Shown one piece after another: positions 1 through 64,000 of a DNA stretch of 64,000 nucleotides. The first letter of the stretch is position 1. Each line of letters begins with the position of its first letter. The DNA is taken from the NCBI GenBank assembly GCA_913052445.1, contig CAJXDP010000001.1:123791-187790 (forward strand). The letters run 5' to 3'. Below the pieces are notes generated by a model, which worked only from the letters and a program-made list of their open reading frames with translations, ran no database searches and was not told where the DNA came from. A program made the position numbers and the translations under genes. Source of the DNA: an uncultured Formosa sp. Lineage in GTDB: Bacteria; Bacteroidota; Bacteroidia; Flavobacteriales; Flavobacteriaceae.

Positions 1-526
1 GACTGATATATTTTATGATATTATTTCTGCAAATGAGTTGGAGGTGATTTTGAACATCTTTCTCGTGTTCAGACCATTTTAACTTCATTTTATTTAATAA
101 AATTTCTTTTTCCTTTACACGATCATCATTAAGACGTTCCTTTTCTTTTTCAAGTGATTGTTGTAACGTTACAGCTGTCGCAATGTTTTTATTAGTTTCT
201 TTTTGACGTCCATCTTCTGCTTTTTGAAATGAGATGGTTTCATTTTTAAGGTTATTTCTCTCTATTTCTACAAGCTTTAATCGTTCTTCAGACCTAGCTT
301 TTTCGAGTTTAATTTGCTCAAATCCTTCCAGCTTAGCCGCTATGATTTCTAATTGTTTATTTAAGTTTGAAATATTAGCATCTTTTTCAGTAACTTCTTT
401 TTCTAATAATGAGATTCTAGAATCTTTAAGTTGAATTTGATCCTGATTGTTTAATTTTGGCTGTTTCAAATATAATGCCAGTCCTAAAAAGCCTAAAAAA
501 ATAACGATTAAGATTATATATTCCAT
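1..526 (-). CDS. rmuC: DNA recombination protein RmuC (5' part only; runs off the window edge)
   Basis: Minus-strand frame open from ATG at 524-526 (MEYIILIVIFLGFLGLALYLKQPKLNN...) to the edge: N-terminal TM helix followed by long coiled coil, typical of RmuC N-termini. Absent from the ORF track because it is truncated. Confidence 0.7.
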   Translation of the reverse strand, partial: MEYIILIVIFLGFLGLALYLKQPKLNNQDQIQLKDSRISLLEKEVTEKDANISNLNKQLEIIAAKLEGFEQIKLEKARSEERLKLVEIERNNLKNETISFQKAEDGRQKETNKNIATAVTLQQSLEKEKERLNDDRVKEKEILLNKMKLKWSEHEKDVQNHLQLICRNNIIKYIS

Positions 527-588
527 AATAATTAATATAAGGTTTTTTTGAACTAAAAGAGTTAAGGAAAAATTTTATAAAAGTTTTC

Positions 589-1086
589 TTACGCTAATTT
601 AAGATATTTTTTTTCAATAAATCTAAATCCGTAAATCATCAATCCTGAATAGAATAAATCACCCAAAAGGGAATTTCTAAAAAAGGGAATGGCAAGGGTA
701 TAACATTCAATTAAGCCAGTCCATGTTTTTGGATACCCAATAAGCCACACTCCAAAATTAGTCACAATAAAAAAACTGAAACTCCCAATTAGGATAGTAA
801 ATATACTTGGTTTGTTTGTTTGAGTTCCAATAAAACAAACCAATATAAAGGCACTATATACAAAGATAGAAATTGTGTAAAATCCTAAAAAAACATCTGA
901 TAAAAACATAATAAATACAGGGCATAGGTATGCCATTTTTCTATTTGAAAAATAGATACCACCAAATAGAGCTATAGCGGTCACAGGTGTAAAATTTGGG
1001 AGATGAGGGACTAGTCTAAATAGCACAGCAATTAGCATAAACGCCACTATAACTAACTGTTTTTTTGTAAGGATACTCTTATACAT
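589..1086 (-). CDS. DUF6580-like integral membrane protein (putative transporter component)
   Basis: 165 aa, multiple TM helices, 'RLVPHLPNFTPVTAIALFGGIYF' motif typical of this family. Confidence 0.75.
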   Translation of the reverse strand: MYKSILTKKQLVIVAFMLIAVLFRLVPHLPNFTPVTAIALFGGIYFSNRKMAYLCPVFIMFLSDVFLGFYTISIFVYSAFILVCFIGTQTNKPSIFTILIGSFSFFIVTNFGVWLIGYPKTWTGLIECYTLAIPFFRNSLLGDLFYSGLMIYGFRFIEKKYLKLA

Positions 1087-1199
1087 ATAACAAGTTTATT
1101 TTCAAAAATAATATTATTTCATCCAAAACGAACAATTCTATTTATAAATTTAAGTATAAATTATAATATCGTGAGGAGTTGTTAAAACCTCAAGTATTT

Positions 1200-2609
1200 C
1201 TAATCAAGATACATATCTTGTATATGAGGAATAAAAGAATTTGAATCTAAAATAGGAGATACGCCTGGAGCATTAGTTTCGAATCTTCCAGAATTTTGTA
1301 TTGCTAAAAGAGCTGCTGCGAGCATAGGCTCCTCGATAGTGCCTATTACTCCGTAATTATTAACAGACTCTTTAACTTCTATATCAGGAATTAATCCAGT
1401 AGAAGGGACCACTATATCATCTTTATTTACCGTGATAGCTACAAGAGGTTGAAGCGCGTATAAATGACCTGAATTAGCTCCATTTCTTTGAAATGTAGGA
1501 GAATCATAAATAGTTATTGATGCTTGAGATTTACCTACTGTTTTAGTTCCTATCTGAACAACATCAATGTAAGCACTTAAGCTATTTATAATCATTTCAC
1601 TAGCAGAAGCTGAACTGCCTGATGTTAATACATAGACTTTACTGAGCCCAAGTGAATTTATACTACCTCCTTGAGTTAGGTTGCTAGAGAAGTTGTAATT
1701 TGAATTATTATTTTGTAAATCATTATTGTATTGAAGTTTAGCAAAAATGCCTTCTGAAAATCCAGTAATCATACTCCCTAAGACAGACGCAGAATTCACA
1801 CTTCCTCCAGGGTTGTATCTTAGGTCTAGAACCAAATGCTGAATATTTTGAGTTTGAAATTCTCCAAAAGCGTTGTTAAGTTGATCATCAAATTCTGAGA
1901 TGAATCCATTATACATTAAATACGCTACATTTTCTCCATCTAAATTGAATACATCTGTTTTAAATATTGGGTTTTCGTAATAAATTGTTTTAGTTAATGT
2001 TACTGTCTCAGAAGTATTAGTTATTGAGTCATCATCAATATCTTCAGTTCCATTATTATTGTAGGTTGCCATTCCAATGGTATAGCTTTCACTGGCAAGA
2101 AGTGTTTGAAGATTGTTAACTGATAATATTTGATCATCTATTTTATTAAAAACCTGACCTCGACTAATATAACTGCTACTTGCGTTACTTTCTGGCAATA
2201 CTAAACGAATGATTCCAAAAATATTTGTTGTACTTCCTGGGACATAATAAAAGTTGAACTCTGCTCCATTTGTTGTGGTAACTCCGTTAAATTGCTCTTC
2301 TAAGGCTATGTAGTCGTTTGTAATCCAACTAAAGCGATCCACGTTCTGACGATCATAAATAATACTTTGGAATAGATCTTCTGGAGTTTCAAAATCATTT
2401 AAATAACTTTGATATTCACTGCTATTTGAAAACCTGTTATTTGCTAAATCTGTGACGTTTTCTTTGTAGAGATAAGCATAATTCATTCCTTTCCATACAA
2501 AATCTTTGATTTCCGAACTGTTCGAAATAGAATCATCATTGTCTTCAAAACAACTAAATGAGATACTTAAAAAAAATATTAGTATGGTATACTTAATAAA
2601 AAATTTCAT
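1200..2609 (-). CDS. S41 family peptidase (C-terminal processing protease type), lipoprotein
   Basis: 469 aa; lipobox-like SISFSC; 'HLVLDLRYNPGGSVNSA' and 'VLTSGSSASASEMIINSL' catalytic region typical of S41. Confidence 0.88.
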   Translation of the reverse strand: MKFFIKYTILIFFLSISFSCFEDNDDSISNSSEIKDFVWKGMNYAYLYKENVTDLANNRFSNSSEYQSYLNDFETPEDLFQSIIYDRQNVDRFSWITNDYIALEEQFNGVTTTNGAEFNFYYVPGSTTNIFGIIRLVLPESNASSSYISRGQVFNKIDDQILSVNNLQTLLASESYTIGMATYNNNGTEDIDDDSITNTSETVTLTKTIYYENPIFKTDVFNLDGENVAYLMYNGFISEFDDQLNNAFGEFQTQNIQHLVLDLRYNPGGSVNSASVLGSMITGFSEGIFAKLQYNNDLQNNNSNYNFSSNLTQGGSINSLGLSKVYVLTSGSSASASEMIINSLSAYIDVVQIGTKTVGKSQASITIYDSPTFQRNGANSGHLYALQPLVAITVNKDDIVVPSTGLIPDIEVKESVNNYGVIGTIEEPMLAAALLAIQNSGRFETNAPGVSPILDSNSFIPHIQDMYLD

Positions 2610-2636
2610 GTGTGTTTTTTTTAAGCTATATTTTTA

Positions 2637-2644
2637 TAGCTTTG
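2637..2644 (+). promoter_or_regulatory. Bacteroidota -7-like box TAGCTTTG upstream of the DUF4252 gene
   Basis: Match to TAnnTTTG, 39 nt before ATG 2684. Confidence 0.45.
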
Positions 2645-2683
2645 GGTAAGTGTCTAAATTAAACTAATTATTACAAAAATAAA

Positions 2684-3238
2684 ATGAAAAAACAATTATT
2701 ACTACTTATCTCAGTTTTATTATCTTTTGGAATGTCATCTCAAAGTGTTTTTGATAAATACAACGATATGGATGAAGTTACTTCTGTTGTTGTAAACCAA
2801 AGGATGTTTAAGATGTTGTCGGATATTGAAATAAATGATCCTGAATCAGAAGCATTTATTGGCCAGGCTGGAATGTTAGAAAGCCTAACTGTTTATTCAT
2901 CTTCAAGTCCCGATATTACTTTGATAATGAAAAATGATGTAGCAGATTATATTAGTACTTCTGATCTAGAAGAACTAATGATAATCAAGGATGGCGATAG
3001 CAATATAAAATTTTATATTCTTGAAGGTAGTGACGATAACAATGTTAAAGAGCTTTTAATGTTATTTATTGGTTTTACGAAATCAACTTCACAAGACAGT
3101 CTTTTAATAAACGGAAAACAACTTGAAATTGAAACCGTTCTTTTGTCACTTAAAGGAAATATTAATCTACGTGAAGTCTCAAAATTAATGACTAAACTTA
3201 ATATCACTGGAGGAGATTTATTGAAAAATGTAAACTAG
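2684..3238 (+). CDS. DUF4252 domain-containing secreted protein
   Basis: 184 aa with signal peptide; features typical of flavobacterial DUF4252 proteins (DIEINDPESEAFIGQAGMLESLTVYSS). Confidence 0.75.
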   Translation: MKKQLLLLISVLLSFGMSSQSVFDKYNDMDEVTSVVVNQRMFKMLSDIEINDPESEAFIGQAGMLESLTVYSSSSPDITLIMKNDVADYISTSDLEELMIIKDGDSNIKFYILEGSDDNNVKELLMLFIGFTKSTSQDSLLINGKQLEIETVLLSLKGNINLREVSKLMTKLNITGGDLLKNVN

Positions 3239-3282
3239 GAGTAAACGAAAAATATATTTAATTATGTCTTAATTGAGAACTA

Positions 3283-4626
3283 TTATATACCAGTATAGTT
3301 TGATGGTGTAATAGCTTTTAGCTCTAGCTTAATCGAATCACTAATTTCCAAAGTTTCTATAAAATTTGAAATAGATTTTCGGGTTATTCCTTCGTTTGTT
3401 CGTGTCAAGCCTTTAAGCGTTTCATAAGGGTTAGAGTAGCCTTCACGCCTTAATATAGTTTGTATAGCCTCGGCAACAACCGCCCAGTTTTTATCTAAAT
3501 CTTCATTTATTTTAACCTGATTTAAAAGAAGTTTTTTCAAGCCTTTTTGGGCAGATTTAAATGCAATTATAGTATGGGCAAATGGAACGCCTACGTTTCT
3601 TAGAACAGTACTATCTGTCAAGTCGCGTTGTAATCTTGATATGGGTAGTTTAGCAGATAGATGCTCAAATAGTGCATTAGCAATGCCTAAATTTCCTTCA
3701 CTGTTTTCAAAATCAATTGGATTAACTTTATGTGGCATAGCAGAACTTCCGACTTCTCCCTTTTTAATTTTCTGTTTAAAATAATCCATCGATACATAGG
3801 TCCAGAAATCACGATCTAAATCAATCACAATATTGTTGATGCGTTTGAGAGCATCAAACAGTCCAGCCATATGATCATAATGCTCAATCTGTGTAGTTGG
3901 GAACGAGTGGTGCAGGCCAAGTTTGTCTATTAAAAAATTGTTAGCAAATGACTGCCAGTCTATTTCTGGATATGCCACTTTGTGTGCATTAAAATTTCCT
4001 GTAGCACCACCAAATTTAGCAGCATTAGGAATTGAATTTATCGTTGCAAACTGGGCTTCTAGGCGTGTTACAAAAACTTTAATTTCTTTACCTAAGCGGG
4101 TAGGTGAGGCAGGTTGACCATGGGTTCTGGCTAATAATGGAATTTCAGACCATTCATCTACTAACACTTTTAAATATTCGATCAAAGCATTGTACTCTGG
4201 AATATATACAGCTATGATAGCCTCTTTTATGCTTAGCGGAATTGCGGTGTTATTGATGTCCTGTGATGTCAATCCGAAATGTATAAATTCTTTATATTCA
4301 GAAATTCTAAGTTTATCAAATTTACCCTTGACAAAATACTCAACAGCTTTTACATCGTGGTTAGTAATACTTTCTATATCTTTAATTTCTTGAGCATCTT
4401 TAGTTGAAAAATCATTATAAATTGCTCTTAACTGTTCAAAAAGTGAATTGTCAAACCCTTTTAATTGAGGTAGAGGAATCTCACAGAGTGCAATGAAATA
4501 CTCAATTTCAACCAGAACTCGATATTTGATAAGTGCTTCTTCTGAGAAAAAGTCAGCAAGAGATTCAACTTTTGATCTGTATCTACCATCAATAGGTGAT
4601 ATTGCATTTAGCATAAACAAAGCCAT
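3283..4626 (-). CDS. purB: Adenylosuccinate lyase
   Basis: 447 aa; 'SPIDGRYRSK', 'GEVGSSAMPHKVNPIDFENSEGN' signature. Confidence 0.97.
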   Translation of the reverse strand: MALFMLNAISPIDGRYRSKVESLADFFSEEALIKYRVLVEIEYFIALCEIPLPQLKGFDNSLFEQLRAIYNDFSTKDAQEIKDIESITNHDVKAVEYFVKGKFDKLRISEYKEFIHFGLTSQDINNTAIPLSIKEAIIAVYIPEYNALIEYLKVLVDEWSEIPLLARTHGQPASPTRLGKEIKVFVTRLEAQFATINSIPNAAKFGGATGNFNAHKVAYPEIDWQSFANNFLIDKLGLHHSFPTTQIEHYDHMAGLFDALKRINNIVIDLDRDFWTYVSMDYFKQKIKKGEVGSSAMPHKVNPIDFENSEGNLGIANALFEHLSAKLPISRLQRDLTDSTVLRNVGVPFAHTIIAFKSAQKGLKKLLLNQVKINEDLDKNWAVVAEAIQTILRREGYSNPYETLKGLTRTNEGITRKSISNFIETLEISDSIKLELKAITPSNYTGI

Positions 4627-4648
4627 AATTTGTAAAAATTTTAATCCA

Positions 4649-4656
4649 CAAAGATA
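4649..4656 (-). promoter_or_regulatory. -7-like box TATCTTTG upstream of purB
   Basis: TAnnTTTG match on the minus strand about 23 nt upstream of the purB start. Confidence 0.45.
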
Positions 4657-4744
4657 CGTATTTTCAATCTAAGATAAGTTTTCTTATTTAGAAGTTTTAA
4701 TGAGCCCGTTTGATTATCAATAATTTATTGTTTCCAATTTTCAT

Positions 4745-4752
4745 TATCTTTG
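4745..4752 (+). promoter_or_regulatory. -7-like box TATCTTTG upstream of small ORF 4781..4933
   Basis: TAnnTTTG match in the divergent purB/glycosyltransferase intergenic region. Confidence 0.4.
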
Positions 4753-4780
4753 ATAATTAACCTTAATTTAGATTACCGTT

Positions 4781-4933
4781 ATGAACAAAATTATGTCAGT
4801 TTTAATACTTTTGTTTGTAATTGCTGATTTCTTTGATCTTGATAAAAGCCAAAGCGAATCATGGCCTACTAATAAACTAAACACAAAGATATTTGCTTAC
4901 GGAATAGTTGGAAATTATATTTCTAACAGTTAA
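4781..4933 (+). CDS. Small ORF (50 aa) with hydrophobic N-terminus
   Basis: ATG to TAA: MNKIMSVLILLFVIADFFDLDKSQSESWPTNKLNTKIFAYGIVGNYISNS; below the ORF track length cutoff; preceded by a TAnnTTTG box. Confidence 0.35.
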   Translation: MNKIMSVLILLFVIADFFDLDKSQSESWPTNKLNTKIFAYGIVGNYISNS

Positions 4934-4934
4934 G

Positions 4935-6194
4935 ATGAATGCTGATATACAATATATGAAATCGACTTTACTTATAATCGGTTTTGTTTATCCTGAACCG
5001 AACTCATCTGCGGCAGGAACACGAATGCTTCAACTAATAAATTTTTTTAAAAATCAAAATTATACTGTTTTATTTGCCACTTCATGTAAGAAATCACAAC
5101 ACGCAATTGACTTAGAATCTGTAAATGTTCAAGTGGTTGAGATCTTGTTAAATGATTCTAGTTTTGATGATTTTGCGAGAGAATTAAATCCGGAAGTTGT
5201 TCTTTTTGATCGTTTTATGACGGAAGAACAATTTGGTTGGCGAATTGCTGAAAATTGTCCTAATGCCATAAGAGTTCTAGACACTGAAGACTTACATTTC
5301 CTGAGAAAAACTAGACAGAAAGCTCAAATTTATTCTTCTTTTTCTTTAGATGATTTTTCATCAAGCGATATAGCCAAACGTGAAATTGCAAGTATATATA
5401 GAAGTGATCTTTCTTTGATTATATCAGAAATTGAGTTTGGAATACTAATAGATACATTTAAGATAGATTGTGCTCTTTTATTGTATTTGCCTTTTATGTT
5501 AGATTTCAATGATAATTCATATAACCTGCAGCACAAATCATTTGAAGAACGAACCGATTTTGTGTCAATAGGAAATTTTCTCCATCCGCCTAACTTAGAT
5601 GCCGTATATCACTTAAAGAATGATATATGGCCTTTAATTAAATCACACCTGCCTAAAGTAAATCTTCACATTTATGGTGCTTATGAAACTCAAGAAATTA
5701 GATCGTTGAATAATAAAAAAGATGGTTTTATATTTCATGGATATGTTGAAGATTCTTTTAAAGTTGTTAATTCTGCTAGAGTGCTTTTGGCGCCATTGCG
5801 TTTTGGCGCGGGACTTAAAGGTAAGTTAATTCAAGCGATGCAATGTGGAACCCCTAGTGCGATGTCGACAATAGCAGCTGAAGGTATGTTTGGGTCTGAA
5901 CAACCAAATGGAATCATTGAAAATGAAGTTGGCTTATTTGTAGAAAAATGTATTGATCTGTACACACAAAAGCCCTTATGGAGTGAATATCAAAGTAATG
6001 GATATTCAATTATTAAAAGTAGATATAACCAAGAAGAACATCATTTAAAATTAAAAAAACGTATTTCTTTACTTAAATCAACTATTCAATCTCATCGTTC
6101 TAATAATTTTATTGGACAGTTACTTGGTTATCATCAATTTCAAAGTACTAAATACTTGTCCCGTTGGATTGAGGCTAAAAACACCAATTTATAA
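4935..6194 (+). CDS. Glycosyltransferase family 4-like protein
   Basis: C-terminal GT-B features: 'LHIYGAYETQEIRSLNNKKDGFIFHGYVED...VLLAPLRFGAGLKGKLIQAMQCGTPSAMSTIAAEGM'. Start placed at ATG 4935 (or 4959), just after the small ORF, rather than track start 4908. Confidence 0.85.
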   Translation: MNADIQYMKSTLLIIGFVYPEPNSSAAGTRMLQLINFFKNQNYTVLFATSCKKSQHAIDLESVNVQVVEILLNDSSFDDFARELNPEVVLFDRFMTEEQFGWRIAENCPNAIRVLDTEDLHFLRKTRQKAQIYSSFSLDDFSSSDIAKREIASIYRSDLSLIISEIEFGILIDTFKIDCALLLYLPFMLDFNDNSYNLQHKSFEERTDFVSIGNFLHPPNLDAVYHLKNDIWPLIKSHLPKVNLHIYGAYETQEIRSLNNKKDGFIFHGYVEDSFKVVNSARVLLAPLRFGAGLKGKLIQAMQCGTPSAMSTIAAEGMFGSEQPNGIIENEVGLFVEKCIDLYTQKPLWSEYQSNGYSIIKSRYNQEEHHLKLKKRISLLKSTIQSHRSNNFIGQLLGYHQFQSTKYLSRWIEAKNTNL

Positions 6195-6349
6195 TAAAGT
6201 CAATTAGAAAGATATTATTATTCATTTGTTTATATTAAAATTTAAAACATGCTAAAAATAATTTTACGAATGAAGATTTATTTACGACATGGGGTAATTA
6301 TGGTTAAATTTTTGGTTTAATTTTGCGTCTTAACATTATAAAAAAACTT

Positions 6350-6357
6350 TACATTTG
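6350..6357 (+). promoter_or_regulatory. -7-like box TACATTTG immediately upstream of the GT2 start
   Basis: Ends 6 nt before ATG 6364. Confidence 0.45.
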
Positions 6358-6363
6358 TTTACT

Positions 6364-7197
6364 ATGAATCCTATAGATACTTCAATAATCATAAGCACAT
6401 ATAATTCTACTCTATGGTTAGAAAAAGTTCTACATGGTTATAATAATCAAACTTATAAATCATTTGAAATTGTTATTGCAGATGATGGCTCTGATGAAGA
6501 AACCTTAAAGCTTATAAAAAAAGTTCAAAAGGAAGTGTTTTATTCAATTATTCATGTTTGGCACGAAGATAATGGCTTTCAGAAGTCTAGAATCTTAAAT
6601 AGAGCTATAGATCGATGCAATACAAGATATATTATTATGTCTGATGGGGATTGTATTCCTAGAGCTGATTTTGTTGATGTTCATGTAAAATATAGAGAAG
6701 AAGGTTTCTTTTTATCTGGTGGTTATTTTATGTTGCCTATGAATATATCAAAATTGATGAGCATTATTGATATTTACAAAGGGAACTGTTTTAATCTAAA
6801 ATGGTTAAAAGAGAATGGTTTAAAATCGTCATTTAAAAACAATAAATTAACTGCATCTGGATTCAAAGAGTGGTTTTTAAACAATATTACTCCTACAAAT
6901 GCTAGCTGGAATGGACATAATGCATCAGGTTGGAAAAAAGATATCATTGCGATTAATGGTTTTGACGAGCGGATGCAATATGGAGGTCAAGATAGAGAGC
7001 TTGGTGAGCGTTTGTTTAATTATGGTTTGAAAAGTAAGCAAATAAGATACAGCTCTATTTGTGTTCATTTAGATCATCCTAGAGGCTATAAAACTAAAAA
7101 GTCAATTGATCGAAATTTATCTATCAGAGCTATCACAAAAAAGGAGTCTAAAATTTGGACAGATTTTGGAATTATTAATAATGATTCCTCAAATTGA
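6364..7197 (+). CDS. Glycosyltransferase family 2 with galactosyltransferase-type C-terminal domain
   Basis: 'TSIIISTYNSTLWLEKVLHGYNNQTYKSFEIVIADDGSDEET', 'IIMSDGDCIPRADFV', 'FDERMQYGGQDRELGERLFNYGL'. ATG at 6364 preferred over TTG at 6355. Confidence 0.9.
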   Translation: MNPIDTSIIISTYNSTLWLEKVLHGYNNQTYKSFEIVIADDGSDEETLKLIKKVQKEVFYSIIHVWHEDNGFQKSRILNRAIDRCNTRYIIMSDGDCIPRADFVDVHVKYREEGFFLSGGYFMLPMNISKLMSIIDIYKGNCFNLKWLKENGLKSSFKNNKLTASGFKEWFLNNITPTNASWNGHNASGWKKDIIAINGFDERMQYGGQDRELGERLFNYGLKSKQIRYSSICVHLDHPRGYKTKKSIDRNLSIRAITKKESKIWTDFGIINNDSSN

Positions 7198-7209
7198 TTT
7201 AATTTCATT

Positions 7210-7968
7210 ATGAATAAAGTTATATCTACTAATTTTCACAAATACCAAAGTAAACTTGATCAATTTATTTATGAATTTCATCTTAGAGGAAAACAGTTTG
7301 GTGAGCCTTCTAGAAACACCATTAAATTATTTGATTTAAGTGGGGTCAAGGTTAATATTAAAGCCTTTAAAGTACCTGTAATCATAAATCGCTTAATTTA
7401 TGGAACCTTAAGAAAAAGTAAAGCTAGAAGATCCTATGAATTTGCTAAATATTTAGGGTCTTTAGGGATTAAATCCCCAACTCCCATTGCTTATTATGAA
7501 TCTTCTAGACTTGGTTTATTTGGGAAAAGTTATTACATAAGTGAGCACTTGGACTATGATCTCACTTTTAGAGAACTGACTACAAATTTGAAACACCCCC
7601 ATCATGAAATTATTTTAAGAGCTTTTACTAGATTTACTTATAATTTACATCAAAACCATATTAATTTCTTAGATCATTCTCCTGGAAATACTCTAATAGT
7701 AAAAAATGGATCTAATTATGACTTCTATCTTGTCGATCTAAACCGAATGGAATTTATGGACATTACTTTTGAGAAGCGTGTAGCTAATTTTGCTAAATTA
7801 ACTACTCATCAGTCTTTAATAGAGGTTATGAGTGATGAATATTCAAAATGTACAGGTAAACCCTATGATTATATTTTTGATATTATGTGGAAAAGCACTT
7901 GTGATTTTCAGTATAAATACCATAAAAAGAAAATGATCAAAAAACGTCTATTATTTTGGAAAAAATAA
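7210..7968 (+). CDS. Lipopolysaccharide/Kdo kinase-like (InaA/WaaP-type) protein
   Basis: 252 aa; kinase-like core 'INFLDHSPGNTLIVKNGSNYDFYLVDLNRMEF'. Confidence 0.8.
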   Translation: MNKVISTNFHKYQSKLDQFIYEFHLRGKQFGEPSRNTIKLFDLSGVKVNIKAFKVPVIINRLIYGTLRKSKARRSYEFAKYLGSLGIKSPTPIAYYESSRLGLFGKSYYISEHLDYDLTFRELTTNLKHPHHEIILRAFTRFTYNLHQNHINFLDHSPGNTLIVKNGSNYDFYLVDLNRMEFMDITFEKRVANFAKLTTHQSLIEVMSDEYSKCTGKPYDYIFDIMWKSTCDFQYKYHKKKMIKKRLLFWKK

Positions 7969-7997
7969 TAACAAATTAAAGGTTGTCTTTCTAGTAA

Positions 7998-8939
7998 TTA
8001 TTTTAAACGATTCTCAAGCCACTTAGTTATAAAAATTAACTTTTTTGATGTACATTGATCAAGACTTTGGAGTCCTAAAAACTTTTTTCTTTTTGTTCTT
8101 AAATTCATTTGAAACTTATACCATAAAAAGGGTTTTCTGTATGATCTAAAATAGATAAGTTCTAATTCTTTTTTAAGTACACATGTTTTATTTTTTATTT
8201 CAATATGGTTAGCTAAGCCTTGCGGGGTATACTGATTTTCGTTACGAAATTTATACTTAATATTATCTGTAAAATCTTCAGAGTTGTTTTTGAAATAAGT
8301 TTCAAATGTTGATTTTCTAAGTGGGTGAGGAGTATGTTTAAAGTTATAATACTGATTCATTCCAATCATTTCCGCCGCTTTTTGCTGGGCTCTTTTGTGA
8401 CTAGCTTTTGTTTTTTTGAATTTTTTGTAAAAAATATCTCTATCAAAACTTAGCCATTTCCCTCTAAGAACCGGGAAAGTGTTTATAAAAAAATCACTAG
8501 GTTTAGTTGGATTAATGAGAAAAAAATCATCATTGAAATATATAAAATGCTCGGCTAGCCCTGGAATTCTGTGGATACAGGTTTCAATTGGCCTGCAGTT
8601 AAAAACAGGAAGAAACTTTTCATAGCCTTCAAAAATTACCTTATGATCAACAATTGAAACATTTCTATAACAGTCTTTTGTTTTACTTTTTTCTAAAAAA
8701 TTAGGAGTTTGTTCATCTGTAATAATGTATATATTCTCAATGTATTGAGCGAATTTCAGTATCGAATCTATAGTAAATTTTATTTCATTAACTTGATCAA
8801 ACCTTGTTCTAAATTTTATTGAAGAAATCTCATTTTTATCCTCAACATATTTTGATATTTTCTCTTTATGTCTATACTCATTTCCGTTAACCCATAAGAT
8901 CACTGCGTCAATTGAATGAGAGTTGGTTTCTTGTTTCAT
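7998..8939 (-). CDS. Stealth family protein (hexose-phosphate transferase type)
   Basis: 'IDAVILWVNGNEYRHKEKI', 'RFRTRFDQVNEIKFTIDSILKFA', 'FIYFNDDFFL' match Stealth conserved regions. Confidence 0.88.
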   Translation of the reverse strand: MKQETNSHSIDAVILWVNGNEYRHKEKISKYVEDKNEISSIKFRTRFDQVNEIKFTIDSILKFAQYIENIYIITDEQTPNFLEKSKTKDCYRNVSIVDHKVIFEGYEKFLPVFNCRPIETCIHRIPGLAEHFIYFNDDFFLINPTKPSDFFINTFPVLRGKWLSFDRDIFYKKFKKTKASHKRAQQKAAEMIGMNQYYNFKHTPHPLRKSTFETYFKNNSEDFTDNIKYKFRNENQYTPQGLANHIEIKNKTCVLKKELELIYFRSYRKPFLWYKFQMNLRTKRKKFLGLQSLDQCTSKKLIFITKWLENRLK

Positions 8940-8942
8940 AGC

Positions 8943-9854
8943 CTAATATTCTGTTATTGATTTTTGCCCTTTTTTCAGTTTAGGAAGATTCATATAATCC
9001 CCAATGATTTTATTATATTCATCAGGGATAAAATCTTTTCTTCCATCAGATGGATAAAAAGTCATTTCACCAAAAATACTTTTTCCTTTAATGGAATAAA
9101 AATCTACTCTCACGAAGGGTAATTTATCACTTAATATTTCAGATAATCTCTTCATTTCTGAAAGATTAGAAGGTTTTTTAATTTCATTTGTAATGCTTTT
9201 TTCTATTGTGACATAGCGAAAAGGCAAAGGTTTGAAGTTTAAGTCAAAAAAACCTCTTTTATGATGGTCGGCTCTGTCAAGGTGAACTTCTAAAAACTTA
9301 GCCACGCCATCGAAGCAATAAAACTTATAGTCTATAAGAGATGAGCTATGATCTTCTTTTAAATACTTTTCTGCTATTAAGCGAGGTTTTACATCTTTGT
9401 AAGCCCATTCTTGACCGGTTCTATAAAATTGATTCGTGCCCAGCCACTTTTTAAATAGCTTAAAGGTAGTATTTGTATTCAACTTATTTTTATCCGTTAC
9501 AATTAAATTATGTCCACTAGAGTGGGTAGCTTTAATCACAAATTGATTTGGTAAATCTTTAAAAGATACTTCTTCTGGTGTGTCATATACTCCAAAAATT
9601 TCATTTAAATATTCAACACCAATTTTTTCTTCAACATAATCTCTGACTGCGAATTTGTCAACTAATTTATTTATAATTTTGGGATGATAAAAGACTTTAT
9701 ACCACTGGATCTTTTCATTAAATTCTTCAGGTTTATATAAATTAAGCCTTTTCCCTGTATAATGTTCATAAAGAAAATGAGCATACAATTTCGGAGGTAA
9801 ATATTTTATTTTTCTAAGAAACCTTAAGCAGAGTTTTCGTAATTTATTACCCAT
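8943..9854 (-). CDS. TupA-like ATP-grasp protein (polysaccharide biosynthesis)
   Basis: 'LYEHYTGKRLNLYKPEEFNEKIQWYKVFYHPKIINKLVDKFAVRDYVEEKIG', 'FVIKATHSSGHNLIV', 'FGEMTFYPSDG'. Confidence 0.85.
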   Translation of the reverse strand: MGNKLRKLCLRFLRKIKYLPPKLYAHFLYEHYTGKRLNLYKPEEFNEKIQWYKVFYHPKIINKLVDKFAVRDYVEEKIGVEYLNEIFGVYDTPEEVSFKDLPNQFVIKATHSSGHNLIVTDKNKLNTNTTFKLFKKWLGTNQFYRTGQEWAYKDVKPRLIAEKYLKEDHSSSLIDYKFYCFDGVAKFLEVHLDRADHHKRGFFDLNFKPLPFRYVTIEKSITNEIKKPSNLSEMKRLSEILSDKLPFVRVDFYSIKGKSIFGEMTFYPSDGRKDFIPDEYNKIIGDYMNLPKLKKGQKSITEY

Positions 9855-9899
9855 ATAAATGAAGGTTTTGTTGAATACAGGTGGTAGCTTTAAAATGGA

Positions 9900-10715
9900 C
9901 TATACTGCTACATTATGTGTTCTCAATGCATCGTTTAACGATGTTTTTTTATTAGTACTTTCTTTTCGTTTTCCAATAATTAGTGCACAAGGCACGTTAA
10001 ATGAACCAGAAGGAAATTCTTTAGCATAACTACCAGGAATAACGACTGAACGTGCAGGTACAATGCCTTTAAACTCTTTTGGTTCTTCTCCAGTAATATC
10101 AATTATTTTTGTACTCATTGTTAGAATAACCCCTGCGCCTAATACTGCTTCAGTCTCGACACGAACACCTTCAACTACTATACAGCGAGAGCCTATAAAA
10201 GCATTATCTTCAATAACAACAGGAGCTGCTTGCAATGGTTCTAAAACACCTCCAATTCCAACTCCTCCAGAAAGGTGAACATTTTTTCCAATTTGAGCAC
10301 AACTTCCTACTGTTGCCCAAGTGTCCACCATAGTTCCTTCATCTACATATGCTCCGATATTAACATAGCTAGGCATTAAAATGGTACCTTTTGAAATGTA
10401 GGCACCATGGCGCGCTACTGCTTGAGGAACAACTCGAACACCTTTTTCGGCATATCCTTTTTTTAAAGGGATTTTATCATGAAATTCAAAAGGACCAACC
10501 TCAATTGATTTCATAGTTTGAATTGGAAAGTACATCACCACTGCTTTTTTAATCCATTCATTAACTTTCCATCCTTTGGGTGTTGGTTCTGCAACTCGGA
10601 GCTCACCTTTGTCTAATAAATCTATTATTGATCGAATCGCCTTTTTTGTTATATTTTCCTGCAGAAGAGTTCTGTCATCCCATGCAGATTCAATAAGTGT
10701 TCTCAAATTAGTCAT
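9900..10715 (-). CDS. dapD: 2,3,4,5-tetrahydropyridine-2,6-dicarboxylate N-succinyltransferase
   Basis: 271 aa left-handed beta-helix acyltransferase; 'GTMVDTWATVGSCAQIGKNVHLSGGVGIGGVLEPLQAAPVVIEDNAFIGSR'. Confidence 0.97.
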   Translation of the reverse strand: MTNLRTLIESAWDDRTLLQENITKKAIRSIIDLLDKGELRVAEPTPKGWKVNEWIKKAVVMYFPIQTMKSIEVGPFEFHDKIPLKKGYAEKGVRVVPQAVARHGAYISKGTILMPSYVNIGAYVDEGTMVDTWATVGSCAQIGKNVHLSGGVGIGGVLEPLQAAPVVIEDNAFIGSRCIVVEGVRVETEAVLGAGVILTMSTKIIDITGEEPKEFKGIVPARSVVIPGSYAKEFPSGSFNVPCALIIGKRKESTNKKTSLNDALRTHNVAV

Positions 10716-10728
10716 TGTGTCTTTTTCA

Positions 10729-10736
10729 CAAATATA
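10729..10736 (-). promoter_or_regulatory. -7-like box TATATTTG upstream of dapD
   Basis: TAnnTTTG on the minus strand about 13 nt before the dapD start. Confidence 0.45.
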
Positions 10737-10839
10737 ACCTTAATAAAAAAATATCATTAAATAATTAGTTTTTTTTGCAATTTAGCGGCTCTATTTTAAG
10801 CGTAGGTAGATCCGTTTTAAATTCTTATTTTAGCAGTAT

Positions 10840-11250
10840 ATGGGACGTCTCCTGGGAATTGACTATGGTAGTAAGCGGACGGGAATAGCCGTTACAGACG
10901 AGATGCAAATTATAGCATCAGGATTAACTACTGTAGACTCCAAAACCTTAATTGATTTTTTAAAATCTTATTCTGCTAAAGAAACAGTTGAACTAATTCT
11001 AATAGGATTGCCAAAACAAATGAATAATGAGCTTTCAGAAAGTGAGCCATTAATTTTGAAATTCATTAAAACACTATCTAAAGAACTCCCTAACATACCC
11101 ATCAAAAGGGTCGATGAACGCTTTACTTCAAAAATGGCTTTCCAGACAATGATTGATAGTGGTCTTACTAGAAAACAACGTAAAAACAAGGCGCTTGTAG
11201 ATGAAATTAGTGCAACGCTTATTCTTCAATCCTATCTTCATAATAAATAA
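10840..11250 (+). CDS. ruvX: Holliday junction resolvase RuvX / YqgF
   Basis: 'MGRLLGIDYGSKRTGIAVTDE', 'IPIKRVDERFTSKMA', 'KALVDEISATLILQSYL'. Confidence 0.95.
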   Translation: MGRLLGIDYGSKRTGIAVTDEMQIIASGLTTVDSKTLIDFLKSYSAKETVELILIGLPKQMNNELSESEPLILKFIKTLSKELPNIPIKRVDERFTSKMAFQTMIDSGLTRKQRKNKALVDEISATLILQSYLHNK

Positions 11251-11285
11251 TTCTAGAAGTATTATTTTATAAAACCAAAGAATTG

Positions 11286-11293
11286 TATTTTTG
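11286..11293 (+). promoter_or_regulatory. -7-like box TATTTTTG upstream of def
   Basis: TAnnTTTG match 19 nt before ATG 11313. Confidence 0.4.
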
Positions 11294-11312
11294 ACCCCTT
11301 ATTAACAAAAGC

Positions 11313-11906
11313 ATGATTTTACCAATTGTAGCCTATGGAGATTCTGTTCTTAAGAAGAGAGCTTCTGAGATTTCCAAAGGCACTCCAAAATTAGATGAAA
11401 CCATTTCCAATATGTACGAGACTATGTATGGTGCTTTTGGAGTTGGATTAGCAGCTCCACAAGTTGGACTTTCAATTCGTTTATTCCTTGTAGATACATC
11501 CCCTTTTGCAGATGATGAGGAATTTTCTATTGAAGATCGAAAAATATTAAAGGGTTTTAGAAGAACATTTATTAATGCTAAAATTATTGAAGAATCAGGA
11601 GAGGAATGGTCCTTTAATGAAGGGTGTTTAAGCATACCAAATGTTCGTGAAGAAGTGTTGAGAAAGCCAGTTATAGTAGTAGAATATCAAGACGAAAATT
11701 TTGAGAACCACAAAGAAACATTTGTTGGCTTAATTGCTAGGGTGATTCAGCATGAATATGATCATATTGAAGGAATTTTGTTTACCGATAAAGTGTCATC
11801 CCTCAAAAAGCGCCTTCTTAAGGGTAAATTAATTAATATATCCAAAGGAAAAACTAGTGTCGATTATCGAATGCGTTTTCCAAATATGTCAAAAAAAAGA
11901 TCTTAA
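11313..11906 (+). CDS. def: Peptide deformylase
   Basis: 'GVGLAAPQVG', 'EGCLSIPNV', 'IQHEYDHIEGILFTD'. Confidence 0.97.
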   Translation: MILPIVAYGDSVLKKRASEISKGTPKLDETISNMYETMYGAFGVGLAAPQVGLSIRLFLVDTSPFADDEEFSIEDRKILKGFRRTFINAKIIEESGEEWSFNEGCLSIPNVREEVLRKPVIVVEYQDENFENHKETFVGLIARVIQHEYDHIEGILFTDKVSSLKKRLLKGKLINISKGKTSVDYRMRFPNMSKKRS

Positions 11907-11927
11907 ATCAATAACATAACTTAATTA

Positions 11928-12347
11928 ATGGAATTAGATAAAATTTTAGCCATTTCAAAAAAACCAGGCTTATATAAATTAGTAACACAATCTCGAGGTG
12001 GCTTTATTGCAGAATCTTTATTAGATCAAAAACGTATTTCAGTTATTATTAGTAGTAACGTGAGTTTGCTGAGTGAAATTGCAATATACACACTCAGTGA
12101 AGAAGTGCCCTTAAAAACTGTTTTCTATAAGATTTATGAGAAAGAAAATGGCGAGCAAACAAGCACAAGTCCTAAAGCTTCTAAAGACGATTTAGAAGCC
12201 TATTTTTTCTCTGTGCTGTCTGATTACGATGAGGATCGTGTCTATGCTAGTGACATTAAAAAGATATTGAATTGGTATAATTTATTAAATCTTCACAAGC
12301 TTCTCGATTTTAAAAACGAGAAGCTTGGTTCTGATGAAGAGGAATAG
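11928..12347 (+). CDS. DUF5606 domain-containing protein
   Basis: 139 aa 'MELDKILAISKKPGLYKLVTQSRGGFIAESL...', conserved downstream of ruvX-def in flavobacteria. Confidence 0.8.
   Translation: MELDKILAISKKPGLYKLVTQSRGGFIAESLLDQKRISVIISSNVSLLSEIAIYTLSEEVPLKTVFYKIYEKENGEQTSTSPKASKDDLEAYFFSVLSDYDEDRVYASDIKKILNWYNLLNLHKLLDFKNEKLGSDEEE
12296..12327. repeat. Inverted repeat CAAGCTTCTCG-attttaaaaa-CGAGAAGCTTG within the 3' end of the DUF5606 gene
   Basis: Perfect 11-nt arms; the 10-nt interior is a TTTT/AAAA run that could extend pairing after one mismatch. Confidence 0.9.
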
Positions 12348-12375
12348 AAAAAAGCAGCTTTAAGCTGCTTTTTTT
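12348..12375 (+). terminator. Rho-independent terminator after the ruvX-def-DUF5606 group
   Basis: AAAAAAGCAGCTT-TA-AGCTGCTTTTTT hairpin with T-run directly after the stop codon. Confidence 0.9.
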
Positions 12376-12392
12376 AACACTTTATTTTACAA

Positions 12393-13772
12393 ATGGTTGC
12401 ACACCTAACAAAAGAATTTCGCTACAATTGGAAGTTGTCAGCTCCTGTTATTATGGGGATGTTGGGACATACTTTTGTTGGTTTAGTGGATAATATTATG
12501 GTGGGACAACTAGGGTCTGCACAATTGGCAGCAGTATCGCTTGGTAATAGCTTTTTCTTTGTAGCTATGTCATTAGGTATAGGTTTTTCTACTGCTATTA
12601 CCCCATTGATTGCCGAAGCGGATTCTGAAAATAACTTCAAAAAAGGAAAATCTGCGTTTAAGCATGGTTTGTTTTTATGTACGGTTTTAAGCCTTTTTCT
12701 TTTTGGAATAATTCTATTAGCTAAACCACTCATGTACATGATGGAGCAACCCGAAGAAGTGGTGCTTTTAACAATGCCTTACTTAGATATTATAGCAATT
12801 TCTTTAATCCCTCTGATTATATTTCAAGGATTTAAGCAATTTAGTGACGGGCTTTCATTGACTAAGCATGCGATGTATGCAACTATAGTCAGCAACCTAA
12901 TAAATATAGGTTTTAATTACCTTTTGATTTTTGGTAAATTTGGTTTTCCTAAGATGGGAATCGTTGGGGCTGGGGTGGGTACGTTAGTGTCGCGAGTTAC
13001 TATGATTGTTATTATATGGGTTCTTCTTAAAAATGATAGAAAAGCATCTGCCTTTGTTAGTAATATTAAGTTGTTTGTTTTAGAAAGTAAGATGCTTAAA
13101 AAAATAACTAATTTGGGATTGCCTAGCGCAATGCAAATGTTTTTTGAAGTTGCTATTTTCACATCTGCTATTTGGCTTAGTGGGCTTTTGGGTAAAAATG
13201 CACAAGCAGCAAACCAAATTGCACTTAATTTATCTTCAATGACATTTATGATCGCAATGGGATTAAGTGTAACAGCGATGATTCGTGTTGGTAATCAAAA
13301 GGGGTTGAAAAATTATGTTGAGCTTCAGCGTATAGCAAAGTCTATATTTCTAATGGGTATTATGTTTGCATCTCTTTTTGCGCTTCTCTTTTTGATTTTT
13401 CATGATATTTTACCAGCCCTTTACCTAGATTTAGAAGATGTAAACAATTATTTAGATAATCAAGAAGTAGTGGCAATTGCTTCAAAATTACTAATTGTAG
13501 CCGCCTTGTTTCAAATTAGTGATAGTATTCAGGTTGTTTTTTTAGGCGCTCTTAGGGGTTTGCAAGATGTAAAGATACCAACGCTTCTAACTTTTATAGC
13601 CTATTGGATGATTGGATTCCCTACTAGTTATTTTCTTGGAAAAGAAACGGCTTATGGCAGCCCTGGTATTTGGATTGGTCTTTTGGTAGGATTAGCATCG
13701 GCCTCCATTTTTTTATATCTTAGATTTATTTATTTAACGAATCGATTGATTCAAGCTAATAAAAGTAATTAA
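12393..13772 (+). CDS. MATE family efflux transporter
   Basis: 459 aa, 12-TM MATE; 'NWKLSAPVIMGMLGHTFVGLVDNIMVGQLGSAQLAAVSLGNS'. Confidence 0.95.
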   Translation: MVAHLTKEFRYNWKLSAPVIMGMLGHTFVGLVDNIMVGQLGSAQLAAVSLGNSFFFVAMSLGIGFSTAITPLIAEADSENNFKKGKSAFKHGLFLCTVLSLFLFGIILLAKPLMYMMEQPEEVVLLTMPYLDIIAISLIPLIIFQGFKQFSDGLSLTKHAMYATIVSNLINIGFNYLLIFGKFGFPKMGIVGAGVGTLVSRVTMIVIIWVLLKNDRKASAFVSNIKLFVLESKMLKKITNLGLPSAMQMFFEVAIFTSAIWLSGLLGKNAQAANQIALNLSSMTFMIAMGLSVTAMIRVGNQKGLKNYVELQRIAKSIFLMGIMFASLFALLFLIFHDILPALYLDLEDVNNYLDNQEVVAIASKLLIVAALFQISDSIQVVFLGALRGLQDVKIPTLLTFIAYWMIGFPTSYFLGKETAYGSPGIWIGLLVGLASASIFLYLRFIYLTNRLIQANKSN

Positions 13773-13774
13773 TT

Positions 13775-14002
13775 ATGAAGTTACCAAAATTTATTCTTGG
13801 AGATAATACAGACTTTCCTGAAGCTATATTTGTGATTCATACAGACTTTCCTCGTTTTATTATCAATTTACAAACAGACGAGTTGGAATGGTTAGAGGAT
13901 TTTGACACTCAAGACGAAGAAGAGCTTATTTTAGAAACAGAGACAGCCATTAAAGAAGCTACTGAATTTTATGACAAAGAAGTCTCTACATACGATAATT
14001 AA
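13775..14002 (+). CDS. Small acidic conserved hypothetical protein
   Basis: 75 aa ORF packed between MATE and PAP2 genes with 2-nt gaps on either side. Confidence 0.7.
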   Translation: MKLPKFILGDNTDFPEAIFVIHTDFPRFIINLQTDELEWLEDFDTQDEEELILETETAIKEATEFYDKEVSTYDN

Positions 14003-14004
14003 TC

Positions 14005-14562
14005 ATGCTAGATCAACTCATAGAATTTGATAAGTCATTTCTAATATTTCTAAATAACTTGGGGTCTCCGACTTGGGACGGCTTTTGGTTATTAGTTACA
14101 AATAAACGCACCTTTATTCCAATGTACTTGGTTTTGCTTTACTTTATGTGTAAGTCGTTAAGTAAAAAGGGGGTGTTTTTTCTATTGATTTCAATTATAT
14201 TTATGATTATTTTTACAGATCAAATTACTAATCTGTTTAAATTTACTTTTGAACGTCTTCGTCCCTGCGCACAGGTAGGAGTGTTAGAGTTTATAAGACA
14301 AGATAGTTGTTGGGGCTTTGGGTTTTTCTCTGGACACTCTTCAAATTCAATGGCAACATCTATTTTCGTGGGTTTGATGCTTCGTCGCACACACAAAAAA
14401 CTAATCTATCTATTGATTATATGGAGTATTACCGTTGCCTATAGCCGTATTTACTTAGGATTGCATTATCCCTTAGATATTTTATGTGGTCTTAGCTTTG
14501 GAGTATTATCAGGATATTTGTTCTACAGAGTTTTTCAAGCTTTAAGAATGCGTTTTCTGTAA
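14005..14562 (+). CDS. PAP2 superfamily phosphatase, membrane-bound
   Basis: 'KFTFERLRPCAQ', 'FFSGHSSNSMATSIF', 'SRIYLGLHYPLDILCG' PAP2 motifs. Confidence 0.93.
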   Translation: MLDQLIEFDKSFLIFLNNLGSPTWDGFWLLVTNKRTFIPMYLVLLYFMCKSLSKKGVFFLLISIIFMIIFTDQITNLFKFTFERLRPCAQVGVLEFIRQDSCWGFGFFSGHSSNSMATSIFVGLMLRRTHKKLIYLLIIWSITVAYSRIYLGLHYPLDILCGLSFGVLSGYLFYRVFQALRMRFL

Positions 14563-15633
14563 GTTGAGTAGGTATTTAGCTGCTGCAAAAGGGGAGCGCT
14601 TATTGTTTTTAATTAATATGATTTGAGACTCCATCTCTTTGATAATTTCGTCATTTTTGAAGAACTGGTCTTTTAGTTGATTTTCAATAGATTGAATTAG
14701 CCAAAATATGTTTTGTTCCTGCCGTTTTTGGGTTAAATACCCTTCTGATTTCGCCAGACTCACATAGTCTTTAATCAAAGTCCAGCTTTCTTCGATTCCC
14801 TTGGATTCGAGTGAACTGCACATAATTACTTTTGGTGTCCAGTTAGAGGCTTTGGCTGGGTAGAGGTGAAGGGCTCTTTTAAATTCCAACATCGATAATT
14901 TGGCGGCATTTTTATTATTTCCGTCTGCTTTGTTAATAATAATTGCATCAGCCATCTCTATGATTCCTCGTTTAATTCCTTGTAGTTCATCGCCTGCGCC
15001 AGCTAGTTTAAGGAGTAGGAAAAAGTCAACCATACTGTGAACGGCTGTTTCACTTTGTCCAACTCCTACGGTTTCAATTAAAATTACATCATACCCAGCG
15101 GCTTCGCAAAGTGTAATTGATTCTCGTGTGTGTCGTGCTACGCCTCCTAAAGATTCTCCTGCTGCTGATGGTCTAATAAAAGCATTTGGGTTCCTTACCA
15201 AGGAGTCCATTCGAGTTTTATCACCTAAAATACTACCCTTACTTAGACTGCTACTGGGATCTACAGCTAAAACAGCTACTTTACTACCTAGCGAGGTTAA
15301 GTAGGCACCCAAGGATTCGATATAAGTACTTTTTCCAACCCCTGGCACTCCAGTAATGCCAACTCGTATAGAAGGCTTTGTGTGTTCTAAGCAGTTTTGA
15401 ATTAAGTTATTTGCTTTTGTTTGGTGGGATATATTCTGACTTTCAATCAAAGTGATGCCTCTACTTAATGCGGTGGTATTGCTTTCTAAAATACCTTTAA
15501 GTAATTTTTCAACTGAGGGCTGATCCCGCCGTTTTCTTTTTAATTTAGAAATCGCATTTTTATTCGTAGATTCTTGTTCGGGAACTCCTTTGTGTTCTCG
15601 AAATGCAGCTTTATTAGATAGATTGTTATTCAC
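14542..15633 (-). CDS. meaB: Methylmalonyl-CoA mutase-associated GTPase MeaB (ArgK family)
   Basis: 'VGITGVPGVGKSTYIESLG', 'VAVLAVDPSSSLSKGSILGDKTRM', 'IETVGVGQSE'. Confidence 0.95.
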   Translation of the reverse strand: MNNNLSNKAAFREHKGVPEQESTNKNAISKLKRKRRDQPSVEKLLKGILESNTTALSRGITLIESQNISHQTKANNLIQNCLEHTKPSIRVGITGVPGVGKSTYIESLGAYLTSLGSKVAVLAVDPSSSLSKGSILGDKTRMDSLVRNPNAFIRPSAAGESLGGVARHTRESITLCEAAGYDVILIETVGVGQSETAVHSMVDFFLLLKLAGAGDELQGIKRGIIEMADAIIINKADGNNKNAAKLSMLEFKRALHLYPAKASNWTPKVIMCSSLESKGIEESWTLIKDYVSLAKSEGYLTQKRQEQNIFWLIQSIENQLKDQFFKNDEIIKEMESQIILIKNNKRSPFAAAKYLLNLQKTHS

Positions 15634-15722
15634 AGCAAAATTGTTGGTACTAATTTAATCTAATTTTTTATACTGGGAATGTTTTTTTGAATGTACGTAT
15701 CTTTAAGTCATATTTTATTTCA

Positions 15723-16403
15723 ATGGATTTTGAAAAATTTTTAATGGGGTTGTCAGAAGAGTCAATTAAAGTTATTGCTCCTGAGGTGGATTTTAGTGCT
15801 TATACTCCTATAGATTTGTCAGTGAGAAATAAAGATTTGGAAAAATTTGACTTACAATGTTCCGCTTCTTGGGCCAACTACATAGCCTCCTACCTTAGAA
15901 ACTGTCAAAAATTAATAGCCCATGGGGGGTACTTGGAGCGTCGTGCTTTGTATGACAGAAGTGATTATTTTTACCAAACTAGTTCTTTAAAATCACGGAA
16001 TATTCACTTAGGGGTAGATTTATGGTGTGATGAAGAAACCGCTGTTTTAGCCGCTTTTGATGGTGTGATACATAGTTTTTCAGATAATATAAATTTTGGT
16101 GATTATGGGCCTACAGTAGTTGTAAAGCATTCTATAAAAGATGTTGTTTTTTACACTCTTTATGGTCATTTGTCTAGGTCATCAATTAAAAGTTTATGTA
16201 AAAACACTCAAATACTTAAAGGTCAGGTTATTGGATTTTTAGGTAATAGCAAAATTAATGGTGATTACGCATCACATTTACACTTTCAAATTATAAAAGA
16301 TATGCAACATTACAAGGGTGATTACCCAGGTGTATCTTCACAGGCTGATATTGAATTTTATTGCAATAATTGTCCAGACCCTAACTTAGTTTTGAAACTA
16401 TAA
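15723..16403 (+). CDS. M23 family metallopeptidase (peptidoglycan endopeptidase-like)
   Basis: 'HLGVDLWCDEETAVLAAFDGVIHSF', 'YTLYGHLS', 'ASHLHFQI'. ATG 15723 (MDFEKFLMGL) preferred over TTG 15687. Confidence 0.85.
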   Translation: MDFEKFLMGLSEESIKVIAPEVDFSAYTPIDLSVRNKDLEKFDLQCSASWANYIASYLRNCQKLIAHGGYLERRALYDRSDYFYQTSSLKSRNIHLGVDLWCDEETAVLAAFDGVIHSFSDNINFGDYGPTVVVKHSIKDVVFYTLYGHLSRSSIKSLCKNTQILKGQVIGFLGNSKINGDYASHLHFQIIKDMQHYKGDYPGVSSQADIEFYCNNCPDPNLVLKL

Positions 16404-16432
16404 TTGTTAGCTAATTCTTAGATTATTTTTAA

Positions 16433-17332
16433 TTATCGTAATCCATTAATGTCATAGCTAGAAACAAAGTCCCAAACTAATTCAGATGTACTCTTACCTT
16501 CATAACTTGCGCTAAACCAAACATGCTCTCCTCCAATATATTTGTAATGCTCAACTGATACCGAGCTATCCCCTTCATCGTAACTATAATGTTCTATTGT
16601 CATTCCTCCACTAGTGTCACTACTTACATTTGGGTTTAAATTAGTATTATTAAAAGTAATCCAATGCTCTAAAGTGCTTTGAACAGAACCCCATTCACTG
16701 CTTCCAGTATAGGGTATTGTGTCATCTGAGGTTCCATGAAGATGTATTACAGGCATTGGGTGGCTTACAGGGCCTGCACAATCCAACATACTCCCTGAAA
16801 CAGAAGCCACTGCAGCAATTAAGTCACTTTTATAATTTGCTAGTCCATATGCCATCATACCTCCATTGGAGTATCCAACTGCATAAATTCTGTCCATATC
16901 AACATTATGTTGAAATGAAATCTCAACAATCATAGATTCAATAAAACCAAAATCATTAGCGGTGCTTTTATTGTCTCCACCATTCGGGCAAGGATTCCAA
17001 TGTGGTGCTCCGTCTAAGCAACTTCCTTGAGGATATACTAGGATAAACACTTCAGTTTCTGCTAATGCTCGCATGTCAGCATTGTTCATATAATTTTCAG
17101 CTGAATCTCCAAATCCATGAAAATTAAAAATTATAGGAATATTTGCATCTCCGTCATAAGAAGTTGGTACATAAAGAATGTATTCTCTTAATTCTCCATC
17201 AATTTCTATGGTTTCGGCATTTGCACCACCATACATACACGACTCTGAAAAACTTTTCCCAGAATCTTCATTACATCCAATGTTTATTATGCCTAAGTAG
17301 AGGATTAGTATTAAATTTAATATATTTTTCAT
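16433..17332 (-). CDS. LpqC / PHB-depolymerase-like esterase, lipoprotein
   Basis: Lipobox 'GIINIGC'; 'PIIFNFHGFGDSAENY', 'YAVGYSNGGMMAYGLA' (GYSNGG serine elbow), 'IHLHGTSDDTIPY', 'GGEHVW'. Start at internal M (MKNILNLILILYLGIINIGCNED). Confidence 0.85.
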   Translation of the reverse strand: MKNILNLILILYLGIINIGCNEDSGKSFSESCMYGGANAETIEIDGELREYILYVPTSYDGDANIPIIFNFHGFGDSAENYMNNADMRALAETEVFILVYPQGSCLDGAPHWNPCPNGGDNKSTANDFGFIESMIVEISFQHNVDMDRIYAVGYSNGGMMAYGLANYKSDLIAAVASVSGSMLDCAGPVSHPMPVIHLHGTSDDTIPYTGSSEWGSVQSTLEHWITFNNTNLNPNVSSDTSGGMTIEHYSYDEGDSSVSVEHYKYIGGEHVWFSASYEGKSTSELVWDFVSSYDINGLR

Positions 17333-17512
17333 TTTGAATTTATTTAATAAATACATCTTAAAATTAATAAAAATTATCCTTGATAAATTATAAAAAAAAG
17401 TTAAGGTTTGGTTAGGGCGTTCTGAATAATTCTGCGGCAGGAGATTTAATAGTGTAAAAAAGCTAATTTAAAGATGGATTTTTTTTAAATCTTTCACAAA
17501 GCTAGTTATAGA

Positions 17513-20500
17513 TTAATTAACCAATACCCATTCGCCCTTGGCTATAAGAGGTTCAGCTTGTTTGTATTTGACAGTTTTATTTTCACCGCTCATCACATGC
17601 TTAATTGTAACACGATCATTACGTCCAATTTTTGGTTGGTCTCTAACAATCGTTTCAACTATTTGTTGGGATCCTTGTGTGTTTCCAGCCGCCCTAGATT
17701 GTGCTGATCGCTCATCTAAATTGGGAATATTTTCTTTAGAGGTTTGTGTCTTTTCTCGACGACGCGATTTTGCTTCCTGAATGGTATTGGCAGTTTCCTG
17801 CGGAATCTCACCTTTAAACAGAAATGAAATAACCTCTTTATTTACTTGGTCAATCATTGATTTAAACAGCTCAAACGATTCAAATTTATAAATAAGTAAG
17901 GGGTCTTTTTGTTCATGAACAGCCAGCTGAACCGATTGCTTTAGTTCGTCCATTTTTCTTAAATGGGTTTTCCAAGCATCATCAATAATCGCTAAGGATA
18001 TGTTTTTCTCAAAATCGGTTACTAGTTGCTTACCATTTGTTTGGTAGGCTTTTTCTAGATCTGTTACCACTTGAAGTGACTTCACACCATCTGTAAAAGG
18101 TACAACAATACGTTTAAACTTATCCCGCTGGGTCTCATATACATTTTGAATCACAGGAAAAGCCAATTCGGCATTACGCTTCATTTTTGTTATATAGTGT
18201 TGGAACGCAGTTTTGTATACTTTTCCAGCAATTTCAAGGGGAGTCATTTCAGAAAATTCATCTGAAGAAATTGGAGAACTCATGGAAAAATAACGGATCA
18301 ATTCAAATTCAAAGTTTTTAAAGTCGTTATTATCCTTGTTGTCCTCCGATATTATTTCAGACGTATCATATATCATATTTGCTAAATCTACACGCAGACG
18401 CTCTCCGAAAAGGGCATTATAGCGACGTTTGTAAACCACTTCACGCTGTGAGTTCATGACATCATCATATTCTAACAAACGCTTTCTTACACCAAATTGA
18501 TTTTCTTCTACTTTTTTCTGGGCGCGTTCAATGGATTTTGAGATCATTGAGTGTTGAATCACTTCCCCTTCTTCAAGACCCATACGATCCATCATTTTGG
18601 CAATTCTTTCACTTCCAAACAAACGCATCAAATTATCTTCTAAGGATACGTAAAACTGTGAGCTTCCTGGATCTCCTTGACGTCCTGCACGTCCACGTAA
18701 TTGTCTGTCTACTCGACGAGAGTCATGACGTTCCGTTCCAACTATGGCCAAACCACCAGCTGCTTTGACTGCATCAGATAATTTAATGTCAGTTCCACGC
18801 CCAGCCATGTTTGTGGCTATAGTGACTTGTCCTGGTTGTCCAGCTTCCGCCACAATATCGGCTTCCTTTTTGTGAAGTTTTGCATTTAGGACATTATGAG
18901 GAATTTTTCGGATACTCAACATTTTTCCTAACAGTTCACTAATTTCTACATTGGTTGTTCCTATTAGCACCGGACGCCCTGACTCAGATAAATTAGTCAC
19001 TTCGTCAATAACGGCATTATATTTTTCTCGCTTGGTTTTATATACCAAATCTTCGCGGTCATCTCTAGCAATTGGGCGGTTTGTAGGAATTTCTACAACA
19101 TCTAATTTATAAATCTCCCAAAATTCACCTGCTTCCGTTACTGCCGTTCCTGTCATACCAGAGAGCTTGCGGTACATTCTAAAGTAGTTCTGTAAAGTTA
19201 CTGTTGCAAACGTTTGTGTGGCCGCTTCAATTTTAACATTTTCTTTGGCTTCAATCGCTTGGTGAAGTCCATCACTGTAACGACGGCCGTCCATGATACG
19301 TCCAGTTTGCTCATCGACGATCATTACTTTATTTTCCATCACCACATATTGAATATCTTTTTCAAATAAGGCATAGGCCTTTAATAGTTGGTTTAAGGTG
19401 TGAATGCGTTCTGATTTAACGCCAAATTCTCTAAATAATTCTTCTTTAAGTTCGGCTTCTTTTTTGGTAGTAAGATTTTGATTTTCAATCTTAGAAATTT
19501 CCATACCTATTTCTGGCATTACAAAAAAATCGGGATTATCTTTTCCAGACAGGTATTCGACACCTTTATCAGAAAGTTCTATCTGATTGTTTTTCTCATC
19601 GATTACATAATAGAGTTCTTCATCTACTTTAGGCATTTCTCTATTATTATCCTGCATGTAAAAATTTTCAGTTTTTTGAAGGAGTTGTTTGATTCCTTCT
19701 TCACTTAAAAATTTAATCAGTGCTTTGTTTTTTGGAATACCTCTAAAGACTCGTAATAATTGAAAGCCACCTTCTTTGGTATCTCCAGAAGCAATCATTT
19801 TTTTAGCCTCTGCCAATACACCGGTAAGATATTTACGCTGAATGCCAACAATGTTTTCTACTTTTGGTTTCAATTCCATAAATTCATGACGGTCTCCCTG
19901 CGGAATGGGACCAGAGATGATTAATGGCGTTCTCGCATCATCAATTAAAACCGAATCAATTTCATCTACAATTGCATAGTGATGTGGTCGTTGTACCAAG
20001 TCTGTTGTCGCATGCGCCATGTTATCCCTTAGGTAGTCGAATCCAAATTCATTATTGGTTCCATAGGTAATATCAGCATTGTAAGCGTTTTTTCTTTCTT
20101 GTGAGTTTGGCTGGTGGTAATCGATACAATCAACACTCAGTCCGTGGAATTGAAAAATAGGTGCCATCCAAGCACTATCTCTTTTTGCTAAATAATCATT
20201 AACTGTTACCAAGTGAACTCCTTTTCCAGTTAAGGCATTTAAGTAAACAGGGAGTGTAGCCACCAATGTTTTTCCTTCTCCAGTATGCATCTCCGCAATT
20301 TTTCCTTGGTGCATAGCAACCCCACCAATCAGCTGAACATCGTAGTGTACCATATCCCAAGTAATTGGTTTCCCGGCAGCATCCCATGAGTTAGCCCAAA
20401 ATGCTTTTTCACCCTTTAAGGTGATGTAGTCTTTAGTTCCAGAGAGTTCTCTGTCATAGGAGCTTGCTGTAACCTCAATAGTTGTATTATTTACAAAACG

Positions 20501-20863
20501 TCGAGCTGTTTCTTTAATAACCGAAAACGCTTCTGGCAAAATAGTTTCTAAGACTTCCTGAGTTTTAGTATACACATCATCCTTAAGGCTATCGATTTCT
20601 TGATATATTTCCTCTTTTCTGTCAATGTCTTCTGAAGTATCTGCTTCTAAATATAACTCAGAAATAGAGTTTTCTAGCGTTTTGCAAGAGTCAGTAATAG
20701 TAGTTTTAAATCCTTGTGTTTTGGATCTTAAAGCGTCATTGCTAAGTTCTTGAGTTGCGGCTTCAAATGTTTTTATTTTATTGACGATAGGCATGAGCGC
20801 CTTAACGTCTTGTTTGGATTTATCTCCAACGAATACTTTTAGTACCGAATTCAGTAAACTCAT
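17513..20863 (-). CDS. secA: Preprotein translocase subunit SecA
   Basis: 1116 aa; 'MHTGEGKTLVATLPVYLNAL', 'DEIDSVLIDDARTPLIISG', 'ATNMAGRGTDIKL'. Confidence 0.98.
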   Translation of the reverse strand: MSLLNSVLKVFVGDKSKQDVKALMPIVNKIKTFEAATQELSNDALRSKTQGFKTTITDSCKTLENSISELYLEADTSEDIDRKEEIYQEIDSLKDDVYTKTQEVLETILPEAFSVIKETARRFVNNTTIEVTASSYDRELSGTKDYITLKGEKAFWANSWDAAGKPITWDMVHYDVQLIGGVAMHQGKIAEMHTGEGKTLVATLPVYLNALTGKGVHLVTVNDYLAKRDSAWMAPIFQFHGLSVDCIDYHQPNSQERKNAYNADITYGTNNEFGFDYLRDNMAHATTDLVQRPHHYAIVDEIDSVLIDDARTPLIISGPIPQGDRHEFMELKPKVENIVGIQRKYLTGVLAEAKKMIASGDTKEGGFQLLRVFRGIPKNKALIKFLSEEGIKQLLQKTENFYMQDNNREMPKVDEELYYVIDEKNNQIELSDKGVEYLSGKDNPDFFVMPEIGMEISKIENQNLTTKKEAELKEELFREFGVKSERIHTLNQLLKAYALFEKDIQYVVMENKVMIVDEQTGRIMDGRRYSDGLHQAIEAKENVKIEAATQTFATVTLQNYFRMYRKLSGMTGTAVTEAGEFWEIYKLDVVEIPTNRPIARDDREDLVYKTKREKYNAVIDEVTNLSESGRPVLIGTTNVEISELLGKMLSIRKIPHNVLNAKLHKKEADIVAEAGQPGQVTIATNMAGRGTDIKLSDAVKAAGGLAIVGTERHDSRRVDRQLRGRAGRQGDPGSSQFYVSLEDNLMRLFGSERIAKMMDRMGLEEGEVIQHSMISKSIERAQKKVEENQFGVRKRLLEYDDVMNSQREVVYKRRYNALFGERLRVDLANMIYDTSEIISEDNKDNNDFKNFEFELIRYFSMSSPISSDEFSEMTPLEIAGKVYKTAFQHYITKMKRNAELAFPVIQNVYETQRDKFKRIVVPFTDGVKSLQVVTDLEKAYQTNGKQLVTDFEKNISLAIIDDAWKTHLRKMDELKQSVQLAVHEQKDPLLIYKFESFELFKSMIDQVNKEVISFLFKGEIPQETANTIQEAKSRRREKTQTSKENIPNLDERSAQSRAAGNTQGSQQIVETIVRDQPKIGRNDRVTIKHVMSGENKTVKYKQAEPLIAKGEWVLVN

Positions 20864-20904
20864 TTTAGGGTTTTATTTTAATGATCTTTAAATGTATAGA
20901 CAGC

Positions 20905-20912
20905 CAAAGATA
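20905..20912 (-). promoter_or_regulatory. -7-like box TATCTTTG upstream of secA
   Basis: TAnnTTTG on the minus strand about 41 nt before the secA start. Confidence 0.45.
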
Positions 20913-20948
20913 CAGTTTGTTGTTATTTTCTTTGTGAAATAAAGCAAA

Positions 20949-20974
20949 AAAAAAGTCTCAAATGAGACTTTTTT
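20949..20974 (-). terminator. Rho-independent terminator (symmetrical) after the DUF2795 gene
   Basis: AAAAAAGTCTCA-AA-TGAGACTTTTTT hairpin between DUF2795 and secA. Confidence 0.88.
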
Positions 20975-20992
20975 AAAATAATTTTTGAATTT

Positions 20993-21214
20993 TTAATATT
21001 CATCTTCATTCCAAAGATAATCTTCGTCTGAAGGATAGTCAGGCCAAATTTCCTGTATGGAGTCGTATGAGTCTCCTTCATCTTCAATTGCTTGAAGGTT
21101 TTCTACTACCTCTAATGGGGCACCTGTTCTTATAGAGTAATCTATTAATTCGTCTTTAGTAGCCGGCCAAGGGGCGTCACTAAGGAAAGATGCGAGTTCT
21201 AACGTCCAATACAT
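20993..21214 (-). CDS. DUF2795 domain-containing small protein
   Basis: 73 aa 'MYWTLELASFLSDAPWPATKDELIDYSIRTGAPLEVVENLQ'. Confidence 0.85.
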   Translation of the reverse strand: MYWTLELASFLSDAPWPATKDELIDYSIRTGAPLEVVENLQAIEDEGDSYDSIQEIWPDYPSDEDYLWNEDEY

Positions 21215-21365
21215 TTTTTAAACTATTTAATTTCTGCAAAAATAATTTTTTAGTTGAAAAATTCTAGTAAAAAAGCATTTATTTCGTCAATAATTTTATG
21301 AACGTTGTTAATTACGTCGTAAATTAAAATTTTTCACTCAGTAATTTGTAGAGTTTTATTTTTAA

Positions 21366-21938
21366 TTAGAAAGTTTTATTAGGGATCCATTTTATTTCTT
21401 CCGCACACAATTCTTTGGACAATTTCCGTGCCAGCACGAACAAGAAGTCAGATAGCCGATTTAAATAGATTAGAACTTCTGTCGAAACTGGCTGCTCAGA
21501 ATGGAGTTTTGTAGTGTTTCTCTCTGCACGACGACAAATACTTCTCGCTATGTGACAGTATGACACCGTTGTGTGACCGCCTGGCAATATAAAGTGGGTC
21601 AGTGTAGGTAAGGCCGCATTCATTGTATCTATAGTAGTTTCTAAAAAAGTAGTAGCTTCCGGTTTAATACTTGGGTTTTGAAAACGTTTCCCTTTAGAGC
21701 TTTGCTCAAGTGCAGGGTCCATAGCTAGGATTGCACCAATTGTAAATAGCTGTTCTTGTATATTAATCAGTCCTGATTTAGAGTCACTTGAAATTTCTTG
21801 ATCACGTATAAGACCCAAGTATGAGTTGAGTTCATCAACAGTTCCATAGCATTCGATTCTTAAATCGTGCTTTGGCAAACGGCTACCTCCAATAAGCCCC
21901 GTAGTACCGTTATCTCCTGTTTTTGTATAAATCTTCAT
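21366..21938 (-). CDS. Cob(I)yrinic acid a,c-diamide adenosyltransferase (PduO type)
   Basis: 'MKIYTKTGDNGTTGLIGGSRLPKHDLRIECYGTVDELNSYLG', 'RSICRRAERNT', 'YLNRLSDFLFVLAR'. Confidence 0.96.
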   Translation of the reverse strand: MKIYTKTGDNGTTGLIGGSRLPKHDLRIECYGTVDELNSYLGLIRDQEISSDSKSGLINIQEQLFTIGAILAMDPALEQSSKGKRFQNPSIKPEATTFLETTIDTMNAALPTLTHFILPGGHTTVSYCHIARSICRRAERNTTKLHSEQPVSTEVLIYLNRLSDFLFVLARKLSKELCAEEIKWIPNKTF

Positions 21939-21989
21939 TAGCTATTTTCTGCTCTAAAGTTAAAAGTAATATTATAAAACAGCAAAGTA

Positions 21990-22550
21990 TTAGAGCCTTA
22001 TTGTGAAATGTTCTTTGGGCTGTTCTGTTCTAAAAAATAATAAGCCCCAGTAAAAAGTATCTATAGAGACTGTAACGTCAGCGGATGATTTGAGCTGATT
22101 CCAGTTATCATAAAGGGCTTTACTTTTTCGTATTGAAGGAATTAAAACAAACGAATCGCGATGACATACTTTAAATAAGTCTAGAAGTTTGTAGTTGTTC
22201 ACTAGATTCATATCCACGTAAATAAGGCTAGGATTTTCAAAAATTAAACTTGAGAGATCCATTAGTTTCTCTATTGTATTGAATTTTTCACCATCAACAT
22301 GTAAACTTAAAGCACGTTCAAAAACAAGTGGGATAGAGGCAGCTAGGTAGCAGTGGTTATATTTTAAATACAGCCCCAAGCGTGCTAAAAATTGACTCTT
22401 TGAATCGTTTTTTGGAAATTGCTGAAATGCTCCGTTTGCACATCGGTTGTAAAAGCATTTTGTAATTAAATCATAAACAAAAGGGGAGTGGACTCCATGT
22501 TCATTTTTGGAATGCCACAAAAACCTAAAATATAAAAGCAGTTGATTCAA
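21990..22550 (-). CDS. Class I SAM methyltransferase-family protein, apparently degenerate
   Basis: N-terminal 'HGVHSPFVYDLITKCFYN' and C-terminal 'VTVSIDTFYWGLLFFRTEQPKEHFTIRL' match flavobacterial methyltransferase homologues as I recall them, but no glycine-rich motif I is present. Confidence 0.6.
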   Translation of the reverse strand: MNQLLLYFRFLWHSKNEHGVHSPFVYDLITKCFYNRCANGAFQQFPKNDSKSQFLARLGLYLKYNHCYLAASIPLVFERALSLHVDGEKFNTIEKLMDLSSLIFENPSLIYVDMNLVNNYKLLDLFKVCHRDSFVLIPSIRKSKALYDNWNQLKSSADVTVSIDTFYWGLLFFRTEQPKEHFTIRL

Positions 22551-24409
22551 TTCAGTTTTTCATTTAATTCTAACCATCTTAGCTCTTTATCTTCAATGAC
22601 TTGAAGCACCTTTTTTAAATTAGCGGAAAGCATTTCTATGGTGTCTATGCTAATGTCTTCTACCAAAAATTGAGACTCGAGTTCCTTTTTGTCAAACTCA
22701 AGCGATTTCAACTTGCTCTCAAGGTTCTTTAGCTCCTTATGCTCATTAAAACTTAGTTTGGTTTGCGATTGCTTTGGAGTGATTTTTTTATTAGTAGTGG
22801 CTAGTTTTTTTGGTTCTGAAGATACAGAAGTACTGTCTTCATAGGTTCTAAAATCTGAGTAATTTCCTGGGAAATCCTCCACCATGCCTTCGCCTCGAAA
22901 TACAAATAAATGATCCACAATCTTATCCATGAAATAACGGTCATGCGAAACAACAAGCAAGCAACCAGGGAAATCAAGTAAAAAGTTTTCTAAAACGTTA
23001 AGCGTCACAATATCTAAATCATTTGTGGGCTCATCGAGTATTAAGAAATTCGGGTTTTGTATTAAAACCGTACATAAGTAAAGACGTTTACGTTCACCAC
23101 CACTTAGTTTTTCAACAAAATCATATTGCTTTTTACGACTAAATAAAAAACGCTCCAATAATTGTTGGGCGCTAATCTGCTTGCCTTTCATTAGTGGGAT
23201 ATAGTCGCCGTAGTCCCTTACTACATCAATCACTTTTTGCATCGGTTTTGCTTTGATGCCGTCTTGTGTGTAATAACCAAACTTAATGGTTTCGCCTTGA
23301 ATAATTTTACCGCTATCGGGTTGAAGACCTCCAGTAATCATATTAAGAAAAGTTGATTTTCCAGTTCCATTCTTACCAATGATTCCAATGCGTTCTCCTC
23401 TTTGAAATACGTATTCGAATTTATCTAAAATTAATTTTTCGTCAAAGGCCTTGGAGACCTTGTAGATTTCCAAGATTTTACTTCCCAAACGCTCCATGTT
23501 AATCTCTAGTTGAATTTCATGGTCGTTTCGACGTTTGCTTGCTCGTTCTTTTATTTCATAAAAATCATCAATTCTTGACTTCGATTTGGTAGTTCGTGCT
23601 TTTGGTTGTCGACGCATCCATCCAAGTTCTTTTTTAAATAACTGCTTGGACTTGTTTGTTTCGATCGCTTCGCGCTCAATGCGTTCTTCCTTTTTCTCTA
23701 AGTAATAGGAGTAATTCCCCTTGTAATTGTAAATGCATCCTTCGTCTAATTCGATAATTTCGGAGCAGACTCGTTCCAAGAAATACCGGTCATGAGTCAC
23801 CATAAAAAGTGTGATATTTTCTTTTGCAAAAAAAGCTTCTAACCATTCAATCATTTCTAAATCTAAGTGGTTGGTAGGCTCATCTAAAATTAATAAATCT
23901 GGCTTGCTTAATAGCGTATTTGCCAGCGCCAAACGCTTTTGTTGCCCTCCAGACAGTTCACTTACCTTTTGATCTAAATCAACAAGTTTTAATTTAAAAA
24001 GTATTTGAGTGTATTGTGTTTCAAAGTCCCAAGCTTGGTAGCGCTCCATATCGTCAAAAGCGGTTTGATACAGCTTGCTATCTTCGGGGTTTTCAAGCGC
24101 TTGGTGATAGGTCTTAATAACGTTTAAAATCGGGTTGTCGGACTTTAAAATCGTTTCCTCCACGTTAAGAGACTGATCCAAAACAGGTTCTTGAGATAGG
24201 AACGTGGTTCTTAGGTCTTTCCGATAAATAATCTGTCCTGAGTCGGGAGTGTCTTTTCCAGAAAGGATATTTAAAATGGTTGTTTTTCCAGTTCCGTTTT
24301 TGGCGACAAATGCTATTTTTTGGTCTTTATGAATACTAAAAGAAAGGTTTTCAAAAAGACTGAGTTCGCCGTATGACTTCGATATATTTTCAACGTTGAG
24401 GTAATTCAA
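22547..24409 (-). CDS. ABC-F family ATP-binding protein (Uup-like)
   Basis: 620 aa with two ABC domains (GTGKTTILN / LSGGQQKRLALA; GTGKSTFLN / LSGGERKRLYL) and a C-terminal coiled coil. Confidence 0.95.
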   Translation of the reverse strand: MNYLNVENISKSYGELSLFENLSFSIHKDQKIAFVAKNGTGKTTILNILSGKDTPDSGQIIYRKDLRTTFLSQEPVLDQSLNVEETILKSDNPILNVIKTYHQALENPEDSKLYQTAFDDMERYQAWDFETQYTQILFKLKLVDLDQKVSELSGGQQKRLALANTLLSKPDLLILDEPTNHLDLEMIEWLEAFFAKENITLFMVTHDRYFLERVCSEIIELDEGCIYNYKGNYSYYLEKKEERIEREAIETNKSKQLFKKELGWMRRQPKARTTKSKSRIDDFYEIKERASKRRNDHEIQLEINMERLGSKILEIYKVSKAFDEKLILDKFEYVFQRGERIGIIGKNGTGKSTFLNMITGGLQPDSGKIIQGETIKFGYYTQDGIKAKPMQKVIDVVRDYGDYIPLMKGKQISAQQLLERFLFSRKKQYDFVEKLSGGERKRLYLCTVLIQNPNFLILDEPTNDLDIVTLNVLENFLLDFPGCLLVVSHDRYFMDKIVDHLFVFRGEGMVEDFPGNYSDFRTYEDSTSVSSEPKKLATTNKKITPKQSQTKLSFNEHKELKNLESKLKSLEFDKKELESQFLVEDISIDTIEMLSANLKKVLQVIEDKELRWLELNEKLN

Positions 24410-24436
24410 AATTTTGTTTTTGCAAATAAAGGTTAA

Positions 24437-25615
24437 TTATACACGAATTGCCTTGTTGAAATGACGAATTAAAAATAAATATCGTACTCCAATAGCAATT
24501 AGAATAGGGATCAAGCCAATCGCAAAGGATTGAACACCGGTCATCCAATGCAGTAACATCAGAGATAAAAGGATGGTTAGAAATACGATGTATTTAATGC
24601 CTCGATTGTTTAGGCGTGTTTTTAAAATAGAAGGAATAAAAAGAAGATTTGCGGCAAATGCCCATAACAAATTATAGTTGTTCGCTGTTGCCGTATGATC
24701 TGTGGCAAACCATAACATCAGAATAACAAGTCCTATAATCCCTGTAGTGGCAAATAAAATTACATCTAACCATTTACTTCGTTTATTGTTCTTGTTGTCT
24801 TTAAAGGTTACAAAAAGCATAATAAATGCGACTAATGATAAAATGACAATAGGGCTGCCAAATCCTTCAGAAGTTTTAACAAAAGTAGTAGGTGTCAGAA
24901 TTTTTAATTTTTTAACAAGCTTTAACTCTTTTGATTCCACTTGAGCATTTTCAAGAAGCAGGTAAAGGTATTTTGGTAAAAAGAGATGTTCCTTTACACT
25001 TGCTAACTGGTCAATTTTTGATCCTAAGGCTACATCAATCCCTAGGCTTCCCCAAGAGTTTTGATTTAAGTCTGAACGGATTAAGTTTCTAAACGTTTGT
25101 TGCTTGAAACTGCTAGGTGGGTTGTAGGAAATTTGTTCTCCTAAAACGGTCTCAATAGCATCTGTGATTTTATTCGCACAATTGTTGTAGAAAAAATCAT
25201 AAGGATACGCTTGGTTTTCAGGCTTGTTATTTTCTCTTAAAAAGTAATAAAAGGCCGTTTTCTGTTCGATGCTTAAGTTCAGCTGTTGCTCTTGAACACT
25301 TCTGTTTTGGTATTCGTAAAACGATAAAAAGTCATCAAAGGCAGTGCGTCCAAGCATATAATCAAGTTTACCTTGAGCAAAATTCAAATAAAATCCTTCA
25401 GCTTCAAAGTTATATCGTCCGTAATCAAACACCACATCGAAGTTATATAATGGGTCTTTGACTCGAACGGCACTGTGTCCAAATGAATCGTTTAACAAAT
25501 GCCCAGGTCCAATAGTTAAAACACTAATTTCTGAAGCGTCTGTTAGCTGAATCTGCGCGCTCGAGGACAGCGAAAGCAGTAAAATGAGTAGAGTAGTTAC
25601 GTTTTTTAATATCAT
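24437..25615 (-). CDS. DUF4105 / Lnb N-terminal-type membrane protein
   Basis: Signal peptide, 'LLNDSFGHSAVRVKDPLYNFDVVFDYGRYNFEAEGFYLNFAQGKLDYMLG', 'YDFFYNNCANKITDAIE', C-terminal TM helices. Confidence 0.85.
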   Translation of the reverse strand: MILKNVTTLLILLLSLSSSAQIQLTDASEISVLTIGPGHLLNDSFGHSAVRVKDPLYNFDVVFDYGRYNFEAEGFYLNFAQGKLDYMLGRTAFDDFLSFYEYQNRSVQEQQLNLSIEQKTAFYYFLRENNKPENQAYPYDFFYNNCANKITDAIETVLGEQISYNPPSSFKQQTFRNLIRSDLNQNSWGSLGIDVALGSKIDQLASVKEHLFLPKYLYLLLENAQVESKELKLVKKLKILTPTTFVKTSEGFGSPIVILSLVAFIMLFVTFKDNKNNKRSKWLDVILFATTGIIGLVILMLWFATDHTATANNYNLLWAFAANLLFIPSILKTRLNNRGIKYIVFLTILLSLMLLHWMTGVQSFAIGLIPILIAIGVRYLFLIRHFNKAIRV

Positions 25616-26682
25616 TATCTAAAAATACTTAAATCAATTTTGAGTGAAAACACATTAGAATACAAAGCAGCACTTTGATCGCCTATATCAGTAAAAGCGT
25701 AGTCTAAATAGATGCCATTGTATTTAAACCCAACTCCAAAATTAGGTTGAAATGTTAGAGATTCTGAGTTGTCAATTTGTAATTCATTTTGAAAATTGCC
25801 AACACCTCCTCTTAAAAATACAGTATTTGTATACCCAAACTCAAATCCAACAGACGGGTTAATGCTCACTAATGAGGAGGAGATAATGTCATTGTTTTGT
25901 TCAAATCGAGCAATTAAATCCACTTCTGCTCTTAGTGTATAGTCGTAATTAAATGTAAAAAATTTAGACATCCCAAATTGTAATTTCGGCAGGGTCAGTT
26001 CAGTTGTTTCAGGCGCTTCTTGGTTCTCGCCTGGAATTGCATTTTGTATATCTAGTAACCGCGCTTCGTCAATTGCCCAAGAATTGAAAGTAGTTGTTAT
26101 ATCTCTTGTCATTAATCCGAATTTCCAATCATTGGATTTAAACTGAATTCCAAGATCAAATCCAAATCCCCAAGAAGTAGCAAAGTCACCAATAATACGA
26201 CGTATTACTTTTGCATTCACTCCATAATTCCAACCTCTAACAGGGAGTTTTCTAGCAAAAGAAAATGTAAATCCGTAGTCGGCAGTAGAAAATAAATTAA
26301 TACGGTCGTAATTAACGACTCCTTGTTGATCGATTAAGTTAGTAGTATCTAGAATATCATCGACTCCAAATCGAATTAAAGAAATCCCTATCGCAGTTTG
26401 TTCGTCTAATGGCATGGCAAAAGCCACATAATTATAATTGGCAATGTCTGCAAAATAACTAGAATGCATTAACGCTATTTGCCTGTCATCAATGTGCACA
26501 AGACCAGCGGGATTCCAATAGGCAGAATTGACATCTTGAGAAGATGCTACTACGGCATTACTCATACCTAAAGCGGCTGCATCTACTCCAATATTCATAA
26601 ATTCGTTTGAATATTTTCGTGCAGTTTGTGCCTCAGTAAATAGAGGTACAAAAAGAAATAAGATTATTTTTAAGATTTGCAA
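25615..26682 (-). CDS. PorV/PorQ family outer-membrane protein
   Basis: Signal peptide; 'FMNIGVDAAALGMSNAVVASSQDVNSAYWNPAGL' hallmark; beta-barrel pattern. Confidence 0.88.
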   Translation of the reverse strand: MQILKIILFLFVPLFTEAQTARKYSNEFMNIGVDAAALGMSNAVVASSQDVNSAYWNPAGLVHIDDRQIALMHSSYFADIANYNYVAFAMPLDEQTAIGISLIRFGVDDILDTTNLIDQQGVVNYDRINLFSTADYGFTFSFARKLPVRGWNYGVNAKVIRRIIGDFATSWGFGFDLGIQFKSNDWKFGLMTRDITTTFNSWAIDEARLLDIQNAIPGENQEAPETTELTLPKLQFGMSKFFTFNYDYTLRAEVDLIARFEQNNDIISSSLVSINPSVGFEFGYTNTVFLRGGVGNFQNELQIDNSESLTFQPNFGVGFKYNGIYLDYAFTDIGDQSAALYSNVFSLKIDLSIFR

Positions 26683-26796
26683 TGGCTTTTATTCTGGTAG
26701 ACATTATTATAAAACTCTGTTTTTTTTTAGATATTGTTGTTTATTTACGTAAAACAAAAATAGTTTATTATTTTTACTAATTAATTACAAATTAGC

Positions 26797-27492
26797 GTGA
26801 AAGCATATATACCTAATTTTATAACTTTATTAAATTTATTCTCAGGATGTATCGCTGTGATATTTGCTGTAAATGGGGATATGAAATATACTGCATTGTT
26901 TGTTTTTGTGGGCATATTCTTTGATTTTTTTGATGGTTTATTTGCGCGTAAGTTAAAGGTTCAGAGTGAATTAGGAGTGCAATTAGATTCTTTGGCAGAC
27001 ATGATTACTAGTGGGCTTGTTCCTGGATTAGTACTTTATCATTTAATCGGCCTTACCCCTAAGTTCTCTTGGGATACCATTACGCTTTTTCCTTATTTTG
27101 GATTGCTAGTTACCCTTGCTTCTGCATACAGATTAGCTAAGTTTAATATTTCTAACAATATTTCAGACTCTTTTATTGGATTGCCAACTCCGGCAAATAC
27201 GCTATTGATTATCTCCCTACCACTAATACTAGAATACCAATCAAATGACTCGATTAATGCACTTTTTTTAAATCCATGGTTTTTAATTATAATTACTCTA
27301 ATAAGTTGTTATTTGCTAAATGCGCCTATTAAGTTGATTGCGTTAAAGTTTAAAAACTGGAGTTTTAAAGATAATATGTACAGGTATCTATTAGTCTTAT
27401 CAGCTTTAGTCTTACTTTTTTTCTTTCAGTTTTCTGGAATTCCACTGGTTATTATTGGTTATGTGGTTTTGTCAGTAATTTCTAACAAATAA
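26797..27492 (+). CDS. pssA: CDP-diacylglycerol--serine O-phosphatidyltransferase (GTG start)
   Basis: 'IPNFITLLNLFSGCIAVIFA', CDP-alcohol phosphotransferase motif 'DFFDGLFARKLKVQSELGVQLDSLADM'. Confidence 0.93.
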   Translation: MKAYIPNFITLLNLFSGCIAVIFAVNGDMKYTALFVFVGIFFDFFDGLFARKLKVQSELGVQLDSLADMITSGLVPGLVLYHLIGLTPKFSWDTITLFPYFGLLVTLASAYRLAKFNISNNISDSFIGLPTPANTLLIISLPLILEYQSNDSINALFLNPWFLIIITLISCYLLNAPIKLIALKFKNWSFKDNMYRYLLVLSALVLLFFFQFSGIPLVIIGYVVLSVISNK

Positions 27493-27502
27493 CATAAGTT
27501 AT

Positions 27503-28390
27503 ATGGCTTCTGGCTTCTTTGCGCTTCTTGATGATATTGGTGTTCTTATGGATGATGTACTTGTTATGAGTAAAATATCCGCTAAAAAAACAGCCGGTAT
27601 ACTTGCAGATGATTTGGCAGTTAATGCGGAAAAAGCATCTGGATTTTCATCATCTCGAGAACTTCCTGTGTTGTGGGCTATCACTAAAGGCTCCTTTTTA
27701 AATAAACTAATTATTTTGCCTTTCGTTTTTTTGTTGAGTGCTTTTTTACCTTCAGTGATTTTAGTAGTGCTTGTAGCTGGAGGTGTCTATTTAGCCTTTG
27801 AAGGGGTAGAGAAAATTGCAGATTATTTTTTTCCACACAATACAGCATACCTTAATCCCAAATCGGAGGTGCTTTCAGAACAAGCTCTATTTAATTTAGA
27901 AACTAAGAAAATAAAGTCTGCTGTTTTAACCGATTTCATTCTCTCTATTGAGATTATTATTATTGCCCTAGGTACAGTTGTTAACGAATCTATAGGAATG
28001 AAGTTAGCGGTAGTAACTATTATTTCTATGGTAGCTACGGCTGGCGTGTATGGAATGGTAGGGCTTATTGTACGAATGGATGATTTGGGTTATAAGCTTG
28101 TTAAGTTGAGTAAGGGTCGAAAAAATAGTTTGTATTTTATAGGGATGGGATTGGTAAATGCTTTACCACTTGTCATCAAGTCTTTGTCGTTCGTAGGAAC
28201 TGTAGCTTTATTATTAGTTTCAGGTGGGATTTTTGTACATAATGTCTCCTTTTTTCATCACTTTCTAGATGGAGTTCCGAGCGTACTAAAAGATTTAATA
28301 ATCGGAGCTTCTGTTGGAATACTAACGTTATTTGTTGTGAAGTTATTTAAGAAAATTTATGATACAATCTTCAAGTCTAGAAAGTCTTAA
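27503..28390 (+). CDS. DUF808 domain-containing inner membrane protein
   Basis: '[64 protein letters not shown]' is typical of DUF808. Confidence 0.93.
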
Positions 28391-29127
28391 AATTCTAATT
28401 TTTTCTTACGAAGTTCAAAATTCTGTCCAAGATAAACTTTCCTTACCATTTCGTCATTTGCTAAATCTTCGGGTTTACCAGCTTTTAGGATGCTGCCTTC
28501 AAACATTAAATATGTACGATCTGTAATTGCCAATGTTTCTTGAACGTTATGATCTGTGATTAGAATTCCAATATTTTTTTTAGTAAGTTTAGCTATAATT
28601 CGTTGAATGTCTTCAACCGCTACTGGATCAACTCCTGCAAAAGGTTCATCTAGCAAAATAAAACTAGGATCTGTTGCCAAAGCTCTCGCGATTTCAGTAC
28701 GCCTTCTTTCGCCTCCAGATAATAAATCTCCTCTGCTTTTTCGAATGTGACCAAGACTAAACTCATCAATCAATAACTCCATTTTATCAAGCTGTTCTTT
28801 TTTTGACAATTTGGTCATTTGAAGTACACTTAAAATATTATCTTCAATATTTAGTTTTCGAAATACTGAAGCTTCTTGAGCAAGATATCCAATACCACTT
28901 TGCGCTCTTTTGTACATTGGATACGAAGTTATTTCTTTATCATCTAAATAGATGGCACCTCCATTGGGTTTTATCAATCCAACAGCCATGTAAAAAGAGG
29001 TTGTTTTTCCTGCTCCGTTAGGGCCAAGCAGTCCCACAATTTCACCTTGATTAACCTCAAGAGAAACATCTTTTACAACTTTCCGTCCATTATAGGACTT
29101 CATTAAATTCTGGACTCTTAGCTTCAT
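28387..29127 (-). CDS. lptB: LPS export ABC transporter ATP-binding protein
   Basis: 246 aa; '[31 protein letters not shown]', '[18 protein letters not shown]', '[17 protein letters not shown]'. Confidence 0.95.
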
Positions 29128-29131
29128 AAGA

Positions 29132-29932
29132 TCATTTTCTTTTCTGGTTTCTTAATACAATTTTTGAAATAAGTATACTTACTTGGTAAAGCACGATTAC
29201 TGGGATTGCAACGATAACCTGGCTCGCAACATCTGGAGGGGTAATGATAGCGGCAAAAATTAAAACAATAACCAAAGCATACTTTCTATTTTTTTTGAGA
29301 AACTCAGGAGTGACTAATCCAATTTTAGTTAGAAAATAGATAATTATAGGTAATTCAAATATTAGCCCAGAAGCTAGGGTAGATGCTCTAATAAGCCCTA
29401 TGTAAGAGTTTAAATCAAAATCGTTGTGTACAACATCTGCTACTGAGTAAGTTCCTAAAAAGTTTATAGATAGTGGGCAAACAATGTAGTAACCAAATAG
29501 AACCCCAATAAAAAATAAAATTGAAGAAATGAAAATAAAACCTCTTGAGCTGTTTTTTTCTTTGTAGTGCAAACCTGGGCTTATGAATTTCCAGAACTGA
29601 TAAATAACATAAGGGAAGGCTATTATAAAACCAAAGGTAATAGAGGTCCAGATGTGAGCGGAAAACTGACCAGCCATAGTCCGACTTTGTACTTCAAAAT
29701 CGAAGTTGGTGTTACAAAAACTTTCAAATCCCATGAGTCGAGACGCATTGCACAGTAACTCATAGGTAAAAAAGTCAGCTTTAGTAGGTCCAAATATTAA
29801 AACATCAAATAAAAAACCTTTTGCTAAAAAAGCGATGGTTGATGCTACTATTATGGCAGCTGAAGCTTTTATAACATGCCATCTCAGTTCTTCCAGATGG
29901 TCTAAAAAAGACATTTCTTTTTCTTGTACCAT
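29132..29932 (-). CDS. tatC: Sec-independent protein translocase TatC
   Basis: '[17 protein letters not shown]', six TM helices. Confidence 0.96.
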
Positions 29933-29934
29933 AA

Positions 29935-30900
29935 TTAAATAATCCCTTCTTTAATTAGATCATGAAGATGAACAACCCCAGCATAGTTTTCATTGACTTT
30001 AACAAGTAGTTGTGAGATTTCGTTTGACTCCATTAATTCCATCGCTTCAATAGCCATGGCATTAACGTCTATAGTCTTAGGAGATTTGTTCATAATATCT
30101 TTAGCGTTAAGCTTTGAGAAATCTTCAGTATTGGCAAGCATACGCCTCAAATCTCCATCAGTTATGATTCCTACTATTTTGTTGTTTTCTGTGACAGCAG
30201 TAACTCCTAAGCGTTTTTCAGATATTTCAATTATTACATCTTTAATGTCGGAATTTGGAGATACAGCAGGTTTCTCGTTTAGTGCTATTAAGTCCATAAC
30301 GGATAAAAAAAGTTTTTTACCTAGTGCTCCCCCAGGGTGATATTTAGCAAAATCGTTACTAGAAAACCCTCTGATTTTTAGAAGACATACTGCTAATGCA
30401 TCTCCAATAACAAGCTGAGCAGTTGTACTTGTGGTTGGTGCTAAGTTGTTGGGGCAGGCTTCTTTTTCTACATAAGAATTGAAAATAAAATCTGCCTGCT
30501 TAGCCAAGATAGACTTCTTGTTTCCAGTGATTGCAATTAATGAGTTTTTAGCCTTTTTAATCAATGGGATCAAAACTTTTATTTCCGGTGTGTTACCGCT
30601 CTTCGAAATGCATATTACTGTATCGTCTTTCAGTACAAGACCTAAGTCTCCATGAATGGCATCCGCAGCGTGCATAAACACGGAAGGAGTTCCAGTAGAA
30701 TTTAGGGTTGCAACAATTTTATTTGCAATTATAGCACTTTTACCAATGCCTGTTATTATAACCCTTCCTTTGGAATTATATATTAACTCTACTGCCTCTG
30801 CAAATGATTCATCCACAAAGTTAGCAAGTTTTGAAATTGCTAAACTCTCATCAATGATGGTTTTTTTAGCGTGCGATACTATGGCTTTTTTAGAGTTCAA
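29935..30900 (-). CDS. kdsD: KpsF/GutQ family sugar-phosphate isomerase (arabinose-5-phosphate isomerase)
   Basis: SIS domain 'GRVIITGIGKSAIIANKIVATLNSTGTPSVFMHAADAIHGDLGLV' plus C-terminal CBS pair. Confidence 0.93.
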   Translation of the reverse strand: MNSKKAIVSHAKKTIIDESLAISKLANFVDESFAEAVELIYNSKGRVIITGIGKSAIIANKIVATLNSTGTPSVFMHAADAIHGDLGLVLKDDTVICISKSGNTPEIKVLIPLIKKAKNSLIAITGNKKSILAKQADFIFNSYVEKEACPNNLAPTTSTTAQLVIGDALAVCLLKIRGFSSNDFAKYHPGGALGKKLFLSVMDLIALNEKPAVSPNSDIKDVIIEISEKRLGVTAVTENNKIVGIITDGDLRRMLANTEDFSKLNAKDIMNKSPKTIDVNAMAIEAMELMESNEISQLLVKVNENYAGVVHLHDLIKEGII

Positions 30901-31056
30901 GTTTTTTATCTTTTGGTTGTGTACTTATTCAAATATATCTACCTTTAGATTAAGTTACAAAAAAACAAAAAAAAATAGTAGTGTTCCTGTGTTTATTCTA
31001 ATTTTTGATTAAACAAGGTAACATTTTTTTATTTAGGTTAAGAAAATAGATGATTA

Positions 31057-33249
31057 ATGAGTATTTCGACTAGAGAATTACATACCTCACTTAAAACTTA
31101 TTTTGGATTTAGTAAGTTTAAAGGACTTCAAGAACAAGTAATTAAGAGTATTCTATCCAAAAAAAACACATTCGCGATTATGCCCACCGGTGGAGGTAAA
31201 TCTCTATGTTATCAGCTTCCCGCATTGATGCAAGACGGTACCGCTATTATTGTATCTCCATTGATTGCTTTAATGAAAAACCAGGTAGATTCAATTCGAG
31301 GTATTTCAAGCCAACAAGGAATAGCTCATGTTTTAAATTCCTCTTTAAATAAATCAGAAATCAAGCAAGTGAAATCAGATATTGAATCTGGAATAACTAA
31401 ACTTTTGTATGTAGCACCTGAATCTCTTTCTAAGGCAGAAAATATAGCTTTTTTAAAAGATCAAACTATTTCTTTTATGGCGGTTGATGAAGCTCATTGT
31501 ATTAGTGAATGGGGTCATGATTTTAGGCCAGAGTACAGAAACTTGAAGAATATTATCACCCAAATTGGTGATAATATTTCTATTATTGGATTGACGGCCA
31601 CAGCTACTCCTAAGGTTCAAGAGGATATTTTAAAGAACTTAGGAACCACTGATGCAGAAACATTTAAAGCTTCCTTTAATAGGCCAAATTTATACTATGA
31701 AATACTACCTAAAACTGCACAAGTTGATAATGATATTATTAGATTTGTTAAGCAAAACGAAGGCAAATCTGGCATTATATACTGTTTGAGCAGAAAACGA
31801 GTTGAAGAACTTTCACAAATACTTCAGGTCAATCAGATCAAATCAGTGCCTTATCACGCTGGTTTAGATGCAAAAACAAGATCTAAGCATCAAGATATGT
31901 TTTTGATGGAAGATGTAGATGTTGTGGTTGCAACTATTGCTTTTGGTATGGGGATAGACAAGCCGGATGTTCGTTTTGTGATTCACCATGATATTCCTAA
32001 AAGCATAGAGAGTTACTACCAAGAAACTGGTCGTGCAGGGCGTGACGGAGGCGAAGGTCACTGTTTAGCCTACTATGCATATAAAGATATAGAGAAACTA
32101 GAAAAATTTATGTCTGGTAAGCCTGTAGCAGAACAAGAAATTGGTTTTGCTTTATTGCAAGAAGTTGTAGCTTTAGCAGAGACTTCAATGTCTAGGCGTA
32201 AATTTATACTTCATTATTTTGGAGAGTACTTTGATTCTGAAACAGGTGATGGAGGAGACATGGACGATAATATTCGAAATCCAAAACCACAATCGGAAGC
32301 AATGGATCAAGTAAGTTTACTACTTGAAGTAGTATCCCTAACACATCAAAAGTATAAAAGTAAAGACTTAGTTAATGTACTTGTGGGTGAAGAAAATGCA
32401 CTTATTAAGTCACATAAAACAGATGAAAAGGAGTTTTTTGGAAATGGAAATAAAAAGACGCCATTATATTGGATGGCATTAATTAGACAATCCTTAGTTG
32501 CAGGGCTACTTCGAAAAGATATTGAAAGCTATGGGGTTTTAAAGATTACAAATGAAGGACAGCGGTTTTTAGACCAACCTATTTCGTTTTCAATGACTGA
32601 AGACCACACTTATAACACATCAGATTCTAATTTAGCATTTAACTCCTCTACTTCAGTAGCGGATATAAATTTGATGAAAATGCTTAAAGCCCTAAGGAAA
32701 ACAAATGCTAAAAAATTAGGAGTACCTCCTTTTGTTATTTTTCAAGATCCATCTTTGGAAGATATGGCTCATAAATACCCAATTAATATTGAAGAGCTTT
32801 ACAATATACACGGAGTCGGTGAAGGAAAAGCAAAACGTTATGGAAAGGATTTCGTAGATCTTATAAAGTCTTATGTAACTGAAAATGAAATTGTCCGTAT
32901 GCAAGATATGGTCATTAAATCGACTGGGATAAACTCATCTTTAAAATTGTATATTATCCAAAACATAGACAGGAAATTACCGCTTGATGATCTTTCATCT
33001 GCTAAAGGGATGAATATGTCAGATTTTATTAGAGAATTGGAAGCTATTGTGTTTTCTGGTACTAAATTAAATATTAATTATTGGATTGATGAACTTTTTG
33101 ATGAAGAACAACAGGAAGAAATTCATGATTACTTTATGGATTCTGAATCCGATGATATTGAAGTAGCTATTGAAGAATTTGATGGTGATTATGATGAACA
33201 AGAATTGCGCTTATTCCGAATAAAGTTCATTAGTGAGGTTGCGAATTAA
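31057..33249 (+). CDS. recQ: ATP-dependent DNA helicase RecQ
   Basis: 730 aa; 'AIMPTGGGKSLCYQLPAL', 'VDEAHCISEWGHDFRPEY', C-terminal HRDC region. Confidence 0.96.
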   Translation: MSISTRELHTSLKTYFGFSKFKGLQEQVIKSILSKKNTFAIMPTGGGKSLCYQLPALMQDGTAIIVSPLIALMKNQVDSIRGISSQQGIAHVLNSSLNKSEIKQVKSDIESGITKLLYVAPESLSKAENIAFLKDQTISFMAVDEAHCISEWGHDFRPEYRNLKNIITQIGDNISIIGLTATATPKVQEDILKNLGTTDAETFKASFNRPNLYYEILPKTAQVDNDIIRFVKQNEGKSGIIYCLSRKRVEELSQILQVNQIKSVPYHAGLDAKTRSKHQDMFLMEDVDVVVATIAFGMGIDKPDVRFVIHHDIPKSIESYYQETGRAGRDGGEGHCLAYYAYKDIEKLEKFMSGKPVAEQEIGFALLQEVVALAETSMSRRKFILHYFGEYFDSETGDGGDMDDNIRNPKPQSEAMDQVSLLLEVVSLTHQKYKSKDLVNVLVGEENALIKSHKTDEKEFFGNGNKKTPLYWMALIRQSLVAGLLRKDIESYGVLKITNEGQRFLDQPISFSMTEDHTYNTSDSNLAFNSSTSVADINLMKMLKALRKTNAKKLGVPPFVIFQDPSLEDMAHKYPINIEELYNIHGVGEGKAKRYGKDFVDLIKSYVTENEIVRMQDMVIKSTGINSSLKLYIIQNIDRKLPLDDLSSAKGMNMSDFIRELEAIVFSGTKLNINYWIDELFDEEQQEEIHDYFMDSESDDIEVAIEEFDGDYDEQELRLFRIKFISEVAN

Positions 33250-33301
33250 TGTTCTTAATAACAAAATCCTTAGAGAATCTTTTTTGTTTGCAATTCCTGC
33301 T

Positions 33302-33309
33302 TATATTTG
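33302..33309 (+). promoter_or_regulatory. -7-like box TATATTTG upstream of the peptidylprolyl isomerase gene
   Basis: TAnnTTTG match 27 nt before ATG 33337. Confidence 0.45.
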
Positions 33310-33336
33310 CAGCTATAAAAAATTAAATTTAAACTC

Positions 33337-34269
33337 ATGAATGACGGTTTATACGCAAAATTTATCACCTCAAGAGGTGAAATATTATTAAATTTAGAAT
33401 TTAAAAAAACACCAGGTACAGTAGGTAACTTTATTGCTTTAGCTGAGGGTAACTTAGAAAATTCAGTAAAAAAACAAGGTGATCCCTATTATAACGGATT
33501 AAAATTCCATAGAGTAATTCCTGACTTCATGGTACAAGGAGGTTGTCCTCTAGGAACTGGGACAGGAAATCCTGGGTATCAATTTGATGATGAGATTCAT
33601 TTAGATCTAAAGCATGATGTTCCTGGAATTTTATCCATGGCCAATGCTGGTCCTGGAACCAATGGTAGCCAGTTTTTTATTACACACATTCCAACTCCTT
33701 GGTTGGATGGAAAACATACTGTTTTTGGAAATGTTATTGAAGGTCAATCTATTGTAGATGTTATTATTCAAGGTGATGTTTTAGAAACAGTTGAAATTAT
33801 TGCAGTAGGTTCAGCAGCAGAAGCCTTTCAAGCGGTTGAGTCTTTTCGAAGTTTTGAAGGTTCCCGTGAATCAAGGATCCAAGAAGAAAAATTAGCCATT
33901 GAAGCTGAGCTTGATAAATTAGCAACTGGTTTTGAAAAAACAGAAAGTGGTCTTCGTTACCAAATTCTTCAAAAAGGTAGTGGAGTCAAAGCTATAAAGG
34001 GGGCTACGGTTTCTGTACATTATAAAGGCCAATTAACTGATGGAACTGTGTTTGATTCTTCATATAAACGAAAAGAGCCAATTGAGTTTGTATTGGGAAT
34101 GGGACAGGTAATTGCTGGATGGGACGAAGGAATATCTCTTCTTGAAGTTGGAGACAAAGCTCGTTTTGTAATTCCAAGTGACTTGGGATACGGAAATAGA
34201 GGAGCAGGTGGAGCTATTCCTCCAAATTCAAATTTAATATTTGATGTTGAATTAGTAGACGTAAAGTAA
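33337..34269 (+). CDS. Dual-domain peptidylprolyl isomerase: N-terminal cyclophilin and C-terminal FKBP
   Basis: '[27 protein letters not shown]...[21 protein letters not shown]' (cyclophilin) and '[62 protein letters not shown]' (FKBP) in one ORF. Confidence 0.95.
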
Positions 34270-34370
34270 TTACTTTTTGTTCCATAAAAGTACCTCAAAG
34301 TTTTTTTTTGTTTAATATGGACTGTTCATAAACATCGTGAAAATTTACTTATAGTTTCAATACTTATTTG

Positions 34371-34378
34371 TAAATTTG
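34371..34378 (+). promoter_or_regulatory. -7-like box TAAATTTG upstream of pyrG
   Basis: TAnnTTTG match 20 nt before ATG 34399. Confidence 0.45.
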
Positions 34379-34389
34379 TTCGCGTTTAA

Positions 34390-36018
<1,629 letters not shown>

Positions 36019-36070
36019 TATTTGATTTTAAATCATTTTACAATATATGATTTTTTCAAAAAAGTAAATT

Positions 36071-37972
36071 ATGGAAGAGAAAAAGTTAGACTTAAATACT
36101 ATTATTGGATTTATACTTATCGGGTTTATTTTGTTATACATGTTGTGGCAACAGCAGCCTACTGCAGAAGAACTTGCAGCTCAAGAAGAAGCTAAACAAG
36201 AACAGCTAGAATCTGATTCAGCTCAAAACAAAGCTATTTTAAAAACTAACAACCTAGATGCCCAAACTAGTGATTATTCACTAGACCTAGAAAATTTTAA
36301 AAACCAAGTTGGTGATTTTGCATATGCGATGACATTACCCTCTGCAACACCCACTTTCACAACTTTTGAAAATCAAGTATTAGCTATTAAAATTGATAAC
36401 AAAGGTGGTTTTATTTCAGAGGTGAAATTAAAGAATTATGTAAATCATAATTCTGATCCAGTTTATCTTATTAGAGATGGTAGTTCTCAATTCAATTTAA
36501 ATTTTGCAACATCAGAAAATCGTATCTTAAATTCTTCGGAATTATATTTTCAACCAACTCTTTCAAAATCAGGTGACAACCAAATTCTTTCAATGCGACT
36601 TAAGGTTTCAGAGTCACAATTTTTAGAGTACCGTTACGAATTAAAGCCGAACAACCATATGCTTGGATTCTCGGTACGTTCTCAAGGACTATCATCTATT
36701 TTAAATACCTCTCAAGATGTTCAATTAGATTGGAAATTTGATGCACATCGTCAAGGTAAAAGCATTGCTTTTGAAAATCGTTATACTCGATTGTCTTACG
36801 AGCATGAAGGAGATAAAACAAACAAATTATCTCAAACAGGAGACGATGATGAGACTGAAACAGACGTTTCTTGGATCTCTTTTAGACAGCATTTTTTCAG
36901 TTCTATTTTAGTCCCTGAGGCCCCCTTCAAAACAGCCGACTTAAAATCATTCAATTTAATAAATGATGAAGCAGTTGATACTTTATTCACGAAGCGTTAT
37001 GAAGTGAGTCTTCCACTAAGCTTTTCAGGTGGTGAATTAGCACATAATATGAGTATATACTATGGCCCTACCTATGATAAAATTTTAAATCAGTATGATA
37101 AAAATTTAGAGTCAAGTATTCCCTTTGGTTGGGGAGTTATTGGGTGGATTAATAAATCAGTTTTTAGTCCTTTGTATGGATGGTTAACTAACTACTTATC
37201 TTATGGATTAGCTATAATTGTAATGACTATTATTGTTAAGATTTTATTATCATTTGTTCAATATAAACAGTTTTTAACACAGGCTAAAAATAAAATAATA
37301 AAGCCAGAGCTAGATGCCATAAGAGACAAGTATAAAAAGGATAAAATGAAAGCTCAGAAAGAAACAATGGCTCTTCAAACTAGAGTCGGGGCAAATCCTA
37401 TGAGTTTGAGTGGTTGTTTGCCCGTGTTATTTCAAATGCCAGTATTCTACTCCTTGTTTATGTTTTTTCCAATTGCATTTGAATTACGTCAAAAGCCATT
37501 TCTATGGGTTGAGGATTTAAGTTCCTATGATTCAATCGCAGAGCTTCCATTTTATATTCCTTTATATGGAGACCATATAAGTTTATTTCCAATATTAGCA
37601 TCAATAGCAATTTTCTTTTATATGAAAATGACTACAGGACAGCAAATGTCGGCTCAACCTACTCAAGAAGGAATGCCAGACATGGCCAAAATGATGAAAT
37701 ATTTGATTTATTTTTCTCCAATCATGATGTTGTTTTTTTTCAATAATTATGCTTCCGGATTGAGCCTATATTATTTTATATCTAACCTAATTAGTATTGC
37801 TCTTATGCTTGTTATTAAAAACTATATTATTGATGAAAAAAAAGTACTAGCTCAAATACAAGTGAGTAAAGCAAAGAAGCCTAAGAAACAAACCCGTTTC
37901 CAAAAGAAAATGGCCGACATAATGGAACAAGCTGAAGCACAAAAAAAAATACAACAAAATAGAAAAAAATAG
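36071..37972 (+). CDS. yidC: Membrane protein insertase YidC
   Basis: 633 aa; N-terminal TM, periplasmic domain, 'VRKY/PLSGCLPVLFQMPVFYSLF' region and basic tail. Confidence 0.97.
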   Translation: MEEKKLDLNTIIGFILIGFILLYMLWQQQPTAEELAAQEEAKQEQLESDSAQNKAILKTNNLDAQTSDYSLDLENFKNQVGDFAYAMTLPSATPTFTTFENQVLAIKIDNKGGFISEVKLKNYVNHNSDPVYLIRDGSSQFNLNFATSENRILNSSELYFQPTLSKSGDNQILSMRLKVSESQFLEYRYELKPNNHMLGFSVRSQGLSSILNTSQDVQLDWKFDAHRQGKSIAFENRYTRLSYEHEGDKTNKLSQTGDDDETETDVSWISFRQHFFSSILVPEAPFKTADLKSFNLINDEAVDTLFTKRYEVSLPLSFSGGELAHNMSIYYGPTYDKILNQYDKNLESSIPFGWGVIGWINKSVFSPLYGWLTNYLSYGLAIIVMTIIVKILLSFVQYKQFLTQAKNKIIKPELDAIRDKYKKDKMKAQKETMALQTRVGANPMSLSGCLPVLFQMPVFYSLFMFFPIAFELRQKPFLWVEDLSSYDSIAELPFYIPLYGDHISLFPILASIAIFFYMKMTTGQQMSAQPTQEGMPDMAKMMKYLIYFSPIMMLFFFNNYASGLSLYYFISNLISIALMLVIKNYIIDEKKVLAQIQVSKAKKPKKQTRFQKKMADIMEQAEAQKKIQQNRKK

Positions 37973-37992
37973 GGTGAGGCTTACTGAAATTT

Positions 37993-38020
37993 AAAAAGCT
38001 ACCCAATAGGGTAGCTTTTT
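37993..38020 (+). terminator. Rho-independent terminator after yidC
   Basis: AAAAAGCTACCC-AATA-GGGTAGCTTTTT, perfect 12-nt arms with T-run. Confidence 0.92.
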
Positions 38021-38067
38021 AATTTAATACGATTGATGCTTAACTAGTGGCTCAAAAAATTAATCCG

Positions 38068-38075
38068 TAAATTTG
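38068..38075 (+). promoter_or_regulatory. -7-like box TAAATTTG immediately upstream of mnmA
   Basis: Ends 4 nt before ATG 38080. Confidence 0.45.
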
Positions 38076-38079
38076 CGGT

Positions 38080-39270
38080 ATGAAAACAGTTGTTGTTGGA
38101 CTCTCAGGAGGAGTAGATTCTAGTGTTGCGGCCTATTTATTAAAAGAGCAAGGATATAATGTAATCGGTTTGTTTATGAAAAACTGGCATGATGATTCTG
38201 TGACTATTTCTGACGACTGCCCTTGGTTAGATGATAGTAATGATGCTATGCTTGTTGCAGAAAAATTAAATATACCTTTTCAAACTGTAGACCTTAGTGT
38301 GCAGTACAAGGATAAGATAGTCGATTATATGTTTAATGAATATAGAAATGGACGTACGCCTAATCCTGACATTCTGTGCAATCGAGAAATTAAATTTGAT
38401 ACTTTTCTAAAGATAGCTATTTCCCTAGGAGCGGACTTTGTAGCTACGGGACACTATTGTAGAAAAGATAAAATTAGAATAGCCTCTAAATCTTTAGTAT
38501 ATCGACTTCTTTCAGGTAAAGATTCTAATAAAGATCAATCTTACTTTTTGTGTCAATTGTCACAAGATCAATTATCAAAAACATTATTTCCTATAGGAGA
38601 ATTAACCAAACCAGAAGTAAGATTAATTGCCGCTAAGCAAAATTTAGTTACGGCAAATAAAAAGGATTCTCAAGGACTGTGTTTTATAGGGAAAGTGCGA
38701 TTACCTGATTTTTTACAACAGCAGTTAGAGCCTAAAGAGGGTCAAATTATAGAAATTCCATATAGTTTCAAATCTTATTCAATAAGACCACCTAAGTTTC
38801 AATCTCAATTAGAAGAATTAGCTTTTAGAGCTATGAAAATAAAATATTCCCGTTCTAATGGAGTTGTAGTTGGTACACATCGTGGTGCACATTATTTCAC
38901 TAAAGGTCAGCGCAAAGGTTTATCTGTTGGTGGTACTGTAGAACCTCTTTTTGTAATAGATACAGATGTTGATGATAATATTATTTATACTGGTCAAGGA
39001 AAAAATCATCCTGGACTTTATAAATCTGTACTTTTAGTGAAATCATCAGATATTCATTGGGTTCGCCCTGATTTAGCTATTGATTTAGGACAATCATTAG
39101 AAGTGTTTGCTCGCATCCGTTACCGACAAGAATTAGAGTCAGCTAGACTGTATGCTACTTCTGATGGATTATATGTTGCTTTTGATCTACCACAGTTAGC
39201 TATTACCGAAGGCCAATTCGTAGCTTGGTATTTGGGTGACGAATTGGTGGGTTCTGGAGTGATTTCTTAA
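38080..39270 (+). CDS. mnmA: tRNA 2-thiouridine(34) synthase MnmA
   Basis: '[33 protein letters not shown]', '[15 protein letters not shown]', '[11 protein letters not shown]'. Confidence 0.96.
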
Positions 39271-39343
39271 ATTTTAAATTCTATATTAAAAGAGCATAAT
39301 CAGTCTCAGTTACGTTTATCAATAATTAACATATCCAAAACTA

Positions 39344-40117
39344 ATGAACAATAGAGCAAATCAGTTACAGGCATTTGATCGTATATTAACAATAATGGAT
39401 GAGCTTCGTGAACAATGTCCATGGGATAAAAAGCAAACAATGGAAACCCTTCGCCCCTTAACCATTGAAGAGACATATGAACTAGGAGATGCTATTTTAG
39501 ATGCAAATCTAAATGAGGTTAAGGGAGAGTTAGGCGATCTTTTGCTTCACATCGTGTTTTATTCTAAAATTGGTAGTGAAACTAATGATTTTGATATTAC
39601 AGATGTGATAAATGGAATATGTGATAAATTAATTTATCGGCACCCACATATTTATAGTGATATAAAAGTTAAGGATGAAACTGAAGTGAAGCAGAATTGG
39701 GAGAACTTAAAACTCAAAGAAGGAAAGAATAGCGTGCTTGAAGGCGTACCCAAAAGTCTTCCTGCTCTAGTAAAAGCGAGCCGAATACAAGAAAAAGTAG
39801 CCGGAGTCGGGTTTGATTGGGATCATTCTGATCAAGTTTGGAACAAAGTAGAGGAGGAGATATGTGAGTTTAAAAAAGAAATTGTAAATAAGAATCAAGA
39901 TGCTTTAGAGGACGAATTCGGAGATATTATATTTTCATTAATAAACTATGCTAGATTTCTAAATATTAACGCAGAAAACGCACTAGAACGCACTAATAAG
40001 AAGTTTATTAAACGTTTTCAGTATTTAGAAAAAAAAGCTAATATAATTCAAAAACCAATATCTAAAATGACCATAGCGGAAATGGATGTTTATTGGAATG
40101 AAGCTAAAAAGAAATAA
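39344..40117 (+). CDS. mazG: Nucleoside triphosphate pyrophosphohydrolase MazG
   Basis: 'CPWDKKQTMETLRPLTIEETYELGDAIL', 'GELGDLLLHIVFYSKIG'. Confidence 0.95.
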   Translation: MNNRANQLQAFDRILTIMDELREQCPWDKKQTMETLRPLTIEETYELGDAILDANLNEVKGELGDLLLHIVFYSKIGSETNDFDITDVINGICDKLIYRHPHIYSDIKVKDETEVKQNWENLKLKEGKNSVLEGVPKSLPALVKASRIQEKVAGVGFDWDHSDQVWNKVEEEICEFKKEIVNKNQDALEDEFGDIIFSLINYARFLNINAENALERTNKKFIKRFQYLEKKANIIQKPISKMTIAEMDVYWNEAKKK

Positions 40118-40121
40118 GTAG

Positions 40122-42116
40122 TTAATCTATAAGTTTTTTTATTTTTGAATATTTAAATTCCCAAACTTTTAAGACTTCTTTATGCTTACTTATTTTTTTA
40201 TTAACTTCTTTTAAAAAAGGATTATCGTCATCAATATTTGAAAAGAACTGTGAGTTGTTTTCAAGTTGGTTAATTTCACTTTTGATTTCGTCTATTTTCT
40301 TTCTTACAAAAATTACTTCATTATTAAATAAACGTGAATCTTGAGAAATAGTTTCTAGCTTTAGGCTGTACTTTAAGTTTTCTAAGGCCTCTTTGTCAAG
40401 CCCTATTTTTGAATAGAAATCATCTAGAGTTTTATAGAACTTAGCATCAATAAAACGTTTGCTCCGTGTTACATTTCCGATTTTCTTCCATTGACTCGAA
40501 ATTTGGTTAAGGCTATCTAGGTTTGCATCTTTATCTTCTGTCGGTACAAAAGAATTTAAAGTTTCTAGTAGGCTACTTTTCTCCTTGAAAGATTTAATCT
40601 CATCATCTGAACCATTATTTTTTTGTTCGTGATAACGGTCAAAGAATAAATTACATGCACTTCTAAATCGCTTCCATAATTTATCACTATCTTTTCTGGG
40701 AATGTGACCAATAGATTTCCAGCGATTTTGAATGTCTTTCATCAAAACTAAAGTCATTTCTAAATCCAAACTATCTTTGTTTTGCTCGGCTATTTCTACT
40801 AACTCTAACTTTTTACGGTAGTTTTCTGATTGGTCTTTCTTTAAAGTTTTATAGTAAGTGTTTTTATTTTTATTGAAAATCTTTACAGCGTTTTTAAATG
40901 CAGTCCAGGTTATTTCATTTTTTTTAGAAGGGACTTTTCCTGTTTTGAAAAATGAATCTCTAAGGGATTCAACTTCCTTTATATTTACTTGCCATTCTTT
41001 ATGAATTAGTATTGTTTTTTCTGAAATGGCTTTAATTTTATTTATGATATCATTTTTTATAATCAAATTCTCATTGAAGCCTTCTTCAAGCTTGGCGTAA
41101 TAATCTTGACGTTTATCGTTAATTACCTTTGTGGCTGAGCTAAATTGTTCCCAAAGTTGATCTTTAAATTCTTTTGCAACGGGCCCTAACTCTTCTTTCC
41201 ATATTTTATGAAGAGCCTGAAGCTCTCTAAAAGCCCTGTTTAGGTCAGTTTCATTTGCTAACTCTTCCGTATTTTGAATTATTTTTTGTTTTTGTTCTAA
41301 ATTATGCTTGTAATCTAAATCTCTCAAATCTCTATTTAGATGGAGAAATCCATAAAATATCTCTACATGGTGTCTGTAATTATTCCATATATCGTTGTTT
41401 TGAGTAGAAGGTATTTGACCTGTATTTCTCCAGCGCTCTTGCAAACCCTTGAAGGTGTTGTATGAAGAATTAATATCTCCTTCCACATTAATCAGTCCTT
41501 TGATTTCCTCAACTATTTCAAGTCGAATCTCAAGGTTTTGATTCAGTTGTTGTATTCTATTTTTTTGATATGATTGTTGTCTTTCTCTAAAAGTTTTTGA
41601 TAAATCATTAAATTTTTTCTTGTATGGACTATTAAAATTAAAATCAATAGCATTACCACCTTCAGCTATAAAACTATCTTTTTGTTCCGAAATTAACCTA
41701 GCGAAAGCAGTATTAAAGCTGTTTTTAATTTTGTTTACGCTGTTACGAGTTTTTTGAGTATTATCAATATTTAAAAGGGACTCAAATTTATTAACAAGTT
41801 CCTCTAAGGATAACGAATCAAAATTTTCTTCTAAGTCTATTTTTTGAGATTCGACTCTGGTTTCACTTTCATCATTGGTTTTCTGATTTACTTTTTCTAA
41901 ACTCTTTGCTTTTGAGCTCTCTTCTTCCGAATTATCTTCTTTTGGGCTGACTTCATTCGTTTCTAAAGTATCGTCAGCTGTTGATTCGGGCTTATTTACA
42001 ATCTCAGTTGAAGAATTTACGTCTTCTTTAACTTCTTTATTTTGATCAGCATTGTTTAAGTTATCAATATTTCCATCTGCATCCTGCAGGTTATCATGCT
42101 CTGACATATCTTTCAA
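40122..42116 (-). CDS. DUF349 domain-containing protein
   Basis: 664 aa, repeated 'W...G.IP....LW..F' units (RWRNTGQIPSTQNNDIWNNYRHHVEIFY, RWKSIGHIPRKDSDKLWKRFRSACNLFFDRY). Confidence 0.9.
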   Translation of the reverse strand: MKDMSEHDNLQDADGNIDNLNNADQNKEVKEDVNSSTEIVNKPESTADDTLETNEVSPKEDNSEEESSKAKSLEKVNQKTNDESETRVESQKIDLEENFDSLSLEELVNKFESLLNIDNTQKTRNSVNKIKNSFNTAFARLISEQKDSFIAEGGNAIDFNFNSPYKKKFNDLSKTFRERQQSYQKNRIQQLNQNLEIRLEIVEEIKGLINVEGDINSSYNTFKGLQERWRNTGQIPSTQNNDIWNNYRHHVEIFYGFLHLNRDLRDLDYKHNLEQKQKIIQNTEELANETDLNRAFRELQALHKIWKEELGPVAKEFKDQLWEQFSSATKVINDKRQDYYAKLEEGFNENLIIKNDIINKIKAISEKTILIHKEWQVNIKEVESLRDSFFKTGKVPSKKNEITWTAFKNAVKIFNKNKNTYYKTLKKDQSENYRKKLELVEIAEQNKDSLDLEMTLVLMKDIQNRWKSIGHIPRKDSDKLWKRFRSACNLFFDRYHEQKNNGSDDEIKSFKEKSSLLETLNSFVPTEDKDANLDSLNQISSQWKKIGNVTRSKRFIDAKFYKTLDDFYSKIGLDKEALENLKYSLKLETISQDSRLFNNEVIFVRKKIDEIKSEINQLENNSQFFSNIDDDNPFLKEVNKKISKHKEVLKVWEFKYSKIKKLID

Positions 42117-42202
42117 TGTTTTGTGTGTTAAATTCTTTATATAAATATAACATTATCCCTTTAATCTACAAATTATCTAATTATTTAAAATTAAGCTATT
42201 TG

Positions 42203-42934
42203 TTAGGAATTCCATATTTCCCATGATTTTTCAGCTTGATTTTTTAGCATTTCTAAACCATTTATCACTTTAGCGCCTTTTGATTTCCCTTTTTTTAAAA
42301 ATGTTGTTTCGCCTGGGTTATAAATTAAATCAAAAATTAAGTGTTGATCGTCTATGTCATCATAATGAATGTCTGGACACCTTTCTGTTTCTGGAAATGT
42401 TCCTAAAGGGGTGCAGTTGATAATTAGTTTATGAGTCTTAATTTCAATAGATGTTAATGAGTTGTACGTATATTTTATTTCTGGTGACTCTGTCCTTGAC
42501 ACATATTCAAATTTGATTCCTAATTCTTTCAATGCAAAAGCAACTGCTTTTGATGCACCTCCTGTCCCAAGAATAAGAGCTTTTTTGTGATGTGGTTTTA
42601 AATGTGGAGCAAGACTTTTTTTAAACCCATAATGATCTGTATTATATCCAATTAATTGGTTTTTTTTAATTTTAATGGTATTTACGGCACCAATTTCGTT
42701 CGCTTCTTCGTCAATAAAATCTAAATAGGGTAGGATGACTTCTTTGTAAGGGATGGTCACATTGAATCCTGAGAAATCTTTACATTTTTTTTTCAGTTCA
42801 ATAAACGCATCAATAGTTTCAAGATCGAAGTTTTTGTAAGTACAGTCAAATTTGTTGTTCTCAAACTTTTCTTTAAAATACTCTCTTGAAAAAGAGTAAT
42901 CAATATTTTTTCCTAACAGTCCAAAAATTTTCAT
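42203..42934 (-). CDS. aroE: Shikimate dehydrogenase
   Basis: 'IFGLLGKNIDYSFSREYF', 'GFNVTIPYKE', 'AVNTI', 'ALILGTGGASKAVAFALKELG'. Start at MKIFGLLGK, ATGA overlap with the upstream DUF368 gene. Confidence 0.94.
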   Translation of the reverse strand: MKIFGLLGKNIDYSFSREYFKEKFENNKFDCTYKNFDLETIDAFIELKKKCKDFSGFNVTIPYKEVILPYLDFIDEEANEIGAVNTIKIKKNQLIGYNTDHYGFKKSLAPHLKPHHKKALILGTGGASKAVAFALKELGIKFEYVSRTESPEIKYTYNSLTSIEIKTHKLIINCTPLGTFPETERCPDIHYDDIDDQHLIFDLIYNPGETTFLKKGKSKGAKVINGLEMLKNQAEKSWEIWNS

Positions 42935-43947
42935 ATGTATTTTTTTCGCTTTTTTCCATACCATTCTAATCCAAGTATAATACCAACCCCAAAAATAATA
43001 AAAAGTATAAGGGAAATAGTATGAAAATTAATTTCTGGCAAATAGCGTTGATAGTTTTCTATAACCTGTGACCCATTAGCGTCAACTAGAATTTCTCCGA
43101 ATTCATCTTGCTTATAAATAGTTTTTTTCCAAGGCCAAACAACTCCAAGAGACCCTGTAATAAACCCCATAATCAGAGCCAAAGCGATGTTCTTATAGCG
43201 CTTAAGTACGTAAGTCAGAACATGTGATAGACTAATGAGTCCAATGATGGAACCAAATATAAATACTAATAGGACTTTTAATAACCGCATGTGCTGAGTA
43301 TCCGAAATAAAACCAAAGTCACCAGTAAATAAGAATATAAACGTATCAAAAAGTGTGTTAACAGAATCTACAAGTAGCATTACATAATTCCCAAGTAATA
43401 TTAGTATAAATGAACCAGAAAAGCCAGGCAATGTCATCCCTGTAACGCTAACAATACCACAAAAGAATACAAACCAAAGATTGTCGTCTTGTGTTGCAGG
43501 ATCTAAAAGACTAATCCCTATACCGACTGTTATGCCAATTAAAGCGGTGATAGCGGTTTTTAAATTCCAGCACTGATAATCATTATAAATATAAATAACA
43601 GACCCTATGATCATTCCAAAAAATACACTCCATACAAAGAGCTCATAGCGGTCTATTAAGTAATCTAATAGTTTTGAGATGCTGAAGTAGCTTATTATCA
43701 TACCTAGAAAAAGCAGTGATAGAAAGCGTCCATTTATGTACAGATAAAAACTTTTAAAGCGTCCCTGAAATAACAAGCTCACGGATTTGGAATTAAACCT
43801 TTGTAAAGAATATATAAACGTCTCATAAAAGCCCATTACAAAAGCCACTATCCCTCCAGAAACACCAGGAACCTTGTTCGCAGTTCCCATGATGATTCCT
43901 TTTAGAATCAATGAAAATGAGTTAGATTTTTGATACTTATCTATCAA
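42931..43947 (-). CDS. DUF368 domain-containing membrane protein (paralogue B)
   Basis: 'LKGIIMGTANKVPGVSGGIVAFVMGFYE', 'GIVSVTGMTLPGFSGSFILILLGNY'. Confidence 0.93.
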   Translation of the reverse strand: MIDKYQKSNSFSLILKGIIMGTANKVPGVSGGIVAFVMGFYETFIYSLQRFNSKSVSLLFQGRFKSFYLYINGRFLSLLFLGMIISYFSISKLLDYLIDRYELFVWSVFFGMIIGSVIYIYNDYQCWNLKTAITALIGITVGIGISLLDPATQDDNLWFVFFCGIVSVTGMTLPGFSGSFILILLGNYVMLLVDSVNTLFDTFIFLFTGDFGFISDTQHMRLLKVLLVFIFGSIIGLISLSHVLTYVLKRYKNIALALIMGFITGSLGVVWPWKKTIYKQDEFGEILVDANGSQVIENYQRYLPEINFHTISLILFIIFGVGIILGLEWYGKKRKKYI

Positions 43948-44884
43948 CTATGTTTGTTTTGTTGCCTATATTTTCTAAAAATAAAATGATAAAAAAACCG
44001 ATTAACATCAAGCCAATTGCCTGTATAAATTGAGAATCTCCAACGTAGTTAAATGGAGATATGCTTTCTTCATTTAAAGGAATTTCTACACCTTTAGAAT
44101 TTATTCGATATGTTAGTGCTACCTTCCATGGCCATATTTCATTTAAAGACCCAATCATAAACCCAGTTAGTACTCCTAAAGTTAGCTGATTATAGGATCT
44201 AAACAACCATTTTAAAAGCTTTGAAAATGAGAGAAGTCCTACGATTGCACCAGTTCCAATAATTAAAATTGTTTTAATATCTCTATTTGAAATTGCTTCA
44301 AGCACTGGTCCGTATGCACCTATAACTACCAAAATAAAAGCCCCTGAAATACCTGGTAATATCATTGCACATATGGCTAATGCTCCTGCAAAAAATAGAA
44401 ATAAATTTGAGTCTGAGGATTCAATAGGGTTTAGAATTGTAATAAAGTAGGCAATACTACCACCTATAGTAATTGCTAAAAACACTTTGAGTCCTGCGAG
44501 ATCCCATAAAGTGGCTTTAATTTGCTTGCTTATATATACTATACTTGCTGCGACCAAACCAAAAAAGAATGCCCACAAACGAATAGGATGATGTTCAAGT
44601 AACCACTCAACTCCTTTGGCGAGTGAAAGAATACTAATTAGTACTCCAGACATAAGCGCAAGCAAAAAGGAACCATTCAATTTTTCCCAAGTGTATTTTA
44701 TTCCTTTAGATCTAAATTCATTAAAAATTGAACTATTAATATTGTTCAAGGATTCAATGAGTTCTTCATAGATACCAGAAATAAAAGCGATTGTACCACC
44801 AGAAACTCCGGGAACTACATCTGCAGCACCCATAGCCATTCCTTTCAATGAAATAATAAGATAATCAGTTAGAGATCTCTTCAT
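43937..44884 (-). CDS. DUF368 domain-containing membrane protein (paralogue A)
   Basis: 'LKGMAMGAADVVPGVSGGTIAFISGIYEELI', 'GALAICAMILPGISGAFILVVIGAY'. Confidence 0.95.
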   Translation of the reverse strand: MKRSLTDYLIISLKGMAMGAADVVPGVSGGTIAFISGIYEELIESLNNINSSIFNEFRSKGIKYTWEKLNGSFLLALMSGVLISILSLAKGVEWLLEHHPIRLWAFFFGLVAASIVYISKQIKATLWDLAGLKVFLAITIGGSIAYFITILNPIESSDSNLFLFFAGALAICAMILPGISGAFILVVIGAYGPVLEAISNRDIKTILIIGTGAIVGLLSFSKLLKWLFRSYNQLTLGVLTGFMIGSLNEIWPWKVALTYRINSKGVEIPLNEESISPFNYVGDSQFIQAIGLMLIGFFIILFLENIGNKTNIVDR

Positions 44885-44952
44885 GTCTTGAGCGATAAGT
44901 GTGTTTTAAAGTAATTTTATACTATAAGATGCTACAGTAAATATATGAAATT

Positions 44953-46356
44953 TTACTTGTAAGTATTTTTGAAATTTTCAATTAATTGAAGGACTGCTTT
45001 ACGATTGTAAACTTCTGGAAATAATTCCTCTAATATAAACACATGATCTGAATTAATATGTAAAGCAGTAAGTAAATGTGCATACCCAGCTTCTGTATTA
45101 TTGAGTTTAAGACACAGTCCAGAAAGACGAAATTCTAATTCCTCGCTTTTTGGGTGATATTCTAATGCTTGAACAAAATTGAACTTTGCAGCTTCTTCTT
45201 CTCCTAATTTAATTAAAACATCTCCTCTTGATAACCAAGTGTTTAATTCACTGTCTCCAAGTTCTAATGTTCTTTTGTATCCACGTTCAGCTTCTTCTAA
45301 TCTGTCTAGCCGCTCATTAATAGTTGAATACAATCTCCAATAGGATGCATTTTCGGAGTCAATATTAATTGCTTTATTCATGTAAAACAAAGCCTTTAAA
45401 TAATCTTTTTTAGAATTGAAAAACTTAGTGATTCGAATCCATCCTTTATCCAAAGCAGGGTCTTCTTCAACAGCCAAGTAGTAGTGTTGAAGCGCTAATT
45501 CCTTATCTCCAAGCCGCTCAAAACAATATCCTATTTTAATTAATGCAAAAGGGTTTGAACCTTCAATTGCAAGTGTAATCTTGTAGTTTTCAATGGCTTC
45601 TTCAAAACGATTTAAATTTTCCAAGACTTTAGCTTTCTCAAGGTAAGCTCCAATAAAGGTGTCATCTGATATTATCGCAAAGTCAAAAGCAGTTATGGCC
45701 TTTTCAAGTTCTTTGTTTTCCTTATATTGTTTTCCTAACTGATGCCATGCAACTTCACAATATGGATTTTTGTCTGTATAGTTGTTTAAGTACTCAATAG
45801 CTCCTTTGCTATCGTCTAAAAAATCAAAACAATAAACAATATTATAAAGTGCAGAATAATCTTCTACATCTAATTCAATACACTTAATAAAATTTAGTTT
45901 AGCTTCTTGAAATTGATCCAAAAACAAATATTCCATTCCTATTAATGAATATAGATCAGAGCATTCATTGGAAATATTTATTGCACTTTTGAAAACTTCT
46001 ATCGCTTTCTGATGTAGGTTTTTTTTGGAAAAAATGTTAGCTTTTTGTATATAAAGCTCTTCATTATTTGGTTCTATTTCGAATAGTGGAGACAGCATTC
46101 GGTCTGCTTCATTAAATTTATTCTCAAAAATTAATATTTCAACTTGAAATAATTTAAGATTTAAAGATGACGGGTGTTGACTTAATCCAAGTTTTATAGC
46201 CTTTTTAGCTAAGGCAATTTTACCGCTTTCTAGATAATAATGGATTATATTTTCAAATTCATTAGAATCAAAAAAATAAACGCTATTGGTCTTTAACATT
46301 GACTCAAATTTTGAGACCGTAACTTCTTGATTTTCTTCGGATTGATCAAACTCCAT
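44953..46356 (-). CDS. Tetratricopeptide repeat protein
   Basis: 467 aa of consecutive TPR-like helical repeats. Confidence 0.92.
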   Translation of the reverse strand: MEFDQSEENQEVTVSKFESMLKTNSVYFFDSNEFENIIHYYLESGKIALAKKAIKLGLSQHPSSLNLKLFQVEILIFENKFNEADRMLSPLFEIEPNNEELYIQKANIFSKKNLHQKAIEVFKSAINISNECSDLYSLIGMEYLFLDQFQEAKLNFIKCIELDVEDYSALYNIVYCFDFLDDSKGAIEYLNNYTDKNPYCEVAWHQLGKQYKENKELEKAITAFDFAIISDDTFIGAYLEKAKVLENLNRFEEAIENYKITLAIEGSNPFALIKIGYCFERLGDKELALQHYYLAVEEDPALDKGWIRITKFFNSKKDYLKALFYMNKAINIDSENASYWRLYSTINERLDRLEEAERGYKRTLELGDSELNTWLSRGDVLIKLGEEEAAKFNFVQALEYHPKSEELEFRLSGLCLKLNNTEAGYAHLLTALHINSDHVFILEELFPEVYNRKAVLQLIENFKNTYK

Positions 46357-46450
46357 AAATAGCTTTAATAGAATAATAAATTTAATAGTATATGGACACT
46401 AATTACCTGTATTATTTTAATCTTTTCAACAAAATAATTAACATAAATAA

Positions 46451-47626
46451 TTAAAATGATTTTAAAATTTTCAGAATAATATCACATCCTTTTACCAGCT
46501 CTTTATTACTTATTGTAAGGGGTGGTGATATGCGTACAGCTCTCTTTTCATATAGAAGCCAAAATAAGATTAAACCATTTTCCTTCGCTTTAAAGATAAT
46601 TTTATTTGCAATTTCTGGAGATTTAACAATTAAAGCAAGCATTAATCCTTTCCCTCTAATATTTTCAATTAGTGGATGTTGGAGTTTTTTTCTTATAATT
46701 TTTTCTTTGGCAAGTGTGTCTGGAATTAAACTACTTTTTGTAATTTCTTGGAGAGTTGCTAGTGCAGCCGCCGCAATGACAGGGTGTCCACCAAATGTAG
46801 TTATATGGCCTAATTTGGGGTGGTCACAAAGACAGTCCATCATTTCTTTCGATCCGGTAAATGCACCTATAGGCATGCCGCCCCCAAGTCCTTTTCCAGT
46901 GACCACAACATCTGGTATACAGTTGTAGTTTTCAAATCCAAATAATTTTCCAGTTCTTCCTATTCCTGGTTGGATTTCGTCTAGAATAAATAAAGCACCA
47001 ACTTGATTACACCTCTTTTGAACTTTAGCCAAATAGTTGTTTACTGGCTCAATAAACCCAGCGCCTCCTTGTATAGTCTCTAATATTACAGCAGCTGTTT
47101 TTTTAGTGATTTTGGATATGTCTTCAAGGTTATTATATTCTACAAATCTTATATCGGGTATTAGGGGTCTAAATGGGCTTTTTCTTTCTTCATATCCCAT
47201 AATGCTCAATGCTCCCATAGTATTACCATGGTAAGCCTTGTTAGCTGCTATTATTTCAGATCTTCCCGTGAAACGACGAGCAAGTTTAATAGCTCCATCT
47301 ATGGCTTCTGTTCCTGAATTTGTTAAATAAGTTTTTTCTAATTTCGGTGGTAAATTATCTGCTAATAATTTAGATAACTTAACTGCAGGTGATTGGATAT
47401 ATTCACCATATACCATAACATGCATGTAAGAATCTAATTGATTTTTAATAGCATTTACTACTTTATAGTGTCTGTGTCCCAAACTGCAGGCTGAAATCCC
47501 AGCTACAAAATCTAAATATGGATCATTATTTTGATCATATATATATGACCCTTCAGCAAAGGAGATTTCCATCCCTAGTGGATGAGGGGTAGTTTGTGCT
47601 TGGTGTTTTAAGAAATCATTAATCAT
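46451..47626 (-). CDS. Class III pyridoxal-phosphate aminotransferase (acetylornithine/aspartate aminotransferase family)
   Basis: 'YLDFVAGISACSLGHRH', 'LTNSGTEAIDGAIKLARRFTGR', 'FILDEIQPGIGRTGKLFGFEN', 'VVTGKGLGGGMPIGAF'. Confidence 0.93.
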   Translation of the reverse strand: MINDFLKHQAQTTPHPLGMEISFAEGSYIYDQNNDPYLDFVAGISACSLGHRHYKVVNAIKNQLDSYMHVMVYGEYIQSPAVKLSKLLADNLPPKLEKTYLTNSGTEAIDGAIKLARRFTGRSEIIAANKAYHGNTMGALSIMGYEERKSPFRPLIPDIRFVEYNNLEDISKITKKTAAVILETIQGGAGFIEPVNNYLAKVQKRCNQVGALFILDEIQPGIGRTGKLFGFENYNCIPDVVVTGKGLGGGMPIGAFTGSKEMMDCLCDHPKLGHITTFGGHPVIAAAALATLQEITKSSLIPDTLAKEKIIRKKLQHPLIENIRGKGLMLALIVKSPEIANKIIFKAKENGLILFWLLYEKRAVRISPPLTISNKELVKGCDIILKILKSF

Positions 47627-49406
47627 TTTTAATAGTCTTCTTAGTTTTGTACGTATCTTTAAATAGGTTTTTTGGAATCTTTCGAGCAGATTTATTGGTT
47701 GTGCGTTGGTTTACATCTTTTGTATTGTTATCTAATTTTGGTTCTGCTTTTTTGACTCGATCTAAAAGATTAGAATCAAAAAATATTTCATGACTAGGGT
47801 AGGAATCTAATCCTTTTATTGATTTTAGATTTAAAGGTGGATCATCTCTAAACAGATCCTTAACGCTTGTAGGACGTTCTGTTTCACGCCAATTGAATCC
47901 ACGAATAATTTTTTCATTTTCAGGAAAATCCAAAACAGGATAAGTTTTGCCACCAATCTGATTATATTTTTGCATCTCATTGATAGTGTTGTCCATCAAC
48001 CAAATTTTAATAGCCCCTGATTTTGACTTATCTATTCCAACTAATTCATTTTCTTTATTTCTGAGATAATATAAGGTTTCTGCATTTTTAATAATATCTA
48101 TAGTAGATAGACTATTATTCTTAAATAGTCCGTATAGTTTTTTCCCCGAAATCTGGTTATACCCATCTCCTAATGTATCTTTGCTAATCACAAATGCATT
48201 ATTAAATACCTTTAAGGAGTCTAAACTCTTAGAATTAGAATTTGCAATTAAGTGAATTGAATCTCCTGTAATTTGGTTACTTATGTTCCATAAAACAGGC
48301 TTTTTAGTTTTATAGAATGCATCTTGAGTTGTATTAATATTTAAATTTATAAGTTGGATTAAACCGTTGTTTTGGTTCATGTGAATGGAATCTGCTTTGC
48401 CACTTAAATCAGACTTGTATATTTTTGCATTATAATAACCTCTTATTATTCTTTTTTTTGGTTTGCCTGTTACCATTATGCTGTCGCTGTGTACAAATAT
48501 TGAGTCATTTTCTTGTAATGTAATTGCTAATGCTCGTTGTGTTATGAATAATGAATCCTTTTCCCTAAACACTTCTGCGTAGTGACCTTTTATAATAGTA
48601 TTATTGAGTGTATCTGTTATTACAATGTTATTAGTTGCCGAGGCAAAACTCTTACTACGGTTAAAATATATACTGTCTCCTTCAACAACTCGCTCATCAT
48701 AATTTATTTTTGATTCTTTTACAAAATAACCAGTATCGTTATTTGTGTTATAAAAACCACGTTTACAATATATCACGCTTGTCTCACTAGTAATTGTTGT
48801 AGGACCATACAAAAAGGCATAGCCTGATAGACTATAAAAATCAAGTCGATTAGATTTAATTATATATTCAGGATTGACCAGTTTAACATTTTTTTTGAAC
48901 TCATATTTTTTATTTTTTAAGTAATAACGACCAATGAGACTTGTAATTATTGCTGTAGAGTCTCTAACTACCTTTCCTTTACTTTGATAAAAAGCTTGTT
49001 GCTTAATTCTATCAAAGTATAAAGTATCTGTTTTTATAACCGAGTTTTGATCTTCTAAGATAACTTTACCACTTGCAAATGCTAGTTCGGTTTTACCACT
49101 GTATTCAACATAATTTGAGGTCATGTTTATTGTGTCCCCTTGCTTTATTTTAACTTTTCCATAGGCCTCTATAAAATCTTGTTTAGCGTCATAAATGGCT
49201 TCGTCACACCACATCTCGATTCCTTGATGTTTGATGTGCACTTGTTTAGAATTATCCCGAGTTAGTATTGTGGCATCTGGTTTAGATTCATCAAAAGTCA
49301 TAAACGGCGCAAATTCAATTTCAATCTTTCTACGATCTTGAGCGTGAAGGGTAGTACCCAATAAAATTAGTAAGCAACATATGATTTTAAAACTTGTATA
49401 ATTCAA
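47619..49406 (-). CDS. OstA-like protein (LPS transport / organic solvent tolerance domain)
   Basis: 595 aa, signal peptide, OstA-type beta-jellyroll pattern 'GIEMWCDEAIYDAKQDFIEAYGKVKIKQGDTINMTSNYVEYSGKTELAFASGKVILED'. Confidence 0.88.
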   Translation of the reverse strand: MNYTSFKIICCLLILLGTTLHAQDRRKIEIEFAPFMTFDESKPDATILTRDNSKQVHIKHQGIEMWCDEAIYDAKQDFIEAYGKVKIKQGDTINMTSNYVEYSGKTELAFASGKVILEDQNSVIKTDTLYFDRIKQQAFYQSKGKVVRDSTAIITSLIGRYYLKNKKYEFKKNVKLVNPEYIIKSNRLDFYSLSGYAFLYGPTTITSETSVIYCKRGFYNTNNDTGYFVKESKINYDERVVEGDSIYFNRSKSFASATNNIVITDTLNNTIIKGHYAEVFREKDSLFITQRALAITLQENDSIFVHSDSIMVTGKPKKRIIRGYYNAKIYKSDLSGKADSIHMNQNNGLIQLINLNINTTQDAFYKTKKPVLWNISNQITGDSIHLIANSNSKSLDSLKVFNNAFVISKDTLGDGYNQISGKKLYGLFKNNSLSTIDIIKNAETLYYLRNKENELVGIDKSKSGAIKIWLMDNTINEMQKYNQIGGKTYPVLDFPENEKIIRGFNWRETERPTSVKDLFRDDPPLNLKSIKGLDSYPSHEIFFDSNLLDRVKKAEPKLDNNTKDVNQRTTNKSARKIPKNLFKDTYKTKKTIKND

Positions 49407-49477
49407 TGCCTAGCGTTTGTGTAAAAATAGTTAATAATGAGTTCATTATTTAACAACTTAAGATTATTTTATGATCA

Positions 49478-49506
49478 AAAAAAAATCTATCATAATGATA
49501 GATTTT
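49478..49506 (-). terminator. Rho-independent terminator after purA
   Basis: AAAATCTATCA-TAA-TGATAGATTTT with a long A-run on the plus strand (T-run in minus transcripts). Confidence 0.85.
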
Positions 49507-49511
49507 AATTA

Positions 49512-50783
49512 TTATCTAAAGATTGTTTGTTTTCTATCAGGTCCTACAGAAACTACTTTGATAGGAATTTCTAATTCTTTTTCAAGGAAATCTATGTAAG
49601 CATTCAATGGTTTTGGAAGTATAGAGTCATTATTCATTTCTGTAAGATCTTCAGCCCATCCTTCAAAATCGGTGTAAATAGGAGTAACGTTTTTGGCTTC
49701 TACATTGTAGGGTAAGTGATGTATAATTTCTCCTCTATACCTATACGCAGTACAAACTTTCAATGATTTAAATCCTGATAGTACATCAGCCTTCATCATC
49801 ATTAGTTGAGTGACACCATTTACTTGACATGCATAACGTAGCGCAACTAAATCTAGCCATCCACATCGACGGGATCGTCCAGTAGTTGCTCCAAATTCAT
49901 TTCCTACGCGTCCCATAGTTTCACCATCTTCGTCAAATAATTCAGTAGGGAAGGGGCCAGAGCCTACTCGGGTTGTATAAGCCTTAAATATTCCAAATAC
50001 TTTACCAATAGAACCGGGGGCTATCCCTAAACCTGTACATGCACCTGCTGCTGTAGTGTTTGATGATGTTACAAATGGGTAGGTTCCAAAGTCAATATCT
50101 AATAATGATCCTTGAGCACCTTCTGCTAAAATTGCCTTTCCATCTTTTTGAGCTTGATGCAAATATTCTTCAGAATCGATAAATTTCAAGGTTTTTAAAA
50201 CATCTACAGCTTCAAAAAACTCTACTTCAAGCTCTTCCAAGTTGTATTGTAAATCGACATTATAAAAACTTACCATTGACTCATGTTTATTAGCTAACAA
50301 TCTGTATTTTTCTTTCCAATTGTCTAATTCTAGGTCACCAACTCGTATACCATTACGACCTGTTTTGTCCATGTATGTTGGTCCAATCCCCTTTAGGGTA
50401 GATCCAATTTTTGCTTTTCCTTTTGAAGCTTCAGAAGCTGCATCTAGAAGTCGGTGAGTTGGCAAGATTAAATGTGCTTTTCTAGAAACAACTAATGCCT
50501 TTTTGTAGTCGATGTTGTGAGGCGCTAATTTTTCTAATTCTTTTTTAAATATCACAGGATCTATAACTACACCATTTCCAACTAAGTTAATAGCTTTTTC
50601 GTGGAAAATTCCAGAAGGAATAGTGTGTAGCACATGCTTCATTCCATTAAAAACGAGTGTGTGTCCAGCATTTGGACCACCTTGAAATCGAGCTATAATA
50701 TTATAATTTGATGTTAATACGTCTACAATTTTACCTTTACCTTCATCTCCCCATTGCAATCCTAGTAGTAAGTCTACTGCCAT
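49512..50783 (-). CDS. purA: Adenylosuccinate synthetase
   Basis: 'LLLGLQWGDEGKGKIVDVL', 'FQGGPNAGHTLVF', 'GIGPTYMDKTGRNGIRVGDL'. Confidence 0.98.
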   Translation of the reverse strand: MAVDLLLGLQWGDEGKGKIVDVLTSNYNIIARFQGGPNAGHTLVFNGMKHVLHTIPSGIFHEKAINLVGNGVVIDPVIFKKELEKLAPHNIDYKKALVVSRKAHLILPTHRLLDAASEASKGKAKIGSTLKGIGPTYMDKTGRNGIRVGDLELDNWKEKYRLLANKHESMVSFYNVDLQYNLEELEVEFFEAVDVLKTLKFIDSEEYLHQAQKDGKAILAEGAQGSLLDIDFGTYPFVTSSNTTAAGACTGLGIAPGSIGKVFGIFKAYTTRVGSGPFPTELFDEDGETMGRVGNEFGATTGRSRRCGWLDLVALRYACQVNGVTQLMMMKADVLSGFKSLKVCTAYRYRGEIIHHLPYNVEAKNVTPIYTDFEGWAEDLTEMNNDSILPKPLNAYIDFLEKELEIPIKVVSVGPDRKQTIFR

Positions 50784-50795
50784 ATTAATTAATCG

Positions 50796-51251
50796 TTAAT
50801 TTTTAGTATTTCTTTTTGTTCCATAAAAGTATAAAGAATGTTTGTCTATATCTATGTCAAACACTTCTTCTATTGTTTTTTGTATTGATAGAATTCTTGG
50901 ATCGCAGAACTCAAAAACTTCTCCAGTATCAGTTAGAATTATGTGATCATGTTGTTTATCAAAGTATGATTTCTCGTACTGAGCTTGATTTTGGCCAAAT
51001 TGATGCTTTCTAACCAAAGCGCATTCCATAAGTAGTTCGATAGTATTATATAATGTAGCTCTTGAAACTCGATAGTTTTTATTTTTCATTTTGATGTATA
51101 GAGATTCAATATCAAAATGATCTTCGTTATCATAAATTTCTTGTAAAATAGCAAAACGTTCAGGAGTTTTTCGTTGACTATTATCACCTAAAAACTTCGT
51201 AAATACATTTTTAACGATTTCTTGATCTTTATTTTTTGATTTTATACTCAT
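50796..51251 (-). CDS. Fur family transcriptional regulator
   Basis: '[54 protein letters not shown]' winged-helix typical of Fur/PerR/Zur. Confidence 0.94.
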
Positions 51252-51276
51252 AAGAATTTCAAATTTAAACTAATTT

Positions 51277-53493
51277 TTAGACTCTAAAGACTTTTTCTAT
51301 ACCATTTATTTTTTGTAGACGTTCCATAAGTTTTTCAACAAAGTTATTATTATTTACTTCAACCGTAATTTCTCCATTAAAGACCCCACTATCGGTATCA
51401 AACTTTATACTTTTAATATTTACATTCATATTTTCTGACACCACTTTAGTTATAGAGTTTACTAATCCTAGTCTGTCAATTCCTGTCAGCTTAACAATCG
51501 CCCTAAATACTTCTTGTGAGGAATCTATCCATTTTGCAGACATTACCCTGTAAGCATAGTTGGATTGCAGGCTTAAAGCATTGGGGCATATTTTTTTATG
51601 AATTTTTATACCTTCTTTTATACTAAGAAAACCAAAAACCATATCACCTGGGATGGGATTACAACAAGATGAAAGGCGGTAATTTAATTTTTCTTCTTCT
51701 TTTCCAAATACAAGCATGTCATATTTAGAAGTAATTTCATCTTTTTCTACGGACTCTTTTTTTAGACTTTTATTACGAGATATTTTATTTTTTATAAAAC
51801 TGACCAGCGCATTGCTTCTTGATGCTGCAAAACTTTTTAGCATTTTATTGTCGATGCTACTAATTCCAACTCTGTAAAATAAATCTAAACTAGTATTTAG
51901 ATTAAAATAGTTCACCAGTTCATTCACTGATTTTTCATTTAATGAAATTTTTAGTTGTTTAAGTTTGCGTCTTAAAATTTCTTTTCCGTCTTCTGCAATG
52001 GTTTTCTTTTCTTCTTTCAGTGAAGATTTTATCTTGCTCTTCGCACGTGTTGTGGTGACATAATCTAGCCAGTTTGCTGTTGGTTTAGCATTTTCAGACG
52101 TAATGATGTCTACTTGGTCACCACTTTGCAAAATGTGGTTTAAGGGTACTAATTTACCATTCACTTTAGCACCTCTAGTTTTCATACCAATTTCAGTATG
52201 TATGCTAAAAGAAAAATCCAATGGGGTTGCGTCTTTTGGAAGAGATTTTAAATCACCATTAGGAGTAAATACAAATATTTCTTTGGCGTAAAGATTAAGT
52301 TTAAACTGTTCTACAAACTCTACTGCATTAGAATCTGGATTTTCAATCACTTCCTGTAGTTTTCCAATCCAACTCTCTAAATTTTCATCTTGATCTTTTC
52401 CGCCTTCTTTATATTTGTAATGTGCTGCATAACCTTTTTCAGCAATTTCATTCATTCTCTCGCTTCTAATCTGAACTTCTATCCAGCGCCCTTTGGGTCC
52501 CATAACTGTAATATGCAATGCTTCGTAACCTGTAGACTTTGGTGCTGCTATCCAATCTCGTAATCGAATAGGGTTTGGTCGAAAATGGTCAGTAACAATA
52601 GAGTAAATTTTCCAAGCTAAAAACTTCTCATCTTTTAGCTCCGATTTATAGATAATTCTTACTGCAAATTTATCATATACTTCATCAAACGATACTCCTT
52701 GGTTTCTTATTTTTCTTCGAATTGAAAAAATTGATTTTGGCCGACCTTTAATTTCATACTTTAACTTTTCTTTATTTAGAGCCTTAGTTAGAACTTTACT
52801 AATGTCTTTTATGTAGATATCTTGCTCTTCTTTACTTTCTTCTAATTTGCTTAGAATTCCATTGTAAATTTCAGGCTCTGTATATTTTAAAGCTAAGTCT
52901 TCAAGTTCTGTTTTTATATTATATAAACCTATTTTATGTGCTAGAGGCGCATATATATATAATGTTTCAGAAGCAATTTTTAGCTGCTTATCTTCACTCA
53001 TCGAATGAATCGTTTGCATGTTGTGAAGACGATCCGCAATCTTGATAATAATTACACGGATATCATCATGAAGGGTGAGTAGCATTTTTCTAAAATTCTC
53101 TGCCTGAATCGACACGTCCAAGTCTTTTTTTATATTTGAGATTTTAGTTAATCCATTCACAATCCTAGCAACAGTCTCACCAAATAGTTGTTGAATATCG
53201 TCAATAGTGTAGCGTGGGCAATCTTCTACTACATCGTGTAGTAGGGCAGCTGCAATTGAATTAGCATCTAAACCTATTTCAGATGCTACTATTTTTGCCA
53301 CTGTTATAGGATGAAATACATAAGCTTCACCTGATTTACGGCGTTGGTTAGAGTGAGCATCAACAGCTACTTCAAATGCTTTTCTTATTAGCTTTTTGTC
53401 TTTTGAAGACAAGGTGCGGTAACTAATTTTTAGTAGTTCTTTATACTCCCTTGCTATAGCAGCATTTTCAGTTACAATATCATTGTCTGTCAT
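51277..53493 (-). CDS. Bifunctional (p)ppGpp synthetase/hydrolase RelA/SpoT family
   Basis: 738 aa; HD domain 'HLLHDVVED', synthetase 'GRPKSIFSIRRKI', TGS and ACT regions. Confidence 0.97.
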   Translation of the reverse strand: MTDNDIVTENAAIAREYKELLKISYRTLSSKDKKLIRKAFEVAVDAHSNQRRKSGEAYVFHPITVAKIVASEIGLDANSIAAALLHDVVEDCPRYTIDDIQQLFGETVARIVNGLTKISNIKKDLDVSIQAENFRKMLLTLHDDIRVIIIKIADRLHNMQTIHSMSEDKQLKIASETLYIYAPLAHKIGLYNIKTELEDLALKYTEPEIYNGILSKLEESKEEQDIYIKDISKVLTKALNKEKLKYEIKGRPKSIFSIRRKIRNQGVSFDEVYDKFAVRIIYKSELKDEKFLAWKIYSIVTDHFRPNPIRLRDWIAAPKSTGYEALHITVMGPKGRWIEVQIRSERMNEIAEKGYAAHYKYKEGGKDQDENLESWIGKLQEVIENPDSNAVEFVEQFKLNLYAKEIFVFTPNGDLKSLPKDATPLDFSFSIHTEIGMKTRGAKVNGKLVPLNHILQSGDQVDIITSENAKPTANWLDYVTTTRAKSKIKSSLKEEKKTIAEDGKEILRRKLKQLKISLNEKSVNELVNYFNLNTSLDLFYRVGISSIDNKMLKSFAASRSNALVSFIKNKISRNKSLKKESVEKDEITSKYDMLVFGKEEEKLNYRLSSCCNPIPGDMVFGFLSIKEGIKIHKKICPNALSLQSNYAYRVMSAKWIDSSQEVFRAIVKLTGIDRLGLVNSITKVVSENMNVNIKSIKFDTDSGVFNGEITVEVNNNNFVEKLMERLQKINGIEKVFRV

Positions 53494-53581
53494 TATCTAA
53501 AATTAATACAATCAAACGAAACATGCAATAACAATACTTAGTTTTTACATTAAATATTTTAACATTTTATAGAACATATTT

Positions 53582-54379
53582 TTAGATGAATTTCCGTTGT
53601 CTTTTTGCTTCAAATATGAGAATTCCAGCGGCTACCGATAAGTTCATGGAATCTAACTTACCTTCCATTGGGATTTTAATTTTTGCTGTAGCGTTTTTAC
53701 GCCATTCTTCAGATAAACCAGTAGATTCAGTCCCAATGATTATCGCTGAAGGACTTGCTAAATTGATTGAGTCATAAGGGACAGATTCCTGAAGTATTGC
53801 AGGATAAATAGCTATTATATTACGTTTTAAATATTTAATTACTTCAGTAGTCGTAGCGGTAGCAATAGGTACAGTAAAGACACCACCAACACTCGATCTT
53901 ATAATATTTGGATTATACATGTCTGTTAATGGATTAGCAATGATTACAGCGTCAATATTGGCCGCATCAGCGGTTCGTAACAATGCTCCAATATTCCCTG
54001 GCTTCTCAGGACATTCAGCAACTAATATCAACGGGTTATTTGTAATTAACTTTAAGTTATCCAAACTTAAGTCATTGGACTTTGCTACTACTATAACCCC
54101 CTCGGTTGTTTCTCTATGAGCTACTTTTTCATACACAGCTTTTGAAATCTCTATAATATCTATTCCATAAATCTCTAGTGCGGCTGCTTCAGCGGCAGAA
54201 AATAAGTCTGCATAGAAATACAATGTTTCAAGGGTGTAGTTCCCTTTAATTGCCAATGATAATTCTCGTTTTCCTTCGATTATAAATAAGCCTGTCTGTT
54301 TCCTTAATTTAGATTTTTCCTTGAGTTGAACTAATTGCTTTATAAATGGGTTTTGAAGACTACTGATTGTTTTTACCAT
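53582..54379 (-). CDS. TrmH/SpoU family RNA 2'-O-methyltransferase
   Basis: 'EKPGNIGALLRTADAANIDAVII', 'IIIGTESTGLSEEW', 'IPMEGKLDSMNLSVAAGILIFEA'. Confidence 0.96.
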   Translation of the reverse strand: MVKTISSLQNPFIKQLVQLKEKSKLRKQTGLFIIEGKRELSLAIKGNYTLETLYFYADLFSAAEAAALEIYGIDIIEISKAVYEKVAHRETTEGVIVVAKSNDLSLDNLKLITNNPLILVAECPEKPGNIGALLRTADAANIDAVIIANPLTDMYNPNIIRSSVGGVFTVPIATATTTEVIKYLKRNIIAIYPAILQESVPYDSINLASPSAIIIGTESTGLSEEWRKNATAKIKIPMEGKLDSMNLSVAAGILIFEAKRQRKFI

Positions 54380-54459
54380 ACCACAAAAATAGGATTAAAT
54401 TATCAAGGTTTTTTAAAATTAATATTTGAAAAGTAAACGCTGTGATTTATAACTTTTTA

Positions 54460-55758
54460 CTATTTGATATTGTATTTTTTTGAGTAGCGTTTCCATAACT
54501 CTGTCTGGTGACTTTCCAAGCTTATCGCTCTTCCGTCAATAAAACCACGAGTTAGTAGGTTTGTTCGCATATCTAATGCATCCCCTTTACTTATAAACAG
54601 AGTAGCACTTTTGCCCAACTCTAAAGATCCATATTCTTCATCTATCCCTAATATTTTTGCTGTATTTAAAGTGATTAATTGAAGTGCTTGTTCTTTTGAA
54701 AGTCCATGTGCAACTGTAGTGCCCGCATAAAAAGGTAAGTTTCTAGAGTTCATTCGCTCCATGTCTCCACTAGTCTCCAAGCCTACGGTTACGCCTTCAT
54801 CTACTAATAGCTTTGCCATTTTAAATGGAAGGTCGTAATCATGATCGTCGTTACTGGGTCTAGAGTGCACACGTTGCAGAAGCACCGGTACATTATTTTC
54901 TTTCAAATATGCAGCTAGCTTATAAGTTTCATAGCCTCCAACGATTACTATTTTTGTAATGCCCTGTTTTTTTGAAAATTCAACGGCATCCCTGATTCCT
55001 TTTTCATCATTGACATGAATAAAAAGTGTTTTTGAGTTGTTAAATAAACCTTTCATAGCATTTAGAGGAAGGTTTTGAGTCCCTTTACTGCTTTTTAAAT
55101 TTACTTTGGAATGCTTAAAGTAAGCCTCAATTTCTGTAGTTTGTATACTATATTTTGGATTGCTTTTCATTCCAGAATCTTCTCCTAGCCACGAACGCCC
55201 ACGAGATAATGTGCTGGGCCAATTTAGATGAATGCCACCATTTTCCCTGACCACTGCATCTTCCCAGTTCCAAGCATCTAATTGCACCACAGATGACGTC
55301 CCGGAGATACGTCCACCTCTGGGGGTTATTTGCGCTAGAAGTACTCCGTTTGGGCGCATGCTTTCAACAACCTTAGATTCTGCATTATAAGCAATTATAC
55401 TACGTATGTGCGGGTTCCATGTTCCGATTTCTTCATCGTCATCGGAGGCTCTAACTGCATCAATTTCAATCAATCCCAATGTGGAATTGGGCACAATAAA
55501 CCCAGGATAAATATGTTGCCCAAAGGCCCTAAAAACATCCATCTTTGATAGATCTTCACTTTCATTATATTCAGAAATATTTTGAATAATTCCATTGTCA
55601 AAAACAACGAGACTATTTTCTACTACGTTTCCATTTCCAATATGTGCTGTAGCACCGATAATAGCGACTGATTTTGATTGTTTATCGCCTGGTGTTTGTT
55701 GTGCATTTGATATAGTCACGCAAACAGTTATAAGAAATATTAATTTTATGAGTTTCAT
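54460..55758 (-). CDS. Amidohydrolase-family protein, secreted, lacking the N-terminal HxH metal motif
   Basis: 432 aa, signal peptide; 'EYGSLELGKSATLFISKGDALDMRTN' amidohydrolase C-terminus; at the HxH position it reads YPGFIVPNSTLGL. Confidence 0.85.
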   Translation of the reverse strand: MKLIKLIFLITVCVTISNAQQTPGDKQSKSVAIIGATAHIGNGNVVENSLVVFDNGIIQNISEYNESEDLSKMDVFRAFGQHIYPGFIVPNSTLGLIEIDAVRASDDDEEIGTWNPHIRSIIAYNAESKVVESMRPNGVLLAQITPRGGRISGTSSVVQLDAWNWEDAVVRENGGIHLNWPSTLSRGRSWLGEDSGMKSNPKYSIQTTEIEAYFKHSKVNLKSSKGTQNLPLNAMKGLFNNSKTLFIHVNDEKGIRDAVEFSKKQGITKIVIVGGYETYKLAAYLKENNVPVLLQRVHSRPSNDDHDYDLPFKMAKLLVDEGVTVGLETSGDMERMNSRNLPFYAGTTVAHGLSKEQALQLITLNTAKILGIDEEYGSLELGKSATLFISKGDALDMRTNLLTRGFIDGRAISLESHQTELWKRYSKKYNIK

Positions 55759-55769
55759 AGTTGTTGTGT

Positions 55770-58754
55770 TTATAGTTGATTAAAATCCATAGAATCACAG
55801 TGAAGTAACTGCTTATCTTTTTTCTTAATTGGCTGTGTTTTCATGCCTTTATTTTTTTCTTTTAACATCATTTCTATGAGTATATTTCTCTCTGACTGAA
55901 TAGAAGTTCTGATTTCTTTATCCCGTTCACTATCAAAATATGTCACGCCTTCTATTAGTGTTTTTTCAGCTTTCGCATAAATTGATAATGGGTGATGACT
56001 CCACAGAACAAGATCGGCATCTTTTCCCACCTTAATACTTCCCACACGATTGTCGATATGAAGTAGTTTTGCAGGGTTAAGCGTGACCATTTTCCAAGCG
56101 TCTTGTTCAGAAGTACCGCCATATTTTACGGCCTTTGCAGCTTCTTGGTTAAGACGTCTAGACATTTCGGCATCGTCACTATTGATAGCGGTTACAACAC
56201 CCATAGCGTTTAATATTGATGCATTGTAAGGAATTGCATCATTTACTTCGAATTTATAGGCCCACCAATCGCTAAAAGTAGAAGCACCAACTCCGTGAGC
56301 TTTCATCTTATCAGCTACTTTGTAGCCCTCTAAAATATGTGTGAATGTATTGATGTTGAAATTAAATCTTTCAGCGACTTTCATAAGCATATTAATTTCG
56401 CTTTGTATGTAGGAGTGACAACTAATAAAACGTTCTTTATTAAGAATTTGAGTAAGAACTTCCATTTCAACATCCTTTCGGTATGGTTTTCCGCTTTTTT
56501 GTTTTGCATCATATGCTTTTGCTCTTGTAAAATAATCAATATAAAGTTGTTCAACTCCCATTCGTGTTTGTGGAAATCTACTGAAGCTGCCCCAATTAGA
56601 TTGTTTTACGTTTTCTCCCAAAGCAAACTTTATAAACTTAGGACTATCATAATAAATCAATTCTTTAGCCGAAGCCCCCCATTTTAACTTAATAATAGCT
56701 GAGCGACCTCCGATTGGATTGGCAGAGCCATGTAATATTTGAATTGTGGTGACGCCGCCTGCTAAGTTTCGATAAATATCAATGTCATCAGCATCAATTA
56801 CATCTTCAATACTTACTTCCGCTGAAGAATTTTGACCTCCTTCATTAATACTAGCAGCCGCTATGTGCGAATGTTCATCTACAATTCCAGTTGTTAAATG
56901 TTTTCCGGTAGCATCGATTATCACTGCTTTTTTACTCTTAAGATTCTTTCCGATTTTTGTAATTCGACCATTTTGAACTAATACATCTGTAGCCTCTAGA
57001 ATGCCTTCGGATTCATTTGTCCAAACCGTTGCATTTTTAAATAAGATGACCTTTGCCTCTGGAAGTTTTGAAAACCCATATGCACCATTTGGATAACTAA
57101 CAGGGACTATGACAGGAAAATGAAGCTCATTTTTCTTCTTCTTCTTCTCTGGCTTTGATGTTGTGGTCGTGTCTACTACTTTTTTCAGTTCTACACTAGC
57201 TGTAGATCCATCCATTAATATTACTTTTCCTTTTATTAATCCTGTAGCTGATATAATCTTAGCATTCAATCTTATAAATTCTTGACTCGTAGTGTCTTTA
57301 GATGATAACATTAAATGCATCCAATCATTCTTATAATTTAAATTACTGCTTAATTTCAATGAATCTGATGTCACTTCGGACTTAAGTTTAGTTAATGTAC
57401 CACTGATTTTTAGTTTGTAGGAGTCTTTATTAATTGTAAAATGGTAGTCACCTCTAAGGTCTGTTTTAGAAAGAGGGGTAATGATAGTTCTTGAACCATT
57501 AACCCAATTTTCATAAAGGGTTGTTTCAGCTTCAAATATATCTCCTGAAGTAATTAAAAAATTTGCATAGCTATCAATATTTAAATTACCAAGTTTTGGA
57601 TTTCCTAAAATTTTCGAAGGCTGTGAGGTTAAGGCTTCCAGAGCAGTGACCTTGTCCAATCCATACTCAATGGATTTTAATAGGTTAGTTTTAAAGTCTT
57701 TCATAGATTTCAATCCCTTCGTTGTAAATGCAAAAGATACTCCGGATAGATCTAAAGCTCCGGGATTTCCAGGGCGTTGGTTCCATTCTTTCATAGCTTC
57801 CAACTCCAATGAATTTGTTAAAAAAGAATCTTCAACATTATAAGCTTTTGGAAAATTTAAAGGGAGGATAAACGTTGCTTGTGTATTTATGATATCGTTG
57901 ATGCGTTCGTACTCATCACCACCACCCAAAATAACATACTGAACTCCAAAGGCGTCTCCTACGACATCAGCTCTAAGGGCATTTGCTCTACTACCAGCCT
58001 CAAAAATCTGTACCTTATTTTTGTTTTCATTAAAGGCTTCTATAGAACGGTCTTTGGTTGGAATATTTCCTTTTTTATACCAATCTGAATCATGATTAAG
58101 TTGTCTTAATAAAGCCATTGCCCCCATAATAGAAGATGGATATGATTGTTGAGAAAGCACACTTTTTGAAAAGGATGTGTACTGTGCCGACTGGTCAGAC
58201 AGGATGCGCTGTGAATCAGACCCTTTTGAATCTAAAGCAATTAAGGCACCTGTTCCACGTACAATTCCATCTTGAATGTGGGTGTTCACCACGCCAAAAC
58301 CTGCTTCTAATAAGCTTTTAGCAGTTTTGTCATCATATTTAAACTGGTCGATTGCATTTTGTTCCGGACGTACATGGTCATTCCAGTAAAAACCTTCTCG
58401 ACTTGCCATATATTGAGCGGAGCGGGAGCCACCATTTTTACGTTTGGTTTTTGCAATTCCAAAATCAGAATAAATATCTACAAAAGAAGGGTATATAGAT
58501 TTTCCTTTTAAATCAATTATTACGGAATTCTGCGGTAGTTTAACTTCTGCTCCAACTTGAATTACACGACCTTCTTGAATTAGTAAAACTCCATTTTCAA
58601 TCTGATTTGTAGGGGTAATGAAAATTTTAGCATTAATAAAAGCTGTGAAGTTTGTATTTTTTGATTTTACACCATCGTTTTTTGGAAAATAGTCTTGTGC
58701 AGAGAGTGATAGTAAACCAAAAAAACTCCAAAATAACAGAACATTTTTATACAT
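55770..58754 (-). CDS. Two-domain amidohydrolase family protein, secreted
   Basis: 994 aa; N-half 'SIYPSFVDIYSDFG' (no HxH), C-half 'TTGIVDEHSHIAAASINEGG' (HxH present) and 'VGSIKVGKDADLVLWSHHPLSIY'; halves separated by a Lys-rich linker. Confidence 0.92.
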   Translation of the reverse strand: MYKNVLLFWSFFGLLSLSAQDYFPKNDGVKSKNTNFTAFINAKIFITPTNQIENGVLLIQEGRVIQVGAEVKLPQNSVIIDLKGKSIYPSFVDIYSDFGIAKTKRKNGGSRSAQYMASREGFYWNDHVRPEQNAIDQFKYDDKTAKSLLEAGFGVVNTHIQDGIVRGTGALIALDSKGSDSQRILSDQSAQYTSFSKSVLSQQSYPSSIMGAMALLRQLNHDSDWYKKGNIPTKDRSIEAFNENKNKVQIFEAGSRANALRADVVGDAFGVQYVILGGGDEYERINDIINTQATFILPLNFPKAYNVEDSFLTNSLELEAMKEWNQRPGNPGALDLSGVSFAFTTKGLKSMKDFKTNLLKSIEYGLDKVTALEALTSQPSKILGNPKLGNLNIDSYANFLITSGDIFEAETTLYENWVNGSRTIITPLSKTDLRGDYHFTINKDSYKLKISGTLTKLKSEVTSDSLKLSSNLNYKNDWMHLMLSSKDTTSQEFIRLNAKIISATGLIKGKVILMDGSTASVELKKVVDTTTTSKPEKKKKKNELHFPVIVPVSYPNGAYGFSKLPEAKVILFKNATVWTNESEGILEATDVLVQNGRITKIGKNLKSKKAVIIDATGKHLTTGIVDEHSHIAAASINEGGQNSSAEVSIEDVIDADDIDIYRNLAGGVTTIQILHGSANPIGGRSAIIKLKWGASAKELIYYDSPKFIKFALGENVKQSNWGSFSRFPQTRMGVEQLYIDYFTRAKAYDAKQKSGKPYRKDVEMEVLTQILNKERFISCHSYIQSEINMLMKVAERFNFNINTFTHILEGYKVADKMKAHGVGASTFSDWWAYKFEVNDAIPYNASILNAMGVVTAINSDDAEMSRRLNQEAAKAVKYGGTSEQDAWKMVTLNPAKLLHIDNRVGSIKVGKDADLVLWSHHPLSIYAKAEKTLIEGVTYFDSERDKEIRTSIQSERNILIEMMLKEKNKGMKTQPIKKKDKQLLHCDSMDFNQL

Positions 58755-58845
58755 AGTTAATTGATTTTAATTAGTCATTAAATTTAATTATAAACTTTTA
58801 CAGCAAAACTATAATTTTTAAAATCTTATTAAATGTTATCAGACC

Positions 58846-59214
58846 TTAGTTTTGGTTAGCTTTAGGATCTTTTCCATATTCGTTTTCTTTCTCTTCTCCT
58901 TTAGAGACTGCAAGAATAAAACTGTACACTGGAATTAGTATAAACCAACCGCTTTTTCCTACGTCATGCATTCTTCTCATACCAACTGCTAATGACGGAA
59001 GTATTATGACTAACGAATATAGATCAGCCAAATCAGGAAATCCTGTAATCCCACAGATAACACCCCATATAATAGCAATAATTAGGTTGAATAGTTGAAA
59101 CATCCAATATTCTTTCCTTCTTGCTCTGCCACTAAATGTAGCATACTCTTTCATTACTTTTAAATAGTATTTCATAATGTTTTTATTATTTAGATTTATT
59201 AAATACAAAAACAT
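58846..59214 (-). CDS. DUF805 domain-containing membrane protein
   Basis: 'KYYLKVMKEYATFSGRARRKEYWMFQLFNLI', 'LPSLAVGMRRMHDVGKSGWFILIPVY'. Confidence 0.95.
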   Translation of the reverse strand: MFLYLINLNNKNIMKYYLKVMKEYATFSGRARRKEYWMFQLFNLIIAIIWGVICGITGFPDLADLYSLVIILPSLAVGMRRMHDVGKSGWFILIPVYSFILAVSKGEEKENEYGKDPKANQN

Positions 59215-59236
59215 TAGTCTCTAAACACAATTAATA

Positions 59237-60358
59237 TCAAATTCCAGATTTTATTATTTTAATTATTTCATTTTTAATTCTTAAGTAATATATACCCTCA
59301 GGAAATTGAGATAAGTCAATTTGTTTGTTTTCTCCCTTTAGAGTTCCCTTAACTAATAGTTGTCCTAAGGCAGATATAAGTTCGTAATTAACATCTTCAT
59401 TTTCTTTAATGTTAAGTAAAGTGTTTGTTGGATTTGGATAAGCTTTAATAGAAATATTTATCGTATTTGATCCAAGTAGATCACATTCAAAGCTATCTTC
59501 AACTTTCGAAGCTTCAGCAGGGTTTTCCAATAGATCTCCCTTTATCAATGCGCAATAACATTCATCTTTATCCACATATAGTTTGAGCCATGAAAGAGCT
59601 AACTTTCCAACTATTCCGTTTCCTCCATTTGGTGAGTTAGCGACTGAGTGATTTCCATTTACGATTTCAAATAGCAGTTTATTTGTAGTCTCTGGAGTAG
59701 AATTATAATGAATGTCAGAGTGTAACTCAGGTGGTGCTATAGGATCATTTTCACCACTAAAAATTAACAAGGAACTTTCGTGATTTAGATTAATATTTAA
59801 TAGATAAGGGCATAAGGCTATAACTCCAGATATTCTGTCATCTAGGACTGCAGCTCTCTGAGCACCGCCACCCCCCATCGACCATCCGCTAACAGCTAAT
59901 TTATTTAAATCAAGGTTGCCTTCAAGCGGTGAGCTAATCCTACTGTTTTCCTGTCTTATAGTCTCTAATGCATCTAATAAAGCATAGGCTCTAGCTTCAG
60001 GAAAATCATACACACTGTTAGTACCTATGATAATCGTTACAATTCCATGTGAGGCATAGAATGGACCCCATTCTTCAACACTTGATGGATATGCCGTAAA
60101 GCCAGGGACAATTGCAATACTTGCAAATGGTGGGCTGGCATTTATAGGGTAATAGATAGTGGCTCCAAAATAGTCTGGCCCATTACGAATTCCGTCAGAT
60201 TCACTTAGTGTTTGCACCTCAAATGGTCCGGGATCAGTTAAGCTTTCAATTGAAACTTCGCCACATTGTGCAAATACAACGCACGTGTATGGCGTTGAAA
60301 TGAGTATGACTAAACACGCTACTAGTATTTTTTTTAACTTTCTGACGTCTTTATAAAT
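59237..60358 (-). CDS. PETase/cutinase-like polyester hydrolase, alpha/beta hydrolase with C-terminal T9SS sorting domain
   Basis: '[51 protein letters not shown]', '[17 protein letters not shown]' (GWSMGGGG at 59864-59887), '[13 protein letters not shown]', '[32 protein letters not shown]'; tail '[11 protein letters not shown]...[19 protein letters not shown]' is a type A T9SS sorting domain. Extended upstream of the track GTG (60217) to include a signal peptide; proposed ATT start at 60356-60358. Confidence 0.88.
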   Translation of the reverse strand: [373 protein letters not shown]

Positions 60359-60389
60359 TACTTTTAATTATTTTTAATTTGGAATTAGC

Positions 60390-61364
60390 TTATTTTGTAC
60401 AATCAGCTGGAATACTTTCTTCTGCCATAAAATCCGCACATGTATTACAAATTAAGCTTTTGAAGAAACATGCAACCCTGTTAATTCTAAAGTCAATGTC
60501 ACTTTTAGACCTATAAATATCATGACCCCCATTAGGGACAATAGTTAAGTCGTTACATATTCCAGCTTCAGTAAGAATTTTATGAATTGGTCTTGACCCC
60601 AAACCTGTCATTATATTTTTTCCAATAGGAACTGTCGTGTCGAGGTCCCCATGGAATGAAATAGTAGGAATTAAATCTCCTGAACTAAAAACAACAGGTG
60701 GGATTGCACCCATGAAATTGTAAATGCCTTTAATGGTAAAAATTTCATTTAGACTATTATCAGAAGATTGTAAGGGGCCCAATTCTGATTCAAATAGAGG
60801 GACTATTTGATTCCATTCTCCCTGACTCGCATAGCTAGTTGATAATGAGGTGATCGCGCCAGCGCTAGAACCTCCAATAAAAATCCATGAAGTATCAATT
60901 TTCAGTTTTTCTATTTGAGTAGCAATATAACTGAGCGCTGAATTAGCATCTTGCTGCGCCCTGTAAGCTGCTTTTTGAACCCCACCAAAATCTTCACTAT
61001 CATAACCTAGGCGATAGCTTATTGTGGCCACTACAAACCCTCTTTTAGATAGCTCTACAGAGTGATAGGTCATTCTTTGTCTGTTCCCGCCTGTAAAACC
61101 ACCTCCGTGAATAAGAAGTATAAAGGGGCGCTTTTCTGCAATATCTATATCAGTATTTGGAAAATATATATCCATTTTCAAGTTTTGTGAGTATCCTCTG
61201 TAATCAGTGGCCTCTCCGTAGGTGATATTTTTAAGAGAATCAATTTGGTTATTTGAAAAATATTCATCGTTTGTAAAACGTAGTTCCGGAGTGCATATTT
61301 GTGCTGAGGCGTATTGAATAGTCAGTAATACGTATGAAATGTATAATAGCTTATTGTAATTCAT
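60390..61364 (-). CDS. Secreted alpha/beta hydrolase, carboxylesterase type
   Basis: Signal peptide MNYNKLLYISYVLLTIQYASAQ; oxyanion motif 'LLIHGGGFTGGNRQ', nucleophile elbow 'FIGGSSAGAI', 'ISFHGDLDTTVPIG', 'PNGGHDIY'. Confidence 0.9.
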   Translation of the reverse strand: MNYNKLLYISYVLLTIQYASAQICTPELRFTNDEYFSNNQIDSLKNITYGEATDYRGYSQNLKMDIYFPNTDIDIAEKRPFILLIHGGGFTGGNRQRMTYHSVELSKRGFVVATISYRLGYDSEDFGGVQKAAYRAQQDANSALSYIATQIEKLKIDTSWIFIGGSSAGAITSLSTSYASQGEWNQIVPLFESELGPLQSSDNSLNEIFTIKGIYNFMGAIPPVVFSSGDLIPTISFHGDLDTTVPIGKNIMTGLGSRPIHKILTEAGICNDLTIVPNGGHDIYRSKSDIDFRINRVACFFKSLICNTCADFMAEESIPADCTK

Positions 61365-61410
61365 GTAATTTATTTTTTTGATAATTTAATATTAATCTAA
61401 GATATTAATT

Positions 61411-62478
61411 TTATAAATTATTTTGCTGTAAATAACCTACTAATAATGCCACATAATAATTATAACTTTCAATTCCCTTTTTTTGATTGTTAGCTATTAG
61501 AAAACTGCTATAAACTCTTTTAATAAGTGGTTCTAATGGGTTATTGTAAGCCTTCCAAAACTCTGAAGTTTCTTTAAATTTCTTTAAGATTCCAGGGTGT
61601 ATTAATCCTACTGTATTATTATAACAATCGATGTCTCTTCGACTTAATTCAATTAAACAATATCGTAATGCAAACGCATAACCTGCATATTTATAATAAA
61701 GGTCATTATTGTGAATACAGGCTAGAAATCCAATAAAATTTGCTTCATTTTCTGCAGCGTAGCCCAATTGGTGGGCTTGTTCATGTGCAATCGTTGTTAT
61801 CATGCTTGATTTTGGCATGATACTGTTAACTTGTGCTTCTAGAGTAAATGGATTGAGATAGCCGCCAAAGCCCATATAGGTCAAAGGCGTGCTAAATAGT
61901 GACTTTTTAGTATTTTTTCCTGGATGAATAAAATTAGGATACTCACTTTCTAGTTGTCTAAATCCCTGTTGACTTAGAATAACCATTTCATTAAACGAAT
62001 AAGGGGTATCGATTTTTTGAAACGAATCATTGGCAATACTTAAGTGCAGGCTATTAGTTTTTGATACAAGCTTACTCGTGATTATTTTTAGTTCCTTTGT
62101 TGTGTAAGTTGTTTTAAGATTCAAAGTTACATGTAAAGAGTCGCGGTAGTAATTAAGCCCCCAACAAAAGTGAAATAAGAAATATACAACGGATAATGAT
62201 GTTAAAATATCCAATACAAAAACTTTAGGCTGAGTTCTAACGCGCTTCCAGTTCATGATAATCCACTTAGTCATGTAAATGATTGCTGCTATGTACAACA
62301 AATCCCCTAACGATACAGGACTCCATTTGAAAGAAGTATTTAACAGCTTTGAAATAATAGGGTAGAGCCCTTTACTATAATACTGCTCCACAAAACCGGA
62401 GTTATTTTTTAATAAAAATAACCCAATGTACTGGAATAAAAGACTTAAAGTAATTAGGTATTTTAGTTTTTTAGTCAC
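61411..62478 (-). CDS. DUF3810 domain-containing membrane protein with HExxH-type motif
   Basis: 'MITTIAHEQAHQLGYAAENEANFIGFLAC', 'YSKGLYPIISKLLN', 'GYLNPFTLEAQVN'. GTG at 62476-62478 preferred; the track start at 62715 overlaps pepD antisense. Confidence 0.88.
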   Translation of the reverse strand: MTKKLKYLITLSLLFQYIGLFLLKNNSGFVEQYYSKGLYPIISKLLNTSFKWSPVSLGDLLYIAAIIYMTKWIIMNWKRVRTQPKVFVLDILTSLSVVYFLFHFCWGLNYYRDSLHVTLNLKTTYTTKELKIITSKLVSKTNSLHLSIANDSFQKIDTPYSFNEMVILSQQGFRQLESEYPNFIHPGKNTKKSLFSTPLTYMGFGGYLNPFTLEAQVNSIMPKSSMITTIAHEQAHQLGYAAENEANFIGFLACIHNNDLYYKYAGYAFALRYCLIELSRRDIDCYNNTVGLIHPGILKKFKETSEFWKAYNNPLEPLIKRVYSSFLIANNQKKGIESYNYYVALLVGYLQQNNL

Positions 62479-62521
62479 TCTCAAATGTAATAATTTTAAT
62501 TTATGAATGGGAAGTAATACG

Positions 62522-62529
62522 TACCTTTG
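62522..62529 (+). promoter_or_regulatory. -7-like box TACCTTTG upstream of pepD
   Basis: TAnnTTTG match 13 nt before ATG 62543. Confidence 0.45.
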
Positions 62530-62542
62530 TACAATAAAAAAC

Positions 62543-64000
62543 ATGTCTATTATGAGTACAGAAATACGCCAGTTAGAACCCAGAGAGGTTTGGAATAAGT
62601 TTGCCGATTTAAATGCAGTTCCTCGTCCTTCTAAAAAAGAAGAACGCGTGATCGCTTTTATGAAAGATTTTGGAGCGTCCTTAAGTTTGGAGGTAATTGA
62701 AGATTCAGTAGGCAATGTGATTATTAAGAAACCGGCTACAGTTGGGATGGAAGACCGTAAGCCGATTGTAATGCAATCACATTTGGATATGGTACATCAA
62801 AAAAACAACGATACTAATTTTGATTTCCTGACTCAAGGAATTGAGATGCATGTTGTAGGCGACTGGGTAAAAGCTAATGGAACAACATTAGGAGCTGATA
62901 ATGGTTTGGGCGTTGCTACTATTATGGCAGTGTTAGAAAGTAATGATATTTCGCATCCATCTATCGAAGCCTTGTTTACAATAGACGAAGAGACAGGAAT
63001 GACAGGAGCTATGGGGCTTAAAGGTGGGCTTTTAAACGGAGCTATTTTATTAAACCTAGACACTGAAGAAGACAATGAAATTGGAGTTGGTTGTGCTGGA
63101 GGTATAGATGTTACAGCTAAAAGAGATTACAATGAAGAATCTACTCCGGAAACTAAAATTGGATATAAAATTGAAGTTAATGGACTTCAAGGTGGGCATT
63201 CAGGAATGGATATTCATAAAGGGCTTGGAAATGCCAATAAGATAATGAATCGGATACTTTTTGATGGTTTTGAAAACTACGGATTGCGAATAACTGAGAT
63301 TGACGGGGGAAGTCTTAGAAATGCCATTCCTAGAGAAAGTTTTGCTGTTGTTGCAATTGATGTTGTTCATGAAGTTGATTTCTTATACAATGTTGGAGAA
63401 TTCATTAGATCCATACAAACAGAACTCAAATCCATAGAGCCATACTTAGCGATTAGTTTGACCAAGGTAGATACTCCAGAGTTGATTATGGATTTAGGCG
63501 TTCAAGAGGGGCTTACGCGTGCACTTTATGCTGCATGGAATGGTGTTTATAAAATGAGTCCTGATATTGAAGGCTTGGTAGAAACATCAAATAATATAGC
63601 GCGTGTAGTTGTAAAAGATGGTCATATTAAAATTGGTTGTCTAACAAGGTCTTCTGTAGAGTCTACAAAAAAAGATTTAGCTTTGACTTTAAGATCGACT
63701 TTTGAATTAACAGGTTGCGAGGTTACAATGTCTGGTGATTATCCAGGTTGGGCTCCGGATATGGATTCTTCAATATTAAAAGTATTGACAGGTTTATACG
63801 AAACAATGTATAGTGAAAAGCCGCATGTAGCAGCTTGTCATGCTGGCTTAGAATGTGGTATTTTAGGAACTAATTATCCAGAGATGGAGATGATTAGTTT
63901 TGGACCTAATATAAAGGGAGCACATTCGCCAGATGAACGAGTACAAATATCGTCCGTTAATAAATTCTGGAGGTTTCTGTTAGAGATTTTAAAAAATATC
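62543..64000 (+). CDS. pepD: Aminoacyl-histidine dipeptidase / beta-Ala-His dipeptidase (truncated by the window end)
   Basis: Open frame from ATG 62543 (MSIMSTEIRQLEPREVWNKFADLNAVPRPSKKEERVIAFMKDFG) with 'KPIVMQSHLDMVHQKN', 'GTTLGADNGLGVATIMAVLE', 'FTIDEETGMTGA', 'HAGLECGIL'. Not in the track because it has no stop in the window. Confidence 0.95.
   Translation, partial: MSIMSTEIRQLEPREVWNKFADLNAVPRPSKKEERVIAFMKDFGASLSLEVIEDSVGNVIIKKPATVGMEDRKPIVMQSHLDMVHQKNNDTNFDFLTQGIEMHVVGDWVKANGTTLGADNGLGVATIMAVLESNDISHPSIEALFTIDEETGMTGAMGLKGGLLNGAILLNLDTEEDNEIGVGCAGGIDVTAKRDYNEESTPETKIGYKIEVNGLQGGHSGMDIHKGLGNANKIMNRILFDGFENYGLRITEIDGGSLRNAIPRESFAVVAIDVVHEVDFLYNVGEFIRSIQTELKSIEPYLAISLTKVDTPELIMDLGVQEGLTRALYAAWNGVYKMSPDIEGLVETSNNIARVVVKDGHIKIGCLTRSSVESTKKDLALTLRSTFELTGCEVTMSGDYPGWAPDMDSSILKVLTGLYETMYSEKPHVAACHAGLECGILGTNYPEMEMISFGPNIKGAHSPDERVQISSVNKFWRFLLEILKNI

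Follow-up and report, generated by a model that had tools for sequence, protein, structure and literature searches.

Four soluble Bacteroidota enzymes, PET27, PET28 and PET29 from Aequorivita and PET30 from Kaistella jeonii, have been termed promiscuous esterases and all cleave pNP esters, tributyrin, Impranil, PCL and BHET (PMC8767016 Table 1). Among these four tested enzymes only PET27 and PET30 attack PET film, PET28 and PET29 being without PET activity (PMC8767016). PET30, whose structure is PDB entry 7PZJ, carries Gly195 and Val232 in place of the cysteine pair beside the active site, and its mutants F80Y and Y178W have lost activity on BHET and PET (PMC8767016), indicating that the motif to which these residues belong is by itself no predictor of PET activity. 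Other described polyesterases include IsPETase of Ideonella sakaiensis, with a Tyr-Met-Trp motif and a Cys203-Cys239 disulfide, and the Type III PETases HaloPETase1 and R75estA, which possess a GHSQG motif and Thr at the clamp position (PMC13396203).

The window, i.e. the whole stretch of 64,000 nucleotides that was analysed, encodes what is very probably a PET30-orthologous exported serine polyesterase, for which a scheme of export, substrate and translation start is proposed below. In an otherwise ordinary relative of PET30 from a marine bacterium with a small genome, the less ordinary features are a cassette formed with a second esterase and the absence of a canonical start codon, both shared by four species.

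Relation to PET30 and other described polyesterases

The polyesterase is matched in Pfam by the PETase family (PF12740, E=1.6e-54) and by Por_Secre_tail (PF18962, E=7e-12), its tail is also recognised by the NCBIfam model TIGR04183 (E=9e-12), and its top PDB sequence match is 7pzj (E=2e-147), which covers the full length from signal peptide through tail; these E-values rule out a chance match. A sequence-only reading of this DNA had proposed a PETase-like polyester hydrolase that a marine-type flavobacterium exports by T9SS. This proposal agrees with the profile matches, the orthologues and their tree, the fold match and the T9SS genes of the genome. The translation and coordinates it gave are correct, while the gene lies on the minus strand (Table 1).

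Table 1. Features of the polyesterase locus, in window coordinates; residues follow P0001 numbering
Feature	Position	Strand	Basis or remark
PET30-type polyesterase gene	59237..60358	-	373 codons from ATT at 60358, plus stop
Sec signal peptide	60269..60358	-	assumes start at ATT 60358
Phe87, at IsPETase Tyr87 position	60098..60100	-	alignment
Catalytic Ser160 in GWSMG	59879..59881	-	invariant
Tyr185, at IsPETase Trp185 position	59804..59806	-	alignment; W/Y/F across orthologues
Catalytic Asp205	59744..59746	-	invariant
Catalytic His237	59648..59650	-	invariant
Type A T9SS C-terminal sorting domain, residues 307-370	59249..59440	-	PF18962, TIGR04183
Partner esterase, BD-FAE-like alpha/beta hydrolase with signal peptide, no T9SS tail	60390..61364	-	PF20434, 4e-19
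DUF805 gene, between polyesterase and amidohydrolase	58846..59214	-	PF05656; absent here in G015 and G016
Conserved flank: DUF3810 gene	61411..62715	-	profile match and genus comparison
Conserved flank: amidohydrolase gene	55770..58754	-	genus comparison

Structure prediction, which had been proposed as a check, favours the same assignment: with an AlphaFold model of moderate confidence (pLDDT 65.5) as query, the top PDB entry is 7PZJ (catalytic-domain identity 74%), and IsPETase and cutinases follow at 33-39% identity. Over the full length, the protein is 59% identical to PET30. Named genera with orthologues at 60-70% identity include Ulvibacter, Aequorivita, Psychroflexus, Patiriisocius, Polaribacter and Marinirhabdus; the loci L008, L019 and L013 belong to the organisms that yielded PET27, PET28 and PET29, respectively. 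A strong match was found in 15 of the 398 genomes sampled from the family. In the phylogenetic tree the four copies from the window's genus form one clade (support 100/99) nested in a set with PET30 (97/91). The sequence-only reading had compared the Phe of the oxyanion hole with Aequorivita and Kaistella enzymes; the protein falls with PET30 rather than PET27.

Alignment bears out the conserved Ser160/Asp205/His237 triad, which is invariant across the distinct homologues aligned, as well as Phe at the Tyr87 position of IsPETase and Tyr at that of Trp185 (in CPYL), all of which had been read by eye. The absence of the active-site disulfide was likewise recognised correctly, including Val239 for Cys239; the counterpart of Cys203, on the other hand, is Gly202 and not Ser, owing to a slip of one alignment column. 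Gly202/Val239 is the same pair as Gly195/Val232 of PET30, and the cysteines of the PET30 C-terminal disulfide (C262-C285) are retained as C269 and C292, as read from the sequence. The type A T9SS tail that had been placed after the catalytic domain is supported by both profiles.

Taken together, the protein possesses an alpha/beta hydrolase domain of the PETase family that both sequence and tree show to be orthologous to the PET27/PET30 group, the Ser-Asp-His triad with a Phe-Met-(Trp/Tyr) motif, cysteines for the C-terminal disulfide only and none beside the active site, and an N-terminal signal peptide along with a type A T9SS tail. Its assignment as a new member of this group and as an ortholog of the crystallised and characterised PET30 is therefore well supported, and would extend the published PET30 group into the window's genus. 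With PET30 it shares signal peptide, PETase domain, Phe-Met-Tyr motif, T9SS tail and length, as well as the Gly/Val replacement and the C-terminal cysteines; it differs in genus, in its probably non-canonical start and in its second-esterase cassette. PET27, PET28 and PET29 have the same architecture and are 61-66% identical to it, but their motif has Trp in place of Tyr, their start is ATG and no partner-esterase homologue lies within 5 kb of them.

IsPETase shares the fold, the triad and the equivalents of Trp159 and Met161, although identity is only 33-38%, and the window enzyme, with Gly202/Val239 in place of the second disulfide, Phe-Met-Tyr instead of Tyr-Met-Trp and a T9SS tail, does not conform to the IsPETase type (type IIb). 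Judged by sequence, it is far closer to the published Bacteroidota enzymes than to IsPETase. Type III PETases are also alpha/beta hydrolase polyesterases with Tyr at the Trp185 position, but the GWSMG motif and Phe87 of the window enzyme set it apart from them (PMC13396203). Within the genus the Trp185 position is occupied by Tyr in the window copy, Trp in G016, Phe in G015 and Tyr in G017, and the G015 copy has His at the Trp159 position, a cutinase-like Trp-to-His change; these four naturally varied orthologues may be useful to probe how this fold attacks PET.

In another genus, a tandem of PETase-family genes (L111/L114, G177 C35:27830-30229) encodes proteins 44-45% identical to the window protein, in which the motif residues are altered. 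No relatives were found in the viral contigs searched, and a defence library search gave no matches.

Absence of a canonical start codon

Each of the 27 distinct homologues read from other genera has a canonical start ahead of its signal peptide. The four genus copies have TTA, TTA, TCA or TTT at the expected position, and none of them has an in-frame ATG, GTG or TTG upstream of it. In the window copy the open frame runs from stop to stop over 376 codons (59240-60367), and its first ATG/GTG/TTG, at codon 50, already falls within the mature protein, this delay being the longest among 48 long frames in the window. The signal peptide, called by eye and by alignment, requires a non-canonical start; its AQC does not vary among 22 orthologues. 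An assembly error was rejected as the cause because the feature is shared by four separate genomes, and a concealed upstream ATG was rejected for the window, as none is present in the spacer of ~30 bp after the esterase stop.

Candidate starts are offered by an upstream in-frame ATT, present in all four copies and in the same column in three of them (the nearest ATT of the window species being four codons further upstream), and by the ATA of KKI (60326-60328, I), common to all four. In the three sister species, an ATG, GTG or TTG that could serve instead also lies inside the signal peptide; initiation there would remove the positively charged n-region. Across the four species, dN/dS of the catalytic domain is about 0.07-0.12 with dS around 1, and the signal peptide comprises 24 gap-free codons with pS above pN. 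Such strong purifying selection despite the absent canonical start makes it likely that translation in the four species begins at ATT (at 60358 in the window) or at the ATA of KKI. A comparable situation is seen in infC of three congeners (G013, G015 and G010; L121-L123, about 1437-1470), in which no ATG, GTG or TTG precedes the conserved N-terminus and the expected beginning reads ATA GCA ATA CGT, so that infC in this genus probably starts at ATA; a search of the window's own genome, 81% complete, found no infC.

Decay of the gene into a pseudogene, with loss of its start in this genus, would also account for a window copy devoid of a canonical start before codon 50. This explanation is highly improbable, since the frames are intact in four species at that level of synonymous divergence and constraint, the length of the signal peptide has been kept under the same bias towards synonymous change, and infC of the same genus equally lacks ATG/GTG/TTG at its expected start. 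Under the preferred reading of a functional gene initiated at ATT or ATA, gene finders would cut the window protein within its mature domain and overlook its export.

The two-esterase cassette and its chromosomal site

The gene directly upstream of the polyesterase encodes the partner esterase, for which the predicted model has a pLDDT of 52. Both genes are present in four of 18 congeneric genomes (G000, G015, G016 and G017), the partner esterase of G017 being interrupted by a contig end, and neither was found in the remaining 14, although the flanking DUF3810 gene is present in every one of these. The pairing was not detected within 5 kb in 18 named relatives from other genera, and G170 has a 48% homologue of the partner esterase and no polyesterase match.

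The position of the cassette is fixed between the DUF3810 gene and the conserved amidohydrolase gene. This site contains only 145 bp in G013; in G010 it is occupied by a sigma factor and a TonB receptor, in G003 by a YefM-YoeB pair. Such differing contents indicate a variable site. The interval 58755-61410 of the window corresponds to this genus-wide variable site, whose cargo, depending on the species, comprises a histidine kinase, acidic lipoprotein-like repeat proteins, YefM-YoeB, a sigma/FecR/TonB receptor set or nothing. Between G015 and G016 (L091 about 9600-10080 versus L092), a tract of ~480 bp spanning the T9SS tail of the polyesterase, the spacer and the start of the amidohydrolase is ~97% identical, compared to ~77% elsewhere, which would reflect either recent recombination or a binning artefact.

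From a wider perspective, a small-genome marine flavobacterial subclade may carry a two-esterase polyester/lipid-ester cassette at a variable site, with the polyesterase deprived of its canonical start and translated from AUU or AUA, as infC appears to be, a tentative reading that is somewhat less likely than not. If true, the AUU/AUA start would keep expression of the polyesterase low and could couple it to the levels of initiation factor IF3.

Proposed export, expected activity and alternative roles

The host genome encodes SprA, the PorU sortase and 26 T9SS tails. It is proposed that the polyesterase crosses the inner membrane by the Sec route, after which, as suggested by its own tail together with SprA and PorU, T9SS would bind the C-terminal domain, export the enzyme and remove the tail. 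Outside the cell, homology suggests that Ser160-His237-Asp205 would cut polyester or long-chain ester bonds via an acyl-enzyme, and the adjacent esterase, which would rely on Sec alone for its export, would probably complete the breakdown of short soluble products. As natural substrate, an aliphatic polyester of natural origin or a lipid-like ester from algal biomass is most likely. By analogy with the characterised relatives, activity on PCL and BHET is to be expected with good confidence; activity on PET film is predicted to be weak and is itself somewhat doubtful. The sequence-only reading was apt in leaving PET activity open, considering that two of four tested relatives attack PET film.

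A true plastic degrader that lives on PET and uses the neighbouring esterase as its MHETase might be envisaged in view of the two PET30-group enzymes that attack PET film (PMC8767016), the second esterase in the same cassette and its weak match to the MHETase PDB entry 9pjb (E=8e-5). Nevertheless, the partner is BD-FAE-like and has no tannase/MHETase-family match in Pfam, no match to the Rieske dioxygenase for terephthalate (PF00848) was found in the 81% complete host genome, and the sole intradiol dioxygenase match in the host is a secreted protein with a T9SS tail. With such a partner and no PF00848 match in that genome, the locus does not present the PETase-MHETase two-enzyme system. Furthermore, orthologues are spread across many genera with deep divergence, so that the family presumably predates plastic, and a life on PET is very improbable. 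An enzyme acting mainly as a triglyceride or wax ester lipase, PETase-like in structure only and cleaving polyesters as a side activity, is less remote, as the PDB title of 7PZJ is 'Lipase' and the promiscuous PET27-30 esterases cleave tributyrin (PMC8767016); it is still unlikely, given that the PETase/cutinase family domain has a complete binding motif and that PCL and BHET are also cleaved by all four tested relatives. An exported polyesterase of the PET30 type is thus the preferred reading.

The intradiol match in the host is itself of some interest: at L120 (G000 contig C21:13070-13846) an intradiol ring-cleavage dioxygenase domain (PF00775) is combined with a T9SS tail, an arrangement that suggests an exported ring-cleaving enzyme.
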